A stretch of 64,000 bases of DNA from Deltaproteobacteria bacterium (lineage in GTDB: Bacteria > Desulfobacterota > Desulfuromonadia > Desulfuromonadales > Geopsychrobacteraceae). This document shows, piece by piece, positions 1 through 64,000 of this stretch. The notes under the pieces are model-generated. The model was given only the letters and a program-made list of their open reading frames with translations. It did not search any database and was not told where the DNA came from. How positions within the stretch are numbered: the first letter of the stretch is position 1; each line of letters starts with the position of its first letter. The stretch is taken from assembly GCA_024279255.1 (NCBI GenBank), contig JAJRRT010000107.1, positions 62,001-126,000 on the forward strand, written 5' to 3'. The translations under genes were made by a program, and so were the position numbers.

Positions 1-1474
1 GGGACAAGATCTGACGAGCGGCACGTTCCGCCATACGGGTAAAGTCAGGACGGTGCAAAACCTGACCGGCATAGGCCAAAGCCTCAATCATCAAACCGTT
101 CCAGGAGGTGATGATCTTGTCATCCTGCAGAGGCTGCGGTTCCTGACTCTGACGGGCCTTTAACAGACGGCTGCGGATACTATCAAGCTGAGCCAGCAGC
201 GGCTCTCTCTCAAGCGCTGCGGCCTGCTGGATTTGCTGATAACTCCAGGGCCGATAGAGAATATATTGTCCTTCAAAGTTTGGTTCAGCATCGAATCCGT
301 AGACCTTGGCAGCCAAGGTGAATTCTTTGGGAGTGAGCAGTTTGCGCAGATCCTCCCGTTGCCAGATGTAGGACCTTCCCTCTTCTCCCTCTACGCCCGA
401 ATCCTGCGCCGAGTAAAAAAGACCCTCGCTCGAAGTCATCTCGCGCTGAACATAGGCGACAATATCTTCGGACGTGCGCCGAAAATCGGGATTTCTGGTT
501 AACTGATAGGCATGGGCATAAGCCTTCAGCAACTGGGCATTGTCATAAAGCATTTTTTCAAAATGGGGCACCAGCCAGTGACTGTCCGTGGAGTAGCGGT
601 GGAAGCCCCCGGCCAGTTGATCATAGATCCCTCCCCGGGCCATGGCATCCAGAGTCTTGCTCACCATATCCAGGCTCGTGCGGTTGCCATTGACCTCATA
701 ATCTTTCAGCAACAGCTCAAGTACGGCCGGACGTGGAAACTTGGGGGCACCCCCAAAACCACCGACATCAGCATCAAAGATACTGGCAAAACGCTTTACC
801 CCATCGGCGGCCAAGGTTTCCGCAGGAAGGGCCCCGGTTCTGCGGCCTTGCATGCTCTCGATGCTCTGCAGCCTTGCTGTTACCTCATCCGCCCGCTTTT
901 GCAGGTTTAGCTGCTGCGTGCTCCAAAGTGTGGAAATCTGTTCCAGGATCTGATTAAACTGTGGATTCGGAATATAGGTGCCAGCGTGAAAGGGTTTGAG
1001 TTCGGGAGTCAGAAAAACCGACATCGGCCAGCCCCCTCCCCCACCGCTCAAAAGCTGCACCGCCGACATGTAAATCTGGTCGACATCGGGCCTCTCTTCA
1101 CGATCGACCTTAATGCTGACAAAATTCCGATTCAAAATCCCGGCTGTAAATGAATTTTCAAAAGACTCGTGCTCCATGACCTGGCACCAATAGCAGGTGG
1201 AATAGCCGACAGAGAGAAAAATCGGCTTGTTTTCCTTGCGGGCCAGGGCAAAAGCCTCCTCACCCCAAGGGTACCAATCCACCGGGTTCCCGGCATGCTG
1301 TAACAGATAGGGGCTGGTTTCGAACTGCAAACGATTCATGGCTCTCCCGGTATCGACCTTGTTTCCTTCACTGGCAAAAACCACCAGGGGCGCCAACAGC
1401 AGCAGACCTAAGATACCAAGCCCGAGCATCAGCGCACCAACCGGTAACGGGTTGTATTCTGTCAGGGTCTTCAT
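1..1474 (-). CDS. DUF255 / YyaL-type thioredoxin-domain protein (C-terminus truncated by window edge)
   Basis: Reverse-strand translation reads [14 protein letters not shown]...[60 protein letters not shown]...; motifs typical of the DUF255/SPATA20 family. ORF is open at position 1, hence missing from the ORF track. Confidence 0.9.
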
Positions 1475-1528
1475 CTCAGGTCCTTTCTGGAAATATCTGA
1501 AGAAAAGTGGGGTTCAGATGTAGCGCGC

Positions 1529-2698
1529 TTATCGGTCGGCGTGGCGCAAGGCCGAGGTCAGAGCCTCGGCGGTAAACAGGTCAGGTAGTCTCCGGACAAT
1601 CTCCTGTTGCCGATTGAGAACCAGAGCAAAAGGCAACCCGGCGCCACCAGAATCCAGCAACAACTGTAACTTGAGCGGATCCGAATCGGTCAGATCAACG
1701 CGAAAGGCCAACAGCCTGGTGTCCCTCGCGGCCTCAAGAACCTGAGTATCAGTATAGACTGTAGATTCCAGAACCTTGCAGTTCAGGCACCAGTCAGCGG
1801 TAAATTCAATGAGAATCGGCCGATCACCGGCCAAAGATGCCAGTACGGCTGTAGAATAAGGTTGCCAGTGCAGTTCACTGTCGAGCGAGCGTCCGTAAAA
1901 AGTGAAGAGAAGAGCCAAACTCACCACTGCGGTCAAGAGCGGCAGCATCCGGTTGGCCAAGCTCGGCCCGCAAAACCAGGATCTGACACCCCACAAAAAC
2001 AGCAACGCGCCCCAGAGAATCACTGGAGCCTGACTCCAGGTCTCCGCAACAAGGCTTCGGGCAAAGAAGACCGCCCCGCCCCAGAGGATGAAGGCAAGAA
2101 GTTCCTTGATTCGCGGTGACCATTCGGCATCAACCGGAAATTTTGACAGCCAGCGCGGATAAAGCAGGAGCAACAGATAGGGGAGAGAGAGCCCCAGACC
2201 GACCAGAAGAAAGAGTCCGAAAAACAGCAACGGCGGCTGGGAAAGACCGAACGTGAGCACCCCACCCAAAAAGGGACCAGTACAGGGAGTGGCCAGAACG
2301 GCCGTCAAAACCCCGGCCAGAAAGGGTTTCAGATGTCCGCCCGAATCCAGGCGGTAAAGGGCTTGAGGCAGCCGCAGCGACCAGTCGAAAAAAGTGGCCA
2401 GTCCCGCACTGAGCAAGACCAGAACCAGCAGGAGAAGAAACCATTCAGACTGAAAGAGAAATCCCCACTGCAGGCGCAGAAAAGCCATAGCCCCACCCAC
2501 CAGGGCAAAGAGCAACAGGGTGCCGACCAGAAATGCCAGGGCTGAACCGATCTGCGGCCTGCCCTCCGATTCCGCGGAATCGAGAATCATACGAACCTTT
2601 AAAGGGATCGCGGGCAGCACGCAGGGAGTCAGGTTCATCAGTAGCCCTGCCGTAAAAGCCAACAGACATTGAGTTAAAAGAGAAGACATCGGCAACAA
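1529..2698 (-). CDS. DsbD-like thiol:disulfide interchange protein (CcdA-like membrane domain plus C-terminal thioredoxin)
   Basis: 389 aa; LTPCVLPAIPLK and ATPCTGPFLGG membrane Cys motifs; C-terminal FTADWCLNCKVLE thioredoxin motif. Start may be an internal Met (MSSLL). Confidence 0.88.
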   Translation of the reverse strand: MLPMSSLLTQCLLAFTAGLLMNLTPCVLPAIPLKVRMILDSAESEGRPQIGSALAFLVGTLLLFALVGGAMAFLRLQWGFLFQSEWFLLLLVLVLLSAGLATFFDWSLRLPQALYRLDSGGHLKPFLAGVLTAVLATPCTGPFLGGVLTFGLSQPPLLFFGLFLLVGLGLSLPYLLLLLYPRWLSKFPVDAEWSPRIKELLAFILWGGAVFFARSLVAETWSQAPVILWGALLFLWGVRSWFCGPSLANRMLPLLTAVVSLALLFTFYGRSLDSELHWQPYSTAVLASLAGDRPILIEFTADWCLNCKVLESTVYTDTQVLEAARDTRLLAFRVDLTDSDPLKLQLLLDSGGAGLPFALVLNRQQEIVRRLPDLFTAEALTSALRHADR

Positions 2699-3001
2699 AC
2701 TCCTTTATCTCCAAACTTCAATCTTTACCATTCTCGTCATGCTTAAAGATGAAAGTCTAGCATATACGAACTTTCGTCATCTCGTGGGGTCTGATCCTCT
2801 ACGTTTTCCAGGGATAATTTTGACCTGTGAAACCCGCAAAAGCAGATACATGTCCTCCCTGTAAATCTTTATCTAATCTTAATCCAAGCTTTATTCCAGC
2901 TTGACCTCACCTTGCTACCCTGATTCCAGACCACACAGAACAGCAAACCGGGTCTATTCCCCGAGGAGAGACCAACCCCGAAAAAAAGATGGAGGAAAGC
3001 G

Positions 3002-3679
3002 ATGAAAACCAAACGAATCAGCAGCACAATTCTACTGACCCTGACCCTTGGTCTACTGATCTTCAGCCCGGCTCTAGCCAGTAAGGGTGACGGGAAAAAC
3101 TACGAGGTCACCATCACCAACTTGACCAAAAAACAGGTCATGACCCCGCCGATCCTCATCAGCCACCGTAGCAGCTATGAGCTTTTCAGCCTGGCCCAGC
3201 CGGTCGGCGCTGAACTGGCTACCCTCGCCGAAGGAGGAGACTCTCAAGCACTGGCCGCCCTGCTCGGCACCCACGATGACGTGCATGATGTCGTTACCTC
3301 TGCCGTACCGATTCTACCGGGATCCTCAATCACCCTGACCATCAACAGCAAGGGCCGCTTCAATCGCCTGAGCCTCGCCGGCATGCTGGCAACCAGTAAC
3401 GACGGATTCTTCGCCTTAAATGGTGTCAAGTTCCCCCACGAATACTCCAGATCACGGTTTGCTGTTGCCTATGATGCCGGCAGCGAAGTGAACACCGAAC
3501 TCTGCTCCGATCTCCCCGGACCACCCTGCGCAGCAGACAGCGGCAACCAGCGTATCACCACAGACGCCGAAGGTTTTGTCCACATCCACAACGGAATTCA
3601 CGGAACAGGCGACCTGAACGCCGCAAATATGGATTGGCAGAATCCGGTGGCTAAGGTTGTGATTGAAAGAGTGAAGTAA
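3002..3679 (+). CDS. secreted spondin-domain protein
   Basis: 225 aa with signal peptide; YEVTITNLTKKQVMTPPILISH...SMLAT.NDGFFALNG resembles the spondin_N family. Confidence 0.8.
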   Translation: MKTKRISSTILLTLTLGLLIFSPALASKGDGKNYEVTITNLTKKQVMTPPILISHRSSYELFSLAQPVGAELATLAEGGDSQALAALLGTHDDVHDVVTSAVPILPGSSITLTINSKGRFNRLSLAGMLATSNDGFFALNGVKFPHEYSRSRFAVAYDAGSEVNTELCSDLPGPPCAADSGNQRITTDAEGFVHIHNGIHGTGDLNAANMDWQNPVAKVVIERVK

Positions 3680-3720
3680 ACTTAATGCAGAGCAAGAGCG
3701 AGTCGCTAGCGATAGAACGA

Positions 3721-3751
3721 AGGGGACAGGTTCAAAATCGATCTGTCCCCT
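3721..3751. terminator. hairpin AGGGGACAG...CTGTCCCCT, probable terminator
   Basis: 9-bp perfect inverted repeat with a T-rich tail about 40 bp after the 3679 stop. Confidence 0.55.
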
Positions 3752-3797
3752 TATTTAATTCCCCGCTCACCAGAAGAACCAACCGATCCTTCTCGCG

Positions 3798-4253
3798 CTA
3801 ACCCTTGGTTCGCGGGATAAGATCCTGTTCGGCGGCGTAGATCTGCCCTTGCTCAGAGAGGTAGAAACGGACACCGAAAAAACGGGTCACCGCAACCCGG
3901 ATCAAGCCGCGGCGAAGCAATGATTTAAGAGCCTGAGTGACATTATTGCGTTCCAGGTGCAGACCGGCCCGCACCCGCCTACTCGACAGCCCCTTAGCCG
4001 CGCGTGGAGCCAGATATCTGAACACCAGAAGTTCATAGTTGTTCAACTGTCCGACAAACTGGCGCACCGCAGATCCTGACGGCTCGCTAGTTTTGAGCAC
4101 GCCACTGGCGGCGAGCGGCGACCTGTCGATACTTTTGAGCAGCTTAAGTATTTTCGCGGCAATACGCTTCCAGGCCGGATAGAGCCCGACCAGCATGAAA
4201 GACAGCAGGAAGAGTAGAAAGAGCCCTGCCATAGGCAGATCACTAAACGGCAT
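3798..4253 (-). CDS. membrane-anchored winged-helix (MarR-like) protein
   Basis: 151 aa; N-terminal TM segment, then ...NNVTQALKSLLRRGLIRVAVTRFFGVRFYLSEQG, wHTH-like. Confidence 0.5.
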   Translation of the reverse strand: MPFSDLPMAGLFLLFLLSFMLVGLYPAWKRIAAKILKLLKSIDRSPLAASGVLKTSEPSGSAVRQFVGQLNNYELLVFRYLAPRAAKGLSSRRVRAGLHLERNNVTQALKSLLRRGLIRVAVTRFFGVRFYLSEQGQIYAAEQDLIPRTKG

Positions 4254-4332
4254 AACCAGCCTCCCTCGCTGAAGCCTAGATCTGAAAAGTTCTGACCACC
4301 ATTACATTATAGAACATATGCAGTGATCTGGT

Positions 4333-4896
4333 TTAACCCGAACCGCTCAGTTCGACCTCGCACAACGGCTGGTGCACGGCAGCGTTTGGGGTCAACCGGC
4401 TACTGAACAGAATCATGCTGGCCACTTCCAGTGAACCGCAGGAGTATTCTCGGAATTTTTCGAAGCTTTCTAGATTATCAGAACAAGAACGCAAACGTCC
4501 CAAGGTCAGATGCGGACGGTAGCGGCGTATTTCATGCGGTAGGCCGAGGTCACACAAGCCCTCGGCAAGGGCCGCCTGCAACGCCAGCAGTGGTTCGGGT
4601 GGTTCAACCCCCAGCCAGACCACTCGCGGCCGCTTGCCAGCCGGGAAGCTCCCGACACCTTTGAGCGTCACAGTAAAAGATGGCGTTGAAGCGGCCAGCG
4701 ACTGCAGCAGCTGGCCGACTTTGTCCAGAACATCCTGAGGCTGATCACCGAGAAACTGCAAAGAGAGATGGAGGTTATGCGTACTGGCAAGCCGCAACTC
4801 CGGCAGATGCTGTTTCAATTCCTGCTGCAGAGAGTCGAGCCGCTGCCAGAGTTCAAACGGCAAGGAAATCGCGATAAAGGAACGGATCAGTTTCAT
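4333..4896 (-). CDS. thpR: RNA 2',3'-cyclic phosphodiesterase (2H family)
   Basis: HNLHLSLQFLG and RPHLTLGRL HxTx motifs; RSFIAISLPFEL N-terminus. Confidence 0.9.
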   Translation of the reverse strand: MKLIRSFIAISLPFELWQRLDSLQQELKQHLPELRLASTHNLHLSLQFLGDQPQDVLDKVGQLLQSLAASTPSFTVTLKGVGSFPAGKRPRVVWLGVEPPEPLLALQAALAEGLCDLGLPHEIRRYRPHLTLGRLRSCSDNLESFEKFREYSCGSLEVASMILFSSRLTPNAAVHQPLCEVELSGSG

Positions 4897-4937
4897 AACT
4901 TCAGCCAGTTCCCCCTTAAGAGTTTGCGCAGGGGCTC

Positions 4938-5507
4938 CTAGATAAGTGCAACCCCGACCAGCACGCTATGCAACCAGACAACAAACAGGCCATAGAGGAG
5001 AAGTCCAAGTACCAGGACAATGATATCGTTGACCCTGGAGACCGGTGCTCCGGGTACGACACGTGGCGTTCGTCGACGCGTGGAGAATAGATCGAGGGCA
5101 GCCCAGAGCAGGAATGCACCGAACAGCAGCACATCGGCCAACCGACCGTTGACCATCAGATGGGCGAAAGACCAGAGGAGCGTCGCGATCAACATCGGAT
5201 GTCTGGCCAGCGTCTGGATGCGGCCGGGGAAATAGGTCGCCAGCAGCAAAGGAAAGACCGGAAGCAGCAGCAACATCGCCAGATGCCGCAGCCAGTTGGG
5301 AGCCAAAAAGAGAACAGCAGTTTCCTGACGCGCCAGCCCGTAGCCCCAGATCATCAGGATAAACCCGATGGTGGCGACCACCGAATAGATCCCCTTCCAG
5401 GGACCTTCGCCGATGCTCGCCAGCATGCGATCCCGCCAACCCTCGTTGACGATCGACACCGAGTGTACCGCAAAAAAAATGATCAGACCGACGACCAGAA
5501 TGCTCAT
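4938..5507 (-). CDS. NnrU-family membrane protein
   Basis: MSILVVGLIIFFAVHSVSIVNEGWRDRM... and RHPMLIATLLWSFAHLMVNGRLADVLLFG are typical of NnrU. Confidence 0.88.
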   Translation of the reverse strand: MSILVVGLIIFFAVHSVSIVNEGWRDRMLASIGEGPWKGIYSVVATIGFILMIWGYGLARQETAVLFLAPNWLRHLAMLLLLPVFPLLLATYFPGRIQTLARHPMLIATLLWSFAHLMVNGRLADVLLFGAFLLWAALDLFSTRRRTPRVVPGAPVSRVNDIIVLVLGLLLYGLFVVWLHSVLVGVALI

Positions 5508-5517
5508 GTTCTTCTCC

Positions 5518-6702
5518 TTAGCCCAACGCCTGCTGTAAATCCGCGATCAAATCCTCAGCATCTTCCAGACCGATGGATAGCCGCACCATACCATCAGGGA
5601 TACCGCGGCGGCTTCGCTCTTCTGGGAGCATGGCGTAATGGGTGGTGGTGATCGGCTGGGTCACCAGACTTTCAACTCCGCCAAGACTGGCTGCGATAGA
5701 GAAGAGTTGCAGACGATCAACGACCGCCGCCGTCGCTGCTGCATCACCATCGAAAACAAAGCTCAACATACCGCCGAAACCGCTCATCTGCTCACGAGCG
5801 ACCGCATGGCCGGCAAAGTCTTTCAGTCCTGGATAGTTTACCCGCAGTACCTGTGGTTGTTGCTGCAGAAATTCGGCAACCTGCTGCGCGGTCTGGTTCT
5901 GGGCCTTCACCCGCACCAAGAGGGTGCGTAGACTCCGGGACAGCAGAAATGCGACTTCCGGGGCCATCATCTGGCCGAGATTCTTGCGCCACACCCAGAT
6001 CGGCGCGAGCAGTTCACCGCTGGCGATCACCAGGCCGCCGGTCAGATCACTATGACCACCCAGATATTTGGTCGCGCTATGCACCACAATGTCCGCTCCC
6101 AGCTCGAACGGCTGCTGGTTAACCGGGGAGGCAAATGTGTTATCGACTACTGTCAGCGCGCCGTGCTCTTTGGCTACTGCAGCGATTTTGCTGATATCCA
6201 GTACTTCCAGATTCGGGTTGGTCGGGGTTTCAAAAAAGACTATCCGGGTGGTCTCACGAAACTGCTGCGGCAGGTCGGCCAGTTCATTGCCGAGGACAAA
6301 GGTCGTCTCAATACCAAGAGTCGGCAGGTTCTCGTTTAGCAGATCGAAGGTGCCACCGTAAACGTCACCGATACAGATAATATGGTCGCCAGCGTTGCAA
6401 AGAGCGAGAAAGGTTGCCGCCTCCGCAGCCATCCCCGAACTAAAGGCCAGACAACCTTGTCCACCCTCCAGGTCTGCGCATTTTTTTTCCAATCCGCGTA
6501 TGGTCGGATTGAGTCCGTACCGGGTATAGAGGTTACCGTCGGGGTTGCGTCCCTCAACCACATCGAGCAATTCCTCGGTATTTTTAAATGCGAAGGTTGA
6601 ATGGTTGTACAGCGGCATGTGGATACCGCCCTGTACATCGAGAGACTCGCCTGCATGGATACAGCGAGTTGAAAAGCCATTGCTGTCGGTATCTGCCATC
6701 AT
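5518..6702 (-). CDS. trans-sulfuration PLP-dependent enzyme (cystathionine gamma-synthase / O-acylhomoserine sulfhydrylase-like)
   Basis: 394 aa; ...VVDNTFASPVNQQPFELGADIVVHSATKYLGGHSDLTGG (PLP lysine motif), SLGGVESLVTQP. Confidence 0.92.
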   Translation of the reverse strand: MMADTDSNGFSTRCIHAGESLDVQGGIHMPLYNHSTFAFKNTEELLDVVEGRNPDGNLYTRYGLNPTIRGLEKKCADLEGGQGCLAFSSGMAAEAATFLALCNAGDHIICIGDVYGGTFDLLNENLPTLGIETTFVLGNELADLPQQFRETTRIVFFETPTNPNLEVLDISKIAAVAKEHGALTVVDNTFASPVNQQPFELGADIVVHSATKYLGGHSDLTGGLVIASGELLAPIWVWRKNLGQMMAPEVAFLLSRSLRTLLVRVKAQNQTAQQVAEFLQQQPQVLRVNYPGLKDFAGHAVAREQMSGFGGMLSFVFDGDAAATAAVVDRLQLFSIAASLGGVESLVTQPITTTHYAMLPEERSRRGIPDGMVRLSIGLEDAEDLIADLQQALG

Positions 6703-7276
6703 GACCTCCCTTTTACAGGTATGTTCCTGAACGACTGATCACCAGTCTATCATGGATAAATCAATTTCTCTGACTAGCTGTTTACTCAGCTCAGAACACG
6801 CGCATATCGCTATTATCAGGGGTGCTCTGCCTCCTCGCTACGCCCTTTTGATCACGAGATAGACTCCAGGACAGTTGTGGCGATAGCTACAATCCCAATA
6901 CCAGCCAGCCAAACGCGAGAACCCGTTGAAGATCCCATACCACCTCCTGGGCTTCGAATGTCCAGACCAACAGCGCCATCAACAGCGTCACACTGAGGTA
7001 CTGCCAGATTGATCCCGCCAGAAGGTTGGTGCCGCTCCCATGATTGACCCTCTTCTTTGAATTTCGTGAGATAGGTCCAAGGTCAATTATGCCTGATCCT
7101 GCTATCGCCTGTATTGGATACAGACTCACCCGGATACTCCTGGTTTTGACCAATGTCAAGATTGACTTCAACGCGGGACGTAGGAAGAAAGCCTGGGCAT
7201 CCGTATCCGATCTCTGCATTCCTGATAGACTGAACTGACAGACCAAAAGGTTAGCAAAGACGCCTGAGGGAAGACT

Positions 7277-7657
7277 ATGAACAAGGACAACGTACTGAAT
7301 GTCATGGAACAAACCGACGATAAACATGCCCATTTCCTGCTTGCGTGGAAACGTGGCGTCGTCTTTCTCGGTCCGGAGTTGTTCGGCCCAGGCTCTCCCG
7401 ATACGGCCCATGACAAAGACGAACTTCGGCCACTCCCGCACGCGGTGGAGGCCGTATTTGCCGAGGAAAGTGGCGGTGAAGAGCAGTTCCTGGCGGCGAT
7501 GGTGAGTTTTTACGACCCGGTATGGGGGGAGGAGTTAGCGGTCCGCATCGACTGCCTCAAGTCGGTATGTGGCCTGACCTATAACCTGGATCACGAATGT
7601 ATCGGGATACTTTGCGACCTGCTGCTGAATTATGAGGGGTGGAAAGTAGGAGAATGA
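7277..7657 (+). CDS. hypothetical protein
   Basis: 126-aa ORF (MNKDNVLNVMEQTDDKHAHFLLAWKRGVVFLGPEL...). Preferred over the overlapping antisense ORF 6887..7441 on composition. Confidence 0.5.
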   Translation: MNKDNVLNVMEQTDDKHAHFLLAWKRGVVFLGPELFGPGSPDTAHDKDELRPLPHAVEAVFAEESGGEEQFLAAMVSFYDPVWGEELAVRIDCLKSVCGLTYNLDHECIGILCDLLLNYEGWKVGE

Positions 7658-7771
7658 AGCCTGTCCACTTCCACTCCGTCTGTCGGGATGACCCCTATGC
7701 ATGATAAAATGAGGCAGAGAAACAGGGGTACGGAAACGAACCATTTTTGTCCCGTGGAAAGGAAAACCGTC

Positions 7772-7996
7772 ATGACAGAAATCTATGAATGCGCAGTCTG
7801 CGGAGTGGTATCGAAAGTCGGCGGTAATCTGTGTCGTCCTGATTTACAGGAAGATATTCATGATTATTGCGGTACAACCAGGGAGCGTGGAGCGATGTGT
7901 ACCGAGATCAAAGGAAATCTACCGATTGTCTGCGGGACCTGTGGCCGACCGGCCAAACATGCCGATCTGGTCTGTAATCCATTAATGCTCGGCTGA
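7772..7996 (+). CDS. small Cys-rich zinc-ribbon-like protein
   Basis: MTEIYECAVCGVVSKVGGNLCRPDL...CGTCGRPAKHADLVCNP; paired CxxC motifs; start chosen at the internal ATG. Confidence 0.6.
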   Translation: MTEIYECAVCGVVSKVGGNLCRPDLQEDIHDYCGTTRERGAMCTEIKGNLPIVCGTCGRPAKHADLVCNPLMLG

Positions 7997-8063
7997 TCTC
8001 TTAGTTGGTCGCTTACCGTCTGCGGAGTCTAGTTCTTTTTCAGGCCATTCCTTTGGCCCTCAG

Positions 8064-8310
8064 TTAGTCAAGCGCCTCATCACTCTTTGCTAATTCCAGC
8101 CCCATCGCCCTCAGCACAGCACCGCTCTTGCTGAACTGAATATCCCCATATTCGACCACCTGCATGAAATTTCCCCAGGGATCACGAAAATTCAGCCCTT
8201 TTCCCGGCAAGTAGTTCAACCTGCTGCCCGGTTTCAGCCAGAGCCAGAAACTGGCCCCCCATATCGATGAAGGCCATCCCCTCGCCCCGACCATGCGCGG
8301 TCTTGATTTG
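8064..8310 (-). pseudogene. degraded VOC/glyoxalase-like gene (frameshifted, N-terminally truncated)
   Basis: One frame gives LNFRDPWGNFMQVVEYGDIQFSKSGAVLRAMGLELAKSDEALD (VOC C-terminus); an adjacent frame immediately upstream gives AHGRGEGMAFIDMGGQFLALAETGQQ (VOC middle). Confidence 0.7.
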
Positions 8311-8575
8311 TCCTGATTATCCATGGCTTTTTCTCCTCATGCTTTTCCCCATCGTACTGCGAACTGGCAACCACCGGGAAGTCCAGAGAATTCAGAGGGC
8401 TGGATACTCTCGAAACGTAAACAGGATGAATTTCGGCTGCTATGTCATCCGGGACTTATCTTTGCCACAAGGATGTTGATGATCACGCTGCAACAAATAA
8501 CCGATTAGGTTATAATTCAGCTACGGAATAAACGACACATTTTCACTAATCTCTAGCAGTTTTCAGGAGCCGATA

Positions 8576-9133
8576 ATGAATCTTTATGAATATGCTCGGG
8601 CAACCGAGGAAAGCGGCATCCGCTATTACCAGGGTTTGGCAACGCAAGCGCAGAAAGCTGGCGTTAAGGGAGTGTTTAATATGTTGGTCGGTGAAGAAAG
8701 AAAACTCCTGGCGAAGATCCAGCTTATCCGGCAACGTTTTCCCCGGATGGATAGCCTGAAATGCCACCGATTGCGGAAGAACACTATTGTTTTTGTCCGG
8801 CTGAGCAAGGCCTCAAACCACTCCCGGGTGGAGTCTGATCGAGAAGCATATCTGGTTGCTCGTGAGGCCGAGGAGAAAGTTGTCAGACAGTATATGGAAG
8901 CGGCCGAAGTCGAACAAGATCCCCAGACAAAAGAGATGCTGCAATGGTTCGCAGCCCTTGAGCGGCACGAACTGCGCGAGATAGAGAGTCTCTACGATTT
9001 TGTCAATGCCCCGACCGACTATCTGGAATGGGCCGAATTCAGTAATCTGGATGAGTTTCATAACTTTGGCCGTTACGAGGATCTGCGCCGGGGACAACTG
9101 GAGCTACCGACCGACCAGAAGAAGCATCACTAA
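8576..9133 (+). CDS. ferritin-like / rubrerythrin-type diiron protein
   Basis: 185 aa; EYARATEESGIRYYQGLA... and LERHELREIESLYDFVN helical Glu/His motifs. Confidence 0.7.
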   Translation: MNLYEYARATEESGIRYYQGLATQAQKAGVKGVFNMLVGEERKLLAKIQLIRQRFPRMDSLKCHRLRKNTIVFVRLSKASNHSRVESDREAYLVAREAEEKVVRQYMEAAEVEQDPQTKEMLQWFAALERHELREIESLYDFVNAPTDYLEWAEFSNLDEFHNFGRYEDLRRGQLELPTDQKKHH

Positions 9134-9331
9134 CGTCCGACAGATTCCTGAGAGGCAGATCGACTGAAGTCGATACCGGTTCGTCTGATCCGTGATTTTT
9201 CTCCTCGCGCAACTCTATGGCCTCAAACAGTTATGAGCTTGGCAATACCGCTTTCGGTGAGGATTTGGCCCTGCGATCTCCAGCCGTGAACCATTTCAAT
9301 CACGTTGCAGCCACCTTGAAGGAGAGTCCCC

Positions 9332-10033
9332 ATGAGTAAACCTGTTTGCGTTGTTATTGGTGTAGGCCCCGGCAATGGCACCGCGATTGCCAGAAAATTT
9401 ACGGATCAAGGATACGCAGTTGCGCTCTGTGCGCGAACCCAGGCTAGACTGAACAGGCTGGCTGAAGAGCTGCCTGATGCTGCCGCTTTTGTCTACGATG
9501 TGACCGACCCGGGGGCCGCCGGGCGAGTATTTGCCGATATAGAACAATCGATGGGTGCGGTGTCGATTGTCGCCTATAATGCCGGCTCAGGGACATGGGG
9601 CAATGTTGATGAGGTGACTGTTGACTCCTTTCAATCAACCTGGGAAGTGAATACGCGCGGCCTGTTATTGGCGGTCAAAGCAGTCTTACCCCAAATGCGT
9701 AAACGGGGTGGCGGTTCGATTGTGATAACCGGTGCTACCGCTGCCCTAAGGGGAGGGCTGATGTCCACTGCATTTGCCTCAGCCAAGGCGGCTCAGCGTA
9801 ACCTGGCCCAATCCTTAGCCAAGCAATTAGGCCCGGAAAAAATTCATGTCGGTTATGTCGTCCTCGATGGCATGGTGGATCTGGAAAAAACCATGACGAA
9901 CATGGCAGACAAACCGCTCGATTTCTTTCTCAGTGCCGAGCAGATTGCCGAAGCATTCTACTATCTTGCGACACAGCCGGAGCGCGCCTGGACGTTTGAA
10001 ATAGACCTGCGCCCTTACGCTGAGAAGTGGTAG
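9332..10033 (+). CDS. SDR-family oxidoreductase
   Basis: GVGPGNGTAIARKF nucleotide motif; YNAGSG; SAKAAQRNLAQSLAKQLG (atypical catalytic region). Confidence 0.85.
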   Translation: MSKPVCVVIGVGPGNGTAIARKFTDQGYAVALCARTQARLNRLAEELPDAAAFVYDVTDPGAAGRVFADIEQSMGAVSIVAYNAGSGTWGNVDEVTVDSFQSTWEVNTRGLLLAVKAVLPQMRKRGGGSIVITGATAALRGGLMSTAFASAKAAQRNLAQSLAKQLGPEKIHVGYVVLDGMVDLEKTMTNMADKPLDFFLSAEQIAEAFYYLATQPERAWTFEIDLRPYAEKW

Positions 10034-10178
10034 CCTGCAAGGGATCAGATTTTATCCGCGTGCAACAGTCGTTAATCTTTCGGTATATACCTGAGGGTTC
10101 GGGCCTCAATATTCAACAAATGAATTTTCTACCTCACGGTAGCCCAGATTGCTTAACCCTTACCCTGTGAGCGTCCAA

Positions 10179-10841
10179 TTACCAAGGCAACTCGTCACCA
10201 TTGCTATGCCAGAAAGAACCTGCATTTTCAAGGTTAAGGGCTTCAATCCGTTCGGCCAGTCCGGCAACAGACTCTTCGGGGGTAATGATCCCGCCAAAAT
10301 TGACCATGCGGGTTTTTACGAATCCGGGGTGTAACTGCGCCACGGCAATACCGCGCCCTTTCAGATCGATAGCCAGTGAGCGCCCCAGAGCATTGAACGC
10401 AGCTTTGGAGGCTCGATAGCCATAGCGGCCACCTGAGTCGTTATCGGCAATCGAGCCCATGCGGCTGGTCATGTTGGCAATTTTGCTTCCCTCTGCCAGA
10501 TTGGGTAGCAGGGCCTCGCTGATCCTTATGGGGGCAAATGCGTTGATCTCCATCTGTAAGCGGAGCGAATCAAAATCGATTGAGCCGAGGGTCTCATCCA
10601 GCATAAGACCAGCGTTGTTGATCAGCAAGTCAATCATTTGTCCCTGTAGAGCGTCCACCAGCCGCTCGATGCTCTCTTGGCTGGTCACATCGATCCCGTT
10701 AATTATCTGGCTTGCGAAGCTCTCAAGTTCGTTTGATGTTTCGCGACAGACACCCGTGACGCGCCAGCCTTCAGCCTGATAATGACGTGCCAACTCAAGG
10801 CCAATCCCACGATTGGCACCGGTAATAACAACATGCTTCAT
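10179..10841 (-). CDS. SDR-family oxidoreductase
   Basis: VVITGANRGIGLELARHY, NNAG, YRASKAALN-like YGYRASKAAFNALGRSLA. Confidence 0.9.
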   Translation of the reverse strand: MKHVVITGANRGIGLELARHYQAEGWRVTGVCRETSNELESFASQIINGIDVTSQESIERLVDALQGQMIDLLINNAGLMLDETLGSIDFDSLRLQMEINAFAPIRISEALLPNLAEGSKIANMTSRMGSIADNDSGGRYGYRASKAAFNALGRSLAIDLKGRGIAVAQLHPGFVKTRMVNFGGIITPEESVAGLAERIEALNLENAGSFWHSNGDELPW

Positions 10842-11171
10842 TGCACACTCCTTATCTCAGAATTGTCTGCACAACTTAAATAGATCTATTTCTCTTGCCC
10901 CGAACCGATCACCCGAAAATCCTCGGTGTGATGTCGGGCCACGGCCGTGAATCTTTACAAAACAACAAATGCGCTCTTTCAGTACAAGTCTGAAAAGCGG
11001 CGTTAAAAAAACATCTATTTATTGTTCAAGCTCCCCTCATCCCATCAGATACGCCTGTCATTTTATTGAGGTACCAATATACGCCAATATTATATTTAAC
11101 CTGCCAATAAATCGACCCTGTTATCAACGATGAGTGTGCTATCTCAATGACTTGCAAACCCTGAATAGGCG

Positions 11172-11203
11172 AATGGCCAACCCGATGTTTTGGGTTGGCC
11201 ATT
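11172..11203 (-). terminator. perfect 12-bp hairpin AATGGCCAACCC-GATGTTTT-GGGTTGGCCATT downstream of the repeat-protein gene
   Basis: Inverted repeat read directly; about 50 bp after the stop of the 11252..11779 gene. Confidence 0.6.
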
Positions 11204-11251
11204 CTGTTAATCACGCGGAATAGCTTTGGGATTGTTCTGTTGACCTGTTGT

Positions 11252-11779
11252 TTAGCCGTTCACTTCCTCGCCTACGAAGTAGCCGATTTGTTCCTGATTA
11301 ACCGAAGAGTGTAATTCCTCGTCTACAAAGTAGCCGATCTCATCCTGGTTGATTGAAGAGTGAAGCTGCTCATCAACCCAGTATCCAAAGTTTTTACTAT
11401 CAACTGCTGAGTGCAGTTCTTCATCTACGTAGTAGCCAATTTCGTCCTGGTTGATCGAAGAGTGAAGCTGCTCATCTACCCAGTAACCGAAGTTTTTACT
11501 ATCAACTGCTGAGTGCAGTTCTTCATCTACGTAGTAGCCAATTTCGTCCTGGTTGATCGAAGAGTGAAGTTGCTCATCTACCCAGTAACCGAAGTTTTTA
11601 CTATCAACTGCTGAGTGCAGTTCTTCATCTACGTAGTAGCCAATTTCATCCTGGTTGATCGAAGAGTGAAGTTGCTCATCAACATGGTAGCCAAACTGGT
11701 CAGGGTTTATGCTGGCGGCCAGCAGTGCAGTTACGGCGAAGATACTAACAGTCAATACGCTCAAGATTGTTTTCGTCAT
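11252..11779 (-). CDS. secreted tandem-repeat protein: signal peptide plus nine 17-aa GYxVDExLHS repeats
   Basis: Start MTKTILSVLTVSIFAVTALLAA (matches the paralogue 13304..13573) then 9 x 17 aa; 22+153=175 aa, exactly filling the ORF. Confidence 0.85.
   Translation of the reverse strand: MTKTILSVLTVSIFAVTALLAASINPDQFGYHVDEQLHSSINQDEIGYYVDEELHSAVDSKNFGYWVDEQLHSSINQDEIGYYVDEELHSAVDSKNFGYWVDEQLHSSINQDEIGYYVDEELHSAVDSKNFGYWVDEQLHSSINQDEIGYFVDEELHSSVNQEQIGYFVGEEVNG
11355..11680. repeat. tandem DNA repeat, 102-bp period
   Basis: The GAAGAGTGAAG(C/T)TGCTCATC motif recurs at 11355, 11457, 11559 and 11661, exactly 102 bp apart. Confidence 0.9.
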
Positions 11780-12054
11780 GGTCTTTCTCCTTAGGCAACG
11801 ATTCAGAGTGAATCCGTTTCGATTATGTTTCTTGCCCAAGCTATATTCCAATGTCCGTGCCAACCTTAGAAATCCTGCAATATCAGCACCTTATGGATTC
11901 GAAGTTCCCAACGCCAATCTTGGATTGTAGAATATTCCACAAGGGCCCGTAGAATATCCGGGGTTCCCGCCGAAAACAACACTGAAATACTGTGGAACCC
12001 GATCGCACCAAAACTGGCTCTGACACGCAGAGCCAAACCTCAATGTTCAACAGC

Positions 12055-12936
12055 CTAATCAATCGTCTGCCCAATCCTCTGCCACCTCACCTCGATATTT
12101 ATACGATCCCAGGACCAATAGATCTTCGCAGCACGACCGCTAATCTTCTCTTCGGCGACAAAACCCCAGAAACGGCTGTCGAATGAATAGTCGCGATTAT
12201 CCCCCATGGTGAAATACATCCCTGCGGGGACTCTGAGCGGGGCCATGTTGTCACGTGGGCTTGCTTCTGCAGGGATGGTCTGGGGGTCCTTGTGCACCAC
12301 ATAATCTTCAACAAGCAACTGGTCATTCACCAGCAGTTGCTTGTCACGAATCTCAAGTTTATCTCCCGGCATCCCGATTACCCGTTTAATAAAATCGCGG
12401 GGACTGGCCTTGTCGGCATCTGGTGGGAACTCGAAAACAACGATATCGCCTCTCGCGATATGATCTGCTGTTTTGTCGATCAAAACATGGTCACCCACGA
12501 TAAGGGTATTCACCATACTGGCCGAGGGAATTTTATAGGCGCGGACATGAGCGTGTTTGATGTAGGCAGAACCGGCCAAATCACCACCAAGGCCAAAAAT
12601 CAGGTACATCGCAATGTAAACAACTGGGCGGTTATACTTTTTTGGCTGAAAATTATATTTCAATTTGCGCGCGGTCTTAACGCTATCGACAATAGCCAAG
12701 ACAAGAATCAGGATCGTCAGCAGAAAAAACAGGGCGAGAACGGTAAATGGGAGTTTGAGAGAGAAAAGTGTGATTGCCAGACCGAAAGCTGTAGAGAACA
12801 GGGCAAACAGGAAGCCTTTTTGTAGCTGTCCGTTGTAAACCTGCCCCAATCCCGGCATTAACAGAGTTAAGACAACGGCAGTCCAGGGTTTACGTGTTTG
12901 CCCAGCGCGCTTTTTCACCTCAAACTCAAAATCCAC
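12055..12936 (-). CDS. lepB: signal peptidase I
   Basis: IPSASMVNTLIVGDHVLIDK (Ser box), GDIVVFEFP, FIKRVIGMPGD (Lys box), GDNRDYSFDSRFWGFV. Confidence 0.95.
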   Translation of the reverse strand: MDFEFEVKKRAGQTRKPWTAVVLTLLMPGLGQVYNGQLQKGFLFALFSTAFGLAITLFSLKLPFTVLALFFLLTILILVLAIVDSVKTARKLKYNFQPKKYNRPVVYIAMYLIFGLGGDLAGSAYIKHAHVRAYKIPSASMVNTLIVGDHVLIDKTADHIARGDIVVFEFPPDADKASPRDFIKRVIGMPGDKLEIRDKQLLVNDQLLVEDYVVHKDPQTIPAEASPRDNMAPLRVPAGMYFTMGDNRDYSFDSRFWGFVAEEKISGRAAKIYWSWDRINIEVRWQRIGQTID

Positions 12937-13303
12937 AATTTTATTCCCTATTGATAAGTACCAGCTTCTTATTTAACCTTAAAAACAACAAAAGCCACCC
13001 TTCAGCACAAGTCTGAAAAGCGGCTTATAAAAGCATCTCTCACTAACCCGAGATCCCCACATCTCACCCCTCATAAAGATTGTCATTTCAATAAGTTGCC
13101 GATATATACCTGTTTCGCACCAGACCTGTCAACAAATCGACCCGTTTACCCTTGTGTGAGGTTACTCTATAACGTGCAGGGCCAGAACAGGTGAATGGCC
13201 AACCCGATGTTTTGGATTGACCACTCTGTTGGTCACGTGGAATAGTTTTGAGGTTGTTCTGTTTAGCTGTGCACGTCCTCGGCTACGAAGGAACTCGTTC
13301 TGA

Positions 13304-13573
13304 TCAACCGTTACCGTGGTGGACTGGATCTACATTGTAACCAAAGTCTTTAGAATCAATGGCGGCATGAAGATCATCGACGTTGTAACCAAAATCCTTA
13401 AAATCAATTTTGGCATGATCTTCATCGACGTTGTAACCAAAGTCCTTATTATCGATTTTGGCGTGTTGTTCATCGACATTGTAGCCAAACTGATCAGAGT
13501 TTACGCTGGCGGTCAGCAGTGCAGTTACGGCGAAGATACTAACAGTGAGTACACTCAAGATTGTTTTCGTCAT
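13304..13573 (-). CDS. secreted tandem-repeat protein, paralogue of 11252..11779 (four ~16-aa FGYNVD repeats)
   Basis: MTKTILSVLTVSIFAVTALLTA signal peptide nearly identical to the paralogue; AKIDNKDFGYNVDEDH AKIDFKDFGYNVDDLH AAIDSKDFGYNVDPVH. Confidence 0.8.
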   Translation of the reverse strand: MTKTILSVLTVSIFAVTALLTASVNSDQFGYNVDEQHAKIDNKDFGYNVDEDHAKIDFKDFGYNVDDLHAAIDSKDFGYNVDPVHHGNG

Positions 13574-13943
13574 GGTATTTCTCCTTAAAGAAATATTCAG
13601 GTAGAATCGCAGAATCCGTTACAGTTATGTTTCTTACTAGGTTTATAATCCAATGTCCGTGCCAATCTCTAAATATACGTAATATCAGCAGGTTACGGTC
13701 TTCGCACTGCCAAAGCAAATCTTAATTTGTAGAATACTCTACAAAAGCACATAGAATATTCGGCAGCACAACAAACAATCCCCCCTAAAGTACAGTGGAA
13801 CACATCGTCCCCCTGCCATTCATAATGGCTACAACCCGCTTTTCTCTGCGGAATAGGTATGTTTTTCAACCGTGCGCTCAGGATCATTTCCGGATTTGGT
13901 AGACTGTATATGAAGCAGATCGACACCGATAAAGGAGCTGAGC

Positions 13944-15476
13944 ATGGATTTTCTGAAAGAGCTTGGGATTAAGGACAGGAACTTTGGTGCTTCTACGGGG
14001 CTTGAATGGAATAGCACAACCGACCAGGGAGAGCTGCATATCGTTTCTCCGACTGATGGCAAACCGATTGCCAGCGTCTATCTTGCCTCTGAGCAGGATT
14101 ATGAAAGGATCGTGACCAAAGCCGCCGAAACTTTTAGACATTGGCGGACGGTTCCTGCGCCGAAGCGAGGTGAGGTTGTGCGCCAGATCGGCCTGCGCTT
14201 ACGAGAACATAAGGATGCACTCGGGGCACTGGTCTCCTACGAAATGGGCAAATCACTGCAGGAGGGAAAAGGCGAGGTTCAGGAGATGATCGATATCTGC
14301 GATTTTGCCGTCGGCCAGTCCCGTCAACTTTACGGCTCGACCATGGTCTCTGAACGGGAAGAGCACCGGATGTATGATCAGTACCACCCCCTTGGCGTGG
14401 TCGGTACCATCTCGGCCTTCAATTTCCCGGTTGCAGTCTGGTCTTGGAATACCATGATCGCTACGGTTTGTGGCGACACAAACCTGTGGAAACCTTCATC
14501 AAGGGTCCCCTTGAGCGCTATCGGCGTGCAGAATATTCTGGCCGAAGTGGTCAGAGAGAATGAGCTCCCCGAAGGGCTATTCAACCTGATCATCGGGCGG
14601 GGTTCTTCGGTCGGCGAAACATTGCTTAACGACAAACGCATCCCGCTGGTCTCGGTAACCGGCTCAACGCAAGTCGGTCGACACGCGGCCCAGGCCGTTG
14701 CCAAACGATTCGGCAAGACGATTCTTGAACTTGGTGGCAACAACGCAATTATTCTGAGTCCAAATGCCGAGCTCAAAACAGCACTCCCTGCCATCGTCTT
14801 CGGCGCGGTCGGAACTGCCGGACAGCGCTGTACCTCAACCCGGCGTCTGATTATTCATGAATCGATCTACTCCAGAGTCAAAGCGAGCCTTCTGAAGGCC
14901 TATGCAGGGCTGAGAATCGGCAATCCGCTGGATGAAAAGAACCACGTCGGGCCGCTGATCGACAGCGACGCGGTTATGGCTTTCCAGCAGGCACTGCAAC
15001 GCGCAGAAAAAGAAGGAGGAAAACTTGTTTATGGCGGAACCCTCCTTGAAGGCGCAGGTTACGAGTCGGGCTGTTACGTCGTTCCGGCGATCGTCGAAGC
15101 CGAAAACAGCTACGCGATCGTTCAGGAGGAGACCTTTGCCCCGATCCTTTACCTGATTCGATATTCCGGCGAACTGAGCGCTGCCATCGAATTGCACAAC
15201 GCCGTCGTACAGGGGCTCTCCTCGGCTATTTTTACCGAAAATCTTCGTGAAGCCGAACTCTTCCTCTCGGCCACCGGCTCAGATTGCGGGATTGCCAATG
15301 TCAATATCGGCACCTCCGGAGCGGAGATCGGCGGTGCATTCGGCGGCGAAAAGGAGACCGGTGGCGGACGCGAATCGGGCTCTGATGCCTGGAAAGCCTA
15401 CATGCGACGCCAGACCAATACGATCAATTACGGCAAAGACCTCCCGCTGGCGCAGGGGATCAAGTTCGATATTTAA
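13944..15476 (+). CDS. aldehyde dehydrogenase, ALDH7 (alpha-aminoadipic semialdehyde dehydrogenase-like)
   Basis: 510 aa; [75 protein letters not shown]. Confidence 0.92.
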
Positions 15477-15517
15477 GCGCGGCTCCCAACATAACTTCAT
15501 CCTGAGGAGAGCGATTT

Positions 15518-16585
15518 ATGCCAAAAAAAATCCATTCCATCCTGGTGCTGGGTCTGGGGAAGGTTGGTTCTTTAATCGCGACCATGCTCCATGAAACAGG
15601 CTTCGCGGTCACAGGGGGCGACATTAAGATCCATGATGACAGCCACCCCTTTGATGTTATGAGCCTGGATGTATGCAACAGTGCGGAGTTGGCCCTCGTC
15701 ATGAGCGGAGTCGATGCGGTCGTCTCCTGCCTGCCTTACCGCTTCAACCTCGGCGTCGCCGGGGTCGCCAGTCAACTTGGTACTCACTATTTCGATCTTA
15801 CTGAAGATGTGGCGACGACCAGGGCCATCATCAACATGAGTAAAACCGCCAGCGGAGTCATGGCGCCACAATGCGGTCTGGCTCCCGGTTTCATTGCTAT
15901 TCTCGGCGCTTCCCTCGCCAGTCGATTCGATAAAATCAGAAGCATAAAACTGCGGGTCGGTGCCCTCCCCAGCAATCCCACCGGATTACTCTCTTATGCC
16001 TTTAACTGGTCCCCTGAAGGGGTGGTCAATGAGTATCTCAACGATTGTGAGGTGATCGAGAACGGTAAGCACAAGTGGGTTTCACCCCTGGAATGGCTGG
16101 AAAAAATCGTGATTGACGGTATCCAGCTGGAGGCATTTACCACCTCTGGCGGTCTGGGGACCATGTGCGAGACCTACAGGGGACAGGTCGAGAACCTTGA
16201 CTATAAGTCGATCCGTTACCCCGGCCATGCAAAATTGATAAATTTCTTTTTTGATGAACTGCTGATGCGTGAAGATCGTAAACGGGCCGGTGAGATCCTG
16301 GTACATGCCAAGCCGCCGGTCAATGATGATGTGGTTTATATTCATGCCTCAGTGGAGGGCTGGCAAGAAGAGAAGCTGACGCGTGAAGAATTCGTCAGGT
16401 CTTACCGTCCCTTAGAGATTGCCGGACGCCGTTGGCGTGCAATCTCCTGGACCACGGCGGCTTCTGTCTGTGCGGTTGTTGAACTCGTGAGTAATAGGAC
16501 TTTGAGCAACAGGGGATTTATTAAGCAGGAAGAGATAGATCTCGATAAATTCTTGCGAACTCAAAACGGGCGTTTATATGGATGA
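15518..16585 (+). CDS. saccharopine dehydrogenase / lysine 6-dehydrogenase-like protein
   Basis: SILVLGLGKVGSLIATMLHETGFAVTGGD Rossmann; APGFIAILGASLASRFD; LSYAFNWSPEGVVNEY. Confidence 0.85.
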   Translation: MPKKIHSILVLGLGKVGSLIATMLHETGFAVTGGDIKIHDDSHPFDVMSLDVCNSAELALVMSGVDAVVSCLPYRFNLGVAGVASQLGTHYFDLTEDVATTRAIINMSKTASGVMAPQCGLAPGFIAILGASLASRFDKIRSIKLRVGALPSNPTGLLSYAFNWSPEGVVNEYLNDCEVIENGKHKWVSPLEWLEKIVIDGIQLEAFTTSGGLGTMCETYRGQVENLDYKSIRYPGHAKLINFFFDELLMREDRKRAGEILVHAKPPVNDDVVYIHASVEGWQEEKLTREEFVRSYRPLEIAGRRWRAISWTTAASVCAVVELVSNRTLSNRGFIKQEEIDLDKFLRTQNGRLYG

Positions 16586-16772
16586 GAAGCTCCTGGTGGG
16601 AAGCTCAACTGACGGACGGGATGTCTGGTCGCTACTCCGTATCAGTTTCACCCCTACGCTCAGGACCTTTGTCGCTATTCAAATCAGTCAAACAACTCTG
16701 AAATCTGCAATCAATGCGAACTGTTTAACCTTGGAAGAGACTCTGAGATAAGAAAAGTACGCGACATATAGA

Positions 16773-18257
16773 TCAAGCTATATTTCCGAGTACGCCCAAA
16801 ATCCGGACCATCGCCAAAGTATCCAATTCACAATACTTCAACATCGCCTTCCGCAGCTCAGCCAGCGCCACCGGATCATCCAGCTCACACATCGCATGAT
16901 ATGCCCGCATCGCCGCCATACCGTCAACAATCTCGAGTCCCGCATAAGAGAGCTCCGGCACCAGCGCCGGTAACACCTCTTTGATCGAGTAGGACCCGCG
17001 CATCTGCCAGCGATACAGATCACGCCGCCGGAATGGCAGCATCAGATCGCGAACATTGGGCAGACGGAGGTTGATCGTAGCGGCCAGATCTGGAAAGAGT
17101 TCGGCGAGGTTCCGCAGCACACCTTTTTCGAAGGCCTGGTTGTAGGTCAGCACGCAGGCGTTCTGCGGAATTACAGCGAGGAGCTGTTCAATCAGTTCGC
17201 GGCGGGGGTCGACACCTGGCGGGGCGAGATACTCGAAGTGCTGCGGTTCAACACCGGCTGCTGGCTGAATATGAATCGAATACTGAAAAGGAACCTGCTG
17301 ATAGGGCCTTGTTCCGTCAAATTTCGGGATCGGTGAGTTGAAGCTTTCGAAATCGAGATGGCAGAGCGGATACCACAAAGTGCCAACAAACTCTTTGACC
17401 TTTTGAGTATCGATGAAATTCTGCTGAGACAGGGTCGTTTCAACCTGTTGGCGTTGCTTGGCATTCAGATCATCCAGCGGAAGGTCCGCAAGCCTGATCA
17501 ACCCCTTTTTGTAATAGTCGAACTTTTTGATGCCGTTGCCACGTAGATCGAAGACCGAATTTTTGGGAATATGCTGCCAGCAGTAGGGGATATAATCACA
17601 TTCGTAGGGATCGGTGCAGTGCGGACCGATATCGATAATCGGTTCCTTTTTTTCAGCCATGGTCAGACGGAATTCACGCACGATCTCCGGCAAACTTTGC
17701 TGACGCGCGGCGACCTTGGCACTGATATCTTCGGCATGAAAAAGCTTGTCGACCTCAATCGCACCCTGGCGTGTATAGCTATTATCAATATGCACCAGAA
17801 AAGACTTGGAAACCGACAATCCGCAACCATTTAAAACATACTGCTGAACTGCAACGTCGTCGAGGTTGACCGGTTTCACCCCGGTCCCCATCTTAACCTC
17901 ATAGATCTGCCAGCTATCACTATGATCGCTATCACGAACCAGAATATCCGCCTTGACAAAGATCGCCGAAAAAGAGAACGAGGCTTCGTAGATTATATCG
18001 GTGCCATTCTCGATCAGTTCTTTGGTACGGGCGAGTTGAGCAGGAAAGGAGAGCCCCTCATAGGGGACTTCGATTCCGCCGGGAAACAGTTGCTGAGCGA
18101 GGAGACCGACTTCATTTCCGGCGGCAAATCTGGCTTGCAGATCTGGCGGCGGCGGGAGCTCAAAATCAGGAGGATGTTTGGCCAGCCACAGCGCTTTCTG
18201 GCACTGTAATCCTTTGAGAATCAGTGATTTACTAAGACCGCTGCCAGTTCGCGCCAT
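16773..18257 (-). CDS. DUF2779 protein (RecB/Cas4-like N-terminus plus RNase H-like C-terminus)
   Basis: LSKSLILKGLQCQKALWLAKH; VKADILVRDSDHSDSWQIYEVKMG (D..ExK); CTDPYECDYIPYCW; LDFESFNSPIPKFDGTRPYQQVPFQYSIH. Confidence 0.85.
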   Translation of the reverse strand: MARTGSGLSKSLILKGLQCQKALWLAKHPPDFELPPPPDLQARFAAGNEVGLLAQQLFPGGIEVPYEGLSFPAQLARTKELIENGTDIIYEASFSFSAIFVKADILVRDSDHSDSWQIYEVKMGTGVKPVNLDDVAVQQYVLNGCGLSVSKSFLVHIDNSYTRQGAIEVDKLFHAEDISAKVAARQQSLPEIVREFRLTMAEKKEPIIDIGPHCTDPYECDYIPYCWQHIPKNSVFDLRGNGIKKFDYYKKGLIRLADLPLDDLNAKQRQQVETTLSQQNFIDTQKVKEFVGTLWYPLCHLDFESFNSPIPKFDGTRPYQQVPFQYSIHIQPAAGVEPQHFEYLAPPGVDPRRELIEQLLAVIPQNACVLTYNQAFEKGVLRNLAELFPDLAATINLRLPNVRDLMLPFRRRDLYRWQMRGSYSIKEVLPALVPELSYAGLEIVDGMAAMRAYHAMCELDDPVALAELRKAMLKYCELDTLAMVRILGVLGNIA

Positions 18258-18383
18258 ACCACCTCTCTTGTTTAAATGTCATAAAACAGAATCGTTGGGC
18301 CTGAGAGGCACAACAATGGGCCTTAAAAAAGGACAGAGCACCTGCCTCTCCCCCTGTTGTTGAGATGGACTCACCCTGATTTA

Positions 18384-20615
18384 TTACGGGATACTTATCT
18401 GAAAACGTTGAAAGGGGAAGTTTTCGAGCGGGCAGGATGGCACCCTGGCCATCATCCCAGTGCGCAACAGTTCAAACGTCTGCGCAACCGACTGGGCGCC
18501 GCCAAACAGGAAACCCTGCACTTCGCTACAGCCAATTTTTTTCAGGTAGTTGAGCTGATCTTCATTTTCGACCCCTTCGGCGACAATATGCAGACGCAGG
18601 CCACGCCCCATCGCGACGATTGCATCGACAATGCAGGCTTCGGGAGCCTCTCCTTCGATCTGCTGAACGAATGATTTGTCGATTTTGAGAGTGTCAACCG
18701 GGAACTGATGAAGATAGCTGAGTGAAGAGTAACCGGTACCGAAATCATCGACCGCAATAGAAATGCCGTGACGGCTCAAGGCTCTAAGCTTGAGAGATGT
18801 GGTTTCGCGATTTTTCATGATTCCTGATTCGGTGACTTCGATTTCAATCTGGTTGCCGGGGATACCAAATTCGGCGAGGGTGGCGAGAATACCCTGAACG
18901 AAATTGGGTTGTTCGATCTGTACGACCGAGATATTGACCGACACCGGCACTCTCGAAAGGCCCTGTTCGTGCCAGTGGCGCATCTCGGCGCAGGTCGCTC
19001 GCAGGACCCAGTCACCAATCGGGATGATCAGCTTTGATTCTTCTGCCAGAGGGATAAACTGATCCGGGTAGATAAGGCCGCGTTGGGGGTGCCGCCAGCG
19101 AATCAGCGCCTCCATTCCAACAATCTTCCTGTCTTCGCTATCAACCTTGGGCTGAAAGAAAACTTCGAATTGTTCCGATTCAACCGCATGACGCAAATCA
19201 CGTTCAAGGGAAAGATGTTCCCCCCAACCAGCGGTCATACTCTCCTGGAAAAAGGCAAAGCCATTCTTGCTTTCCCCTTTGATGTGGTACATCGCCACAT
19301 CTGCCGCACGCAGCAAAGATTCCCGCGTATCGCCAGCGTCAGGAAAGAGTGCAATACCGATACTCGCGCTGAGGAACATTTCCTGTCCGCCAATCAGGTA
19401 GGGCTCACTGATGCGTTGAAGAATTTTCTTGGTTACAATGGCCGCATCTTTCCCATCGTCAAGTTCTGGCAACAACAGCGTAAATTCATCACCGCCAAAG
19501 CGGGAGAGGGTATCCTCTGCCCGGAGACAACCCTGTATCCGTTCGGCAACTCTTTGCAGAACCTGATCGCCAAGACTGTGTCCAAGCGTGTCGTTGATCA
19601 ATTTAAAACGATCCAGATCAAGAAATATAACGGCCAGGATTCTCTCATTACGCTTGGCATGGGCAATGGCCAGACCCAGACGATCCTCAAAGAGCATCCG
19701 GTTCGGCAAGGCCGTTAACTGATCATGGTAGGCGTGGAAATTGATCAGCTCTTGCGCCTGCTTGCGCTCGGTCATATCCCTTGCGCAGCCGTAAGTGCCG
19801 ATAAATTTTTCACCGTCATCGCTATGACTCGCATTGTACATACCAACCGAACTCAGCTCGATCGGCAATAGATGCGTATCAAAGATTCGCGTTTCAACTT
19901 GTTCGGTATTCAGTTTAAGGCGCAGTTCGACGTTGCGGCTCGAACGTGCCCCGGTGCGTCTTTCGTTAAAGACATAACGCGCTAGTGGAAGGTCCTCTTC
20001 AAAAACCAGTTCGGAGTAATGACGACCGATCAATTCCTCGCGGTTGTAGCCGAGCAGATTATTGACCGTATCATTAACGAAGGTGAAGCACCCTTCCTGA
20101 TCGAGGACATAGACAAAATCAGGGGAATTATCAACGATATAACGATGAAGTTCTTCAGACTCGTGCATCACCTGCTCAAGACGAAGCTGCTCTTTCTCTT
20201 GGCGATAGCTGGCCTGGGCATTGCGGACCGTGGTCAAGAGTTCTTCAGCCGGATAGGGCTTACGGATAAAATCGTAAGCCCCCTGCTGCAGGGAATCTCT
20301 CACCGCATCAAAAGAGGTTTCTCCACTAACCACAATAACTCTGGTTGATGCTTTTTGCTGCTGTAGTTCTGCTAAGACCTGATGACCATTGGCTCCTGGC
20401 ATCTGCAGATCAAGCAACATCACCTGATACTCAACTTGGCGACACATCTGCAACGCATCGGAACCATCAGTCGCCGTCTGGTTCTCAAAACCCGCACCTG
20501 ACAGCAGAAGTGACAAACTATGCCGCATGGCCGATTCGTCGTCGACTATCAGAATTTTCTCGCTAAGATCTCTACGTTCAGACATCCAGTTCTCCCTGTG
20601 CCACTCATCGTTCAA
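18384..20615 (-). CDS. response regulator with PAS-GGDEF-EAL output
   Basis: Receiver (ILIVDDESAMRHSLSLLLSGAGF), PAS, RAEDTLSRFGGDEF (RxxD I-site plus GGDEF), GMEALIRWRHP (EAL), VAEGVENEDQLNYLKKIGC. Start may be MSERRD at 20585. Confidence 0.93.
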   Translation of the reverse strand: MNDEWHRENWMSERRDLSEKILIVDDESAMRHSLSLLLSGAGFENQTATDGSDALQMCRQVEYQVMLLDLQMPGANGHQVLAELQQQKASTRVIVVSGETSFDAVRDSLQQGAYDFIRKPYPAEELLTTVRNAQASYRQEKEQLRLEQVMHESEELHRYIVDNSPDFVYVLDQEGCFTFVNDTVNNLLGYNREELIGRHYSELVFEEDLPLARYVFNERRTGARSSRNVELRLKLNTEQVETRIFDTHLLPIELSSVGMYNASHSDDGEKFIGTYGCARDMTERKQAQELINFHAYHDQLTALPNRMLFEDRLGLAIAHAKRNERILAVIFLDLDRFKLINDTLGHSLGDQVLQRVAERIQGCLRAEDTLSRFGGDEFTLLLPELDDGKDAAIVTKKILQRISEPYLIGGQEMFLSASIGIALFPDAGDTRESLLRAADVAMYHIKGESKNGFAFFQESMTAGWGEHLSLERDLRHAVESEQFEVFFQPKVDSEDRKIVGMEALIRWRHPQRGLIYPDQFIPLAEESKLIIPIGDWVLRATCAEMRHWHEQGLSRVPVSVNISVVQIEQPNFVQGILATLAEFGIPGNQIEIEVTESGIMKNRETTSLKLRALSRHGISIAVDDFGTGYSSLSYLHQFPVDTLKIDKSFVQQIEGEAPEACIVDAIVAMGRGLRLHIVAEGVENEDQLNYLKKIGCSEVQGFLFGGAQSVAQTFELLRTGMMARVPSCPLENFPFQRFQISIP

Positions 20616-20695
20616 GACAACAATTGATTAAAGGTTTACTCCCCCCTCCATCTCTTCATCTAGCGGCCGGTTCATAGCAAGAGCTCGACAGACTG

Positions 20696-22810
20696 CTAGC
20701 GCGGTATAAGGATCCTGAAACTTGTTCCGGTCGCAGCACTCTGGCAGCTGATCCGAACTCCGACATCCTTGGCCATATTCCGCACAATATTGAGACCAAG
20801 ACCAGCATGCCCGCTCCCTTTGGAGCTTTCTACCGGATTGAAAAGCTGATCCAACAGATGCGGGGCGATCCCCGGTCCGTCATCGGCAACCACAATTTCA
20901 ATCTGCTTTTCACCATTGGATTCAATCAGGTCACGGCTCTGCAGTTCGATACGGCCGCCAATGGGTAACGCTTCAGCAGCATTTTTGACCAGGTTGATCA
21001 AAATCTGGCGTAACACGATCGGGTTGATCGAGATGGGCTGCAACTGATCACAAGCAACAACAATTTCAATGTGGCGTGGTTTCAAAATTGTCGGTCTCAG
21101 ACTCATCAGGACCGATTCGATCACTTCCCTAACGTCGACCAGTGAGACCGGCAAAGGAGAGCGTTCCTGTTGGCGACTGTAGTAACTCAGAATCTCACTC
21201 ACGCGCCGAATTTCATCTTCCATGGCACTAAGCACATCTTTATCGCTCTGTTGTTGCCGCAGGACCTGTAGATAGTTGCCGAGTATTGCCAGCGGATTAT
21301 TAATTTCATGTGCGACCCTGCGCAGTTCAATGCGGTCACCACCTCTTCGACCGAGTATTTTCCCCGATTGAAGATGGCTCCTCAGCCCGCGCCCGATGGC
21401 GTTGACGAGTACCCGCGTTTCGCTGGCGATAATCGTCTCAAGATCTTGTTTTTCATCCAGCCCGATGGCCACCACTCCAAACTGATCTTCTGTCGACAAC
21501 GTCAGGCAGACAAAGCGTGTACTTGTAGATAAACGTAAAATGGTCTGGTCAACAATTGAGATCTCACTGCTGTCACTGTTTGCCGTATCGTGAACGCCTC
21601 CTTCGATCAAACAGCGAGCAATGAGGCTAAAAGCCGGATCTATCGGAACCTGTAGATCAGCAACAAGTTGTGACTGCCCGGGAACCTGCAAACCATAGAG
21701 CACACCCTTATGTGCATCGGCCAGCAGAAAAATTGTTTCTTTAACGTCCAATTTCTGCAAGAGCAGGCTGCGCCCTTCGTTCAGAAGCTGCGGCTGACTT
21801 TCACAATTGCCAATTTGCACCAAGCTGGCCTGCCTTTCAGCCAGTGAAAATACCAATTTTTCAAGTTGCAGGACGTTTTCCTGCTCTTCCTGGTACGACC
21901 GGGCAGGGTCACCCGTGAGCTCTGAAAAACCCGAGTACTGCTGCTCAGTCTCAATGCAGATTTTTTGTAACGCCGCAGAACCAAGATCGAAATAGCGTCT
22001 GCCCAGGTCAAGCGTCTCAGGGCTGAGGTTCACAGGAGACAAACTGAGGGCATAAGCCAACTGCAACAAGCGAATTAAAGTGCCACTCCCTTCGGCTTGT
22101 GAATGGTGAAGAAAACGTAGAGCATCAGATAGATATGAATCCAACTGCCAGGTGTCGGTCAGTTCTACTGCAAGCTGCAAATGATCGTAACCGTAAGCCT
22201 GCATCTCATGGTGACAAACCTCGAGGCTGCTGATCGGATTCATGGCCTTCTCGGGGTAATGAATGCTGTCCTGCGCAAAGAGTAACTGCATGCCGATATT
22301 GTGCAGCATCCCGGCGAGCTGAGCTTCTTCAACTTGAGGATATGCGAGCGCTTCAGCCAGGCAACGAGCGGCAACCCCCACCCCACGTGAGCGATGCCAG
22401 AGGGTCTGCCGGAAACCGCTGCGTGGCAGATCAGGTCGTTCCTCAAGATATCGACCCGCAGCACGCAATGCGATGGCAGAAAGGGCATCAATAGAGAGTT
22501 GATCCAGAGCGACCGAAAGTGGTGATTCGGCCGATGCGGACCCTTTGGAGGTAATCGAAGCGGCGTGTAGAATTCTGACCGTTAAGGCAGCGTCTTGCTG
22601 AAGAATATTGATAAAATGTTGGCGAGATTCTTGACGTAAACATGCATCAAGAAATTGAACCAGAACGCGAGGACACGAAAAGAGCTGGTCAATCGACTTA
22701 CGGCAGGGTTTATGGGGCGTGGGTTGATTCATACGCTGCAAGCTCCGGTGCCGAACTGGTGGTCTGACTTGAAGATCGATAGCCCACCTTGCCATCATCA
22801 GGCTGAACAT
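20696..22810 (-). CDS. HDOD-domain sensor histidine kinase
   Basis: N-terminal HDOD (DQLFSCPRVLVQFLDACLRQESRQHFINILQQDAALTVRIL...), H-box RRVAHEINNPLAILGNYLQ, HATPase VVADDGPGIAPHLLDQLFNPVESSKGSGHAGLGL. Start may be MNQPTPH near 22732. Confidence 0.9.
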   Translation of the reverse strand: MFSLMMARWAIDLQVRPPVRHRSLQRMNQPTPHKPCRKSIDQLFSCPRVLVQFLDACLRQESRQHFINILQQDAALTVRILHAASITSKGSASAESPLSVALDQLSIDALSAIALRAAGRYLEERPDLPRSGFRQTLWHRSRGVGVAARCLAEALAYPQVEEAQLAGMLHNIGMQLLFAQDSIHYPEKAMNPISSLEVCHHEMQAYGYDHLQLAVELTDTWQLDSYLSDALRFLHHSQAEGSGTLIRLLQLAYALSLSPVNLSPETLDLGRRYFDLGSAALQKICIETEQQYSGFSELTGDPARSYQEEQENVLQLEKLVFSLAERQASLVQIGNCESQPQLLNEGRSLLLQKLDVKETIFLLADAHKGVLYGLQVPGQSQLVADLQVPIDPAFSLIARCLIEGGVHDTANSDSSEISIVDQTILRLSTSTRFVCLTLSTEDQFGVVAIGLDEKQDLETIIASETRVLVNAIGRGLRSHLQSGKILGRRGGDRIELRRVAHEINNPLAILGNYLQVLRQQQSDKDVLSAMEDEIRRVSEILSYYSRQQERSPLPVSLVDVREVIESVLMSLRPTILKPRHIEIVVACDQLQPISINPIVLRQILINLVKNAAEALPIGGRIELQSRDLIESNGEKQIEIVVADDGPGIAPHLLDQLFNPVESSKGSGHAGLGLNIVRNMAKDVGVRISCQSAATGTSFRILIPR

Positions 22811-22967
22811 TATGATTCAACATGACGTACCAGAATAATCTTTCTCACAGGTTTTACGCAAGCTGAATGATGTTAAACATTGTTAAAAATCAATAAGCTA
22901 GGAGATCTTTGGCCTATTCCGGTCGATAAAAAAATCTCACGATATGGCCAATCGTACTGCTTATCCC

Positions 22968-23384
22968 TTAGCCAAAAAAACTCTTAATTTTTGAAAGAAT
23001 TCCCTGAGTATCAGAAGATTGTTCAGCACTTGAAGGAGATGCAAGCCGCACTGAAATGACTTCACCATTCCCCCAGGGCCACCATGCGGCGAAGATCAGG
23101 ACATTTCCTTCAGGATCGGTGGTGAAGAGAAGTTGATTATCACGCAGGTCTCCCAGATCTCCAGATTTAGTCTTGATTTGCTCAGGTGCTTTGCGAATTG
23201 AACGACTGTCCCACTTAAAGCCGAGGTGCCGTTCAAGAACGGTACGAACCTCATTCTGCTTGTCGGTAGAAAACTCTGCGACGAGGGCATTAAAGCCACT
23301 GTCCCATTTCCATGACAAAACACGCTCAAAGTCATTCAGCAACTCTTTGCAAAGGTCCTTGATCTGTGCCTTATCCAGGTACAT
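22968..23384 (-). CDS. hypothetical protein
   Basis: 138-aa ORF MYLDKAQIKDLCKELLNDFERVLSWKWDSGFNALVAEFS...; no family recognised. Confidence 0.55.
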   Translation of the reverse strand: MYLDKAQIKDLCKELLNDFERVLSWKWDSGFNALVAEFSTDKQNEVRTVLERHLGFKWDSRSIRKAPEQIKTKSGDLGDLRDNQLLFTTDPEGNVLIFAAWWPWGNGEVISVRLASPSSAEQSSDTQGILSKIKSFFG

Positions 23385-23463
23385 TTACCCCTCCCTTTGG
23401 TATGCAACCTAACGGTCAACTTTGAAAAACAATGAACCGAATTACTCTCTGCAAGCCATCGCA

Positions 23464-23700
23464 TCATTCGGTTTTATGGATCATTTGGTCCTTATTCTGG
23501 GTCCCGGTTGAAACCAGGTCGCGGAACAGGCCGACAGCATAGAGAAATGCGGCCATAATTAAAAAGAGAAGAGCAAGCTTAAGGCTTTTTTTCGGATATT
23601 TATAAATGATGACGAGCAGGATGAGCACAACCACTGCAATCACAAATGGATACTGATTGTACAGGCTGTGAGCATAGCTTTCGATACTATCGAAATTCAT
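23464..23700 (-). CDS. small membrane protein
   Basis: Internal start MNFDSIESYAHSLYNQYPFVIAVVVLILLVIIYKYPKKSLKLALLFLIMAAFLYAVG; two TM segments. Confidence 0.55.
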   Translation of the reverse strand: MNFDSIESYAHSLYNQYPFVIAVVVLILLVIIYKYPKKSLKLALLFLIMAAFLYAVGLFRDLVSTGTQNKDQMIHKTE

Positions 23701-23800
23701 AATTCCTCGACAGGAAGCGATTAACGGATGAGCCTGCAAAAATAGATGATTAACATCATCTACAAGTGCCACAAGATCAGGCTTGCAAAACAGCTACTGG

Positions 23801-24787
23801 CTAAACCCGCAGCAGCGCAGCCGCCCAGGTAAAACCGGCGCCAAAGGTGACAAACCCGACCAAAGAGCCGTCTTTAAGTTCGCCGCTACGGCGAAGCTCA
23901 TCAAGGGCGATAGGAATAGAGGCTGCCGAGGTATTGCCGTAGCGATCAACATTAACGAAGACCTTCTCCATCGGCATTTTGCAGCGTTTGGCGACCGCCT
24001 CGATAATACGCAGGTTCGCCTGATGGGGGATCAGCAGGTCGAGGTCATCGCCACTCAACCCCGCCCGATCCAATACCTGTTTCAGGACGCTGGTCATGGA
24101 GGTCACGGCGTGGCGAAAGACCTCTTTTCCCTCCATCCGGATGGTATGTAACTGTGCAGCGACATTCGCTGTGGTCGGCGGGTTAACACAACCGCCACCG
24201 GGGTTATAGAGCAGGCCACTATGCGCCCCGTCGCTCTGCAGACAGGTTTGCAGCAGACCGCGCTCGCCGTCAGAAGGGCCCAGAACCACTGCGCCAGCGC
24301 CATCGCCGAACAGGACGCAGGTATCACGATCCTGCCAGTTGACCATCGAAGTGAGAACCTCGCCACCAATGACCAGTACCCGGCGATATCCGGAAGCCAT
24401 CATCAGCCCTTCAACCACCTGCAAACCATAGAGAAAGCCGGAACAGGCCGCAGAGATGTCAAAAGCCACCGCATTTTTAGCCCCGAGCTTCTCCTGCACC
24501 AGACAGGATGTCGCAGGGAATTTCATATCACCGGTCACCGTACCGAGCACAATCAGATCTATCTCCTCGGCCGTTACACCAGCATCTTCCAGGGCGTTAC
24601 GAGCAGCCTCGGTCGCCAGATCAGACAGAGCGGTTCCCGGCTCAGCAACGTGGCGCTGCCTGATTCCCGTACGCGCAACGATCCACTCGCTGGAGGTCTC
24701 GACCATCTGTTCCAGATCCGTATTTGTGAGGATCTTCTCCGGTACGGCACGCCCGGTTCCCAGCAGCATCATTAGTGGTTTTTTCAA
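23801..24787 (-). CDS. fabH: beta-ketoacyl-ACP synthase III
   Basis: FDISAACSGFLYGLQ (active Cys), LIPHQANLRIIEAVAKR, NVDRYGNTSAASIPIALDE. Confidence 0.95.
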   Translation of the reverse strand: MKKPLMMLLGTGRAVPEKILTNTDLEQMVETSSEWIVARTGIRQRHVAEPGTALSDLATEAARNALEDAGVTAEEIDLIVLGTVTGDMKFPATSCLVQEKLGAKNAVAFDISAACSGFLYGLQVVEGLMMASGYRRVLVIGGEVLTSMVNWQDRDTCVLFGDGAGAVVLGPSDGERGLLQTCLQSDGAHSGLLYNPGGGCVNPPTTANVAAQLHTIRMEGKEVFRHAVTSMTSVLKQVLDRAGLSGDDLDLLIPHQANLRIIEAVAKRCKMPMEKVFVNVDRYGNTSAASIPIALDELRRSGELKDGSLVGFVTFGAGFTWAAALLRV

Positions 24788-25036
24788 TAGCTTTATTCCT
24801 CATGTTCAGAATCTATTTATAGTCAGGAAAATAGCACAGCCTCCCCCCCTCTCTCAAGAGGGAGCGACACCACCACCCGATTTTCATTAGCTCAAGCCGA
24901 CTCAAGTCAATTTTCGCCACTGCGATGGCAGCTAACACAGGTGCTCAGAAATCTGCGCCCTCGCACTGCGGCGCAAAGTTCGCTATCATGAACAAGGAAT
25001 CTCGAGCCGTTCGACCCTGCCAGTCTGCTTTCAAAC

Positions 25037-26422
25037 ATGGATTCAACCATGACCACAACATCCACCTCCCCGTTCAAGATTCCCAACGTTCGACTCTTCA
25101 TCCTCTTTCGTGTTTTGTTCAATGCGCGTTTTTATTACCCGGTCTTCTCAATTCTGTTTCTCGATTTCGGCCTGACCCTCGCGCAGTTCGCCGTGCTGAA
25201 TGCGGTTTGGGCTGCGACCATAGTACTTTGTGAGGTCCCATCCGGAGCTCTGGCTGACAGTTTCGGACGACGCAACCTATTGGTCTTTGCCGGAGCCCTG
25301 ATGGTTATCGAAATCGCGCTCTGGGCCTTCGTGCCACTCGGCAACCTGAACCTGCTGTTCTGGGCATTTGTCCTTAATCGTATCCTGAGTGGTATGGCTG
25401 AAGCTGCCGCGAGTGGGGCTGATGAAGCGCTGGCCTATGACAGTTTGCAACAGCAGGGAAATATTGATGATTGGGGACGAGTCCTGGAGCGACAGACTCA
25501 GGTTCAGTCTGCCGGTTTTGTCATCGCTATGACCTTAGGTGGCGTTCTTTACGACCCGAATTTACTGCAGACACTGTTCAGTTTCATTGGACATCCCTGG
25601 GATATCACCCGTTCAATCACGCTCCGCTTGCCGATCTATTTTACTCTAGCCACCGCAGTATTAACCCTGCTGACAACCCTGCGTATGCGTGAAGTGACTC
25701 ATCTCGAGTCCAGCACAGAGATCAACCACGAACAGTCAATTTCTTCTGCGTTTCGTCTGGTCTGGCAGGCTGGTCGCTGGATTTTCAATACGCCCTTTGT
25801 TCTGGCATTAATGCTCTTCGGTCTGTTGGGTGACAGCGTTATCCGCATGATTCTGACCATGGCCAGCCAGTATTATCGAATCATCGAAATTCCTGAGTCC
25901 CTGTTTGGTGTCTTCGGCTCACTTCTGGCCATGCTAGGATTTGTCATGCCGGGCCTGGCACGCCGTTTAACCGAAACTCGCACCCCACTGTTCAATCTGC
26001 TGTTGACTGCGGCGATGATTCTGCTCGGTCTCGTCGGACTCTGTTTCGTCTGGCCGTGGGCCGGGCTTTTACCAGCACTGCTTCTATTCAGCTGTATGTT
26101 CCTGATCGGCTTTTTTCTGAGTCACTACCTGAACCAGGCAACCAGTTCGGAGCAACGCGCTACGGTGCTCAGCTTCAAGGGTTTATTTCTCAATTTAGGT
26201 TACGGCGGAATCGGTATTTTCTACGCCTTGCTACTCGCCATGTTGCGGAAGCAGACCATAGCAGTCCAACCAGCAATCGCCGAAGAACTATTGAAAAACC
26301 AGGTTTTCATTGATTCACTCCCCTGGTTCGTCAGTTATTTCTGCGGCTTGCTGGCAATCTTGTTATTGCTCTCATATAAACTGTTACGCACACAGAAGAC
26401 CCCGCCACTCAATGAATCCTGA
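25037..26422 (+). CDS. MFS transporter
   Basis: 461 aa, multi-TM; VPSGALADSFGRRNLLVFAGALMV MFS motif A. Confidence 0.88.
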   Translation: MDSTMTTTSTSPFKIPNVRLFILFRVLFNARFYYPVFSILFLDFGLTLAQFAVLNAVWAATIVLCEVPSGALADSFGRRNLLVFAGALMVIEIALWAFVPLGNLNLLFWAFVLNRILSGMAEAAASGADEALAYDSLQQQGNIDDWGRVLERQTQVQSAGFVIAMTLGGVLYDPNLLQTLFSFIGHPWDITRSITLRLPIYFTLATAVLTLLTTLRMREVTHLESSTEINHEQSISSAFRLVWQAGRWIFNTPFVLALMLFGLLGDSVIRMILTMASQYYRIIEIPESLFGVFGSLLAMLGFVMPGLARRLTETRTPLFNLLLTAAMILLGLVGLCFVWPWAGLLPALLLFSCMFLIGFFLSHYLNQATSSEQRATVLSFKGLFLNLGYGGIGIFYALLLAMLRKQTIAVQPAIAEELLKNQVFIDSLPWFVSYFCGLLAILLLLSYKLLRTQKTPPLNES

Positions 26423-26511
26423 TCCCCATTATCTGCTGTTGCACTATTCCCAAAACCCTGAAAATGTTTAAATGATAAAATATTTCTTCTCTAAAGACAG
26501 GAGCGACAGAT

Positions 26512-27042
26512 ATGGCACGCATCTCTCTATCGACAAACGATAACGCCGAGCAAAAAGTTACAACTCTCTTTGCAGAGATCGAAGGGGCTTTCGGCATGGT
26601 CCCTAATCTTTTCAAGGCCTATGCGCATCACCCACCTCTTTTGCATGCGAACTGGAGCAAAGTTAAAGCCGTGATGATGGGGGGCAGCCTGAGTCGTAAG
26701 CTCAAGGAGACCATCGCGGTACACGTCTCAAAAGATAACAGTTGTTCATATTGTGTGGCTGCACATACCGGCGCGCTACATGCGATCGGGGTGACTGATG
26801 AAGAGCTGAAAACGATTCTGGATGATCTGGAAAATGCCGACTTCACACCAAAGGAAAAAGCCTTGATCGATTTCGCTCGAAAAGCAAATTCGAGCCCGTT
26901 GCGAATTCCTGATGATGAGTTTGCCGCGTTACAAAAAAACGGTGCGAGCGAGGCGGAGATTGTTGAAGCCTTAGGGGTAATGGAGCTCTTCACCGCCTTT
27001 AACAAATTTCTGGATTCCCTCGAAGTCGATATCGACTTTTAA
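26512..27042 (+). CDS. carboxymuconolactone decarboxylase / AhpD-like peroxidase-related protein
   Basis: LKETIAVHVSKDNSCSYCVAAHTGALHAIG (CxxCxxxH). Confidence 0.9.
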   Translation: MARISLSTNDNAEQKVTTLFAEIEGAFGMVPNLFKAYAHHPPLLHANWSKVKAVMMGGSLSRKLKETIAVHVSKDNSCSYCVAAHTGALHAIGVTDEELKTILDDLENADFTPKEKALIDFARKANSSPLRIPDDEFAALQKNGASEAEIVEALGVMELFTAFNKFLDSLEVDIDF

Positions 27043-27054
27043 AGGAAATCAGTA

Positions 27055-27645
27055 ATGTGGGATAAACGTTATCTGACCGACGAATTTGTCTATGGTAAAG
27101 AACCAAACGGGTTTCTGCGTGAGGCAAGTCGCGAACTGACTCCGGGCAGAGTTCTCTGCCTGGCTGAGGGGGAAGGTCGCAATGCAGTTTTTCTGGCTGA
27201 AAGCGGACATGAAGTAACCGCGGTCGATGCCTCTGCGGTCGGTCTGGCAAAGGCGCAACGACTGGCCACTGAACGTGGAGTACAAATCACAACCGAAGTG
27301 GCCGATCTGTCCGGGTACGCGATCGAGATTGAAAGTTGGGACACAATTGTTTCAATTTTCTGTCATGTCCCGCAGGAAATCAGAATAGAGATTCACAGAA
27401 AGGTCGTTGCTGGCCTGAAATCTGGCGGCAGATTCATACTGGAAGCTTACACCCCGGCGCAACTCGAACTAGGCACCGGTGGTCCACCAGTCAGAGAACT
27501 GATGATGTCATTGGCCGGGCTGAAGCTGGAACTGGCCGGGCTCGACTTTGAACATGCGCTGGAGACCGAACGCGAAATTATCGAAGGCAGCCTGCACACC
27601 GGACGGGGTGCTGTCGTTCAAATCATCGCGCGCAAGCCTTGCTGA
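27055..27645 (+). CDS. class I SAM-dependent methyltransferase (TehB-like)
   Basis: MWDKRYLTDEFVYGKEPNGFLRE...GRVLCLAEGEGRNAVFLAESGHEVTAVDAS. Confidence 0.88.
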   Translation: MWDKRYLTDEFVYGKEPNGFLREASRELTPGRVLCLAEGEGRNAVFLAESGHEVTAVDASAVGLAKAQRLATERGVQITTEVADLSGYAIEIESWDTIVSIFCHVPQEIRIEIHRKVVAGLKSGGRFILEAYTPAQLELGTGGPPVRELMMSLAGLKLELAGLDFEHALETEREIIEGSLHTGRGAVVQIIARKPC

Positions 27646-27719
27646 GTCAACTTAAGAGCACACGTCCCACCCGGTTCATGAATGAATCGACACTCTTTCA
27701 TACTTTGCGACGGATAATT

Positions 27720-28470
27720 AGGGACGCTTCACTATTTTTCAAGTTTCTCCGCCACTTTGCAGGGGCGGCCAACCCTCTTCGCCCTGATCTTACGGTTCAG
27801 TTCATATTCGATGGTATCAATAAAACTGTCGGCACCGAAGGGACGACCACTGCGGGTCGCTTTGCGGATGGCTCTGTTCTGGGCTTCATCCTCAATTTTG
27901 AAAAAAGCGGCATAATCGTCGCGCGCCGCAGGTTCAAGCCAATCCGATTGACACAGCAAACCATCAGTCGCATCGGTCAAATGAAGTCTCGCGCTCGACC
28001 AGCGATAATCCTCCGCGTGTTCAGCCAACCCGCCCTTAAGGGGATTGCGTTCGATATATCGTGCTACCGCCCACAAATACTCATCATTCTCGACCACACA
28101 GGAAAAGAAACGATTTTGCCAGATTCGTCCAGATTGGCCCAGCTTGCGGTTGAGATACTGAGTGTAGACCAAGTTTGTCAACCCAATGCCACGCGCCAAC
28201 GAGATCTCACTTTCCGGTACAACCAGCAGGTGCACATGGTTATCCATCAGACACCAGGCCCAGATCTGCAAACCGTACTTTTGTGCATAACCCGCAAGCA
28301 GATTAAGGTATGTCTGACGGTCTTCGTCATCAAAAAAGACGGCCGAGCGATTGTTGCCGCGCTGGGTAATGTGATGAGGATACCCGGGGGCTATGATGCG
28401 TGCGATTCTTGGCATAAGAAAAGGATAGATTGGATAGCAGCATAAATCAACTAAATAGGGAAGTGTCCCT
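27720..28470. mobile_element. RAYT/Y1-transposase unit bounded by imperfect 18-bp inverted repeats
   Basis: AGGGACGCTTCACTATTT (27720-27737) versus reverse complement of 28453-28470, AGGGACACTTCCCTATTT: 16/18 identical. Confidence 0.55.
27732..28415 (-). CDS. REP-associated tyrosine transposase (Y1_Tnp / IS200-like domain)
   Basis: MPRIARIIAPGYPHHITQRGNNRSAVFFDDEDRQTYL...AWCLMDNHVHLLVVP (HUH), YIERNPLKGGL..AEDYRWSSA. Confidence 0.92.
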   Translation of the reverse strand: MPRIARIIAPGYPHHITQRGNNRSAVFFDDEDRQTYLNLLAGYAQKYGLQIWAWCLMDNHVHLLVVPESEISLARGIGLTNLVYTQYLNRKLGQSGRIWQNRFFSCVVENDEYLWAVARYIERNPLKGGLAEHAEDYRWSSARLHLTDATDGLLCQSDWLEPAARDDYAAFFKIEDEAQNRAIRKATRSGRPFGADSFIDTIEYELNRKIRAKRVGRPCKVAEKLEK

Positions 28471-28641
28471 GTTTTAGTTTTCTATATACTCAATGAGGAT
28501 TAGAGTTAGAAAGGTACAGAATCGATGGACTTGTGTCATACCTCCCCTCAACAAAGTTATTGTATGTCTCGTTGTATTTCTCGTCACCTCGACTGTGATA
28601 ATTTGTTGGGCTCACAAAACACCTCAGAAGCATCACACGCA

Positions 28642-29001
28642 CTAGTGAAAATTGAGCCTCTCAGAAAGTAATGCGGCATTCCTGGCAGTAGAGTAGTCAT
28701 CACCAAAAGCAGCATTTTTTACGATTATGGCTAAAAATTTTTGCTTCTCTGAGAGGGATGGTAGATCACGAACCAGATAGAAAGCTTCAGAAAAATTATT
28801 GTTTGCCAAGCAGCTCTGGATCATCGCCAATCTATGGGTCAGGACGAATGGTCGGTCGAGTTGCCTTAAAATTTTCAAAGCAGCAAAAACATCCCCTTTC
28901 TTGATTTTCTTTTCGAGTCGTATTTCGAGCTCTCTCTGAGAAAGAATTTTTTCTTCGTCTGCAAGCCTAAAAAACTTTTTTATAAACTTTAGATATCTCA
29001 T
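28642..29001 (-). CDS. hypothetical helical-repeat protein
   Basis: 119 aa, KIKKGDVFAALKILRQLDRPFVLTHRLAMIQSCLANNNFSEAFYLVRDL; TPR-like pattern. Confidence 0.5.
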   Translation of the reverse strand: MRYLKFIKKFFRLADEEKILSQRELEIRLEKKIKKGDVFAALKILRQLDRPFVLTHRLAMIQSCLANNNFSEAFYLVRDLPSLSEKQKFLAIIVKNAAFGDDYSTARNAALLSERLNFH

Positions 29002-29035
29002 GTGTGATTTCTACCATTGTCGGTATAACGATTAA

Positions 29036-29797
29036 CTAACCTGGGGTTTTTCCGAGAAGGCGTAAAAGGCCATCCAGAACGGTGTAAGGATGAGGCGGAC
29101 AACCCGGAATATACAAATCCACCGATAACAGGTTGCCAATCCCATGATTGACCTCCGGGCTCTGACAGAAAGGCCCCCCTGCGATTGCGCAGGCTCCGGA
29201 AGCGATGACCAGTTTCGGATCGGGGATGGCGGCGTAGGTATCAAGCAAGGCACTTTTCATATTTTCAGTCACTGGGCCGGTCACCAGCATGCCGTCGGCA
29301 TGGCGCGGCGAGGCGACAAACTGGATGCCGAAGCGACCAAGGTCGAAGACCAGTGTACCGAGGACATTGATATCGGCCTCACAGGCGTTGCAGCCACCGG
29401 CTGAGACCTGACGTAATTTCAGGGATCGACCGAAGAGCTTGTGCATCTTCTTTCCAAGTTTATCGGCCAGACGGTAGGCTTCATCATTCAACAGCAGCCC
29501 TTCGCGCAGGGAGGTCGCAAGGCGGTAATCATTGCTGAAGGTCAGAGCGCCATACTCAATAGCCGCCGGGCAGTCGGCGCAAAACAGGCAACGACCGAGA
29601 TCGATCTGAAGTTCACCCTCGTGGTCACTCAGGGCGGCGAAAGGACAGCTGACGACTGCCGCGCTAAGCGTCTGGGGAGATAGGTTTTCTGACACGCGTG
29701 GCAGTCCACGGAAGCGTTGCGGAAGCGTCGGTTCGATCTGAGGATATTTGGCGGTACGGTGTCCCTGTCGCAGACGTTCACGGATGATACTCAACAT
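29036..29797 (-). CDS. Hyf/Ech-type small subunit (NuoB-like) with N-terminal half-ferredoxin domain; Ehr-type complex
   Basis: GGCNACEADI...SGACAIAGGPFC...IPGCPPHPYTVLDGLLRLL; N-terminal SCPFAAL...CLFCADCP. Confidence 0.9.
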   Translation of the reverse strand: MLSIIRERLRQGHRTAKYPQIEPTLPQRFRGLPRVSENLSPQTLSAAVVSCPFAALSDHEGELQIDLGRCLFCADCPAAIEYGALTFSNDYRLATSLREGLLLNDEAYRLADKLGKKMHKLFGRSLKLRQVSAGGCNACEADINVLGTLVFDLGRFGIQFVASPRHADGMLVTGPVTENMKSALLDTYAAIPDPKLVIASGACAIAGGPFCQSPEVNHGIGNLLSVDLYIPGCPPHPYTVLDGLLRLLGKTPG

Positions 29798-29809
29798 AAG
29801 GATATTCCT

Positions 29810-31342
29810 CTAAAGATCAAATCCGCAGTACGACAAGTTGAAACTTTTGTTGCACAGCGGAAAGTCAGAAATTTGCTGGCCACGCAGGGCCATAGCTAGC
29901 CCGCTCCAGTTGTGGAACGAAGGGTCGACAATTTTGTAGCGACCGATTCGTCCCTCTGAATCGGTAATAGCGGCATGCACAACTTCACCGCGCCAGCCTT
30001 CACAGAGCGCAACCGCAAGACTGTCAGGCGCCAGCGACCCGAGCGGCGAGGAAATCTCTCCTGCAGGGAGTCGCTTTAGGAGTTGCTTGATCAACTCAAG
30101 GCTGGCATAAACCTCACGGCGGCGGATATTGCTGCGGGCAAAGACGTCACCGTCAAGTTCAATGACCGGCGTATCAAACCCGCCTGCCCAAGACCCCAGG
30201 GGGTGATGTAGGCGGGAATCACGCACCAGACCGCAAGCGCGGGCGGCCACACCGACAAGGCCCAATGCCTCAGCATCATCTGTTGATACAGTCCCGGTTC
30301 CTTCGAAGCGGGCGAGAACCGATGGCGAATCAAAACAGAGGTCGATTGCCCCACGGGTATCCCGTTCGAGGCCTTTAAGGCGCGTGCTGAAGGTTTGGAG
30401 TAAAGCACCATTCAGATCGAAACCAACTCCGCCGGGGCGCACCAGCCCGCGACCGAAGCGACTCCCACAGAGTTCGGCGGTCAGGTTCAGATAATCACCG
30501 CGCAGCCGGCCACAGAAGGAGGCGGTCGGCAGGAAACCCACATCGCCAGCTAAGGCGCCGATATCACCGACATGGTTGGCGAGGCGTTCCAGTTCGAGGG
30601 CTATGGCTCGAATCGTCTGCGCCCTTGGTGGAGGTGCGCTGTAGGCGAGACTTTCCAGCAACTGCGAGTAAGCGGTTGCATGGCCAATACTGGTGTCACC
30701 TGCGGCCGCCTCAACTTGATAGATTGCGGCGGGATGAGGGCCGCCGATCAGCATCTGTTCGATTCCACGGTGCTGATAGCCGAGGGAAATCTCGAGATGC
30801 ATGACCTCTTCGCCGTGGCATTGAAAACGGAAGTGCCCTGGCTCGATCACTCCGGCATGCACCGGGCCGACCGCCACCTCATGAACCTCTTCCCCCTCGA
30901 CCCGATAGAACTCCATATCTCGAGGGATTGGGTGCTCGCCTTGAGGGCGGCCCCAGATATCATCCACCTCGAGCCAAGGGCGATGGAAGCGCACTGGTTT
31001 CAACCATGGATGACCCTCGGGGTGCAGGCCAAACTGTTCAGCCAGTTCCCGCTCAAACAGGTGAAGTTGTGGACATTCAAGGGTCAGGGATGGAAAGGAA
31101 CCACTGACTCTTGTGCGCAACAGGGCAAGTTCCCCGCGCCAGTCATGAGCGAGGATGGCAAAAATCTCGATCTCTTCACCGTTATTCTGGCTGACAGGTC
31201 GGCCAAAATATGCTGCTACACGGGCATCTGCAGTGACTTCCTCCAATAAGGATTCCCTAAACTCGTCGTAGCTGAGTTGCGGAATGTCGGCAAGAGGAAC
31301 GCCAAAACCGTGACGGAAGCGGACCAGAGTCGCGTGATTCAT
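29810..31342 (-). CDS. hydrogenase-like large subunit (NuoCD-like fusion) lacking NiFe ligands; Ehr-type complex
   Basis: 510 aa; N-terminal 30-kDa-like domain (LERELAEQFGLHPEGHPWLKPVRFH), then GVIEPGHFRFQCHGEEVMHLEISLGYQHRGIEQ; no CxxC at either L1 or L2. Confidence 0.9.
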   Translation of the reverse strand: MNHATLVRFRHGFGVPLADIPQLSYDEFRESLLEEVTADARVAAYFGRPVSQNNGEEIEIFAILAHDWRGELALLRTRVSGSFPSLTLECPQLHLFERELAEQFGLHPEGHPWLKPVRFHRPWLEVDDIWGRPQGEHPIPRDMEFYRVEGEEVHEVAVGPVHAGVIEPGHFRFQCHGEEVMHLEISLGYQHRGIEQMLIGGPHPAAIYQVEAAAGDTSIGHATAYSQLLESLAYSAPPPRAQTIRAIALELERLANHVGDIGALAGDVGFLPTASFCGRLRGDYLNLTAELCGSRFGRGLVRPGGVGFDLNGALLQTFSTRLKGLERDTRGAIDLCFDSPSVLARFEGTGTVSTDDAEALGLVGVAARACGLVRDSRLHHPLGSWAGGFDTPVIELDGDVFARSNIRRREVYASLELIKQLLKRLPAGEISSPLGSLAPDSLAVALCEGWRGEVVHAAITDSEGRIGRYKIVDPSFHNWSGLAMALRGQQISDFPLCNKSFNLSYCGFDL

Positions 31343-32766
31343 GGCTGCACCTCCAACAGACTGGTCGCATCACGCAAGGCGCTTTGCAAGGGCTCAGGCA
31401 GATAAACCCCGAGCATCAGGATAATTAATAAAAAGGTGATTGGTGAGATGACCAACAGGAAACTATCCTTAAAATCTGTCTCAAGGTGGACTGGTTCCCC
31501 TTGAGTTGCGGTTAAGGCTGTTGCCCCCATTCCGATAAAGACAACCCCCAAAAGAAACAACACCAGCAAGCCAATCCAAACCTGACCGCTGCTAAAGATA
31601 CCGCGCAGGATGGTGAATTCACTCATGAAGGGTCCAAAGGGAGGAGAGCCGGTAACCGCGAGAAACCCAGCCAGAAAGACGCTCCCTGAAATCGGCAGGG
31701 TCGCGATAGCACCATGCACCCTGGAAAGTTTTTTACTGTCATAGGCGCGTTGGATGTTGCCGGCGGCAAGGAACAGGCACCCCTTGGTCAGGGCGTTATT
31801 GACCAGGTGCAACATGGCTCCAAAAGTCGCCAAGCCACCGATGCCGACCCCGATCGCCAGAATGCCCATGTGTTCGACAGAGGAGTAGGCCAGCAGGCGT
31901 TTGATGTCGGGTTGACGAACCATGAAAATCGCCGCCACCGCCATCGACAGAAGTCCCATGCCAAGCAGTGCCTGTCGAGCCATATCCCCATCACCAGCCG
32001 CGGTCATCAGTTGCACCGCACGTAAAATTGCCAGAAAAGCTACGCTGGTGAGTCCACCCGCAAGCAGGGCACCGACCATCCCGGGAGCCTCGCCGTAGGC
32101 ATCAGGTTTCCAGGAGTGGAGAGGTGCCAGACCCATCTTGGTGCCGAAACCGACCAGCAGAAAGACGAACCCGGCGTGCAACCAGGGGCGTGACAAAATT
32201 GTTGCACCACTGAGTAGGCTGTCGAACTGCAGACTAACCGACATCGCGCCACTGACCAGCGCGGCGTAAGCTATGAACAGCATGCCGAGCATCGCCAGGC
32301 CGATACCAACCGAGCAAAGAAGTAAATATTTCCAGGTCGCCTCAATCGACAGGCGGTTACGGTTGTAGTAGATCAGTGGCGCACTCGAGATGGTAGTCGC
32401 TTCAACCGCCATCCACAGCAGCCCGAGGTGGCGAGCCGAAATCGCCAGAGTCATGGCCACCAGAAAGATCAGCAGACAGGGGACGATGATTTTGTTGCCA
32501 CGATCCCTGCGCAGATTGAGATAACCGACCGCATAGATGGCACAACCGAAGTAGAGCAGACTGGTAACGATCAGCACCAGTCTGGAGAGTGCATCAAGGC
32601 CGATCCAGGGCCCGAGCTGCGGAGCAGGGCTATTCAGGAGGAGACATGTCAAAAACAAATGCAATCCGCCACAGAGCGGGAGCAGCCAGGACCGCCCCTG
32701 ATACCAGGGGAGAAAGAGGGAGGTACCAGCCCCTGCGAGTGGAAATAGAATGAGAAAAAGCAACAT
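31339..32766 (-). CDS. proton-translocating membrane subunit, HyfF/NuoN/M-like
   Basis: 475 aa polytopic; GFGTKMGLAPLHSWKPDAYGEAPGMVGALLAGGLTSVAFLAILR; DIKRLLAYSSVEHMG. Confidence 0.9.
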   Translation of the reverse strand: MLLFLILFPLAGAGTSLFLPWYQGRSWLLPLCGGLHLFLTCLLLNSPAPQLGPWIGLDALSRLVLIVTSLLYFGCAIYAVGYLNLRRDRGNKIIVPCLLIFLVAMTLAISARHLGLLWMAVEATTISSAPLIYYNRNRLSIEATWKYLLLCSVGIGLAMLGMLFIAYAALVSGAMSVSLQFDSLLSGATILSRPWLHAGFVFLLVGFGTKMGLAPLHSWKPDAYGEAPGMVGALLAGGLTSVAFLAILRAVQLMTAAGDGDMARQALLGMGLLSMAVAAIFMVRQPDIKRLLAYSSVEHMGILAIGVGIGGLATFGAMLHLVNNALTKGCLFLAAGNIQRAYDSKKLSRVHGAIATLPISGSVFLAGFLAVTGSPPFGPFMSEFTILRGIFSSGQVWIGLLVLFLLGVVFIGMGATALTATQGEPVHLETDFKDSFLLVISPITFLLIILMLGVYLPEPLQSALRDATSLLEVQP

Positions 32767-32769
32767 GGT

Positions 32770-33402
32770 CTATTCCTTCAATGCCGTCAGACGTTCTGTC
32801 TCGAGGCTGGTAAATTCGCGACTGATCTGGTTGAGCACGATCCCCATAACAAAAACACCGACCAGCAGGTCGAGCAGAATCCCGGCTTCGACCATTAAGG
32901 GGATGGCCGCGGAAAGTAGCACTGCGAAGATGAAAATACCGTTTTCAAGCATCAAGTAGCCTAGGACCTGGGTTATCGCCTTGCGCCTTGTAATCAGCAT
33001 CAGAAAGCCACAAAACATGGTTGCCAGCGCAGTTGGGACGAAGAGTCCTTCATGGTGCTCGTGAGCTAGCGGCAGAAAATCAGAAAAGATGAAAGCTCCG
33101 GCGGTGACCAGTAAGCCGAGAACCAGGGTCGGTACGAAGCCGATAAAGGATTCCACGTCGCGTCGGATACGTACTTCACGGATCGTACGCAACAGGAGCA
33201 GGGGAATGAATATCCCCTTGAAGAGCAGAGCTCCAGCTCCAAGGAGCAGAGCGTGCCCTGTTGGTCCGTGTGTCGCAAGCGGCAACAGGGCCAGCAGAGC
33301 GCCCTGTAAAGCAACCGCACGAATACAGGCGACCAATCTGGCGCTGCCGAGGGTGTAAAAATTGAGCAGAATAACTAAAAGCAAGAGCAGGTTAGCCATC
33401 AA
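32770..33402 (-). CDS. HyfE-like membrane subunit
   Basis: 210 aa polytopic; QVLGYLMLENGIFIFAVLLS and LLDLLVGVFVMGIVLNQI. Confidence 0.85.
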   Translation of the reverse strand: MMANLLLLLVILLNFYTLGSARLVACIRAVALQGALLALLPLATHGPTGHALLLGAGALLFKGIFIPLLLLRTIREVRIRRDVESFIGFVPTLVLGLLVTAGAFIFSDFLPLAHEHHEGLFVPTALATMFCGFLMLITRRKAITQVLGYLMLENGIFIFAVLLSAAIPLMVEAGILLDLLVGVFVMGIVLNQISREFTSLETERLTALKE

Positions 33403-33408
33403 GGCCTC

Positions 33409-34323
33409 CTAACGCAAAACCAGAACCAAAGCGAAGATTGATATAAGTGTGGTGCCAACCAGGACCTGTGGAACCCGAGGAAGTTGCAATCGGGCCATAG
33501 TTGATTCGACCACGCCGATTAACACGGCCAGGGTCAGCAGTCCCGCTAAAAAAACCAGTAAGTCGAGCAAAATGGACCCGGTTTGTATTGGCAGTGCGAT
33601 GCGCACCAACAAGGCACCCATGACCATGAGTTTCATTGAGGCACCATAGAGGACCATGCCGAGTGCCGGGCCACTATGGTCAAGGACCATCACCTCATGG
33701 ATCATGGTTAATTCCAGATGGGTGTTGGGGTCGTCAAAGGGGATGCGTGAATTTTCGACCAATAGCACCACAAACAGACAGACCAGGATCAGTCCCAGTG
33801 ATGCGCTGGCATCCCCCTGCCACTGACCTGCCAACTGCGACCCGAACAGGGAACCTAGATTCAGACTCTTAGCACCACGGGCCAATACCAGCAGGGCAAA
33901 AAACAGCGTCGGCTCAGCCAGGCAGGAGAAGGTCACCTCGCGGGCCGCACCCATCCCTTCGAAACTCGAACCGGTATCCAGTGCCGCAGCGGCGGTAAAG
34001 AATCGAGAAAGACCGAACAGATAGACAAACAGGATCAGGTCCCCGGTAAAGGAGATCGGCGCGGGGAGCCCACCGAACGGCAGTAACAGCGCAGCCAGCA
34101 GCGGCACGACCAGTCCGACCACCGGGCCAGCCAGGAAGACCCAGGTGGTGGTGCGGCTGATGACGAACCCTTTACGCCAGAGGCGGCCGAGGTCGTAATA
34201 GGGCTGCAGAACTGGGGGGCCGATACGCCCGGCAAAGAGCGCCTTGGTCTTATTGATCACCCCCAGCGGGAGCGGGGCGAAGATGAGGAGTACTGCAAGC
34301 TGTAATGCTATCCGGCCGATCAT
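33409..34323 (-). CDS. HyfC/NuoH-like membrane subunit
   Basis: 304 aa; GVINKTKALFAGRIGPPVLQPYYDLGRLWRKG; FDDPNTHLELTMIHEVMVLDHSGPALGMVLYGASMKLMVMG. Confidence 0.9.
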   Translation of the reverse strand: MIGRIALQLAVLLIFAPLPLGVINKTKALFAGRIGPPVLQPYYDLGRLWRKGFVISRTTTWVFLAGPVVGLVVPLLAALLLPFGGLPAPISFTGDLILFVYLFGLSRFFTAAAALDTGSSFEGMGAAREVTFSCLAEPTLFFALLVLARGAKSLNLGSLFGSQLAGQWQGDASASLGLILVCLFVVLLVENSRIPFDDPNTHLELTMIHEVMVLDHSGPALGMVLYGASMKLMVMGALLVRIALPIQTGSILLDLLVFLAGLLTLAVLIGVVESTMARLQLPRVPQVLVGTTLISIFALVLVLR

Positions 34324-34337
34324 TGTTAGGCTACCTT

Positions 34338-36302
34338 TCAGCGGGTCAGCAAAGTCAGAAGGACAATCAGGGTAAGGGCAACGTAGAGCAGGTAGATCGC
34401 GACGACGCCGTTCTGGAAAAGCCAGCGAAACCTGTGGAACAGCCAGGCGATCCCGGCGAAGGCCGGGGTAAGCGTCAGGTCGAGGACCAGATCAGGGGTG
34501 TGACTCGAAAATTCATCATCATCTGGAAAGAGACCTTCGATCCGGCCACCATGCCGTTTGCTGCAGAGTCCGAAACGGAACAATCTCACCAGATTGTCAG
34601 CAAGGGAGCTGGCGGTGTATTGCATACTGGTCGCCGGGAACTGATAACCGCAGCCCCAGGTGCCAATATCACGTGAAGCCTGACGGGATTGACGCTGGAG
34701 CCACCAGCCGCCGAGAAGGAGTAGCCCGAGGAGTATCCAGCCAGCTAGGCTGATCGCACTCAAGGGGGCCAGATCACCGGCTAACGGTGGCAATGTCCGG
34801 TTGCCAGTCCAGTCAATCGCAGCTCTCTCCAGCAGCGCGCGTAAACTCCATGGGAGCAGCCCAATCCAGGCACAGGGCAAGAGCAGCATGGCCATTGGCC
34901 AGAGCATGGTGCGCTTTGCCTCCTTGGCCAGAGCCGCGCCGTTACTACGTGGTTCGCCGAGAAAACTCACACCAAAAACCTTGACGAAACAGGCCAGAGC
35001 CAGTCCACCGATCAGGGCTAGCACCGGAGCGATCAGCAGGCTGAGGGAGAGAACCGATCCCGGTTGCTGAAGGGGTTGGAAGGCACCGAGATAGATCAGC
35101 CACTCGCTGACAAACCCGTTGAACGGCGGCAGACCGCAGATCGCCACCGCGCCGCCGAGAAAGAACAGTCCGGTCCAGCATTGACGTTTGTGCAGACCGC
35201 CGAATTGATCGATTTCACGGCTGCCGACCGCGTGGATCATCGAACCTGCGCTGAGAAACAACAGCGATTTGAAGAGCCCGTGATTAACGACATGTAGCAG
35301 ACAACCGGCGAGGCCGAGAATGACCAGTGAAGGTTGGTCGTAACTGCGACCGAGCAGAGCCAGCCCAAGCCCCAGGGTTATGATACCGATATTTTCAACA
35401 CTGTGGTAGGCGAGCAGACGTTTGATGTCATGCTGTGCCAAGGCCAGCGCCACTCCCATGATTCCAGAGACAGCGCCGAGGAGCAAAAGCGTCCAGCCCC
35501 ACCAATCCGGGATCACTGCGAAAAAGGAGGTCAGCCGGACCAAACCGTAAATTCCGGTCTTGATCATGATTCCGGAGAGGAGCGCCGAGGTGTGACTGGG
35601 CGCGGCCGCGTGGGCACCGGGAAGCCAGATATGCAACGGCATCAGTCCGGCTTTCATGCCGAAACCAAACAGGCCGATGAGGAAAATCATGCTACTCCCT
35701 GCCAGTGGCATACTGGCGACCGTCGGGAATGCCGTTGATCCGGCGCTCCGTTCCAGCAGTGCGAACATCCCTAAAAGCGCGAGGGTTCCCGTATGAGTGG
35801 CGATCAGGTAGATATAACCGGCCTGGCGGACTTCAGCTTTACGATCCTCTATGGTGATCAGAAAATAGCCGGAGAGGGCCATGATTTCCCAGGCGATTAG
35901 AAAAAGAATACTGTTCCGCGCCGTCAGCAGTAGGATCATTGCCCCGCTGATCAGGCCGAAAAAGAGGCGCAGTTTGCGGCCATTGCCAGGATGTTCTTGC
36001 TGGGGCCAATAACTGAGGCCATAGATCGCGCCAGTTGCAACCACCAGCAGCAAAGGCGCGATAAATACGACCGAGATACTGTCGAGCACCAAGTTGAACT
36101 GCCCCCCCGGAACCGACCAGTTGCTGCTGAAAGATTGAAGCGGATCGCTGATGCTGAGCAACAGAGACCAACTACAGAACAGGGCCCCGAGAACAACCAG
36201 CCCGCAGGCCATACGTTCGCCGCCACCCTTGGTGCGATCAATAAACAGCCCAGGTATTCCTGAAATTGAAATCAGCAATAATCCGATCAACAGCCAGTTC
36301 AT
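34338..36302 (-). CDS. NuoL/HyfB-like antiporter subunit (copy 1)
   Basis: Start MNWLLIGLLLISI at 36302 overlaps the upstream gene end; GFGMKAGLMPLHIWLPGAHAAAPSHTSALLSGIMIKTGIYG. Confidence 0.9.
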   Translation of the reverse strand: MNWLLIGLLLISISGIPGLFIDRTKGGGERMACGLVVLGALFCSWSLLLSISDPLQSFSSNWSVPGGQFNLVLDSISVVFIAPLLLVVATGAIYGLSYWPQQEHPGNGRKLRLFFGLISGAMILLLTARNSILFLIAWEIMALSGYFLITIEDRKAEVRQAGYIYLIATHTGTLALLGMFALLERSAGSTAFPTVASMPLAGSSMIFLIGLFGFGMKAGLMPLHIWLPGAHAAAPSHTSALLSGIMIKTGIYGLVRLTSFFAVIPDWWGWTLLLLGAVSGIMGVALALAQHDIKRLLAYHSVENIGIITLGLGLALLGRSYDQPSLVILGLAGCLLHVVNHGLFKSLLFLSAGSMIHAVGSREIDQFGGLHKRQCWTGLFFLGGAVAICGLPPFNGFVSEWLIYLGAFQPLQQPGSVLSLSLLIAPVLALIGGLALACFVKVFGVSFLGEPRSNGAALAKEAKRTMLWPMAMLLLPCAWIGLLPWSLRALLERAAIDWTGNRTLPPLAGDLAPLSAISLAGWILLGLLLLGGWWLQRQSRQASRDIGTWGCGYQFPATSMQYTASSLADNLVRLFRFGLCSKRHGGRIEGLFPDDDEFSSHTPDLVLDLTLTPAFAGIAWLFHRFRWLFQNGVVAIYLLYVALTLIVLLTLLTR

Positions 36303-36303
36303 G

Positions 36304-38289
36304 TCAGCCTCCCCTGCCGGTCCAGACTGACCAGGCCAACAACAGAATACAGAGGATAAACATATAGAGCAGATAGATCGGTAATTGCCCCTGCTGCAGC
36401 CAGCGCAATTTCTGGCATCGATCTCCAACCGCGATAAAGAGCGGATTTAAAATGCGGATCAAAACAGGATCTGGAGAAGTTTGAGCCAAGCTGGTCGCAG
36501 CCGGAAATATTCCTTCGACCTTCTCCCGCTGCAGATGGGGGCGCATGATACCGGGCATAAGATGGGCCGCGGATAATTCAGAAAAACCCTCAGCGGTATA
36601 TGACATCCTAACGGTTGAAAAACGAAAACCACAACACCAGGTTGTGGCCTGAGCTCTGTGTCCTATGCGAAGGAGAAAGGTCAGAATTCCGGCACACAGG
36701 ATCAGCCCTGCCAGTAACAATAGTGCCCATTGACCAAGCGGTGCGACCGCACTCTCAAGTTCTGCTCCGACCGACAGGCGCGCCACCGAGGAGAGCGCGG
36801 GTGTCAGCAGACGGAGTGCCCCTTGTGGATAGATTCCGATCGCGAGACAGCCCGCCAGCAAGGTTGCCATACTGATCAGCATCGCTGGTGCCGTCGCATG
36901 ATGCTGGGCGATACTCGGATCGCGCGGTTCACCGAGCAGGCTGATCCCAATCAGGCGGGAGAAGGTGAGCAGTGCCAAGGCACCAACCAGACCGAGCAGG
37001 CCGATCAGCAAGAGTGGGACCAACGCATTGAAGCCGCCCAGAGATATCCCCGCCTGACTCAACCCGAGGTAGATCAGCCATTCACTGATCAGTCCGTTTA
37101 AGGGAGGCAGGGCTCCTAACGCCAGGCTACCGCCGATCAGCAGAATCCCGACAACGGGCATCTGTTTCAGTAGTCCGCCCATGCGGTTCATATCGCGTGT
37201 GCCGGTAGCCTGTAACAGAACCCCTGCCCCGAGAAACATGACTCCTTTGAAGAGAGCGTGATTCCAGAGATGCAGCATCCCGCCAGCGAAGGCAAAGAGG
37301 GCGATGGTGGGATATCCCTGTGCCGCTGCGACTAATCCGAAACCGAATCCGAGAAACATGATGCCGATATTTTCGACCGTTGAATAGGCCAGGCAGCGTT
37401 TGATATCGCGTTGCTGTGCGGCCATCGATATTCCATAGAGCGCACCGGCGGCCCCCAACAGTGCCATCAACCAGCCCCACCAGGCTGGTGCCGGAGGGAG
37501 AAAACTTAATATCCGCAGAATTCCGTAGATACCGGTCTTGATCAAGACACCGGACATCAGCGCTGAAACATGGCTAGGTGCAGCCGGATGAGCGTTTGGC
37601 AACCAGATATGAATCGGGAAGAGTCCCGCCTTGACGCCGAAACCGAACAGGGCCAGCATGTAAAGGAGTGAGCCACTTGTCAGCGGTAGCTCTGCCAGTG
37701 GACCGAAATCGCTAAAATTGAGGCTACCGGAATAGTTGCCGGCTAGAACAAACAGGGCGAGCAGTAATATCATGCAGCAATGAGCCGCCAGCAGGTAGAG
37801 CCATGCCGCTTTGCGGACTTCCTTAAGATGATGATCCCAGGCAACCAAAAAGAAAGAGGAGAGGGTCATGATCTCCCAGGCGAACAGGAATAGCAGGCTG
37901 TTCGCGGCCGTCACCACCAGGAGCATAGCCAGCACCATGATGGTATAAAAAAACCAGTGGGGAGCAAGCGAGCGGCTGCGTTCTCCATGAGCCAGATAGG
38001 GGCCAGCATAGAGCGTACAGAAGAATGAAAGTATGGAGATTGGCAAAATGAAAAAAGCTGCCAACGGATCTAGTAGCAGTCGGAATTCTCCCCCGGGAAC
38101 CGCCCAGGGCGTAGAGAAAGTCAAAGTCTGACCGCTGAGGAGAACCTGTAACGCAAGATAACCGCTCAGCATAGTGGCGAGCAAAACTGCTACCGCACCA
38201 ACTCGGGAGGCCAGTTTCGATTTACCAAGCAGCAGTGCACCCAGACTGCCGCCGAATAGAATCAGCAAGGCATATAGCAACAGGCTCAT
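36304..38289 (-). CDS. NuoL/HyfB-like antiporter subunit (copy 2)
   Basis: 661 aa; GFGVKAGLFPIHIWLPNAHPAAPSHVSALMSGVLIKTGIYG; RDIKRCLAYSTVENIGIMFLG. Confidence 0.92.
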   Translation of the reverse strand: MSLLLYALLILFGGSLGALLLGKSKLASRVGAVAVLLATMLSGYLALQVLLSGQTLTFSTPWAVPGGEFRLLLDPLAAFFILPISILSFFCTLYAGPYLAHGERSRSLAPHWFFYTIMVLAMLLVVTAANSLLFLFAWEIMTLSSFFLVAWDHHLKEVRKAAWLYLLAAHCCMILLLALFVLAGNYSGSLNFSDFGPLAELPLTSGSLLYMLALFGFGVKAGLFPIHIWLPNAHPAAPSHVSALMSGVLIKTGIYGILRILSFLPPAPAWWGWLMALLGAAGALYGISMAAQQRDIKRCLAYSTVENIGIMFLGFGFGLVAAAQGYPTIALFAFAGGMLHLWNHALFKGVMFLGAGVLLQATGTRDMNRMGGLLKQMPVVGILLIGGSLALGALPPLNGLISEWLIYLGLSQAGISLGGFNALVPLLLIGLLGLVGALALLTFSRLIGISLLGEPRDPSIAQHHATAPAMLISMATLLAGCLAIGIYPQGALRLLTPALSSVARLSVGAELESAVAPLGQWALLLLAGLILCAGILTFLLRIGHRAQATTWCCGFRFSTVRMSYTAEGFSELSAAHLMPGIMRPHLQREKVEGIFPAATSLAQTSPDPVLIRILNPLFIAVGDRCQKLRWLQQGQLPIYLLYMFILCILLLAWSVWTGRGG

Positions 38290-38363
38290 GGTTTTTCTGA
38301 GGACTTAAGCAAGGCTGCGAAGCTTTTGACGACAAAGCGCATCTATTCTCTTTCGTGAAATAT

Positions 38364-38391
38364 ATGTCCATGAATGGACATCTGTGGACAT
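38364..38391. promoter_or_regulatory. operator-like palindrome ATGTCCAT-GA-ATGGACAT plus a third half-site TGGACAT
   Basis: Read directly in the intergenic region between the Ehr operon and the divergent HTH-EIIA gene. Confidence 0.6.
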
Positions 38392-38498
38392 TATATCTTG
38401 GTGGGGACTATTGTCAATCCGAGTTGACAGATAAGCAAGCCGCTTGTTACTGTTTATTGTTTTTCATATTCGGAGGGGTAATCAACAGTGGGAGACAG

Positions 38499-39176
38499 AT
38501 GAACACTTCAGTTAAAGATGCAGCAAGTCTCTTGAGTGTTTCAGAGAAAACGATCTATCGATGGATCAAACAGGAGGTTGTCCCCGTATATCGGGTCAAT
38601 GAGCAATACCGCTTTAACCGCGCCGAATTACTCGAATGGGCTACGTCCCGGCGCATGGGTGTTTCTCCAGAGGCATTTCACGAGGCCGAAGATACGAGCA
38701 TCCCTCTACCAACTCTGATCGAATCTCTTGAAACCGGGCGGATTGTTTATCGTTTAGAAGGAAAAAATCGCGTGCAGGTCATGTCAGGACTTGTCGATGA
38801 ATTGAGTCTTCCGGAAGAGGTCGATCGTAGCTATCTGCTCAAGGTGTTGAATGCGCGTGAAGAACTCGCTTCGACCGGCATCGGCAATGGTATCGCCATT
38901 CCCCATCCACGCAACCCCGTACTGCTGCATATCACAAAGCCGAGTGTCACCCTGGCTTTTCTGGAAAACCCCATCGACTTTGACGCTCTGGACAGAAAAC
39001 CGGTTCATACCCTGTTCTGCCTGATTTCTCCGACCCTCCGTGCCCACCTTCACCTGCTTTCAAAACTCAGTTTTGCCTTACGGGACCCGGGATTTAAAAC
39101 CGCAATTGAGAATCAGGGGAGTCGTGATGAGATTTTTGCAGCTATGCGTAAACTGAACGAAACCCTGCTGCGCTAA
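38499..39176 (+). CDS. HTH (excisionase/MerR-like) - PTS EIIA (PtsN-like) fusion regulator
   Basis: MNTSVKDAASLLSVSEKTIYRWIKQEVVPVYRVNEQYRFNRAELLEWA; then EIIA-like LNAREELASTGIGNGIAIPHPRNP and LFCLISPTLRAHLHLLSKLSFALRD. Start at 38499 (ORF track extends upstream over the palindrome). Confidence 0.85.
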   Translation: MNTSVKDAASLLSVSEKTIYRWIKQEVVPVYRVNEQYRFNRAELLEWATSRRMGVSPEAFHEAEDTSIPLPTLIESLETGRIVYRLEGKNRVQVMSGLVDELSLPEEVDRSYLLKVLNAREELASTGIGNGIAIPHPRNPVLLHITKPSVTLAFLENPIDFDALDRKPVHTLFCLISPTLRAHLHLLSKLSFALRDPGFKTAIENQGSRDEIFAAMRKLNETLLR

Positions 39177-39745
39177 GGGGATATAGCTGGTAGCTCCTGA
39201 TTCTTTGACAAATTCCGTATTTTCATACACCCATCGTTCATTCCAACTTGTTACAAAATGTAGAGATGGATGCGTATAAATTTTTCAAACTAAGACTGAA
39301 CACTTTTTAGGGAGAATCAAGGGAATGCGAATAGTTCCCTATGTGTCAGGATAGCTCCTACTGTCGCGGATGCAGGTTTTGGTTGCACAATCCTATCGGA
39401 CAGATAGGGTAGCGCTTAATTAGTTTTTGCTTTCATCGCACATTCCGGGGCGTAGCGGTAGCGCGGGACATGTAATTATGCCTTTCAGGTCAAATCTGAC
39501 CCGAATACCCAACCCACACCCCCTTGCTCACGACCATCTTCTTTCTTACCAGTTTGCAACGATGAGGGGGTCATAAAGCTATCTTGAAATGGAGATGAGA
39601 CTGGAATGCAGGGTCCTTAAGAATGACCGATTTTGGACTCTGGCGACCCTCAAATTCCAATAACACAACATAACGGATGCCCTGAGGTCCATATTCTGGT
39701 CCGACACAACAGCTCCCTTTATACCCACCGCCATCACTTCACCTG

Positions 39746-40633
39746 CTATAAACTGTTTGCCTGCAACAGCTCAAGATAGGCATCTAATAGCTTGCCCTTA
39801 TAGCGGTTTTTCCTGACCAGGATCGTTAGGGGGCGTATAAGTTTCAGGGGGGACTTCACAGAAACCAGCCAGCCATGATCCAATTCTCTTTGAACGGCCA
39901 AGCGTGACAGGCAGCTCACCCCTAAACCAGCTTCGACGGCCTTTTTGATCGCCTCGGTATGGCCCAGTTCCAGGTGGACGGTAAATTCTTCGACTTTCCC
40001 GGCAATAGCCGCCTCAAACACTTCTCTGGTTCCTGAGCCTTTTTCACGCACAACCCAATTGGCCTCGGTAAGCATTTCGATGGTGATTCCGGCTTTTTGT
40101 GCCCAAGGATGGTCCTTCCCTGTTATTACCACCAGTTCATCATCACGCCAAGGAATGGTATCCAGTGCGTGAGCATGGCATGGGCCCTCGATCAGGCCCA
40201 GATCTATCTCGCCGCTCTCCACAGCACTTTCGATCTGCTGGGTGTTTCCAACCATAAGAAGCGCTTTTGCCCGAGGGTAGAGATGGGAGAATTTAGCCAT
40301 CAGGGTAGGGAGAAGATAGTTGCCGATGGTCGTACTTGCTCCGATGTGGAGTTCTCCTATAGGCTCAGTGGCCGATTCCTTAAGCAGCTTCTCAAAGCTG
40401 CTGAGACGCCGCAATATTTCCTGTGCCTCCGAGAGAAGGCACCGACCCCGTTCGTTGAGCACCAGTCGTCGACCTTGTCGGTGAAAAAGGGGATCTCCTG
40501 CCTGTTTTTCCAGATCGCCCAAGGCCATGCTGACCGCAGACTGGCTAAGCATCAACGCCTCACTGGCCCTGGTGACATGCTCTGTTTCAGCGACCTTCAC
40601 AAATATTTCCAGCTTTCGTAAAGAAGTACCCAC
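39746..40633 (-). CDS. LysR-family transcriptional regulator
   Basis: MGTSLRKLEIFVKVAETEHVTRASEALMLSQSAVSMALGDLEKQAGDPLFHRQGRRLVLNERG. Confidence 0.95.
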   Translation of the reverse strand: MGTSLRKLEIFVKVAETEHVTRASEALMLSQSAVSMALGDLEKQAGDPLFHRQGRRLVLNERGRCLLSEAQEILRRLSSFEKLLKESATEPIGELHIGASTTIGNYLLPTLMAKFSHLYPRAKALLMVGNTQQIESAVESGEIDLGLIEGPCHAHALDTIPWRDDELVVITGKDHPWAQKAGITIEMLTEANWVVREKGSGTREVFEAAIAGKVEEFTVHLELGHTEAIKKAVEAGLGVSCLSRLAVQRELDHGWLVSVKSPLKLIRPLTILVRKNRYKGKLLDAYLELLQANSL

Positions 40634-40744
40634 ACCCTACCTTTCATCAGAAAAATTGATGATTGCGCTCAATATTATAGATTTTTATTTATACCCAGAT
40701 TTTGCTAGCTTGGCAATTATGAAATTTACTCCAGGTGGACTTTT

Positions 40745-41677
40745 ATGATCGGGTGCCAAACGAAAAAAGGACTGTTCCTATTACTTGTGGCGATCTGTAC
40801 CGTACCTGTAATCTCCACGGCTCAGGCATTGATCAGTGGCATTCTTTTCAGCTTGCTGCTGGAAAACCCCTGGCCGGAGAAATCCTCTGCCTGGAGTCAG
40901 AGACTACTTCAACTCTCGGTGGTGGGTCTCGGTTTCGGATTAAGCATCGATGAGGTCTGGCAGGTGGGGAAAAGCTCCATCTTCTACACCGTGGTGGGGA
41001 TCGTCCTTACCTTGTCGGTGGGAATAATACTGGGACGTTTGTTCAAAACGGGCAGAAATACCGCAATCCTCATCGCCTGTGGTACGGCCATCTGCGGCGG
41101 CAGTGCCATTGCTGCCATGTCGCCAGTCATAAAATCGGAGGATGATGAAACGGCAGTGGCTCTAGCCACGGTCTTCACCCTGAACTCCGTGGCTTTGTTG
41201 CTGTTCCCTCTGGTTGGGCACTTTTTCAATCTCAGCCAGCATCAATTCGGCGTCTGGGCGGGGCTGGCCATCCACGATACCAGCAGCGTGGTCGGTGCGG
41301 CAACTAGCTACGGAGCCGAGTCCCTGCGTATAGGCACCACGGTCAAGCTGGCGAGGGCCATGTGGATTGCCCCACTGTCCATGGGAGCCGCACTACTGAT
41401 GAAATCCGGGCAGCGGGCTAAGCTGCCCCTGTTCATTGTGGGTTTTTTCGCTGCCGCAACCATTCGCTCGCTAATGCCCGACCATGGTGAACTCTGGAGC
41501 ACACTATCGGCGGTCGCCAGACAGAGCTTGGTGATCACCCTTTTCCTTATCGGCTCAGGCCTGAGCAAAAAGGTGTTGAAAAAAGTTGGCCTGCGACCCT
41601 TGGCCAATGGGACGACTCTCTGGCTTCTGGTCAGCGGTGTATCCCTGGCGGCCCTGCTCAGCGGCTGGATTAATTGA
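40745..41677 (+). CDS. YeiH/UPF0324-family putative exporter
   Basis: VVGLGFGLSIDEVWQVGK; IACGTAICGGSAIAAMSPVIKSEDDETAVALATVFTLNSVALLLFPLVGHFF. Confidence 0.92.
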   Translation: MIGCQTKKGLFLLLVAICTVPVISTAQALISGILFSLLLENPWPEKSSAWSQRLLQLSVVGLGFGLSIDEVWQVGKSSIFYTVVGIVLTLSVGIILGRLFKTGRNTAILIACGTAICGGSAIAAMSPVIKSEDDETAVALATVFTLNSVALLLFPLVGHFFNLSQHQFGVWAGLAIHDTSSVVGAATSYGAESLRIGTTVKLARAMWIAPLSMGAALLMKSGQRAKLPLFIVGFFAAATIRSLMPDHGELWSTLSAVARQSLVITLFLIGSGLSKKVLKKVGLRPLANGTTLWLLVSGVSLAALLSGWIN

Positions 41678-41869
41678 GCTGCGGCTTTCTATGTTTGATG
41701 GATTATTTGACATTGTTCAATAGCCGACCCTACGAGATTCAAATGGGGCAGAAGATGGCTCTTTTCCCAGTACCTAAGTTTGCTCTGATAGGGAAGAGAA
41801 TCGCCTTCGGCATCATAGATAACCCTATGCTTCTCATGATATGTCCCGTGAATCACGATCAGAAACACA

Positions 41870-41909
41870 AAGAACGGCCCCACCTGAAAGTCCGGTAGGG
41901 CCGTTCTTA
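41870..41909. terminator. hairpin AAGAACGGCCC...GGGCCGTTCTT, probable terminator
   Basis: 11-bp perfect arms followed by ATTTATC. Confidence 0.55.
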
Positions 41910-42065
41910 TTTATCATCCAATTAATACAATCCTGTAATGCCTTAGGATTAATAGCTCGTCAAGAACCAAGAGATCTGTCTCAAAGCTTCTACATGACTA
42001 GAAAAGACCTGACGAATCGCTAGCCACTGTTCAAAATCAACTTAACTTTCTAATGGAACCGAAAT

Positions 42066-43442
42066 CTAAGACCGCCCACCCCGACGACCCTTGGGCGTGG
42101 GACGTCCGGTATTAACCTTGACCTTTGTCGACGTAGTTTTTCTACGTGCTACCGTTCTGGTCTTGGTCGATTTCTGTACCTTCTTAGGCTTGCCGGAGTT
42201 CTTCTTCTCGACCGTATGCGCCTTCGCTGGTCTGGCCACGGCTTTTTTAGGTTTGGCTGGTTCATTGGCGGTTCTAAGCGGCCTTGCTGACACCACCTTC
42301 TTGAACACGACCAGCGGAAACTCTGCCAGGTTCTTACGGGGAATGGCGTATGTCAGCAACTTTTCGATCGCGGCCAGACGCGGCTGTTCATCCTGAGCAA
42401 CCAATGAGATCGCAACCCCGGCCTCTCCGGCCCGACCGGTACGCCCGATCCGGTGGACATAATCTTCGGCAATCTGCGGCAGTTCATAATTCACCACATG
42501 CGGCAGCTGCTCAATATCGAGACCACGCGCAGCAACATCGGTCGCCACCAATACGCGTAACTCACCCCGTTTAAACTCCCCAAGAGTTCGAGTCCGGATT
42601 GATTGGCTCTTGTTGCTGTGGATCGCCGCTGCCTTGATCCCATCATAGAGCAGTTCGGCGGTCACCTTGTCTGCACCGTAACGGGTCCGGCAAAAGACCA
42701 GGACCTGTTGCCATTTTCCATCGATAATCAGGTGCGAGAGCATTTCCCGTTTGAGCTTGCGCTCGGCAGGATAGATCACCTGGGTCACGGCATCGGCGGC
42801 AAGGTTACGGCGCGCCACTTCTATATGGCGTGGATTATCAAGCAATTCATCAGCAAGTTTTTTAATATTTGGCGCGTAGGTCGCAGAAAAGAGCAAGGTC
42901 TGACGTTCCGCAGGCAGGTACTCGGCGACCTTGAGGATATCATCGATGAATCCGAGATCGAGCATACGGTCAGCTTCATCGAGAACCAGAAATTCAATTT
43001 TAGAGAGGTTAATGGAGGCGCGCTCGGCATGATCGAGTAATCGTCCCGGGGTTGCCACCACAATATCAACGCCGCGATGCAGGCGTTCGATCTGCGCCTG
43101 AATGTTCACCCCACCATAGATCATGGTCGAACGCAACGACAGGCGTCGTCCGTAATTTTGCATCTCGCCACTGACCTGGGCTGCCAGCTCACGAGTCGGC
43201 ACCAGCACCAGCACACGCGGGCGACGGCGTTTTCCTTCAGGGATATTTTCACTCAAGCGCTGCACGATCGGCAGGGCAAAAGCCGCCGTCTTGCCAGTGC
43301 CGGTCTGGGCGCCAGCCAGCAGATCGCCCCCCTCGAAGATCACCGGGATCGCCTGGGTCTGGATGGGAGTCGGGGTCGTATAGCCTTGAGAGCTGACCGC
43401 GCTCAATAGTTCGGCACAAAGGCCAAGAGAATCAAAAGACAT
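42066..43442 (-). CDS. rhlE: DEAD-box RNA helicase, RhlE-like
   Basis: [45 protein letters not shown]; basic Lys/Arg-rich tail. Confidence 0.93.
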
Positions 43443-43553
43443 GGTTCAAAATCCTTATATAATCCGTTCCGATGGTGGCGGATTGATTGAAATAAATGCG
43501 GAAGATAAGCGGATTAGCCTATGGCTGTCAACCATGCGGGAAATCGAGGCTTT

Positions 43554-44057
43554 TTAGTAGAGCGGCCCGAACAGGTCAAGATGAGTCAGATAGAGCCGTA
43601 CGTCGAGCTCAAGTTGGGGATAGTCCGGCTCCATATGGGTGCAGAGGTTGTAAAAAGCCTTGTTATGATCCTTCTCTTTGAGGTGCGCCAATTCGTGCAC
43701 TACGATCATCCGCAAAAAAGCGAGAGGCGCCGTCTTGAAAACAGCCCCGATGCGGATCTCATTTTTCGCCTTCAGCTTGCCCCCCTGCACGCGTGAGATA
43801 TAGCTGTGCAGCCCAAGAGCCTGGTGGGTTAAGTTGATCTTGTTGTCGTAGACGACCTTGGAGAGAGATGGGGCTTTACGCAGGAACTGATTTTTCAGTT
43901 GGATACTGAAGTTGTAGAGCGCCTTGTCGGTCTTGATCTCATGAGCGGAGGGATATCGACCGCGAAGAACCACGCCTAATTTCTTCTCAGCAATCAGTCG
44001 CTCGATCTGGTCGATGACCTGATCTGGATAACCCGCCAGGTATTTTAATTCGTGCAT
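43554..44057 (-). CDS. YgjP-like (DUF45) metallopeptidase domain protein
   Basis: MIVVHELAHLKEKDHNKAFYNLC (HExxH...H). Confidence 0.85.
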   Translation of the reverse strand: MHELKYLAGYPDQVIDQIERLIAEKKLGVVLRGRYPSAHEIKTDKALYNFSIQLKNQFLRKAPSLSKVVYDNKINLTHQALGLHSYISRVQGGKLKAKNEIRIGAVFKTAPLAFLRMIVVHELAHLKEKDHNKAFYNLCTHMEPDYPQLELDVRLYLTHLDLFGPLY

Positions 44058-44198
44058 CGCTCGATCTTCCTCTGTAAGTCTCTGGCCCTACTTAGTGCGA
44101 TGACCCGCAGGGAAGCTAGCAGATCCAAAGGAAATTGTCCAAACCGGTTGTTTTCTGAAGGCAGTCCTGCAATTCTGGAGTTCAACCTGGAGAGACCA

Positions 44199-44825
44199 AT
44201 GACATCGACAACACCTCGCTACCCGATTCCAGCACAAGCATTTCGCGCTGAAATCGAAATCGAGCGCAGCCGTTTTATTACCACAGTGCAAGAGGTCTGT
44301 TCCGCAGAAGAGGCCCAGGCTTTTGTGGCTGAACTCAAAGCTGAGTTCCCCGACGCCAATCACAACTGCTGGGCTTATCTGATCGGCCCACCCGGTAGCA
44401 GCGACCGGATCGGCCTGAGTGATGACGGTGAGCCCCACGGTGTCGCCGGACGCCCAATGCTGACCTGCCTGCAGCACAGCGGGCTGGGGGATACTGCGGT
44501 CGTGGTGACGCGCTACTTTGGCGGGATCAAACTCGGTAAAGGGGGAATGGTCAAGGCTTACACTGCCGCGGTGCAGACAGTCCTCGATCAGTTGCCGCGC
44601 ACTGAACGGATCGACTGGTGCGAGCTGGCGGTTACTTTCGACTACGCCCTTGTCACACCTCTTGAACGCCGCCTTTCGGAGTATGAAGCTGAGACCCTTG
44701 CAACCGACTATGCCGCGCAGGTCTGCTGCAACTTGCGTCTACCCGCAGAGCACCTTAAAACTTTCGAAAAAATGTTTGCCGATCTGACCGCCGGGCAGGG
44801 TCAAATAAACAGGGTCAGTAAATGA
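44199..44825 (+). CDS. IMPACT/YigZ family protein
   Basis: AEFPDANHNCWAYLIGPPGSSDRIGLSDDGEPHGVAGRPML...VVVTRYFGGIKLGKGGMVKAY. Confidence 0.95.
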   Translation: MTSTTPRYPIPAQAFRAEIEIERSRFITTVQEVCSAEEAQAFVAELKAEFPDANHNCWAYLIGPPGSSDRIGLSDDGEPHGVAGRPMLTCLQHSGLGDTAVVVTRYFGGIKLGKGGMVKAYTAAVQTVLDQLPRTERIDWCELAVTFDYALVTPLERRLSEYEAETLATDYAAQVCCNLRLPAEHLKTFEKMFADLTAGQGQINRVSK

Positions 44826-45223
44826 CTGAAGCACGCAAGCCCCTGAACCCCCTGCTGCGCTGGCTGCTGCTTGGGGTAGGACTTGTCGCGGTTACTCTCG
44901 CGGTAATCGGCATCTTTCTGCCGGTCCTACCGACCGTCCCCTTTCTGCTGTTAGCCGTCGGCTGCTTCGCCCGCAGTTCGGAACACTTCTACACCTGGCT
45001 GCTCGAGCACAATCATCTCGGCCCGATCGTGCGGCCTTACCTGCAAGGAGAGGGGCTTCCACGCAAGAACAAGGTCCTCGCCATCATCCTGATCTGGGCG
45101 AGTATCGGACTGTCGGTGTTTCTGCTGAATGTCCTCTGGGTCAAAGGGTTGCTAGTGGGAATCGCCGCTGCCGTGACTCTCTATTTGATTCGCTTGCCAG
45201 AAGCAGCCAACGAACCTACTTAA
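44822..45223 (+). CDS. YbaN-like DUF454 membrane protein
   Basis: GIFLPVLPTVPFLLLAVGCFARSSEHFYTWLLEHNHLGPIVRPYLQGEGLPRKNKV. Confidence 0.92.
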   Translation: MTEARKPLNPLLRWLLLGVGLVAVTLAVIGIFLPVLPTVPFLLLAVGCFARSSEHFYTWLLEHNHLGPIVRPYLQGEGLPRKNKVLAIILIWASIGLSVFLLNVLWVKGLLVGIAAAVTLYLIRLPEAANEPT

Positions 45224-45248
45224 GAATGCACCCCTCGCAAAAGCCTGT

Positions 45249-45833
45249 TCAATTCTTCTCTGCAATCAACTCCTGAAGCCGCCTTGCATCAACCCGTTCC
45301 AACGGCTTATCCGTCAAACCACAGTGGGGTCGTTGTCGCCGTTGAACGAGTGTATAGACTGAACATGCAATCTCGATCCCATCCTCTTCGAGAGAAAAGC
45401 GGGCACTTTCGGCATCCCCCTCCTCTTCAAAAGCAATTCCCTGTACTTCGAGAAAATATCCGACCTCTTCCGGTTTGTCACAAAACAGTTGCAGGTTAAT
45501 ATCGCTGATTTCACGCACTTCACCCCGTTGCACCGAGCCGACCAGCAACGGCTGAAAGGGTTCGAATATCTCAAGATACTTCAAAGCCAGAACCCGCCAT
45601 TCCATGACGCGGCGAGCTAAGGCCTCACCTCCATAAAAACGCAACAGCTGTTGAAGTTCGATATGAATCTCAGCATATTCGGGAAGGTGAGCACCACGCG
45701 TACTTGAGGCCGATGGGCCAAAACGTCGAACCGCCTGCCGCCGGGCGTCGCGATAGCTACGAACCTCTTCTTCGAACAACAGGCGCGCCGCTTCGCGAGC
45801 AATCTCCGCTTTTATCCGTTCATTACGTACCAT
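45249..45833 (-). CDS. conserved hypothetical, possibly nucleotidyltransferase-like
   Basis: 194 aa; LLVGSVQRGEVREISDINLQLFCD resembles a GS-x(n)-SDIDL-type NTase core. Confidence 0.55.
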   Translation of the reverse strand: MVRNERIKAEIAREAARLLFEEEVRSYRDARRQAVRRFGPSASSTRGAHLPEYAEIHIELQQLLRFYGGEALARRVMEWRVLALKYLEIFEPFQPLLVGSVQRGEVREISDINLQLFCDKPEEVGYFLEVQGIAFEEEGDAESARFSLEEDGIEIACSVYTLVQRRQRPHCGLTDKPLERVDARRLQELIAEKN

Positions 45834-45962
45834 GAGCCAACCCTCCTGCTACTTTTTTGACCTAAGTCATAGCGGCGCAAAGTGCCCTAAGCGTAGAATG
45901 AATGGTTCATATACACTCACGCAGTTCCTGACGAATCTATTCATCTACAAGGAGTATAACCC

Positions 45963-46253
45963 ATGAGTAATTGTGCATGCGGCGGCGGACATCATGCCGG
46001 AAGTGGCGGGCCCTTCTCCGAAGGGCGTGAACTGGTTGATTTTGTCGCTCAGGCTCACGGAGGCGCAAAACGGAATCAGCCGATCCCAGGTGGCGGTCTC
46101 ACAACCAACTGTCAGGGCTGTGACGCAGCTTTCACCCTGATGACCTTTGTCGGCAGCTGCCCGAAATGTGGCGGAATCCATGCCGTTGCCCCACCACGGA
46201 GCGATGATGCTGCGAACATTCAATTCGCTGGAGCTGGTTATCAGTTGCCCTGA
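45963..46253 (+). CDS. small zinc-ribbon-like protein
   Basis: 96 aa; CACGGGHH, CQGCDAAFTLMTFVGSCPKCGGIHAV; RBS AAGGAG upstream. Confidence 0.7.
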   Translation: MSNCACGGGHHAGSGGPFSEGRELVDFVAQAHGGAKRNQPIPGGGLTTNCQGCDAAFTLMTFVGSCPKCGGIHAVAPPRSDDAANIQFAGAGYQLP

Positions 46254-46274
46254 TTCTAAATAAAACCGAAGAGT

Positions 46275-46312
46275 TTTCAAGCCTGGCACCTGTGACTGAG
46301 CCAGGCTTGAAA
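46275..46312. terminator. 13-bp hairpin TTTCAAGCCTGGC...GCCAGGCTTGAAATTTT
   Basis: Perfect inverted repeat 22 bp after the 46253 stop, followed by a short T run. Confidence 0.65.
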
Positions 46313-46328
46313 TTTTAGGAAGTCCTAT

Positions 46329-46544
46329 TCAGGCTGACGAACCTGAATAGGCATATTTGAATACCAAACGACAACGTAACCCATTGAGCTGCTGATGCCA
46401 GTTCTGTTTCTGGCGTGGGCTGAGTAACAACCAACAGGAACTTGTCATCAGATCCTCAATGCCCCTGATCTGCTCCTGGATGGTTGATGGTGACCAGATA
46501 TGCGCTGAGGGATATGGCTGTTCGGGCCAAGATTGTTGATTCAT
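46329..46544 (-). CDS. hypothetical 71-aa protein
   Basis: MNQQSWPEQPYPSAHIWSPSTIQEQIRGIEDLMTSSCWLLLSPRQKQNWHQQLNGLRCRLVFKYAYSGSSA; RBS-like AAAGGAGTGG upstream on the minus strand. Confidence 0.5.
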   Translation of the reverse strand: MNQQSWPEQPYPSAHIWSPSTIQEQIRGIEDLMTSSCWLLLSPRQKQNWHQQLNGLRCRLVFKYAYSGSSA

Positions 46545-46574
46545 AGACCACTCCTTTGCAACACGACTGTTATC

Positions 46575-46623
46575 TATAAAACAAACATAACAACATATGT
46601 CCTGTTATTATGTTTGTTTTATA
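46575..46623. promoter_or_regulatory. perfect 16-bp inverted repeat, operator or attenuator candidate
   Basis: TATAAAACAAACATAA (46575-46590) / TTATGTTTGTTTTATA (46608-46623), 17-nt spacer, just upstream of the 46329..46544 minus-strand ORF. Confidence 0.6.
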
Positions 46624-46701
46624 ACAATACTGGTCAGGATTACAAGTATTTTTTGTCTATCCCTCAAGTTACTAACAAATGTTCTATCGATTGCCCTCTG
46701 A

Positions 46702-47313
46702 CTATTGCTCACTCTGCTCTTGATCTTTACGGTCAGGTCGTACCAACCAGAACAACGGAGTCACACTTAATGCTCCCAGAGTATCAGCCAACATATCTTT
46801 CTGGGCATCCCAGATATCCCCTTGAGAGCCCAGAAATTCCATACCGGCCTCTCCCCCTTCAGCCACGGCATACCACCACTCGATAATCTCATAGCCGGCA
46901 GCGATACTCATGACGAAGAACACCCCGAGGAAACTGGCCACTACAGGACCGCCCCAACGTTTGCGCGTCAGAAGCTCAATCAGTGGATAGGCGTAAAAAC
47001 CGATAGAGAAATGACCGATGCGATCAAAATGATTGCGCTCGAAACCGAACAGCTCGGTAACAAAGCCGAATGGAACATTGGCAAAGGTGTAGTGTCCACC
47101 GATGGTATGCCAGAACATCCAGAATGCGAGCAGACCGTATGCCAGGTTACTGAAGCGGAACTTGTTGAAGGTCAACACCAGGATCACGAAGACCAGCACC
47201 ACCGGGATCACCTCGGCGATCCACACCTCACGCGAGACCGGACTGACCCCCAGAATAATGAAAAACAGGACAAAAATGGCCGCCAGCAATTGTGGGAAAT
47301 TACGTTGCACCAT
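46702..47313 (-). CDS. DUF2238 membrane protein
   Basis: GGHYTFANVPFG...FGFERNHFDRIGHFSIGFYAYPLIELLTRK...SQGDIWDAQKDMLADTLGAL. Confidence 0.92.
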   Translation of the reverse strand: MVQRNFPQLLAAIFVLFFIILGVSPVSREVWIAEVIPVVLVFVILVLTFNKFRFSNLAYGLLAFWMFWHTIGGHYTFANVPFGFVTELFGFERNHFDRIGHFSIGFYAYPLIELLTRKRWGGPVVASFLGVFFVMSIAAGYEIIEWWYAVAEGGEAGMEFLGSQGDIWDAQKDMLADTLGALSVTPLFWLVRPDRKDQEQSEQ

Positions 47314-47496
47314 GGGATCCCTCCGTGAAAAATCAATATCCCTTGATAATGCCAGTGAATCCGGATGTCAAATATTCTTCTTTCCCCGAAAATATTAAAA
47401 AGCAACAACAACGTATTTTTCTGGTAAACCATTACGAACCGTACTCGTCTAACCGGGGAGTCGTTGTCTCTTACATTCCACCATCAGGAGGTCTCC

Positions 47497-48336
47497 ATGT
47501 TTATGCCCCGTCTGTTCTACACTGCGATATTTATGTTTTTTTTGTGCATCCCTCTTCCTGCTGATGCCAGCGATTATCAGGTGCAGGAAAAGTCAAAACT
47601 TCTCGGGCTATCTATCGGTACGGGATTTGAGTTTGAAACAGGTGGTTATGGCACGGACCAGACCATTGACAGCTGGCGCATCCCGCTGGTGATCGATTGG
47701 GCCCCGAATGATTTCTGGGGGATGTCGCTGGAAATTCCCTATGTCCATCAAAGCAGTACCGGTGACACCGTGTTGCTGGGCGCAGGAACCAGCCCGGTCC
47801 GGCACGGAAACGGTCGCATGAGCGAGTCCAGCACAACACAGACAACAACATCCGAGGAGGGACTGGGTGACATGAGTCTGGACGTTGATCTGACCTTACT
47901 CGGAGATGGCAAGCAAACTCCAAAACTGCTGGTGCTATTGCACGCCAAGCTCCCAACCGCCGATGAGGAAAAAGGCCTGGGTACTGGAGAGTTCGACTGG
48001 GGTGGCGGACTGGGGGTGTATAAAAAGTTCGGCCTCTGGTCAACCTATGCCGAAACCCTCTACCTGCTGCCGGGGACGTCACAGATCTATGATCCTTCGC
48101 CCTACTGGGAATGGCAGGCAGCACTGAGCTATCGCACCACCAACAACCTGCGCCCCGGGCTTTCTCTCTCCGGTGGCACTGCACCCTTCGAAGGCACAGA
48201 CAACCCGCTCGAAATCAATGCCCGCCTTGCCATTCTCGGTGAGAATAATCGCAGCTACAGTTTTTCAATTAGCCGTGGCCTAAGTGAGGCCAGTCCAGAT
48301 TGGGGTATCGGTCTCTTCGCTTTTTTTGATTTTTGA
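47497..48336 (+). CDS. outer-membrane beta-barrel-like protein, function unknown
   Basis: Signal peptide then alternating beta pattern ending ...SPDWGIGLFAFFDF (terminal Phe); AGGAGGT RBS upstream of ATG 47497. Confidence 0.7.
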   Translation: MFMPRLFYTAIFMFFLCIPLPADASDYQVQEKSKLLGLSIGTGFEFETGGYGTDQTIDSWRIPLVIDWAPNDFWGMSLEIPYVHQSSTGDTVLLGAGTSPVRHGNGRMSESSTTQTTTSEEGLGDMSLDVDLTLLGDGKQTPKLLVLLHAKLPTADEEKGLGTGEFDWGGGLGVYKKFGLWSTYAETLYLLPGTSQIYDPSPYWEWQAALSYRTTNNLRPGLSLSGGTAPFEGTDNPLEINARLAILGENNRSYSFSISRGLSEASPDWGIGLFAFFDF

Positions 48337-48355
48337 TGATTCCTCTTTCTGTGCA

Positions 48356-48394
48356 GACAAAAAAAGCCTCCCGCTTGGGGAGGCTTTTTTTGTC
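48356..48394. terminator. bidirectional terminator, perfect 17-bp arms with A/T tracts
   Basis: GACAAAAAAAGCCTCCC-GCTTG-GGGAGGCTTTTTTTGTC between convergent genes. Confidence 0.92.
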
Positions 48395-48417
48395 TGTTCA
48401 AGTAGCACCGGCGATGC

Positions 48418-48768
48418 TTAATCGACAATATCCTGTTGCAACTGCAAATGGTCCTGGCGGCGTTCACGGATAAAATCCTGATTATCTGCAACGCCCTCAG
48501 CCTGGTATTCACGCGTCTGTGTGCGTGTTTCGCTACGGACCTGCTGTCTTTCCTGCAGGCTATCGGCATCAGCCATCACCTGCCGACTCTCATTGCGCAT
48601 CTGCTGGCGATCAGCGACGCGATCCTGACGGTAGGTCTGTTGATCCATATGACGATCACTACTGAAACTACGCGTCTCTCCTCGGTTCATTTTAGCCTGA
48701 CTGATAACCGGAAGGCTAAGTGAGAAGGCGATCAGTGCGGCAAGGGTAAAAATTGACTGGCGATTCAT
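48418..48768 (-). CDS. secreted Arg/Gln-rich protein, unknown function
   Basis: MNRQSIFTLAALIAFSLSLPVISQA signal peptide; low-complexity mature region. Confidence 0.6.
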   Translation of the reverse strand: MNRQSIFTLAALIAFSLSLPVISQAKMNRGETRSFSSDRHMDQQTYRQDRVADRQQMRNESRQVMADADSLQERQQVRSETRTQTREYQAEGVADNQDFIRERRQDHLQLQQDIVD

Positions 48769-48842
48769 GGTGGTTCCTCCTATCGGATTGTGTTGGCGTC
48801 ATTGCCTTATGTTCCTTAGACGCGCCCACAGCAAGGAAGTTT

Positions 48843-48876
48843 ACAAAAAAAGCCGGGAAATCCCGGCTTTTTTTGT
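48843..48876. terminator. rho-independent terminator (16-bp perfect arms)
   Basis: ACAAAAAAAGCCGGGA-AA-TCCCGGCTTTTTTTGT downstream of the minus-strand DUF3106 gene. Confidence 0.92.
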
Positions 48877-48903
48877 GAAAATCGTAGTAACAATCAGAAG
48901 CTG

Positions 48904-49380
48904 TTAGTGATGTCGTCCTCCGCCACCAGTTCGCATACCCCGATTGAAGAAACGCTCACGCAACTCTCGCCGACGCTCCATACGCTCTTCAGCAGGCAGG
49001 TTCCGCAGTGTGCGTGCCTGTTTGCGCAGCTCGTCGCGTTGTTCAGGAGACAGGTCACGCAGTTGCCTGTTCAGTTCACGTAACTTCTGTTTTTGTTCCG
49101 GTGAAAACTGTTGCCAGCGTTTAAAGCGCTGCTTGAGCTGCTGCCGATCTTCTGCAGGCAGCTGGCGAAAGGTAGCCAGCCGTTGCCGCAGCTGCGTTTG
49201 CTCATCAACCGACAATCCCTTGAACTGCTTGTAGCGTTCACGTAATTTCTCGCGTTGCTCCAGGGGAAGTTGTTGCCAGCGCTGCAGTGCGGTAGTCACG
49301 GGAACAGGCTCGGTCGCCTGACTGATCAGGGGCATAACCAGCAGACCGATTATCAGCAAAACCAGAATTCGACTTTTCAT
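48904..49380 (-). CDS. DUF3106 periplasmic protein
   Basis: RWQQLPLEQREKLRERYKQFKGLSVDEQTQLRQRLATFRQLPAEDRQQLKQRFKRWQQFSPEQKQKL repeats. Confidence 0.85.
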   Translation of the reverse strand: MKSRILVLLIIGLLVMPLISQATEPVPVTTALQRWQQLPLEQREKLRERYKQFKGLSVDEQTQLRQRLATFRQLPAEDRQQLKQRFKRWQQFSPEQKQKLRELNRQLRDLSPEQRDELRKQARTLRNLPAEERMERRRELRERFFNRGMRTGGGGRHH

Positions 49381-49583
49381 TGATTCTCCTCCAGTGCCGT
49401 GACGTCCTCAAATGCAGTCAACAGCTCCAGCAGTTCGATAAGATCCAGCATCTCCACCAGTTCACGATCCTCTTTGCTCAATGCCGCTACCGAATCCGTT
49501 ACCTGCTCTTCGGCAGCAAAAACAGCAGTAGCTCCCAAGAGCGTCAATAGAACAAAAATCAGAACCCGCTTTGTATATTTCAT
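49377..49583 (-). CDS. small exported acidic protein in sigma/anti-sigma operon
   Basis: Signal peptide plus ELVEMLDLIELLELLTAFEDV; overlaps both neighbours by 4 nt. Confidence 0.65.
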   Translation of the reverse strand: MKYTKRVLIFVLLTLLGATAVFAAEEQVTDSVAALSKEDRELVEMLDLIELLELLTAFEDVTALEENQ

Positions 49584-50023
49584 CCCAGGTCCTGTAGCAG
49601 ATCGAGATCCTGTAACAGGTCAAACTCCTTGAGCATTTCAAACTCTTCAAGAACCTCAAGTTCAGCCAGTGCAACTGCGGCGGGGACTGTTTTGACCGGG
49701 TGATCAATCGGGCGCAGCATCAGCAGCATCAGCGCCAATACGGTTCCGACGGCCAGGACCGTTTTCAACCCAAGCAGACGGGACCCCACACCCTGTCGGG
49801 TGCGTTCGGTTACTCGCGCAGAGAATTCCAGCTTCTGTGCAGCACTGAGTATCACTCGGGGATGCGGCACGGCAGAAAGGCTTGCACGTAATTCATCAAG
49901 CGAGGCGCTGCAGGTCGCACATTCACTCAGATGCTGCTCAAGGACATAACACTCGGATGCGGTCATTTCCTTGTAGTGATAGAGAGTTAACTGCTCGTTA
50001 TTGCAGATATCTTTATGGGTCAT
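49580..50023 (-). CDS. zinc-finger anti-sigma factor
   Basis: EMTASECYVLEQHLSECATCSASLDEL (HxxxCxxC), single TM; overlaps the sigma gene. Confidence 0.85.
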   Translation of the reverse strand: MTHKDICNNEQLTLYHYKEMTASECYVLEQHLSECATCSASLDELRASLSAVPHPRVILSAAQKLEFSARVTERTRQGVGSRLLGLKTVLAVGTVLALMLLMLRPIDHPVKTVPAAVALAELEVLEEFEMLKEFDLLQDLDLLQDLG

Positions 50024-50658
50024 GGCGACTCCTCTCTGGAGTGGCGAAATTCTTTTCGGAATCGGCTGACGGCTCGGTGCAAGTGGGCTTTAACCGTGCC
50101 CTCTTCAACCTCGAGAGTGCTGGCGATCTCTCTGAGAGACAGCCCTTCGAAATGGCGCAGCACAAAAACCGTCTTCTGGCGTGCGGGAAGACTGTTCAGA
50201 ACCTGCTGCATCTGGGATGCGGTCTCCTGGGCCAGCAAACGCTCTTGCGGAGAGGCCGCCGGATCAGCGACAGCATCAAGTGGATCGAATTGTTGCGAAT
50301 CATCACTGCGAAAAAAGAAGATCTTTCGCTTCAATGTTTCACGACGCAGATGGTCAATCGCCAGGCGGGTGACCGTACGATAAAGCCAGGTTCCGACACT
50401 GCTGTCACCGCGAAAGGTTGCAAGGGATTTATACAGGCGTAAAAAAGCTTCCTGGGTAATCTCTTCAGCCTCTTCACGCTGGCCGACCAGCCGCCAGGCC
50501 AGAGAGATAAGCTTCTCACTGTGCCCATCGATCAGTTGCGCAAAAGCTGTGTCATGCCCGCGGCGCGCCTGATCAAGCAAGATTTTTTCCGTTGCTGACT
50601 GCATGGAGCGAGAGTACCCAGCGGCCAGCAAACTGTCAACGCTAGTCACTGCAGGCAC
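50020..50658 (-). CDS. ECF RNA polymerase sigma factor
   Basis: AEEITQEAFLRLYKSLATFRGDSSVGTWLYRTVTRLAIDHLRR; LSLREIASTLEVEEGTVKAHLHRAVSRFRK. Start may be MQSATEK near 50604. Confidence 0.95.
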   Translation of the reverse strand: MPAVTSVDSLLAAGYSRSMQSATEKILLDQARRGHDTAFAQLIDGHSEKLISLAWRLVGQREEAEEITQEAFLRLYKSLATFRGDSSVGTWLYRTVTRLAIDHLRRETLKRKIFFFRSDDSQQFDPLDAVADPAASPQERLLAQETASQMQQVLNSLPARQKTVFVLRHFEGLSLREIASTLEVEEGTVKAHLHRAVSRFRKEFRHSREESP

Positions 50659-50884
50659 CTCGCTTGCGGGCGGTTATGGGAACAAGCCGTGCGACAGTTA
50701 TCGTCATCTTCTGCAATCTCATATATCTTTGACGAATGAACCGCGCAAAGGGTTACAACCGATACGTTATTGAATGAATCGGCATGAATGCGGTTTTATT
50801 GACACTCACCCCGCTACTGACGTATACAGGACGACCCTTTTGTCAGCTCCTTGTCGTCCAATCATAAAAAGAGAGTAAAGAACC

Positions 50885-51766
50885 ATGATGAATCTCAAGC
50901 CTGAAGTTGTCGCCCAGCTCGAGCGCGTGCTCGGTTCAGTCGAAATGCTGCTCCCCAAGATGACCAAACCGGTCGACTGGTCAACCTGTCACGCTGCCAA
51001 CTGGCGCCGTCATTCTTTCTCCGGCTATCTTGAACCGGTCAAGGTGACCGACGACACTCGCCTTGATCAACTCCTCGGTGTTGAGGATCAGAAAAAAATC
51101 ATGATCGACAACACGCGACAGTTTCTCAAAGGTCTGCCAGCCAACAACGCTCTGCTTTGGGGTTCGCGCGGCACCGGTAAATCGTCGATCGTCAAGGCGC
51201 TGCTCAACGAGTATGGCAACGACGGCTTGCGTGTTATTCAGGTCGAAAAAGAGGATTTGATCTATATCTCGGAAATTTTTACCGCCGTTGAAGATCAGCC
51301 TTACCGCTTTATCATGCTCTGCGACGATCTGACCTTTGAAATGGGTGAACTCTCCTACAAGATGCTCAAGAGTGCGCTCGACGGTTCGGTCTATTCGGCA
51401 CCAGAAAACGTGTTGATCTACGTCACCAGTAATCGTCGCTATCTTCTCCCAGAATACGAAGGGGATCATCTCGGCGGCAAGTACGTTAAAGGTGAATTAC
51501 AGCAGAGTGAGATTCAGGAAGAGAAGAGCTCCCTCTCTGACCGCTTCGGCCTCTGGGTTCCCTTTCACGTCTTTTCTCAGGATCGCTACCTCGAAGCGGT
51601 CAAACTCTGTATCGAGCGATTTTCCCAGCAGCTGAGCCAGGAGATCCCGATGACCAAGGATCTGGAGATGGCGGCGATCAAATGGTCACAAGAGAAAACC
51701 AAGCGATGCGGGCGCACCGCCTTCCAGTTTTCCAAAAACTGGGTTGGCAAGTATTTACTTAGATAA
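50885..51766 (+). CDS. DUF815 AAA-type ATPase
   Basis: NALLWGSRGTGKSSIVKALLNEY Walker A; RFIMLCDDLTFE. Confidence 0.92.
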   Translation: MMNLKPEVVAQLERVLGSVEMLLPKMTKPVDWSTCHAANWRRHSFSGYLEPVKVTDDTRLDQLLGVEDQKKIMIDNTRQFLKGLPANNALLWGSRGTGKSSIVKALLNEYGNDGLRVIQVEKEDLIYISEIFTAVEDQPYRFIMLCDDLTFEMGELSYKMLKSALDGSVYSAPENVLIYVTSNRRYLLPEYEGDHLGGKYVKGELQQSEIQEEKSSLSDRFGLWVPFHVFSQDRYLEAVKLCIERFSQQLSQEIPMTKDLEMAAIKWSQEKTKRCGRTAFQFSKNWVGKYLLR

Positions 51767-51775
51767 AGTGAAGAG

Positions 51776-52084
51776 ATGAAACTCGATATCCTAAAAAAAC
51801 AGCTGAAATCGGCAAACCCACCGGTCGTTATTGATGTGCGTAGCGGATTCGAATTCCGTAGCGGTCATATCCCGGGAGCACTGCACCTGCCTGTGCCGAG
51901 CCTGCTTTTCAAACGCGGCAGTTTGCCTAAGGACCGGCAATCCCTGCTGGTGATCACTTGTGAACATGGACCGCGTGCGGTTCTGGCCAAAAAGATCCTC
52001 GGCCTGTTCGGATTCAAAAACTGCGAACTGCTGGACGGCCACATGCATGCCTACCGAAGAAAAGGCCTGCCGCTCGAAAAATAG
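51776..52084 (+). CDS. rhodanese-like domain protein
   Basis: VVIDVRSGFEFRSGHIPGALHLP...LVITCEHGPRAVLAKKIL. Confidence 0.9.
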   Translation: MKLDILKKQLKSANPPVVIDVRSGFEFRSGHIPGALHLPVPSLLFKRGSLPKDRQSLLVITCEHGPRAVLAKKILGLFGFKNCELLDGHMHAYRRKGLPLEK

Positions 52085-52139
52085 TCTACAGGCTGCTTTC
52101 GTGTTAGGGTGCGTTTTTTACGCACTGGAGAAAGACATA

Positions 52140-52991
52140 ATGCAAATCGGATGGTATCCGGGCCACATGAAGAAGGCCCGCGAGTTGATCGAAGATCTGG
52201 TCAAAAACATCGACTTGGTCGTCGAAATACTTGACGCACGTCTGCCTCTGAGCAGCGCAAACCCTGTACTTCAGGAGTTACGCAGTCGCCGACCGTTCAT
52301 TCGTGTTCTGAACAAGGAAGATCTGGCTGACCCCGCCACGACCAAGGCCTGGAAGAGTTATTTTGAGTTGGAAGAGGGGGTCAAAGCCCTACCGCTGTCG
52401 GCTAAGAACCACTCCGCGGGTGCCAGCTTGCAGAAGCTTTGCCGCCGCATGGTCCCTAAACGCTGCAAGCCGGGACGGCCATTACGGGTGATGATCGTTG
52501 GCATCCCAAATGTCGGCAAATCGACCATGATCAACACTCTGGCGGGCAAGAAGATGGCGCGGGTTGGTGACAAACCAGCGATCACCACCTGTCACCAGCA
52601 GATCGACCTCCGCAACGGCATATTGCTCTCTGATACACCGGGATTGCTCTGGCCGCACCTGGAAGATCAACAGGCAGCACGGCGGCTGGCGACCAGTGGC
52701 GCAATCAGTGAGAACGCCTATGATCAAGGAGAGGTTGCTCTCTTCGCCCTGAGTTGGTTGGTTGAAACCTACCCGCAGCGGCTGAAAGAGCGCTACAAGC
52801 TTGAAGAGGTGAGCGGAGAAACAGCCGACCTTCTCGCAAAGATAGGCAGTAAACGTGGCTGCCTGATCGCCGGTGGCGAAATCGATATTCGCCGCGCTTC
52901 CGATCTGCTGCTCCAAGACCTGCGGGGTGGAAAATTGGGCCGTGTCAGTTTTGAAGCGCCGCCAGAAACCCCGGCCGCGTCAGAGACCTGA
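52140..52991 (+). CDS. YlqF/RbgA-type ribosome biogenesis GTPase
   Basis: MQIGWYPGHMKKARELIEDLVKNIDLVVEILDARLPLSSANP; VGIPNVGKSTMINTL; circularly permuted GTPase motifs. ATG 52140 is in frame with the track ORF. Confidence 0.93.
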   Translation: MQIGWYPGHMKKARELIEDLVKNIDLVVEILDARLPLSSANPVLQELRSRRPFIRVLNKEDLADPATTKAWKSYFELEEGVKALPLSAKNHSAGASLQKLCRRMVPKRCKPGRPLRVMIVGIPNVGKSTMINTLAGKKMARVGDKPAITTCHQQIDLRNGILLSDTPGLLWPHLEDQQAARRLATSGAISENAYDQGEVALFALSWLVETYPQRLKERYKLEEVSGETADLLAKIGSKRGCLIAGGEIDIRRASDLLLQDLRGGKLGRVSFEAPPETPAASET

Positions 52992-52997
52992 TAGAGA

Positions 52998-53819
52998 TCA
53001 AGCCCCTGTCACCCAGCGACACTTCGGTCCGACCACCATCAAACTATTCGGCAGAGCACTCTGGACCTTCTCCATGGTGCTACCGAAAAGAGCCTCACGG
53101 AGCGTTCCCTTGCCATATGCACCAAGCATCACCAAGCCATCGTGCGGCAAGCTATAGAGCTGCTGCGTAATATCCCCCTCGTTCCAAAAATGCCAGTCGA
53201 ACCCCTCAATTTGTTGTTGGGCAAAACCCTGCTTCAGTAACCGAGACACTAACTCCTCCCTATCCCCCTGACTGAAAATTTGAAGCGGTGCATTACTCAA
53301 CTGCTGGATCTTAAGTGCCAGACGTAGTGCTCCCGCAGCGCTGTCTGAACCACCGTAAAGGACTGACAGACGAGTCCAGGGTTTGAATACCGGTGCCGGG
53401 ATATAGATCGGAAAAGGCGCAGCCTGAACAATCCGCCTGACTTTCGAACCAATATGACCCAGTGCAATTTTTCGGGTATCGTCACTCATCGAGCGTGGAC
53501 AGGTCATCACTGAAAAATGGATGGGAAGGTCGGGCAGGTCACTGGCACTTTTGCCCTTAGGTTCCACCAGCCTGTACTCAATCTGGTGAATTGCGAGGAT
53601 TTCACGCACATGTCCCTGTGCAGAGGTCGGGTCACTCAGATAACTGGTATCAAGATCAACCTGCACAACATCAGGATCAAAATAGAAAAGAAAGCGCTTG
53701 AATTCCGGCAGGTAAATTGACAGCGACAATTTCAAACGTCGGCACAGATAGGCTGACTGCAATAAAGTTTCGCGGCCAAAAGGGGTATTTCGAAAAACAT
53801 GTAGAACGGGCTTATTCAT
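52998..53819 (-). CDS. universal stress protein (UspA-like)
   Basis: MNKPVLHVFRNTPFGRETLLQSAYLCRRLKL...DGLVMLGAYGKGTLREALFGSTMEKVQSALPNSLMVV. Confidence 0.82.
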   Translation of the reverse strand: MNKPVLHVFRNTPFGRETLLQSAYLCRRLKLSLSIYLPEFKRFLFYFDPDVVQVDLDTSYLSDPTSAQGHVREILAIHQIEYRLVEPKGKSASDLPDLPIHFSVMTCPRSMSDDTRKIALGHIGSKVRRIVQAAPFPIYIPAPVFKPWTRLSVLYGGSDSAAGALRLALKIQQLSNAPLQIFSQGDREELVSRLLKQGFAQQQIEGFDWHFWNEGDITQQLYSLPHDGLVMLGAYGKGTLREALFGSTMEKVQSALPNSLMVVGPKCRWVTGA

Positions 53820-53963
53820 AGAACCTCCAATTCGCGTGAAACACATCATAGCGCTGTGATAGTAGTTATAGCAATCAACACAATTACATATAGAGGTTGA
53901 CAAAAAAACCTACAACTGCAGGATAACTGCAGATATTATATTCAAGCCGTAACGGAATTTTTC

Positions 53964-55412
53964 ATGCGCTTAACTATCCGCATCACCGCCGCTGTGACCC
54001 TCGGGATTATCCTGATCTTCTCGCTCTACAGTTATCTGTCGATCCAGCGCGAGCGGGAGCAGCTAAAAAAAAATCTCAGCCGCGAAGCACGAAACCTCGG
54101 TCAATCATTACTCTTTGTTGTAACAGACCTTTGGGAGACCCGTGGTGAAGATATTGCGATCAGCTTTCTTCGGCGTCGCAACCTGCTTAGCCCCAACTTG
54201 CAAGCACGCTGGGTCTGGATCGATGCTGAAATTGGCACCCCCTTCCGACCTCTGGTTCCCCAATCGGAACTTTCTGACCTGTCGAACGGTAAGGGCCTCT
54301 CACTTCTTGTTTCATCGGATGACGGACACGACTTTCTGCTGACCTATATACCAACAAAAAATATTAAAGGGCGTCTCGGCGGGATTGAAGTACGCGAATC
54401 GATGGATGAACTGCACGGCTATGTAAAGGAGAGTTTACGCCGCTCGGCAATGGTCGTCGCTGCAGCTGTTGTCTCAGCCCTGTTACTGATGACATTACTT
54501 GGCAGTATCTGGATCAACCGCCCGGTCCGCCGCCTGCGTGAACAGGCCGAAAGGATCGGCACCGGAGATTTTTCAGCATCGTTGGATATTAGCGGCCGTG
54601 ACGAACTCGGCAAGCTAGCTGTCTCCATCGAACAGATGCGCGGCCAGTTGGCAGCGGCCAAAGAGGCCGACGACGAAGCAACCCGCGAAAAGATTAAGAC
54701 TCTGGAAAAGCTACGCCACACCGAACGCCTCGCCACTTTGGGCCAATTGTCCGCTGGCATGGCCCACGAACTCGGGACCCCGCTCAATGTCATATCCGGG
54801 CGAGCCAAGTTGATTGCCAGCGAAGAGCTCAGCCAGCAGGAAGCGACACATTCTGCAAGAATCATTGGTGAGCAAGCCGAGCGGATGATTCACATCATGC
54901 GCCAGCTTCTTGATTACGCACGGCGTGGTGATATCAGTAAGCAGTCGGTGGTGGTTTCCGACCTTCTTTCCAACGTCGTCGAGATGCTGTATCCGATCAC
55001 GAATAAGCAACGGATCGAGATCGAACTGAATCTGCCGACGGAATCATATCAAGTTAAAGCCGATCTCAGCCAGCTACAACAGGTCCTCCTCAATTTGGCG
55101 ATGAACGGAATTCAGGCGATGGGTCGTGGCGGGAAGCTACGGCTTGACCTTGACCTTGATCCCGAGGATGAAAATCAACTCCGAATCAGCATTACTGATG
55201 ATGGCAAAGGTATCGCTGCAGACGACCTTCCACATATTTTTGATCCCTTCTTCACCACCAAGGAGGTCGGCCAGGGAACAGGCCTCGGACTTTCCATCGC
55301 TCAAGGCATTGTCAGCGAACATGGCGGCAAGATCGAGATCGACAGCAGCCCCGGGAAAGGGAGTTGCTTTCGCCTGAGCTTTCCATTGGATTCAGGAGAA
55401 GATGATGCCTGA
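53964..55412 (+). CDS. membrane sensor histidine kinase (HAMP)
   Basis: Two [27 protein letters not shown]-box, HATPase [21 protein letters not shown]. Confidence 0.95.
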
Positions 55413-56748
55413 TGATCGCGCCAGAGTCCTGATCATTGAAGACGATCAGGCCTTTCTCGAGCTGCTTGATGAGACCCTGACCCGCCGCGGATATAAGATT
55501 GACGGTGTCACCAGCACTGTCGCCGCCGATCATCATATGCGGACAATCGATTATGATCTGGTGCTGACCGACATCAACATGCCGGGGGAGAGTGGTACCG
55601 ACTTTTGCGCTCGGCTCAAACAAACGCGGCCTGACCTGCCGGTGTTAGTGATGACTGCGTTCGGGAGCCTGGAGACTGCCATCACCGCTTTACGGGCCGG
55701 GGCCTATGACTTCATAACCAAACCTGTCGACCTCGACCTGCTCTCAATAGCCCTGGAACGTGCATTGCAGCACCGCCGCCTCACTCGCCAAGTGCGCCTC
55801 CTTGAGGAACAGATCAAAAAGTCAGATAACCAGCAAGAACTAATCGGCAACAGCCCTTCTATCATAAAATTACGCGAACAGATCAGTCGTCTTGCCCCTG
55901 TCGACACCTCAGTACTGATCAGTGGCGAAAGTGGGACCGGCAAAGAATTGGTCGCACGCGCACTACACCGTATGAGCAATCGTAAGGGCCGCTTTATTGC
56001 GATCAACTGCGCTGCACTGCCAGAATCCCTTTTAGAGAGTGAACTCTTCGGCCACGAGAAGGGAACCTTCACCGATGCGCACACAAAGCGCCGGGGACTC
56101 TTTGTTGAGGCCCATGGAGGAACTCTTTTCCTCGATGAAGTTGCTGAACTGCCACTTGCCCTGCAACCGAAACTACTCCGCGTTCTTGAGGAACGACGAG
56201 TGAGACCTTTGGGCAGCAGTCTGGAGATCGACTGCGACGTCAGGATCCTGGCCGCCAGTCACCGTAACCTGCAAGAGGCTGTTTCAGCCGGGGATTTCCG
56301 TGACGACCTCTTCTACCGCCTCAACGTCATCGAACTACATTTGCCGCTATTGTCGCAACGCGGCAATGATATTCTACTCCTGGCCAACCGCTTTATCGCC
56401 GAACTGGCCCCGCGCTTCAATAAAAAGGTCGAAGGTCTGGCCGCTCCTGCAGCAGAACGCCTGCTGACTTGGCCATGGCCGGGAAATGTGCGTGAACTAC
56501 GCAACGTCATTGAGCGGGCACTGGCACTCTGTCGCCATAACCTGATAACGATTGAAGACCTGCCTGAGAGCCTGCAGCACCAGAAACCCCCGCAGATTTC
56601 CCCGGCCAGTAACGCTGAGATGTCACTGGCGGAATTGGAAAAATCCTACATCTCACAAGTCCTAAAGCAGGTTGATGGCAACCGTAGCCTGGCCGCCAAA
56701 ATTCTGGGCATCGACCGTAAGACCCTGTATCGTAAACTCACCCTCTGA
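55405..56748 (+). CDS. NtrC-family sigma54-dependent response regulator
   Basis: Receiver, AAA+ (GESGTGKELVARALH), GTFTDA L1 loop, Fis-type HTH NRSLAAKILGIDRKTLYRKL; overlaps kinase stop. Confidence 0.95.
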   Translation: MPDDRARVLIIEDDQAFLELLDETLTRRGYKIDGVTSTVAADHHMRTIDYDLVLTDINMPGESGTDFCARLKQTRPDLPVLVMTAFGSLETAITALRAGAYDFITKPVDLDLLSIALERALQHRRLTRQVRLLEEQIKKSDNQQELIGNSPSIIKLREQISRLAPVDTSVLISGESGTGKELVARALHRMSNRKGRFIAINCAALPESLLESELFGHEKGTFTDAHTKRRGLFVEAHGGTLFLDEVAELPLALQPKLLRVLEERRVRPLGSSLEIDCDVRILAASHRNLQEAVSAGDFRDDLFYRLNVIELHLPLLSQRGNDILLLANRFIAELAPRFNKKVEGLAAPAAERLLTWPWPGNVRELRNVIERALALCRHNLITIEDLPESLQHQKPPQISPASNAEMSLAELEKSYISQVLKQVDGNRSLAAKILGIDRKTLYRKLTL

Positions 56749-56750
56749 TT

Positions 56751-56789
56751 TCGGGGCATTATGCCCCGGTGGGGCATAATGCCCCGAAG
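56751..56789. promoter_or_regulatory. perfect 18-bp inverted repeat, candidate enhancer (UAS) for the sigma54 regulator
   Basis: TTCGGGGCATTATGCCCC-GGT-GGGGCATAATGCCCCGAA, about 85 bp upstream of the predicted sigma54 start site. Confidence 0.6.
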
Positions 56790-56827
56790 CGACATTCCGT
56801 AACTCCCTGATTCTAAACAGATTAGCT

Positions 56828-56845
56828 TCGGCATACTTCCTGCGA
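56828..56845 (+). promoter_or_regulatory. sigma54 (-24/-12) promoter candidate
   Basis: TTCGGCATACTTCCTGCG: GG 56830-31, GC 56842-43, 12-nt GG-to-GC spacing. Confidence 0.65.
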
Positions 56846-56898
56846 TAGATACTGGTCCTACAAACCAGCAACCGTATCTACTTGCAAGGAGTTTTAGC

Positions 56899-57324
56899 GT
56901 GACTCATCTGACAACCGACAACCAACGACCGCCCTGCGTCCTGATCGCCGAAGATGATCAGGCTCTGCGCGAACTCCTCTCCTTTGCTATGAATCGTGCA
57001 GGTTTTTCAGTCGCCTGCTGCAACAATGGCAAACGACTCCTCGAGATCCTCGAAAGCGGCATTGATGACGCATCGACTGCGGTCGATATTGTGATCACTG
57101 ATCTGCGCATGCCAGCGTTAAGCGGCCTTGAAGTTCTTGAAGCTCTTTTTGATCGCCCGGAACGCCCACCCGTCATCTGCATGACGGCCTTTGGCGATGC
57201 AAAAACCCACCAGGCCGCAATCCGCTTCGGCGCAACCCACCCCATAGACAAGCCCTTCGACATCGATGAGATGATCGATCTTGTCCGTGCGGTCTACAAC
57301 TACAAAAATAGCCACAAGGAGTAA
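56899..57324 (+). CDS. single-domain response regulator receiver
   Basis: CVLIAEDDQALRELLSFAMNRAGF...VDIVITDLRMPALSG...ICMTAFGD...HPIDKPFDIDEM. Confidence 0.93.
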   Translation: MTHLTTDNQRPPCVLIAEDDQALRELLSFAMNRAGFSVACCNNGKRLLEILESGIDDASTAVDIVITDLRMPALSGLEVLEALFDRPERPPVICMTAFGDAKTHQAAIRFGATHPIDKPFDIDEMIDLVRAVYNYKNSHKE

Positions 57325-57331
57325 CCACCAA

Positions 57332-58780
57332 ATGAAAACATTACAAATCAGATTATTCATGTTTTTACTGCTCGCAATCACCGCAACCAGTCTGTTACTG
57401 CCCGTTCCTGTACTCGCCCAAAAGGCCGGCCTTGAAAGCCTGCGTCAAACCGGCTTGGCGTTTCGTGAAGTTGCCAAGAAGGTCTCACCGGCGGTGGTTT
57501 TTATCAAAGTTGAAAAAATGGCGGACCCTTTGGCTGGACAGAATCCTCTCAACTCCCCCTTCGGTGACGAATTCTTCCGCCGCTTCTTTGGTCAGCCTCC
57601 TCAACACCCGGGACAACAAAAACAACCGCCAAAACAACGCTCGATGGGTCAGGGAAGCGGATTCATCCTCTCGCCTGACGGTTATATCATGACCAATAAC
57701 CATGTTGTCAGTGGAGCAGACCAGGTCACTGTCACTCTGCTCGATGGCCGCGAATATAAAGCTGAGATCGTTGGCACGGATCCACCCAGCGATGTTGCAA
57801 TCATCAAGATTGATGAGACTGATCTCCCTTTCCTGCGCCTCAGTGATTCCGACAAGCTGGAAGTTGGCGATTGGGTCCTGGCTTTCGGCAACCCTTTCGG
57901 TCTCTCACACACCCTGACCGCTGGAATCGTCAGCGCAAAAGGACGCAGCGGGATGGGGTTGAACGAATATGAAAACTTCATTCAGACCGACGCCGCGATT
58001 AATCCCGGGAACTCTGGTGGACCACTGATCGACCTCGACGGTCACGTGGTGGGTATGAACACCGCAATCTTCAGCCGTAGTGGCGGCTACATGGGGATCG
58101 GCTTCGCTATTCCGATCAATATGGCGCAACGAATTCGTGAGCAACTCGTAGAGACTGGCAGCGTTACCCGTGGCCGGCTTGGCGTTTATATTCAGGATTT
58201 AACTCCTGACCTCGCTGAATCCTTTGACCTCGACAACATCGAAGGAATTCTGGTGACTCAGGTCATGGAAGATTCAGCGGCAGCCAAAGCCGGTCTCAAA
58301 CAAGGGGACCTGGTTCTCGAAATGGACGGTAAGAAAGTCGGCAAGGTTGCTGAATTCCGCAATAAGGTCTCCTTCACCCCACCTGGAACCAAAGTCAAAC
58401 TGCTGATTCAGCGTAACGGCAAGGAGCGAACCCTGGTTGCCAAAATAGGCAAACAAGAAACCGACGACAAAGGTCAACCGACAGAAAGCAGCAAACTGTC
58501 GAAACTTGGGTTGAGCCTGCAAGAGCTCACTAAGGACCTGTCTGAAAAATTCGAATATCAGGGTCAAACCGGCGTATTGGTTACTGAAGTAGAACCGGGG
58601 TCAGCAGCCGAACGAGCTGGAATCAAACGCGGAGACCTGATTCAGGAAGTCAATCGCGCAGAAGTTAAAACTCCAGCTGATGTACGCAAGGCGATTGAAG
58701 AAAACAAGCGCAATTCTCTGTTGCTGTTAGTTCGTCAAGGTGAATCAACGCGTTATCTGGCGATTAAACTCGACAAATAG
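57332..58780 (+). CDS. Do/HtrA-family periplasmic serine protease (two PDZ)
   Basis: GSGFILSPDGYIMTNNHVV, DVAIIKID, TDAAINPGNSGGPLIDLDG, two PDZ segments; start at ATG 57332. Confidence 0.96.
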   Translation: MKTLQIRLFMFLLLAITATSLLLPVPVLAQKAGLESLRQTGLAFREVAKKVSPAVVFIKVEKMADPLAGQNPLNSPFGDEFFRRFFGQPPQHPGQQKQPPKQRSMGQGSGFILSPDGYIMTNNHVVSGADQVTVTLLDGREYKAEIVGTDPPSDVAIIKIDETDLPFLRLSDSDKLEVGDWVLAFGNPFGLSHTLTAGIVSAKGRSGMGLNEYENFIQTDAAINPGNSGGPLIDLDGHVVGMNTAIFSRSGGYMGIGFAIPINMAQRIREQLVETGSVTRGRLGVYIQDLTPDLAESFDLDNIEGILVTQVMEDSAAAKAGLKQGDLVLEMDGKKVGKVAEFRNKVSFTPPGTKVKLLIQRNGKERTLVAKIGKQETDDKGQPTESSKLSKLGLSLQELTKDLSEKFEYQGQTGVLVTEVEPGSAAERAGIKRGDLIQEVNRAEVKTPADVRKAIEENKRNSLLLLVRQGESTRYLAIKLDK

Positions 58781-58800
58781 CCCGTAGACTCATCATAGAG

Positions 58801-58871
58801 GAAATTCACACACCAAGCCAAATGCCTTCCTGATTTATCCAGGAAGGCATTTGGCTTGGTGTGTGAATTTC
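58801..58871. repeat. perfect 32-bp inverted repeat with 7-nt loop
   Basis: GAAATTCACACACCAAGCCAAATGCCTTCCTG-ATTTATC-CAGGAAGGCATTTGGCTTGGTGTGTGAATTTC, 20 bp after the htrA stop. Confidence 0.95.
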
Positions 58872-59006
58872 ATGTCGCCAAAGTTGTAAATCCGAAATAG
58901 AGCAGTACAATTCTTCTACAATCTAATCAAAAATCCACATCCATATATAAGTCACACCCCGTTCGCTCTTAAATAGCTTCATCACCCCGCTCTAGAGGAG
59001 ATAAAA

Positions 59007-59507
59007 ATGCTACGAAATCGGATCATTGTTGTTGTGAGTCTAATGTGCCTTGTCCTGACAGCTGGGATAGGTTCCGCTCTGGCTGGCGGCATGTCACCAC
59101 CGGCAGCAGATGGCAAAGCGGTCTATGATTACATCACTAAGGCCAATCCCTATCAGCAATGGGCACTCTTCCCTGGCAAAGGGAAGTTCTACAAGGGGGC
59201 CCACCCCCATGGTGCGCTGCTGACCACCTATGTTTCAGATGGTGCACTCAAAGCACTCAACAACAAATCGGGCAGCTACCCGAATAACTCCTTTATCGTC
59301 AAAGAGAATTACTCTCCTGACAAAAAACTGGGTGCGGTCACCGTCATGTACCGGGTCAAGGGCTACAATGCCGATGCTGGTGATTGGTTCTGGGCCAAAT
59401 ATGCCGCGAGTGGCAAAATTCTGAAAGAGGGCAAAGTGGGCGGCTGCATCAACTGTCACACTGCTGTCATCATGGATGACTGGGTATTCACCGGCTCGGT
59501 CAAGTAA
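59007..59507 (+). CDS. cytochrome P460-family c-type cytochrome
   Basis: Signal peptide, P460-like core, C-terminal GGCINCHTAVIMDDWVFTG heme motif. Confidence 0.88.
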   Translation: MLRNRIIVVVSLMCLVLTAGIGSALAGGMSPPAADGKAVYDYITKANPYQQWALFPGKGKFYKGAHPHGALLTTYVSDGALKALNNKSGSYPNNSFIVKENYSPDKKLGAVTVMYRVKGYNADAGDWFWAKYAASGKILKEGKVGGCINCHTAVIMDDWVFTGSVK

Positions 59508-59755
59508 GCGATACAACCCACAGGCGGAAGAGTCAGTCGACTCTTCCGCTCCTTTTTTAATCCTGCCCTTTGACAGATAGACGACAAAACAGGTTATGAT
59601 TTGGGTGCCACCATTTCCCCTGTAAGTACCCATGTCACTCAATCCGTTCCCCCTAGAGATCATTTTCATTTTTTCAACATAGTGTCCGTTGACACCATTA
59701 TGATTTGCACATACATTGTGTTGGATTAAGCGTCTATAACGCAAGAGGGCTAGTT

Positions 59756-60388
59756 ATGCTGAAGTTCGGGTTGTTCTGTCTGTTTCTAAGTATCACCGTC
59801 TTTATCAGCCCATGTTTTGCGGTTGATGATTATTTTCCTGATGAAAAAATTCTTGTTGATAAATGTGCTCAAAATTTCTCTTCCAGTTGTGCAAAGAAGT
59901 TAGCGAAAGTGCGCTTCAATCACGCTAGAGAGCTTTTTATCTATCTTCAGAAAACTAACAATATGGATTCTTTTGAGCTTCCTCTGGCATATGCCGAATC
60001 CGCTGTCGAGCTCGACACTAAAAACAGCCTGTACTGGTCTTTACTGGGCGAGTTTTACACCTTGATACCTCACACAGAGTTTCAAGTCATGGCAGAGGGG
60101 GCTTTCCTTAAGGCGATCAAGTTCGATAAGTCCAATAACGCCGCCCGTCTTCTTCTTGCGGATCTGATGTTCAATGAAGGTCGCTTCTCTGTCTCCACGC
60201 AACTCATTCTCGATGCATTCGATCGAGATAAAAAACTATTAACCCATGAACTTGTAGAAATACTTTCTCTGGCATACCTGCTGGATAACAATGTGAAAAA
60301 CGGACTTGAGGTGCTTAGGCAGCTCGACAAGCAGTACGATCAACCTTTTATCGAGGCCTTCATTGCTGTCTTTGAGGAGGCCATCTAA
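59756..60388 (+). CDS. exported TPR-like protein, unknown function
   Basis: MLKFGLFCLFLSITVFISPCFA signal peptide; helical repeats; stop overlaps the next start (TAATG). Confidence 0.65.
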   Translation: MLKFGLFCLFLSITVFISPCFAVDDYFPDEKILVDKCAQNFSSSCAKKLAKVRFNHARELFIYLQKTNNMDSFELPLAYAESAVELDTKNSLYWSLLGEFYTLIPHTEFQVMAEGAFLKAIKFDKSNNAARLLLADLMFNEGRFSVSTQLILDAFDRDKKLLTHELVEILSLAYLLDNNVKNGLEVLRQLDKQYDQPFIEAFIAVFEEAI

Positions 60389-63300
60389 TGCGTTATCTCA
60401 TTCCTTTTCTGATCTTGCTTGCTATGGCCAACGCTGCTGTTGCCGCGGACGAACTGTCGTTTACGCAGCGGGCTCAATTTGAACAAAAACATTACAATGA
60501 AGTTCAAGCTGGTCGGAAAAAGGCCAGGAATACCTGGAATAAAACTATTGCAAATCTCCCTCCTGCGACTTTCGACGGAAGAGGGAAATTAAGACGCGAC
60601 GATCCTGCCGTTATTCGTGCCACTGAAGTCTATAACAAAAAAATGGCCGAAGTCGGGCGTCAGGCAAAAGCTAATTACGATGCGGAGATCGGTGCCGTTA
60701 TCGCAAATTCGAACTCCGGGGTTGGTGCCCTTCGCGCTGAAAAAGCCCGCTTGCAGGTAGAAGCCTTTAAAAAGTATGAAGCAATGTTGCCTCGTCGGGC
60801 GGATGGAACCACCAATAAACGAAGCCCCGAATATAAAAAACTGAAAGCTGAGCTGGATAAAGAATGGACTCGGATTGATTCTGATATGAATGCGAAAGAT
60901 GCTCGCCGTCGTCAGATGATCAAAAACAATTTCAACACAACAGGTGGTGATGGCTCTTACAAGGTTGTCGGTGATCTGCCTGAGCATCTTAAAAGTGATG
61001 CCGACATGACAATCTCTGACCCCAAAAAGTTCAAGAAGAAAATAGCTGCGCTAACGAACAGTAATCAGCAGACAGGATGGACTTCTTATAGTGACCGGAA
61101 CGTTGACCATCTGAATGATCTCACTGCCTGGAAGGACACCTCTGAAGGCTCCAAAGGAAAACGTACCGGGAGCAGTAGTAATGACGCAGAGATAGCCTTT
61201 GGAGCGCAACAGGGGAGCGATAGCTTTCCTTCCACCGATGGTAAGAGATACGCGGCTGGAGCCAGGAAATACAATAAGCTCAATGCCTTCAATTCAAACC
61301 TCGTAAAGTTAACCCACAGTGTAGGGGACACTCGGATAGGCTCCGTGTCGTATCAAGACCCGAAAGATGTCGATTTCAAGACTTTTGCAAAGAGTACCGT
61401 TAAGGGGGCAGGAATAGCGGGTGTCGGTGTTGACAAAACTCTCGGCGAACAACTCACAAAGCTGCAAAAGGGCAAAATTATCGAAGAGTCGTTGGATCTC
61501 TTTGGGGATAGCCCCGCTCAAAAAGACGCGAAGGTCAAAGAATTTCTCCAAAGGAGTACAAAAGTTGCGAGAAAAAGCTATAAAAAGGTTAAAAATGCCA
61601 ACACGGAAGAACTGAAAAAACTCACAAAAAATGTCGAGATATTAAAACGCAACAACGTCGCTCCAGAGCGGATTGCTCGGGCTGAAAAATTACTATTAAA
61701 GAATAAGTCACTTGCCATCGAAAATAGAGGAATTTATGGCGAACTCGTGACCATTAACCCCGAACTTGTCGGCAGCGTTATTTCTGACGAGGGAAAGATT
61801 GTACGTAAAACCAATGGTGAGTTTGTCGACACCAGGAATGGTCGGCTTTTATCCTCCAGTGAAGTTCGGGAGCGATATCTGGTGGATGTCAATGCTGATG
61901 CCATTGATGCAAGTTCTTTTGTCGGCTCGGGGAAGGAAAGCCTGTTTTCTAAATCAAAAAGCCAGCTTAACGCTATCCGGTCCTCGAAGACGTTCAAAGC
62001 CGTTAGTGGCAGTTATAACGTTATTGAGCTGGGTGTTTCTGCAGTCAAGGGGGCGCAAAGGGCCGTAGGAGAAGAAAAGGACGGAGACAGTGATCTGAAA
62101 ACCTTCTCTAAAGCATTGTACTACGCGTCCCCCGTGGCCGGAATTAATGATTTAACCAAGGCCAGCGTATTTACGGGTCTGACTAATTACCAGAACGAAC
62201 TGGCACTCTCAAACTCACCGAACGACACAACAACTCAGGCGCTGCTCTTAGGTAAGCACGCGACTATTGAATTTTTCGGCGCAGCAGGCACTTTGGCCAA
62301 AGAAAGTCTTATAGGGTTTATTGATACCGGCAAGAGTCTCGGTTCTTTTGCGGAGTGGTCAACGAGGAGCACGACCGAAGAAAATAGCTTCGACAATAAG
62401 GACTCCATGGAAAGAAAGTTGATCTCGTATCGGGCCAAATATCTGAAAGGTCTCTATGCCAAAGCCAAGGCTCTTCGGTCTGACGACATAGAAGGCCTGA
62501 ATACTCTCAATGGGGCTGTTGCTGCTACCATCAAACAATGGAAAAGCAAAACAAACGCCCATGATGTCCTTGCCCGGGCCAAAAAACTTCAAAGTATTCT
62601 TTTAGAGGCTGTACCTGCTCCAGCCCCAGCCCCTGAGGTAACAAAGCCCAGAATAGTCGAGAATAATGCTGCTGACCCCGTCGATTTAAAACCCACACCA
62701 GATACCGAAACCAACCCCTTTGGCGGTGATGCCCCAAGCGGTGAAGACAATCCTTTTGGTGACATCTCCAAAGAGTTATTCGCCGATGTTGACCAGAACG
62801 AAGTCTATCGTCTTAAACAGCAACAGGCAGAGAGCAAAAATAGAATCCTCCAGTCCCAGCGCTCAAACATCTACTCGAAAGTATCGGAAATCAATCAAGC
62901 TCATATACGAAGATCAGCAGCAATTTCTGCGGCAGCTCAGTCGATGCAGCAGTCTCTCGTGACGGCGCAAATACAACTCAATAATACCCGAGCGCAGGAA
63001 CGTGTTCAGGACCTTCAAAACCAGCAGATCATCAATCAGAACCGGGAAAACATTGCTGCAATGACCCGCAACAATAACAATTCACCGTACACACAGTCTT
63101 CGACGAATGGTTATCCTGTGACCGATCCCTACGCGCAACGTTTCCAGGAACAGCAGGCACAAGTTCGAGTAAGTCAACAGCAGCAGTTTGTCGAGCCATC
63201 CCAATCCGTTTCCCGCCATCAGCCGAACGAAGGCTTTTCGCCATCGCCGTTTGAGGAACCACCGGCGTATCAAGCAGAAGAAAAACAGGAAAGGCTTTGG

Positions 63301-63612
63301 GCAATAATTGCGTATCTTCATCCTGCGGGACAGAGAGGGGATAACTATACCAACGCCTCTTGTTATGTAATTTCATCTGACCTGCGCCCCCTTGATAAGG
63401 TTGGCTATTACAAACCGTCAGGAAGAGAAGGTGTGACGCAGTTCTACATGGGTTACACCTATGCCAGGCCGGTGGCAGATAAAGAATACTGCCAACAGAG
63501 AATTAATGGCAAAAACCATCGCGATCTTTTCAAACTACACACTTCGCGTACCGAACATGGCTACGGGTTTCCCGGCCCGCACACCAAAGAGGACCTTATC
63601 TTGATGCATTAA
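60388..63612 (+). CDS. large exported protein, 1074 aa, unknown function
   Basis: Signal peptide MRYLIPFLILLAMANAAVAA; Lys/Gln-rich helical body, Pro-rich linker, C-terminal globular segment RLWAIIAYLHPAGQRGDNYTNASCYVISSDLRPLDKVGYYKPSGREG. Confidence 0.8.
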   Translation: MRYLIPFLILLAMANAAVAADELSFTQRAQFEQKHYNEVQAGRKKARNTWNKTIANLPPATFDGRGKLRRDDPAVIRATEVYNKKMAEVGRQAKANYDAEIGAVIANSNSGVGALRAEKARLQVEAFKKYEAMLPRRADGTTNKRSPEYKKLKAELDKEWTRIDSDMNAKDARRRQMIKNNFNTTGGDGSYKVVGDLPEHLKSDADMTISDPKKFKKKIAALTNSNQQTGWTSYSDRNVDHLNDLTAWKDTSEGSKGKRTGSSSNDAEIAFGAQQGSDSFPSTDGKRYAAGARKYNKLNAFNSNLVKLTHSVGDTRIGSVSYQDPKDVDFKTFAKSTVKGAGIAGVGVDKTLGEQLTKLQKGKIIEESLDLFGDSPAQKDAKVKEFLQRSTKVARKSYKKVKNANTEELKKLTKNVEILKRNNVAPERIARAEKLLLKNKSLAIENRGIYGELVTINPELVGSVISDEGKIVRKTNGEFVDTRNGRLLSSSEVRERYLVDVNADAIDASSFVGSGKESLFSKSKSQLNAIRSSKTFKAVSGSYNVIELGVSAVKGAQRAVGEEKDGDSDLKTFSKALYYASPVAGINDLTKASVFTGLTNYQNELALSNSPNDTTTQALLLGKHATIEFFGAAGTLAKESLIGFIDTGKSLGSFAEWSTRSTTEENSFDNKDSMERKLISYRAKYLKGLYAKAKALRSDDIEGLNTLNGAVAATIKQWKSKTNAHDVLARAKKLQSILLEAVPAPAPAPEVTKPRIVENNAADPVDLKPTPDTETNPFGGDAPSGEDNPFGDISKELFADVDQNEVYRLKQQQAESKNRILQSQRSNIYSKVSEINQAHIRRSAAISAAAQSMQQSLVTAQIQLNNTRAQERVQDLQNQQIINQNRENIAAMTRNNNNSPYTQSSTNGYPVTDPYAQRFQEQQAQVRVSQQQQFVEPSQSVSRHQPNEGFSPSPFEEPPAYQAEEKQERLWAIIAYLHPAGQRGDNYTNASCYVISSDLRPLDKVGYYKPSGREGVTQFYMGYTYARPVADKEYCQQRINGKNHRDLFKLHTSRTEHGYGFPGPHTKEDLILMH

Positions 63613-63655
63613 TTATTTTCAAAATAGTATTCAATCACCTCAAAAGGAGAAATTA

Positions 63656-64000
63656 GTGAAATCTACAATTGTTCTGTTGTTAATCGCACTCGGTACGCTT
63701 GTTCTTTCGGGCTGCCTTCCCGCAAACCCTAAAGCCTTTGGTATAGGCAACGGGCCGAGCATGATGTATCAGCCAGCGTTCGGTCAAAGGCTACAGCAAA
63801 AATACCCTCTAAAAGTCGGGATCATGGTTGCACGGGACACTCGGCCATACGATTTTTACGACGAAGAAGATGATTTTTTTAAAGAATCGATTCCTGAGGG
63901 ATTCTCTCGAATGATGTTTCAGGAATTTAAAAATAGTGGACTGTTTGCTGAAACAGTCTTCATAAACGAACCTGCTCCAAAGGTTCTCGATGCAAAAGCG
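63656..64000 (+). CDS. lipoprotein (C-terminus beyond window), GTG start
   Basis: VKSTIVLLLIALGTLVLSGCLPANPKAFGIGNGPSMMYQPAFGQRLQQKYPLKVGIMVARDTRPYDFYDEEDDFF; lipobox LSGC; RBS AAAGGAGA. Confidence 0.75.
   Translation, partial: MKSTIVLLLIALGTLVLSGCLPANPKAFGIGNGPSMMYQPAFGQRLQQKYPLKVGIMVARDTRPYDFYDEEDDFFKESIPEGFSRMMFQEFKNSGLFAETVFINEPAPKVLDAKA

Follow-up and report, generated by a model that had tools for sequence, protein, structure and literature searches.

A lineage-restricted family of exported acidic repeat proteins with a candidate sigma-54 link to metal and envelope stress

The window (the whole stretch of DNA analysed, 64,000 nucleotides) contains two repeat genes, here called A and B, which belong to a previously unnamed family confined to one bacterial family (marine, Desulfuromusa-like). 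Our preferred reading, to which we give a probability of about 0.5, is that A and B are lineage-restricted, exported, acidic and probably disordered repeat proteins forming one arm of a sigma-54 two-component regulon for envelope or metal stress, the metal likely being copper. Since their on-switch is shared with copper-efflux genes, both proteins are probably stress-induced and periplasmic or secreted.

Repeat genes A and B, their shared segment and the intervening lepB

The features of the region are as follows, with the strand in brackets.

10959..11961 (-): first copy of the duplicated segment (promoter, gene A and 3' flank)
11252..11779 (-): repeat gene A, 175 aa, with a signal peptide and then nine acidic units of 17 residues; profile match E=3.8e-20
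11849..11863 (-): sigma-54-like promoter TTGGCACGGACATTG, 69 nt ahead of the ATG of gene A
11927..11940 (-): palindrome GTGGAATATTCTAC, 63 bp upstream of the A promoter, proposed response-regulator site
12014..12036 (-): terminator-like hairpin that follows lepB and precedes the A promoter
12055..12936 (-): the genome's second lepB, for signal peptidase I, between the repeat genes
12982..13763 (-): second copy of the duplicated segment (promoter, gene B and 3' flank)
12992..13026 (-): terminator-like hairpin of 14 pairs between gene B and lepB
13263..13308 (-): what is left of a fifth unit in gene B, frameshifted (VDQNEF...FVAEDVHS*)
13304..13573 (-): repeat gene B, 89 aa, with a signal peptide and then four units of 16 residues
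13651..13665 (-): sigma-54-like promoter TTGGCACGGACATTG of gene B
13729..13742 (-): palindrome GTAGAGTATTCTAC, 63 bp upstream of the B promoter
13751-13764: weaker second palindrome copy of gene B

Protein A consists of a 22-residue signal peptide followed by exactly 9 x 17 aa, with aromatic residues present, and the 51-nt/102-nt array in its gene (11264-11694) scored up to 636 in TRF. The first-pass annotation had counted these nine 17-mers correctly; the alternation that it gave for the whole array was strict (SINQDEIGYYVDEELHS / AVDSKNFGYWVDEQLHS) in units 2-8 but did not extend to the divergent units 1 and 9. Its description of two exported proteins with near-identical signal peptides also held, that of B differing from that of A by a single A->T, as did its four units of about 16 residues in B. 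The fifth unit of B had gone unnoticed; its remnant lies past the stop codon of B and is encoded in other frames. The units of both proteins share the core [D/K]-x-[I/F]-G-Y-x-V-D, and the signal peptide makes export of A and B plausible.

Together with the flanking DNA at their 5' and 3' ends, A and B represent a segmental duplication, one segment being present twice. Chance cannot account for the repeat array or for the duplication, both of which lie far beyond it. In the sister genome G023 the order B-lepB-A was kept and both repeat genes had decayed, A having lost its ATG and acquired a stop and B having lost its signal peptide. Decayed repeat genes and a relic with promoter and 3' flank, the coding sequence gone, were seen in G023 on contigs C139 (L039/L077) and C153 (L089); the relic gave an alignment score of 47 vs a shuffled maximum of 28. 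The decayed genes and the promoter-plus-3'-flank relic indicate rapid birth and death of the cassette; gene death was common among the repeat genes and array length was variable.

The lepB gene between A and B had been proposed to be dedicated to the two repeat proteins, which would be its substrates, or to be co-regulated with them. The genes are indeed adjacent both in the window and in G023. However, terminator-like hairpins were found on both sides of lepB (behind gene A, too, there is a segment homologous to the B-lepB hairpin region, at 10959-11009), lepB itself lacks the palindrome/sigma-54 element, and another signal peptidase I on contig C51 of the same genome scored better than the window lepB. 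When the pairing was sought elsewhere, as the first-pass annotation had suggested, no lepB was seen beside other repeat genes except at the sister locus in G023, where the repeat genes have decayed beside an intact lepB. The other repeat genes adjoin a kinase/AEC-permease pair or sit elsewhere. Close relatives of the window lepB occurred in 4/9 genomes of the genus, and in G024 lepB was present with no repeat gene nearby. Because of the flanking hairpins, the lack of a shared promoter, the other lepB and the absence of lepB from other repeat loci, we regard this gene as a bystander, and a dedicated or co-regulated signal peptidase as hardly conceivable. The accessory signal peptidase I encoded by this lepB is extended at its N-terminus by a multi-TM region (weak DUF5683 match).

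The repeat-protein family and selection on its units

Searches of Pfam, NCBIfam, PHROG and PDB with the repeat proteins gave no credible match, in agreement with the earlier remark that no family was recognised; the few scores above the cut-off were repeat-inflated, nearly all of them without any single passing stretch. When the 44 genomes of the taxonomic family were searched with A, weak relatives were found in a quite unrelated location, flanked by a divergently oriented sensor kinase and by a permease of the AEC family, and a scan of the homologous permease loci revealed that this slot is occupied by short exported proteins with the same type of signal peptide and different repeats. The units were 18-mers in G031 (INFDQELGDVNDSNLNAA) and G021 (DYGDDVLEHTWTMNDKGP), a 20-mer in G029 (DRVGINQYGELASNDSTLPE) and a 21-mer in G008 (LDDRELGIGEYGDHASVDTPR). 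The family pattern is an Ala-rich signal peptide followed by acidic units of 16-21 residues, most of which share a D-x-E-[L/F]-G core; the core of A and B given above is a changed form of it. In G049, which belongs to another family of the order, the kinase-AEC permease slot contains a 109 aa exported protein without repeats (L176, 836-1165), with a TTGGCAC element upstream; elsewhere the slot may hold unrelated accessory proteins.

A family profile built from the signal peptide and first units matched 16/136 genomes of the order, comprising 16/44 in the window's own family and 0/92 outside it. The profile search added arrays in G002 (two), G017 (two), G022, G023, G038 and G008, and array sizes ranged over 2-9 units of 16-21 residues. 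A genome scan with the relatives as queries gave matches in Desulfuromonas sp. BM509, Desulfuromusa sp. BB25 and AUK122; NCBI taxonomy places Desulfuromusa in Geopsychrobacteraceae, Desulfuromonadales. An earlier scan of genome contigs with query P0001 gave no match, and no relatives were found on plasmids by tblastn or among viruses in the viral-contig scan. Two further candidates were rejected, namely a Gemmatimonadetes match (L152, 37%) lying antisense inside a Mur-ligase-like gene, and L003 in the window's own genome (G000, E=0.05), a weak match without a repeat array.

Nineteen family members with intact genes were tabulated. The hydrophobic N-terminus could be aligned in 12 of them, showing that a Sec-type signal peptide, with predicted cleavage, is conserved across members. 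The 19 members had a pI of 4.05-4.6 and a net charge of -6 to -32, with 0.4% Met, 0.2% Cys and 0-7.6% His, the last being absent in several arrays.

Within arrays, pN/pS between units was 0.00-0.48 at a pS of 0.2-1.0 (pairwise Nei-Gojobori, 15 arrays), indicating that the unit is under purifying selection. In G038, the four complete units compared encoded identical protein (pN 0) at a pS of 0.32. Between species, the unit was strongly changed. Minisatellite expansion without protein function would fit the variable array length and the decaying copies, but every array had a pN/pS below 0.5, promoter and signal peptide were conserved, and the unit lengths were all multiples of three. The arrays are thus not merely recent slippage, and selection maintains the unit; we consider expansion without protein function very improbable.

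A match of units within an array together with drift between species would also be expected if identical units stacked into a self-assembling extracellular matrix, either a functional amyloid or a beta-solenoid fibre, both suggested by the first-pass annotation. In CsgA and FapC, too, imperfect tandem repeats of about 20 residues come after a signal peptide, a layout similar to that of A and B. The identity of the G038 units despite silent divergence, an exported protein made up entirely of units and the aromatic residues of A would all suit a stacked structure. However, the repeats here are strongly acidic, and a negative charge of up to -32 net disfavours stacking without counter-ions. AlphaFold2 predicted no fold (pLDDT 37 for a single sequence and 47 for a 5-sequence alignment), which is weak evidence given the shallow input. 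Genes dedicated to secretion or nucleation were not seen beside the members, the Pfam and NCBIfam searches gave no curli/Fap match, and no Csg/Fap-type neighbours were seen on ORF inspection. A matrix role therefore appears possible but unlikely.

Shared promoter, kinase locus and copper-linked genes

A GTAGAATATTCTAC-like palindrome was present 60-63 bp upstream of a sigma-54-like TTGGCAC-N5-TTG element in 17/19 members, allowing <=4 mismatches in the palindrome and <=1 mismatch in TTGGCAC-N5-TTG. The latter element stands 52-77 nt before the start codon. Its -24 part is a textbook sigma-54 element, but in nearly all members the -12 part reads TTGA/TTGG where TTGC would be canonical, which is a point against the sigma-54 assignment. 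A second, weaker palindrome copy lies about 20 bp further upstream in gene A. The exceptions were the G038 gene, with a poor promoter match, and one of the two G002 genes, without a recognisable element.

As a comparison set, 328 upstream regions of ORFs of at least 150 aa in the same loci were used. The regions listed with <=4 total mismatches belonged to repeat genes, CusC, the kinase, the response regulator and an HMA-like (heavy-metal-associated) metal protein, the last identified by eye. A pattern scan of the 44 genomes gave 13 matches completing the palindrome (GAATATTCTAC), of which nine preceded repeat genes, three were promoters missing a repeat gene and one preceded cusC. In the window's own genome, the palindrome with TTGGCAC also stands in front of genes for a 4-oxalocrotonate-tautomerase-like protein and a Crp-like regulator (G000 C10, about 5490, minus strand; L087), and in G012 and G023 a TetR-like gene lies behind a comparable orphan element. 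Small membrane proteins behind GAATATTC...TTGGCAC (G012 C75, G016 C217, G027 C51) were left out of the regulon, since GC, the canonical form, stands at -12 and a good palindrome is lacking. A conserved small membrane protein of about 155 aa with an LGYPPPAYLI motif was observed behind a canonical TTGGCAC-N5-GATGC at L092, L093 and L094 (G016, G012 and G027).

In many genomes the palindrome also occupies the intergenic DNA ahead of the kinase gene, whether or not a repeat gene is present, and repeat genes were divergent from the kinase in G006, G008, G011, G015, G021, G029, G031 and G036. The gene order in G031 was a HisKA and HATPase kinase, whose N-terminus is multi-TM by inspection, an NtrC-type sigma-54 activator regulator with a GSFTGA loop, and an HtrA protease. 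RpoN was encoded. The kinase occurred in 92/136 genomes of the order, far more commonly than the repeat proteins, and is thus probably older than they are. Within the family, repeat genes were present in 15/32 genomes with the kinase vs 1/12 without it (Fisher p=0.032, uncorrected for phylogeny); G038, a genome 88% complete, had a repeat gene and no detected kinase.

Several genes placed behind this switch were related to copper. They included CusC and CusB with a heavy-metal-binding domain in G002, CusC/CusB in G031 (by sequence inspection) and CusC in G033, and in G027 CusC was divergent from the kinase with a partial palindrome between them. By inspection, contig C98 of G023 (L088) contained a frameshifted Met/His-rich (MDHG-type) secreted protein behind the palindrome element, within a copper/mercury-type island with a multicopper oxidase, a CopB-like protein, a MerT-like protein and three MerR-type regulators. 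Metal genes were a minority of the regulon targets, and in the window's own genome a pattern scan for the switch revealed no Cus operon behind it.

The repeat proteins could also be precursors of short secreted peptides, the units being cut apart, for example by HtrA, to give species-specific signals or effectors. Yeast alpha-factor precursors serve as a model for repeat precursors cut into secreted peptides. The HtrA-type protease in the kinase operon would suit such processing, as would a signal peptide followed by many near-identical, species-specific units under purifying selection. However, a dibasic or other conserved cleavage site between units is absent and the switch is the same as for efflux genes, making a peptide precursor quite improbable. 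A pairing of pheromone and receptor was likewise disfavoured, since the sensor region of the kinase was conserved (about 60% identity) while the repeat units differed completely.

Proposed role and comparison with known systems

In the preferred reading of a metal or envelope stress regulon, the conserved multi-TM sensor kinase would detect metal or envelope damage, and the NtrC-type response regulator would bind the palindrome and activate RpoN polymerase about 62 bp downstream at TTGGCAC-N5-TTG. In some genomes the same switch would control Cus-type efflux genes as well as small metal proteins, in others mainly repeat proteins. Sec and signal peptidase would export the repeat proteins to the periplasm or medium, where the many copies of a carboxylate-rich unit could bind and buffer cations or protect the envelope. 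The simplest role would be cation buffering or envelope protection by a disordered, multivalent protein rich in carboxylates. Metal binding, which the first-pass annotation had suggested, is indirectly supported by the promoter shared with copper-efflux genes. Classical Cu(I)/Ag(I) sites are lacking, as shown by the near absence of Cys and Met and by the arrays without His.

Two known systems offer parallels. In E. coli, sigma-54-dependent ZraR activates ZraP (PMC7657598), which PMC8836040 cites as a Cu(II)/Zn(II)-binding protein of the periplasm. The repeat proteins resemble ZraP in being exported and as probable accessories of a sigma-54 two-component system for metal/envelope stress, and their genes are often divergent from those of the kinase and regulator. 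In contrast to ZraP, they are tandem-repeated and acidic with no metal-site pattern shown, and the protease adjoining the kinase and regulator, unlike in ZraSR, is HtrA. No match to a ZraP model was found for A and B (Pfam, NCBIfam) or for six relatives (Pfam). Against the NCBIfam models, the kinase scored 204.8 bits for ZraS (cut-off 479) and the regulator 380 for ZraR (cut-off 760), both below the cut-off.

SilE is exported, disordered when free, has several similar metal-binding motifs and is encoded with a CusCBA-type pump (PMC5008109). The repeat proteins are similar to the SilE/PcoE sponges in being exported, probably disordered and possibly co-regulated with Sil/Cus-type efflux, cusC sharing their promoter architecture in G002, G031 and G033. 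However, SilE binds Ag+ through His/Met motifs, whereas the repeat proteins are essentially without Met and Cys, and the composition of the 19 members gave no sign of SilE/PcoE-type His/Met-rich Ag/Cu-binding motifs; the class of regulator also differs. The best reading is that A and B would have a role like that of ZraP or SilE by analogy, without being homologous to either.

A bolder interpretation, which we hold to be doubtful, is that these are exported repeats whose unit is kept identical within each protein and rewritten between species through self-recognition or species-specific peptides, and which are wired to a sigma-54 metal/envelope-stress switch. Self-assembly or processed peptides, if real, would account better than a generic cation sponge for the homogeneity within arrays and for the way in which units diverge between species.

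What had appeared to be an isolated oddity is now an unnamed family with a candidate regulator, a promoter and a taxonomic range, and its function is directly testable. The natural series of arrays would be a useful system for studying the part that acidic repeats, disordered or self-assembling, play in the bacterial envelope during metal stress.

Follow-up and report, generated by a model that had tools for sequence, protein, structure and literature searches.

What does a membrane complex built like a hydrogenase do once its large subunit has lost the nickel site? The question is raised by seven contiguous minus-strand genes (29036-38289) in the stretch of DNA analyzed here (the window; 64,000 nucleotides from a bacterium of the Geopsychrobacteraceae). 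Below, we establish the identity of the encoded complex, follow the residues that have taken the place of the Ni ligands, weigh the candidate functions, and describe a linked regulator and its predicted DNA site.

The operon encodes a member of the Ehr family

Starting from the operon's first gene, and all on the minus strand, the products are HyfB/NuoL-like antiporter subunit 1 (36304..38289); HyfB/NuoL-like antiporter subunit 2 (34338..36302); a HyfC/NuoH-like membrane anchor with its E-channel carboxylates present (33409..34323); a HyfE-like (NuoK-related) membrane subunit (32770..33402); a HyfF/NuoN-like antiporter subunit with conserved E122, K210, K289, K328, and E383 (31339..32766); the large subunit EhrL, a NuoC-NuoD/HycE-like fusion without Ni ligands (29810..31342); and the small subunit EhrS (29036..29797). 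For antiporter subunit 2, the open reading frame extends over 34338-36428, but the upstream TTG at 36428 is spurious and the likely start is the ATG at 36302. Group-4-hydrogenase-type large and small subunits in one operon with complex-I-like membrane subunits are one mark of an energy-converting-hydrogenase-related (Ehr) complex, and this is what the operon encodes. The initial annotation had assigned the same families and named the complex Ehr; the coordinates, composition, Ni-ligand loss, and phylogeny (below) all bear it out.

The Ehr family itself is already known (Coppi 2005, Marreiros 2013), with ehr genes A to D, S, and L making up the Geobacter sulfurreducens complex. The same seven-gene composition and Ni-ligand loss have been described in G. 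sulfurreducens GSU0739-0745 (PMC7894505, PMC8691401, PMC13194489) and in Sulfobacillus, Nitrospira, and Margulisbacteria (PMC4378227, PMC10284858, PMC6349859), and several of these papers term the function unknown or uninvestigated, as the initial annotation had also noted. We found Ehr large-subunit genes in 133 of 194 genomes of the class, more than expected by chance, and intact seven-gene operons over many phyla. Compared by published composition (PMC7894505), the G. sulfurreducens complex shares with that of the window its subunit types, its two NuoL-like subunits, and the loss of all NiFe ligands; the window differs in that its EhrS retains one of two ferredoxin-type ligand sets, and in that the operon's own leading regulator gene appears to survive only as an 18-codon leader, next to a divergent regulator that is still present.

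Near-invariant residues replace the Ni ligands of EhrL

Alignment to E. coli HycE places the Cys-free AGDT (30692..30703, minus strand; residues 214-217) at the L1 motif CGIC (241-244), with A in 109, G in 116, D in 116, and T/S in 113 of 116 orthologs. C241 has thus become A in 109/116 and C244 T/S in 113/116, and a new Asp (D216) stands at the former NiFe site in every ortholog. At L2 (29822..29839, minus strand; residues 502-507), NLSYCG replaces DPCYSC: HycE SLDPCYSCTDR aligns with EhrL SFNLSYCGFDL (500-510), from which it follows that C531 is replaced by S504 and C534 by G507. S504 and G507 are each found in 116/116 orthologs and N502 in 115/116, while Cys506, lying between S504 and G507 and not a ligand, is found in 114/116.

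The initial annotation had rightly read L1 as Cys-free and L2 as lacking a CxxC, so that its claim of a lost NiFe site stands with all four Cys substituted. Its L2 position was misread, however: the segment it chose, IVDPSFHNWSGLAMAL (DPSFHNW), aligns with HycE CRAATYANWPTLRYML and not with DPCxxC. A search of the whole EhrL sequence for a CxxC pair elsewhere found none. EhrL also ends at the mature C-terminus, with a gap at HycE 538 in 116/116 orthologs; it therefore has neither the four NiFe-binding Cys of a group 4 [NiFe] hydrogenase nor the C-terminal tail that is removed in Ni maturation.

An AlphaFold2 model of EhrL (pLDDT 84) has HycE (7z0s_E, TM 0.82) as its best match in the PDB, with low pLDDT over much of the former NiFe region (156-176, 183-188, and 504-510).

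Ehr forms one clade under purifying selection

In our tree, all Ehr large subunits form one clade (100/100), apart from the Ni enzymes and from NuoD, that takes in the Ehr proteins of Geobacter relatives (the L086 locus included) and is joined to HycE/HyfG (100/99). At the level of sequence, Ehr can be shown to derive from a formate-hydrogenlyase-like (HycE/HyfG-type) enzyme; a placement of Ehr on the complex-I side relative to all Ni enzymes was not rejected by an AU test (p = 0.316). The substitutions and the new Asp are near-invariant in 116 Ehr1 and 12 Ehr2 sequences, and the sharing of the Ni-ligand loss by all of these, in a clade separate from any Ni-containing enzyme, excludes a sequencing error. 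Together with dN/dS values of 0.09-0.13 in the five closest pairs, indicating strong purifying selection, it likewise excludes a pseudogene.

These data bear directly on the proposal that Ehr is a non-functional relic, idle since the NiFe site was lost. Ehr has been stated to be non-functional in strain KN400, and on long-term anodes its genes picked up missense changes (PMC13194489); the absence of Ni ligands fits the same reading. The low dN/dS contradicts it, as do the intact seven-gene operons and invariant replacement residues across many phyla and a conserved dedicated regulator with its operator (described below), and we give this explanation next to no chance. Judged from the sequences, the Ni-ligand replacements are not decay, because they are near-invariant in 116 orthologs with dN/dS near 0.1.

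The electron wire and proton path are retained

EhrS is a fusion of an N-terminal HycF/NuoI-like domain to a NuoB/HycG-like domain, a feature additional to the Fe–S Cys motifs that the initial annotation had listed (GGCNAC, SGACAIAGG, and PGCPP), all of which are kept. The NuoB/HycG-like domain carries proximal cluster ligands C136, C139, C203, and C233 with hydrogenase-type CxxC spacing, and the N-terminal domain holds a single 4Fe-4S ligand set (C51, C70, C73, and C76), one of two sets being retained. Proximal Cys are found in at least 105, and ferredoxin-type Cys in at least 104, of 109 small subunits. The proton path of HycE (E193, R478, H284, E437, and R395; roles from PMC9474812) corresponds to EhrL E167, R451, H257, E410, and R368, kept in 114-116 of 116 orthologs.

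E. coli formate hydrogenlyase/Hyf (group 4a; HycE, HyfG) is the closest known system, offering the best sequence and fold match, homologs of HyfB/C/E/F, the proton path, and the CxxC proximal ligands; Ehr differs from it in lacking the Ni ligands, the maturation tail, and the HycB/FdhF module, and in that its counterparts of HycF and HycG are shortened and joined in one protein. This kinship favors a complex in which EhrS serves as the docking site of a formate dehydrogenase and formate supplies the electrons for an acceptor. All Ehr subunits are more abundant in G. sulfurreducens grown on formate (PMC7894505), and fdhA and nuoEF-like genes lie near Ehr in Margulisbacteria/Saganbacteria (PMC6349859). 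Against this, fdh, HycB-like, and nuoEF-like genes do not recur beside Ehr in 80 named loci and the window has none of them, there is no HycB-type docking subunit, and the window's EhrS has lost the distal ferredoxin-type cluster, making a formate link quite improbable.

Complex I (NuoCD/NuoB/NuoH/NuoLMN) resembles Ehr in its fold, its lack of a NiFe site, its three antiporter-like subunits, and its E-channel, and this common architecture and fold family would suit a complex-I-like enzyme in which menaquinone, seated in the former NiFe cavity, accepts electrons originating from ferredoxin, as would the AU result. Judged by the MqnA/D marker, the host is a menaquinone producer, which also fits. 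The residues speak otherwise: the quinone His (H38) is Ile (I166) and the Tyr (Y87) is Gly (G215), each in 128/128 sequences; Asn replaces the superfamily canopy Asp in 127/128; and the proximal ligands are CxxC as opposed to CC in complex I. Ehr also differs from complex I in forming a separate clade and in having no NADH (or equivalent) input module in its operon. Among 20 diverse Ehr host genomes, 13 have no match to the menaquinone markers MqnA/D and MenD (PF16582), an absence that is soft because the genomes are drafts. (UbiA was dropped as a quinone marker because it is too broad.) We regard quinone reduction as unlikely.

In the membrane arm, the antiporter-like subunits, three as initially annotated, carry the TM5 Glu, TM7 Lys, TM8 Lys, and TM12 Glu typical of ion-pumping subunits, at least 97% conserved, and Ehr would accordingly be expected to pump ions. 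Such complete charged sets could also serve a redox-silent, Mrp-like cation/H+ antiporter with the large and small subunits as a structural or sensory cap. In four relatives (L116, L159, L162, and L171) the proximal-cluster Cys are partly or wholly missing and the pocket and all else are kept, which favors this reading and counts against a redox pump, which leaves them unexplained. An EIIA(Ntr)-type protein as control points the same way; E. coli PtsN acts on K+ transport. A role in pH homeostasis has been suggested in Methylacidiphilum (PMC6688271). Conversely, at least 95% of 109 small subunits retain their proximal and ferredoxin-type Cys, and the redox-site proton path is preserved as well; a plain antiporter has no reason for either. 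On balance, a redox-silent exchanger seems doubtful.

A dedicated PTS-Ntr-type regulator and its predicted operator

What is new here beyond the known Ehr family is the regulatory part, a dedicated control gene and a predicted DNA switch. Divergent to the operon lies a gene (38499..39176, plus strand; its open reading frame is listed from a GTG at 38355) for a regulator, R, absent from the initial annotation. R fuses an N-terminal HTH_17 domain to a PTS_EIIA_2 domain whose phospho-acceptor His motif (GNGIAIPH) is intact, and with EI and HPr present in the host genome it has the makings of a PTS-Ntr regulated transcription factor. It resembles PtsN/EIIA(Ntr) proteins in its EIIA domain and differs in the added HTH_17 and its tie to Ehr operons. 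R lies beside 68 of 92 Ehr operons across phyla; its absence nearby in the other 24 counts against the R model. Co-occurrence of R and Ehr in the 194 genomes of the class is 112/21/9/52. A literature search for an Ehr-linked EIIA regulator found none, and neither regulator nor operator was found described in the Ehr papers searched.

The predicted operator, TGTCC-N5-TGTCC (TGTCCACAGATGTCC; 38376..38390, minus strand), sits on a TTGACA-16-TATAAT promoter (38390..38417, minus strand; 12/12 consensus) whose -10 box it abuts, approximately 45 bp before the HTH-EIIA(Ntr) gene. It is perfect in 27/63 cases versus 0/1280 shuffles, and the exact extended pattern has 20 matches in 194 whole genomes, 19 of them at R or at an Ehr promoter. 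A palindrome read from the sequence, TGTCCATTCATGGACA (38365..38380, minus strand), overlaps it. A wider R regulon was rejected given that class-wide distribution and the lack of a promoter at four other operator-like matches in the window's own genome; sigma-54 promoter matches were at chance level, with none upstream of Ehr. The 18-codon leader MRFVVKSFAALLKSSEKP (38286..38342, minus strand), whose stop overlaps the first Ehr gene's start codon (ATGA), was compared with L066 MNVAVKDASRLLSVSEKT and L067 MNLSVKDAAVLLSVSEKT and is probably what is left of a second regulator gene that was deleted.

A proposed mechanism and its implications

We favor, at about an even chance, reading this Ehr as an ion pump that is driven by redox chemistry without Ni and hands its electrons to an acceptor other than a quinone. 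A soluble low-potential donor would reduce EhrS, most likely ferredoxin, because a donor module is neither encoded nor conserved nearby: clustering of flanking ORFs in the 80 named loci for a conserved redox partner yielded incidental families only. Electrons would then pass through one ferredoxin-type 4Fe-4S and the proximal 4Fe-4S cluster into the former NiFe pocket, putatively lined by D216, S504, N502, R451, H221, and E167, and reach an acceptor there that is small, protonatable, and not a quinone. Protonation at this site may power the E-channel together with three ion-translocating modules. R would bind TGTCC-N5-TGTCC over the -10 region, most likely repressing the operon, with PTS-Ntr phosphorylation of its EIIA domain setting the switch. 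MBS, the sulfane sulfur reductase of Pyrococcus furiosus, is likewise a hydrogenase-derived pump that lost its NiFe site; of the four Cys it retains two, and its proximal cluster has three Cys (PMC7684303). In Ehr all four are gone and the proximal cluster has its full set of four Cys, whose CxxC spacing speaks against an MBS-like complex.

Intermediate between hydrogenases and complex I and spread over many phyla, Ehr has gone two decades without an assigned function. Our results contradict the published claim that it is non-functional and narrow the problem by naming the invariant residues that replace the Ni ligands and arguing against quinone and MBS-type chemistry; the regulator and its predicted DNA site provide a genetic handle. 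More tentatively, at rather less than even chance, Ehr may represent a widespread type of ion pump that has no metal site, needs no quinone, and uses a novel acceptor (or else an ion exchanger gated by redox state), with a dedicated PTS-Ntr repressor acting at a single operator as its switch. If true, this would be the third re-use of the hydrogenase pocket, after complex I and MBS.

Loss of the NiFe site in an otherwise retained complex

The seven minus-strand genes at 29036-38289 encode a complex of a known kind, the energy-converting-hydrogenase-related (Ehr) complex: a small subunit (EhrS, 29036..29797), a large subunit (EhrL, 29810..31342), HyfF-like, HyfE-like and HyfC/NuoH-like subunits, and two HyfB/NuoL-like subunits. 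EhrL is a NuoC-NuoD fusion. Among proteins of solved structure, its nearest relative by sequence is the E. coli formate hydrogenlyase subunit HycE (7z0s_E, E 3.4e-44), again the top match (TM 0.82 by query length) in a fold search with its AlphaFold2 model (pLDDT 84.3, pTM 0.88); the host genome also carries two ordinary NuoD-type genes. Directly 3' of the operon lie an uncharacterised 119-aa ORF (28642-29001), not conserved beside Ehr, and an IS200-like Y1 transposase domain protein (27732-28415).

Alignment with E. coli HycE, HyfG and NuoCD places A214, T217, S504 and G507 of EhrL at the Ni ligands C241, C244, C531 and C534. The initial annotation was thus right that the L1 and L2 ligands are gone, all four being replaced, but had misplaced L2 at DPSFHNW, which aligns with HycE AATYANW. 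Among 116 large subunits of the same family (Ehr1) from many phyla, the C241 position holds A in 109, S in 5, and C and G in 1 each, the C244 position T in 103 and S in 10, and the C531 and C534 positions S and G in 116/116. A new Asp, D216, stands between both former L1 ligands in 116/116 Ehr1 and in 12/12 members of a second divergent family (Ehr2), and the canopy Asp, strictly conserved across hydrogenases and complex I (PMC9474812), has become N502 in 127/128 sequences of the two families. K499, N498, S504, Y505 and D509 are also fixed, and the protein does not extend beyond the mature C-terminus.

The surrounding machinery is kept. All counterparts of the HycE proton route (E193, R478, H284, E437 and R395; PMC9474812) are present, as E167, R451, H257, E410 and R368. 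The complex-I quinone residues Nqo4 H38 and Y87 (PMC7684303), which align with NuoCD H224 and Y273, are I166 and G215 in 128/128 Ehr sequences; this loss, together with the lack of any match to MqnA/MqnD or MenD in 13/20 diverse host genomes (a soft absence, several being drafts; the three isolates used as controls, Geothrix, D. piger and Geobacter, all gave MqnA/D hits), speaks against quinone as the general acceptor. EhrS keeps its proximal ligands C136, C139, C203 and C233 in the CxxC spacing of hydrogenases, unlike the adjacent CC of complex I and the shortened loop of MBS (PMC7684303). Its N-terminal HycF/NuoI-like domain keeps one complete ligand set (C51, C70, C73, C76); the second, lost in the window, is kept by about 80-85% of relatives. 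The retained set presumably corresponds to N6b, adjoining N2 (Nqo9 numbering). In both HyfB/NuoL-like subunits and the HyfF-like subunit, conservation of the TM5 Glu, TM7 Lys, TM8 Lys and TM12 Glu is 97-100%, whereas the TM7 Lys is gone from HycC in formate hydrogenlyase (alignment; PMC9474812), so that, on residues alone, Ehr is better equipped to pump ions than FHL-1.

Proposed mechanism, descent and distribution

Because the flanks of 80 named Ehr loci share only incidental families, apart from the regulator described below, no donor or acceptor enzyme is encoded alongside Ehr, and the simplest interpretation is that the donor is soluble. The mechanism that we favour, at slightly better than even chances, is that a ferredoxin-type donor would pass electrons through the EhrS clusters to a small protonatable acceptor in the former NiFe pocket, with electron transfer coupled to ion pumping and the whole under PTS-Ntr control. 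The observation hardest to reconcile with it is that proximal-cluster cysteines have been lost in the Ehr loci L116 (Planctomycetales), L159, L162 and L171 (Verrucomicrobiota), where the large-subunit pocket is essentially unchanged; this keeps alive the reading, which we judge improbable, that Ehr is redox-silent. In these four loci some or all of the proximal 4Fe-4S cysteines are lost (e.g. GGNAAEEAD, GAEAIS, PGWPP), with the pocket intact except for T217->V in L171 and the remaining operon intact. EhrS of L163 (Desulfomicrobium) reads PGLPP.

A 2026 study of G. sulfurreducens KN400 (PMC13194489) treats Ehr as already non-functional, which does not fit the selection and conservation data, among them a dN/dS of 0.09-0.13 for EhrL across the five closest ortholog pairs. 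In a tree of 66 sequences, including genuine CGIC/DPCxSC group 4 hydrogenases of the same class, Ehr1 and Ehr2 form a single clade (100/100) nested beside HycE/HyfG (100/99); the AU test (p = 0.316) does not reject an alternative in which all Ni enzymes stay together and Ehr falls on the side of complex I. Among the named hosts are Planctomycetota, Verrucomicrobiota, Lentisphaerota, Acidobacteriota (Geothrix), Spirochaetota (Treponema, Rectinema), Desulfovibrio piger, Elusimicrobia, Omnitrophota, Myxococcota and Chloroflexota.

The Ehr loci L075-L080, L095-L099 and L164 carry a second divergent Ehr operon, often adjoining the first, whose large subunit is 36-39% identical and reads SGDS and NxSYSG where the Ni sites used to be; in L096-L098 it has its own regulator and operator. 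One NuoL-like gene is relocated 3' of the small subunit gene in L107, L108 and L124. Within the class, genome G072 yields 13 matches to PF00346 (contig C3; L195, L196, L197); several of these are genuine group 4 hydrogenases of the Ni type (CGIC and DPCxSC), lying beside its Ehr.

An Ehr-linked regulator and its putative operator

Divergent to the operon lies R (38499-39176, +), an HTH_17-PTS_EIIA_2 fusion by domain search and the sole such protein in the host genome, other than a PtsN (35% identity over the EIIA part) that lies on the same contig as single, side-by-side EI and HPr genes. Among Ehr operons with visible upstream DNA, 68/92 have an R-like gene adjoining or within them (first gene on the same strand in 54, inside the operon in 9, divergent in 5), and most full-length copies carry the phospho-acceptor motif G[DNE]GIA[IVL]PH. 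Across 194 genomes of the class, 112 have both R and Ehr, 21 Ehr only, 9 R only and 52 neither (Fisher p 7e-21, with no correction for kinship). In L158, L159, L161, L164, L166, L167, L171, L172 and L179 (Verrucomicrobiota, Kapaibacterium, Desulfomicrobium), the operon itself contains a diverged R-like HTH-EIIA gene (24-29% identity), placed 5' of the HyfC-like gene.

The layout 5' of R is TTGACA, a spacer, then TAATGTCC-N5-TGTCC. A perfect operator occurs in the upstream 200 bases of 27/63 R genes (leaving out a further row, locus L071, as artefactual), in most cases 39-60 bp ahead of the start, compared with 9/1280 random windows and 0/1280 shuffles. Genome-wide, TAATGTCCWNNNWTGTCC has 20 matches in the 194 genomes (reversed-pattern control, 4), 18 of which lie, by coordinate comparison, just 5' of R or between it and Ehr; of the others, G010:C10:399 directly precedes an Ehr operon and G131:C32 lies elsewhere. 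In the window, the putative operator at 38376-38390 abuts a 12/12 consensus promoter predicted to drive the operon, and its position over the -10 box suggests a role in repression. Between them and the operon lies an 18-codon ORF, MRFVVKSFAALLKSSEKP*, its stop codon overlapping the start of the first Ehr gene; since its sequence matches the N-terminal end of the R gene preceding Ehr in L066 and L067, a second R gene before the operon has apparently been deleted down to this leader. We found no description of an Ehr-linked regulator-operator module in the open-access literature searched, and it is this module, rather than the complex itself, that would be unexpected to a specialist.
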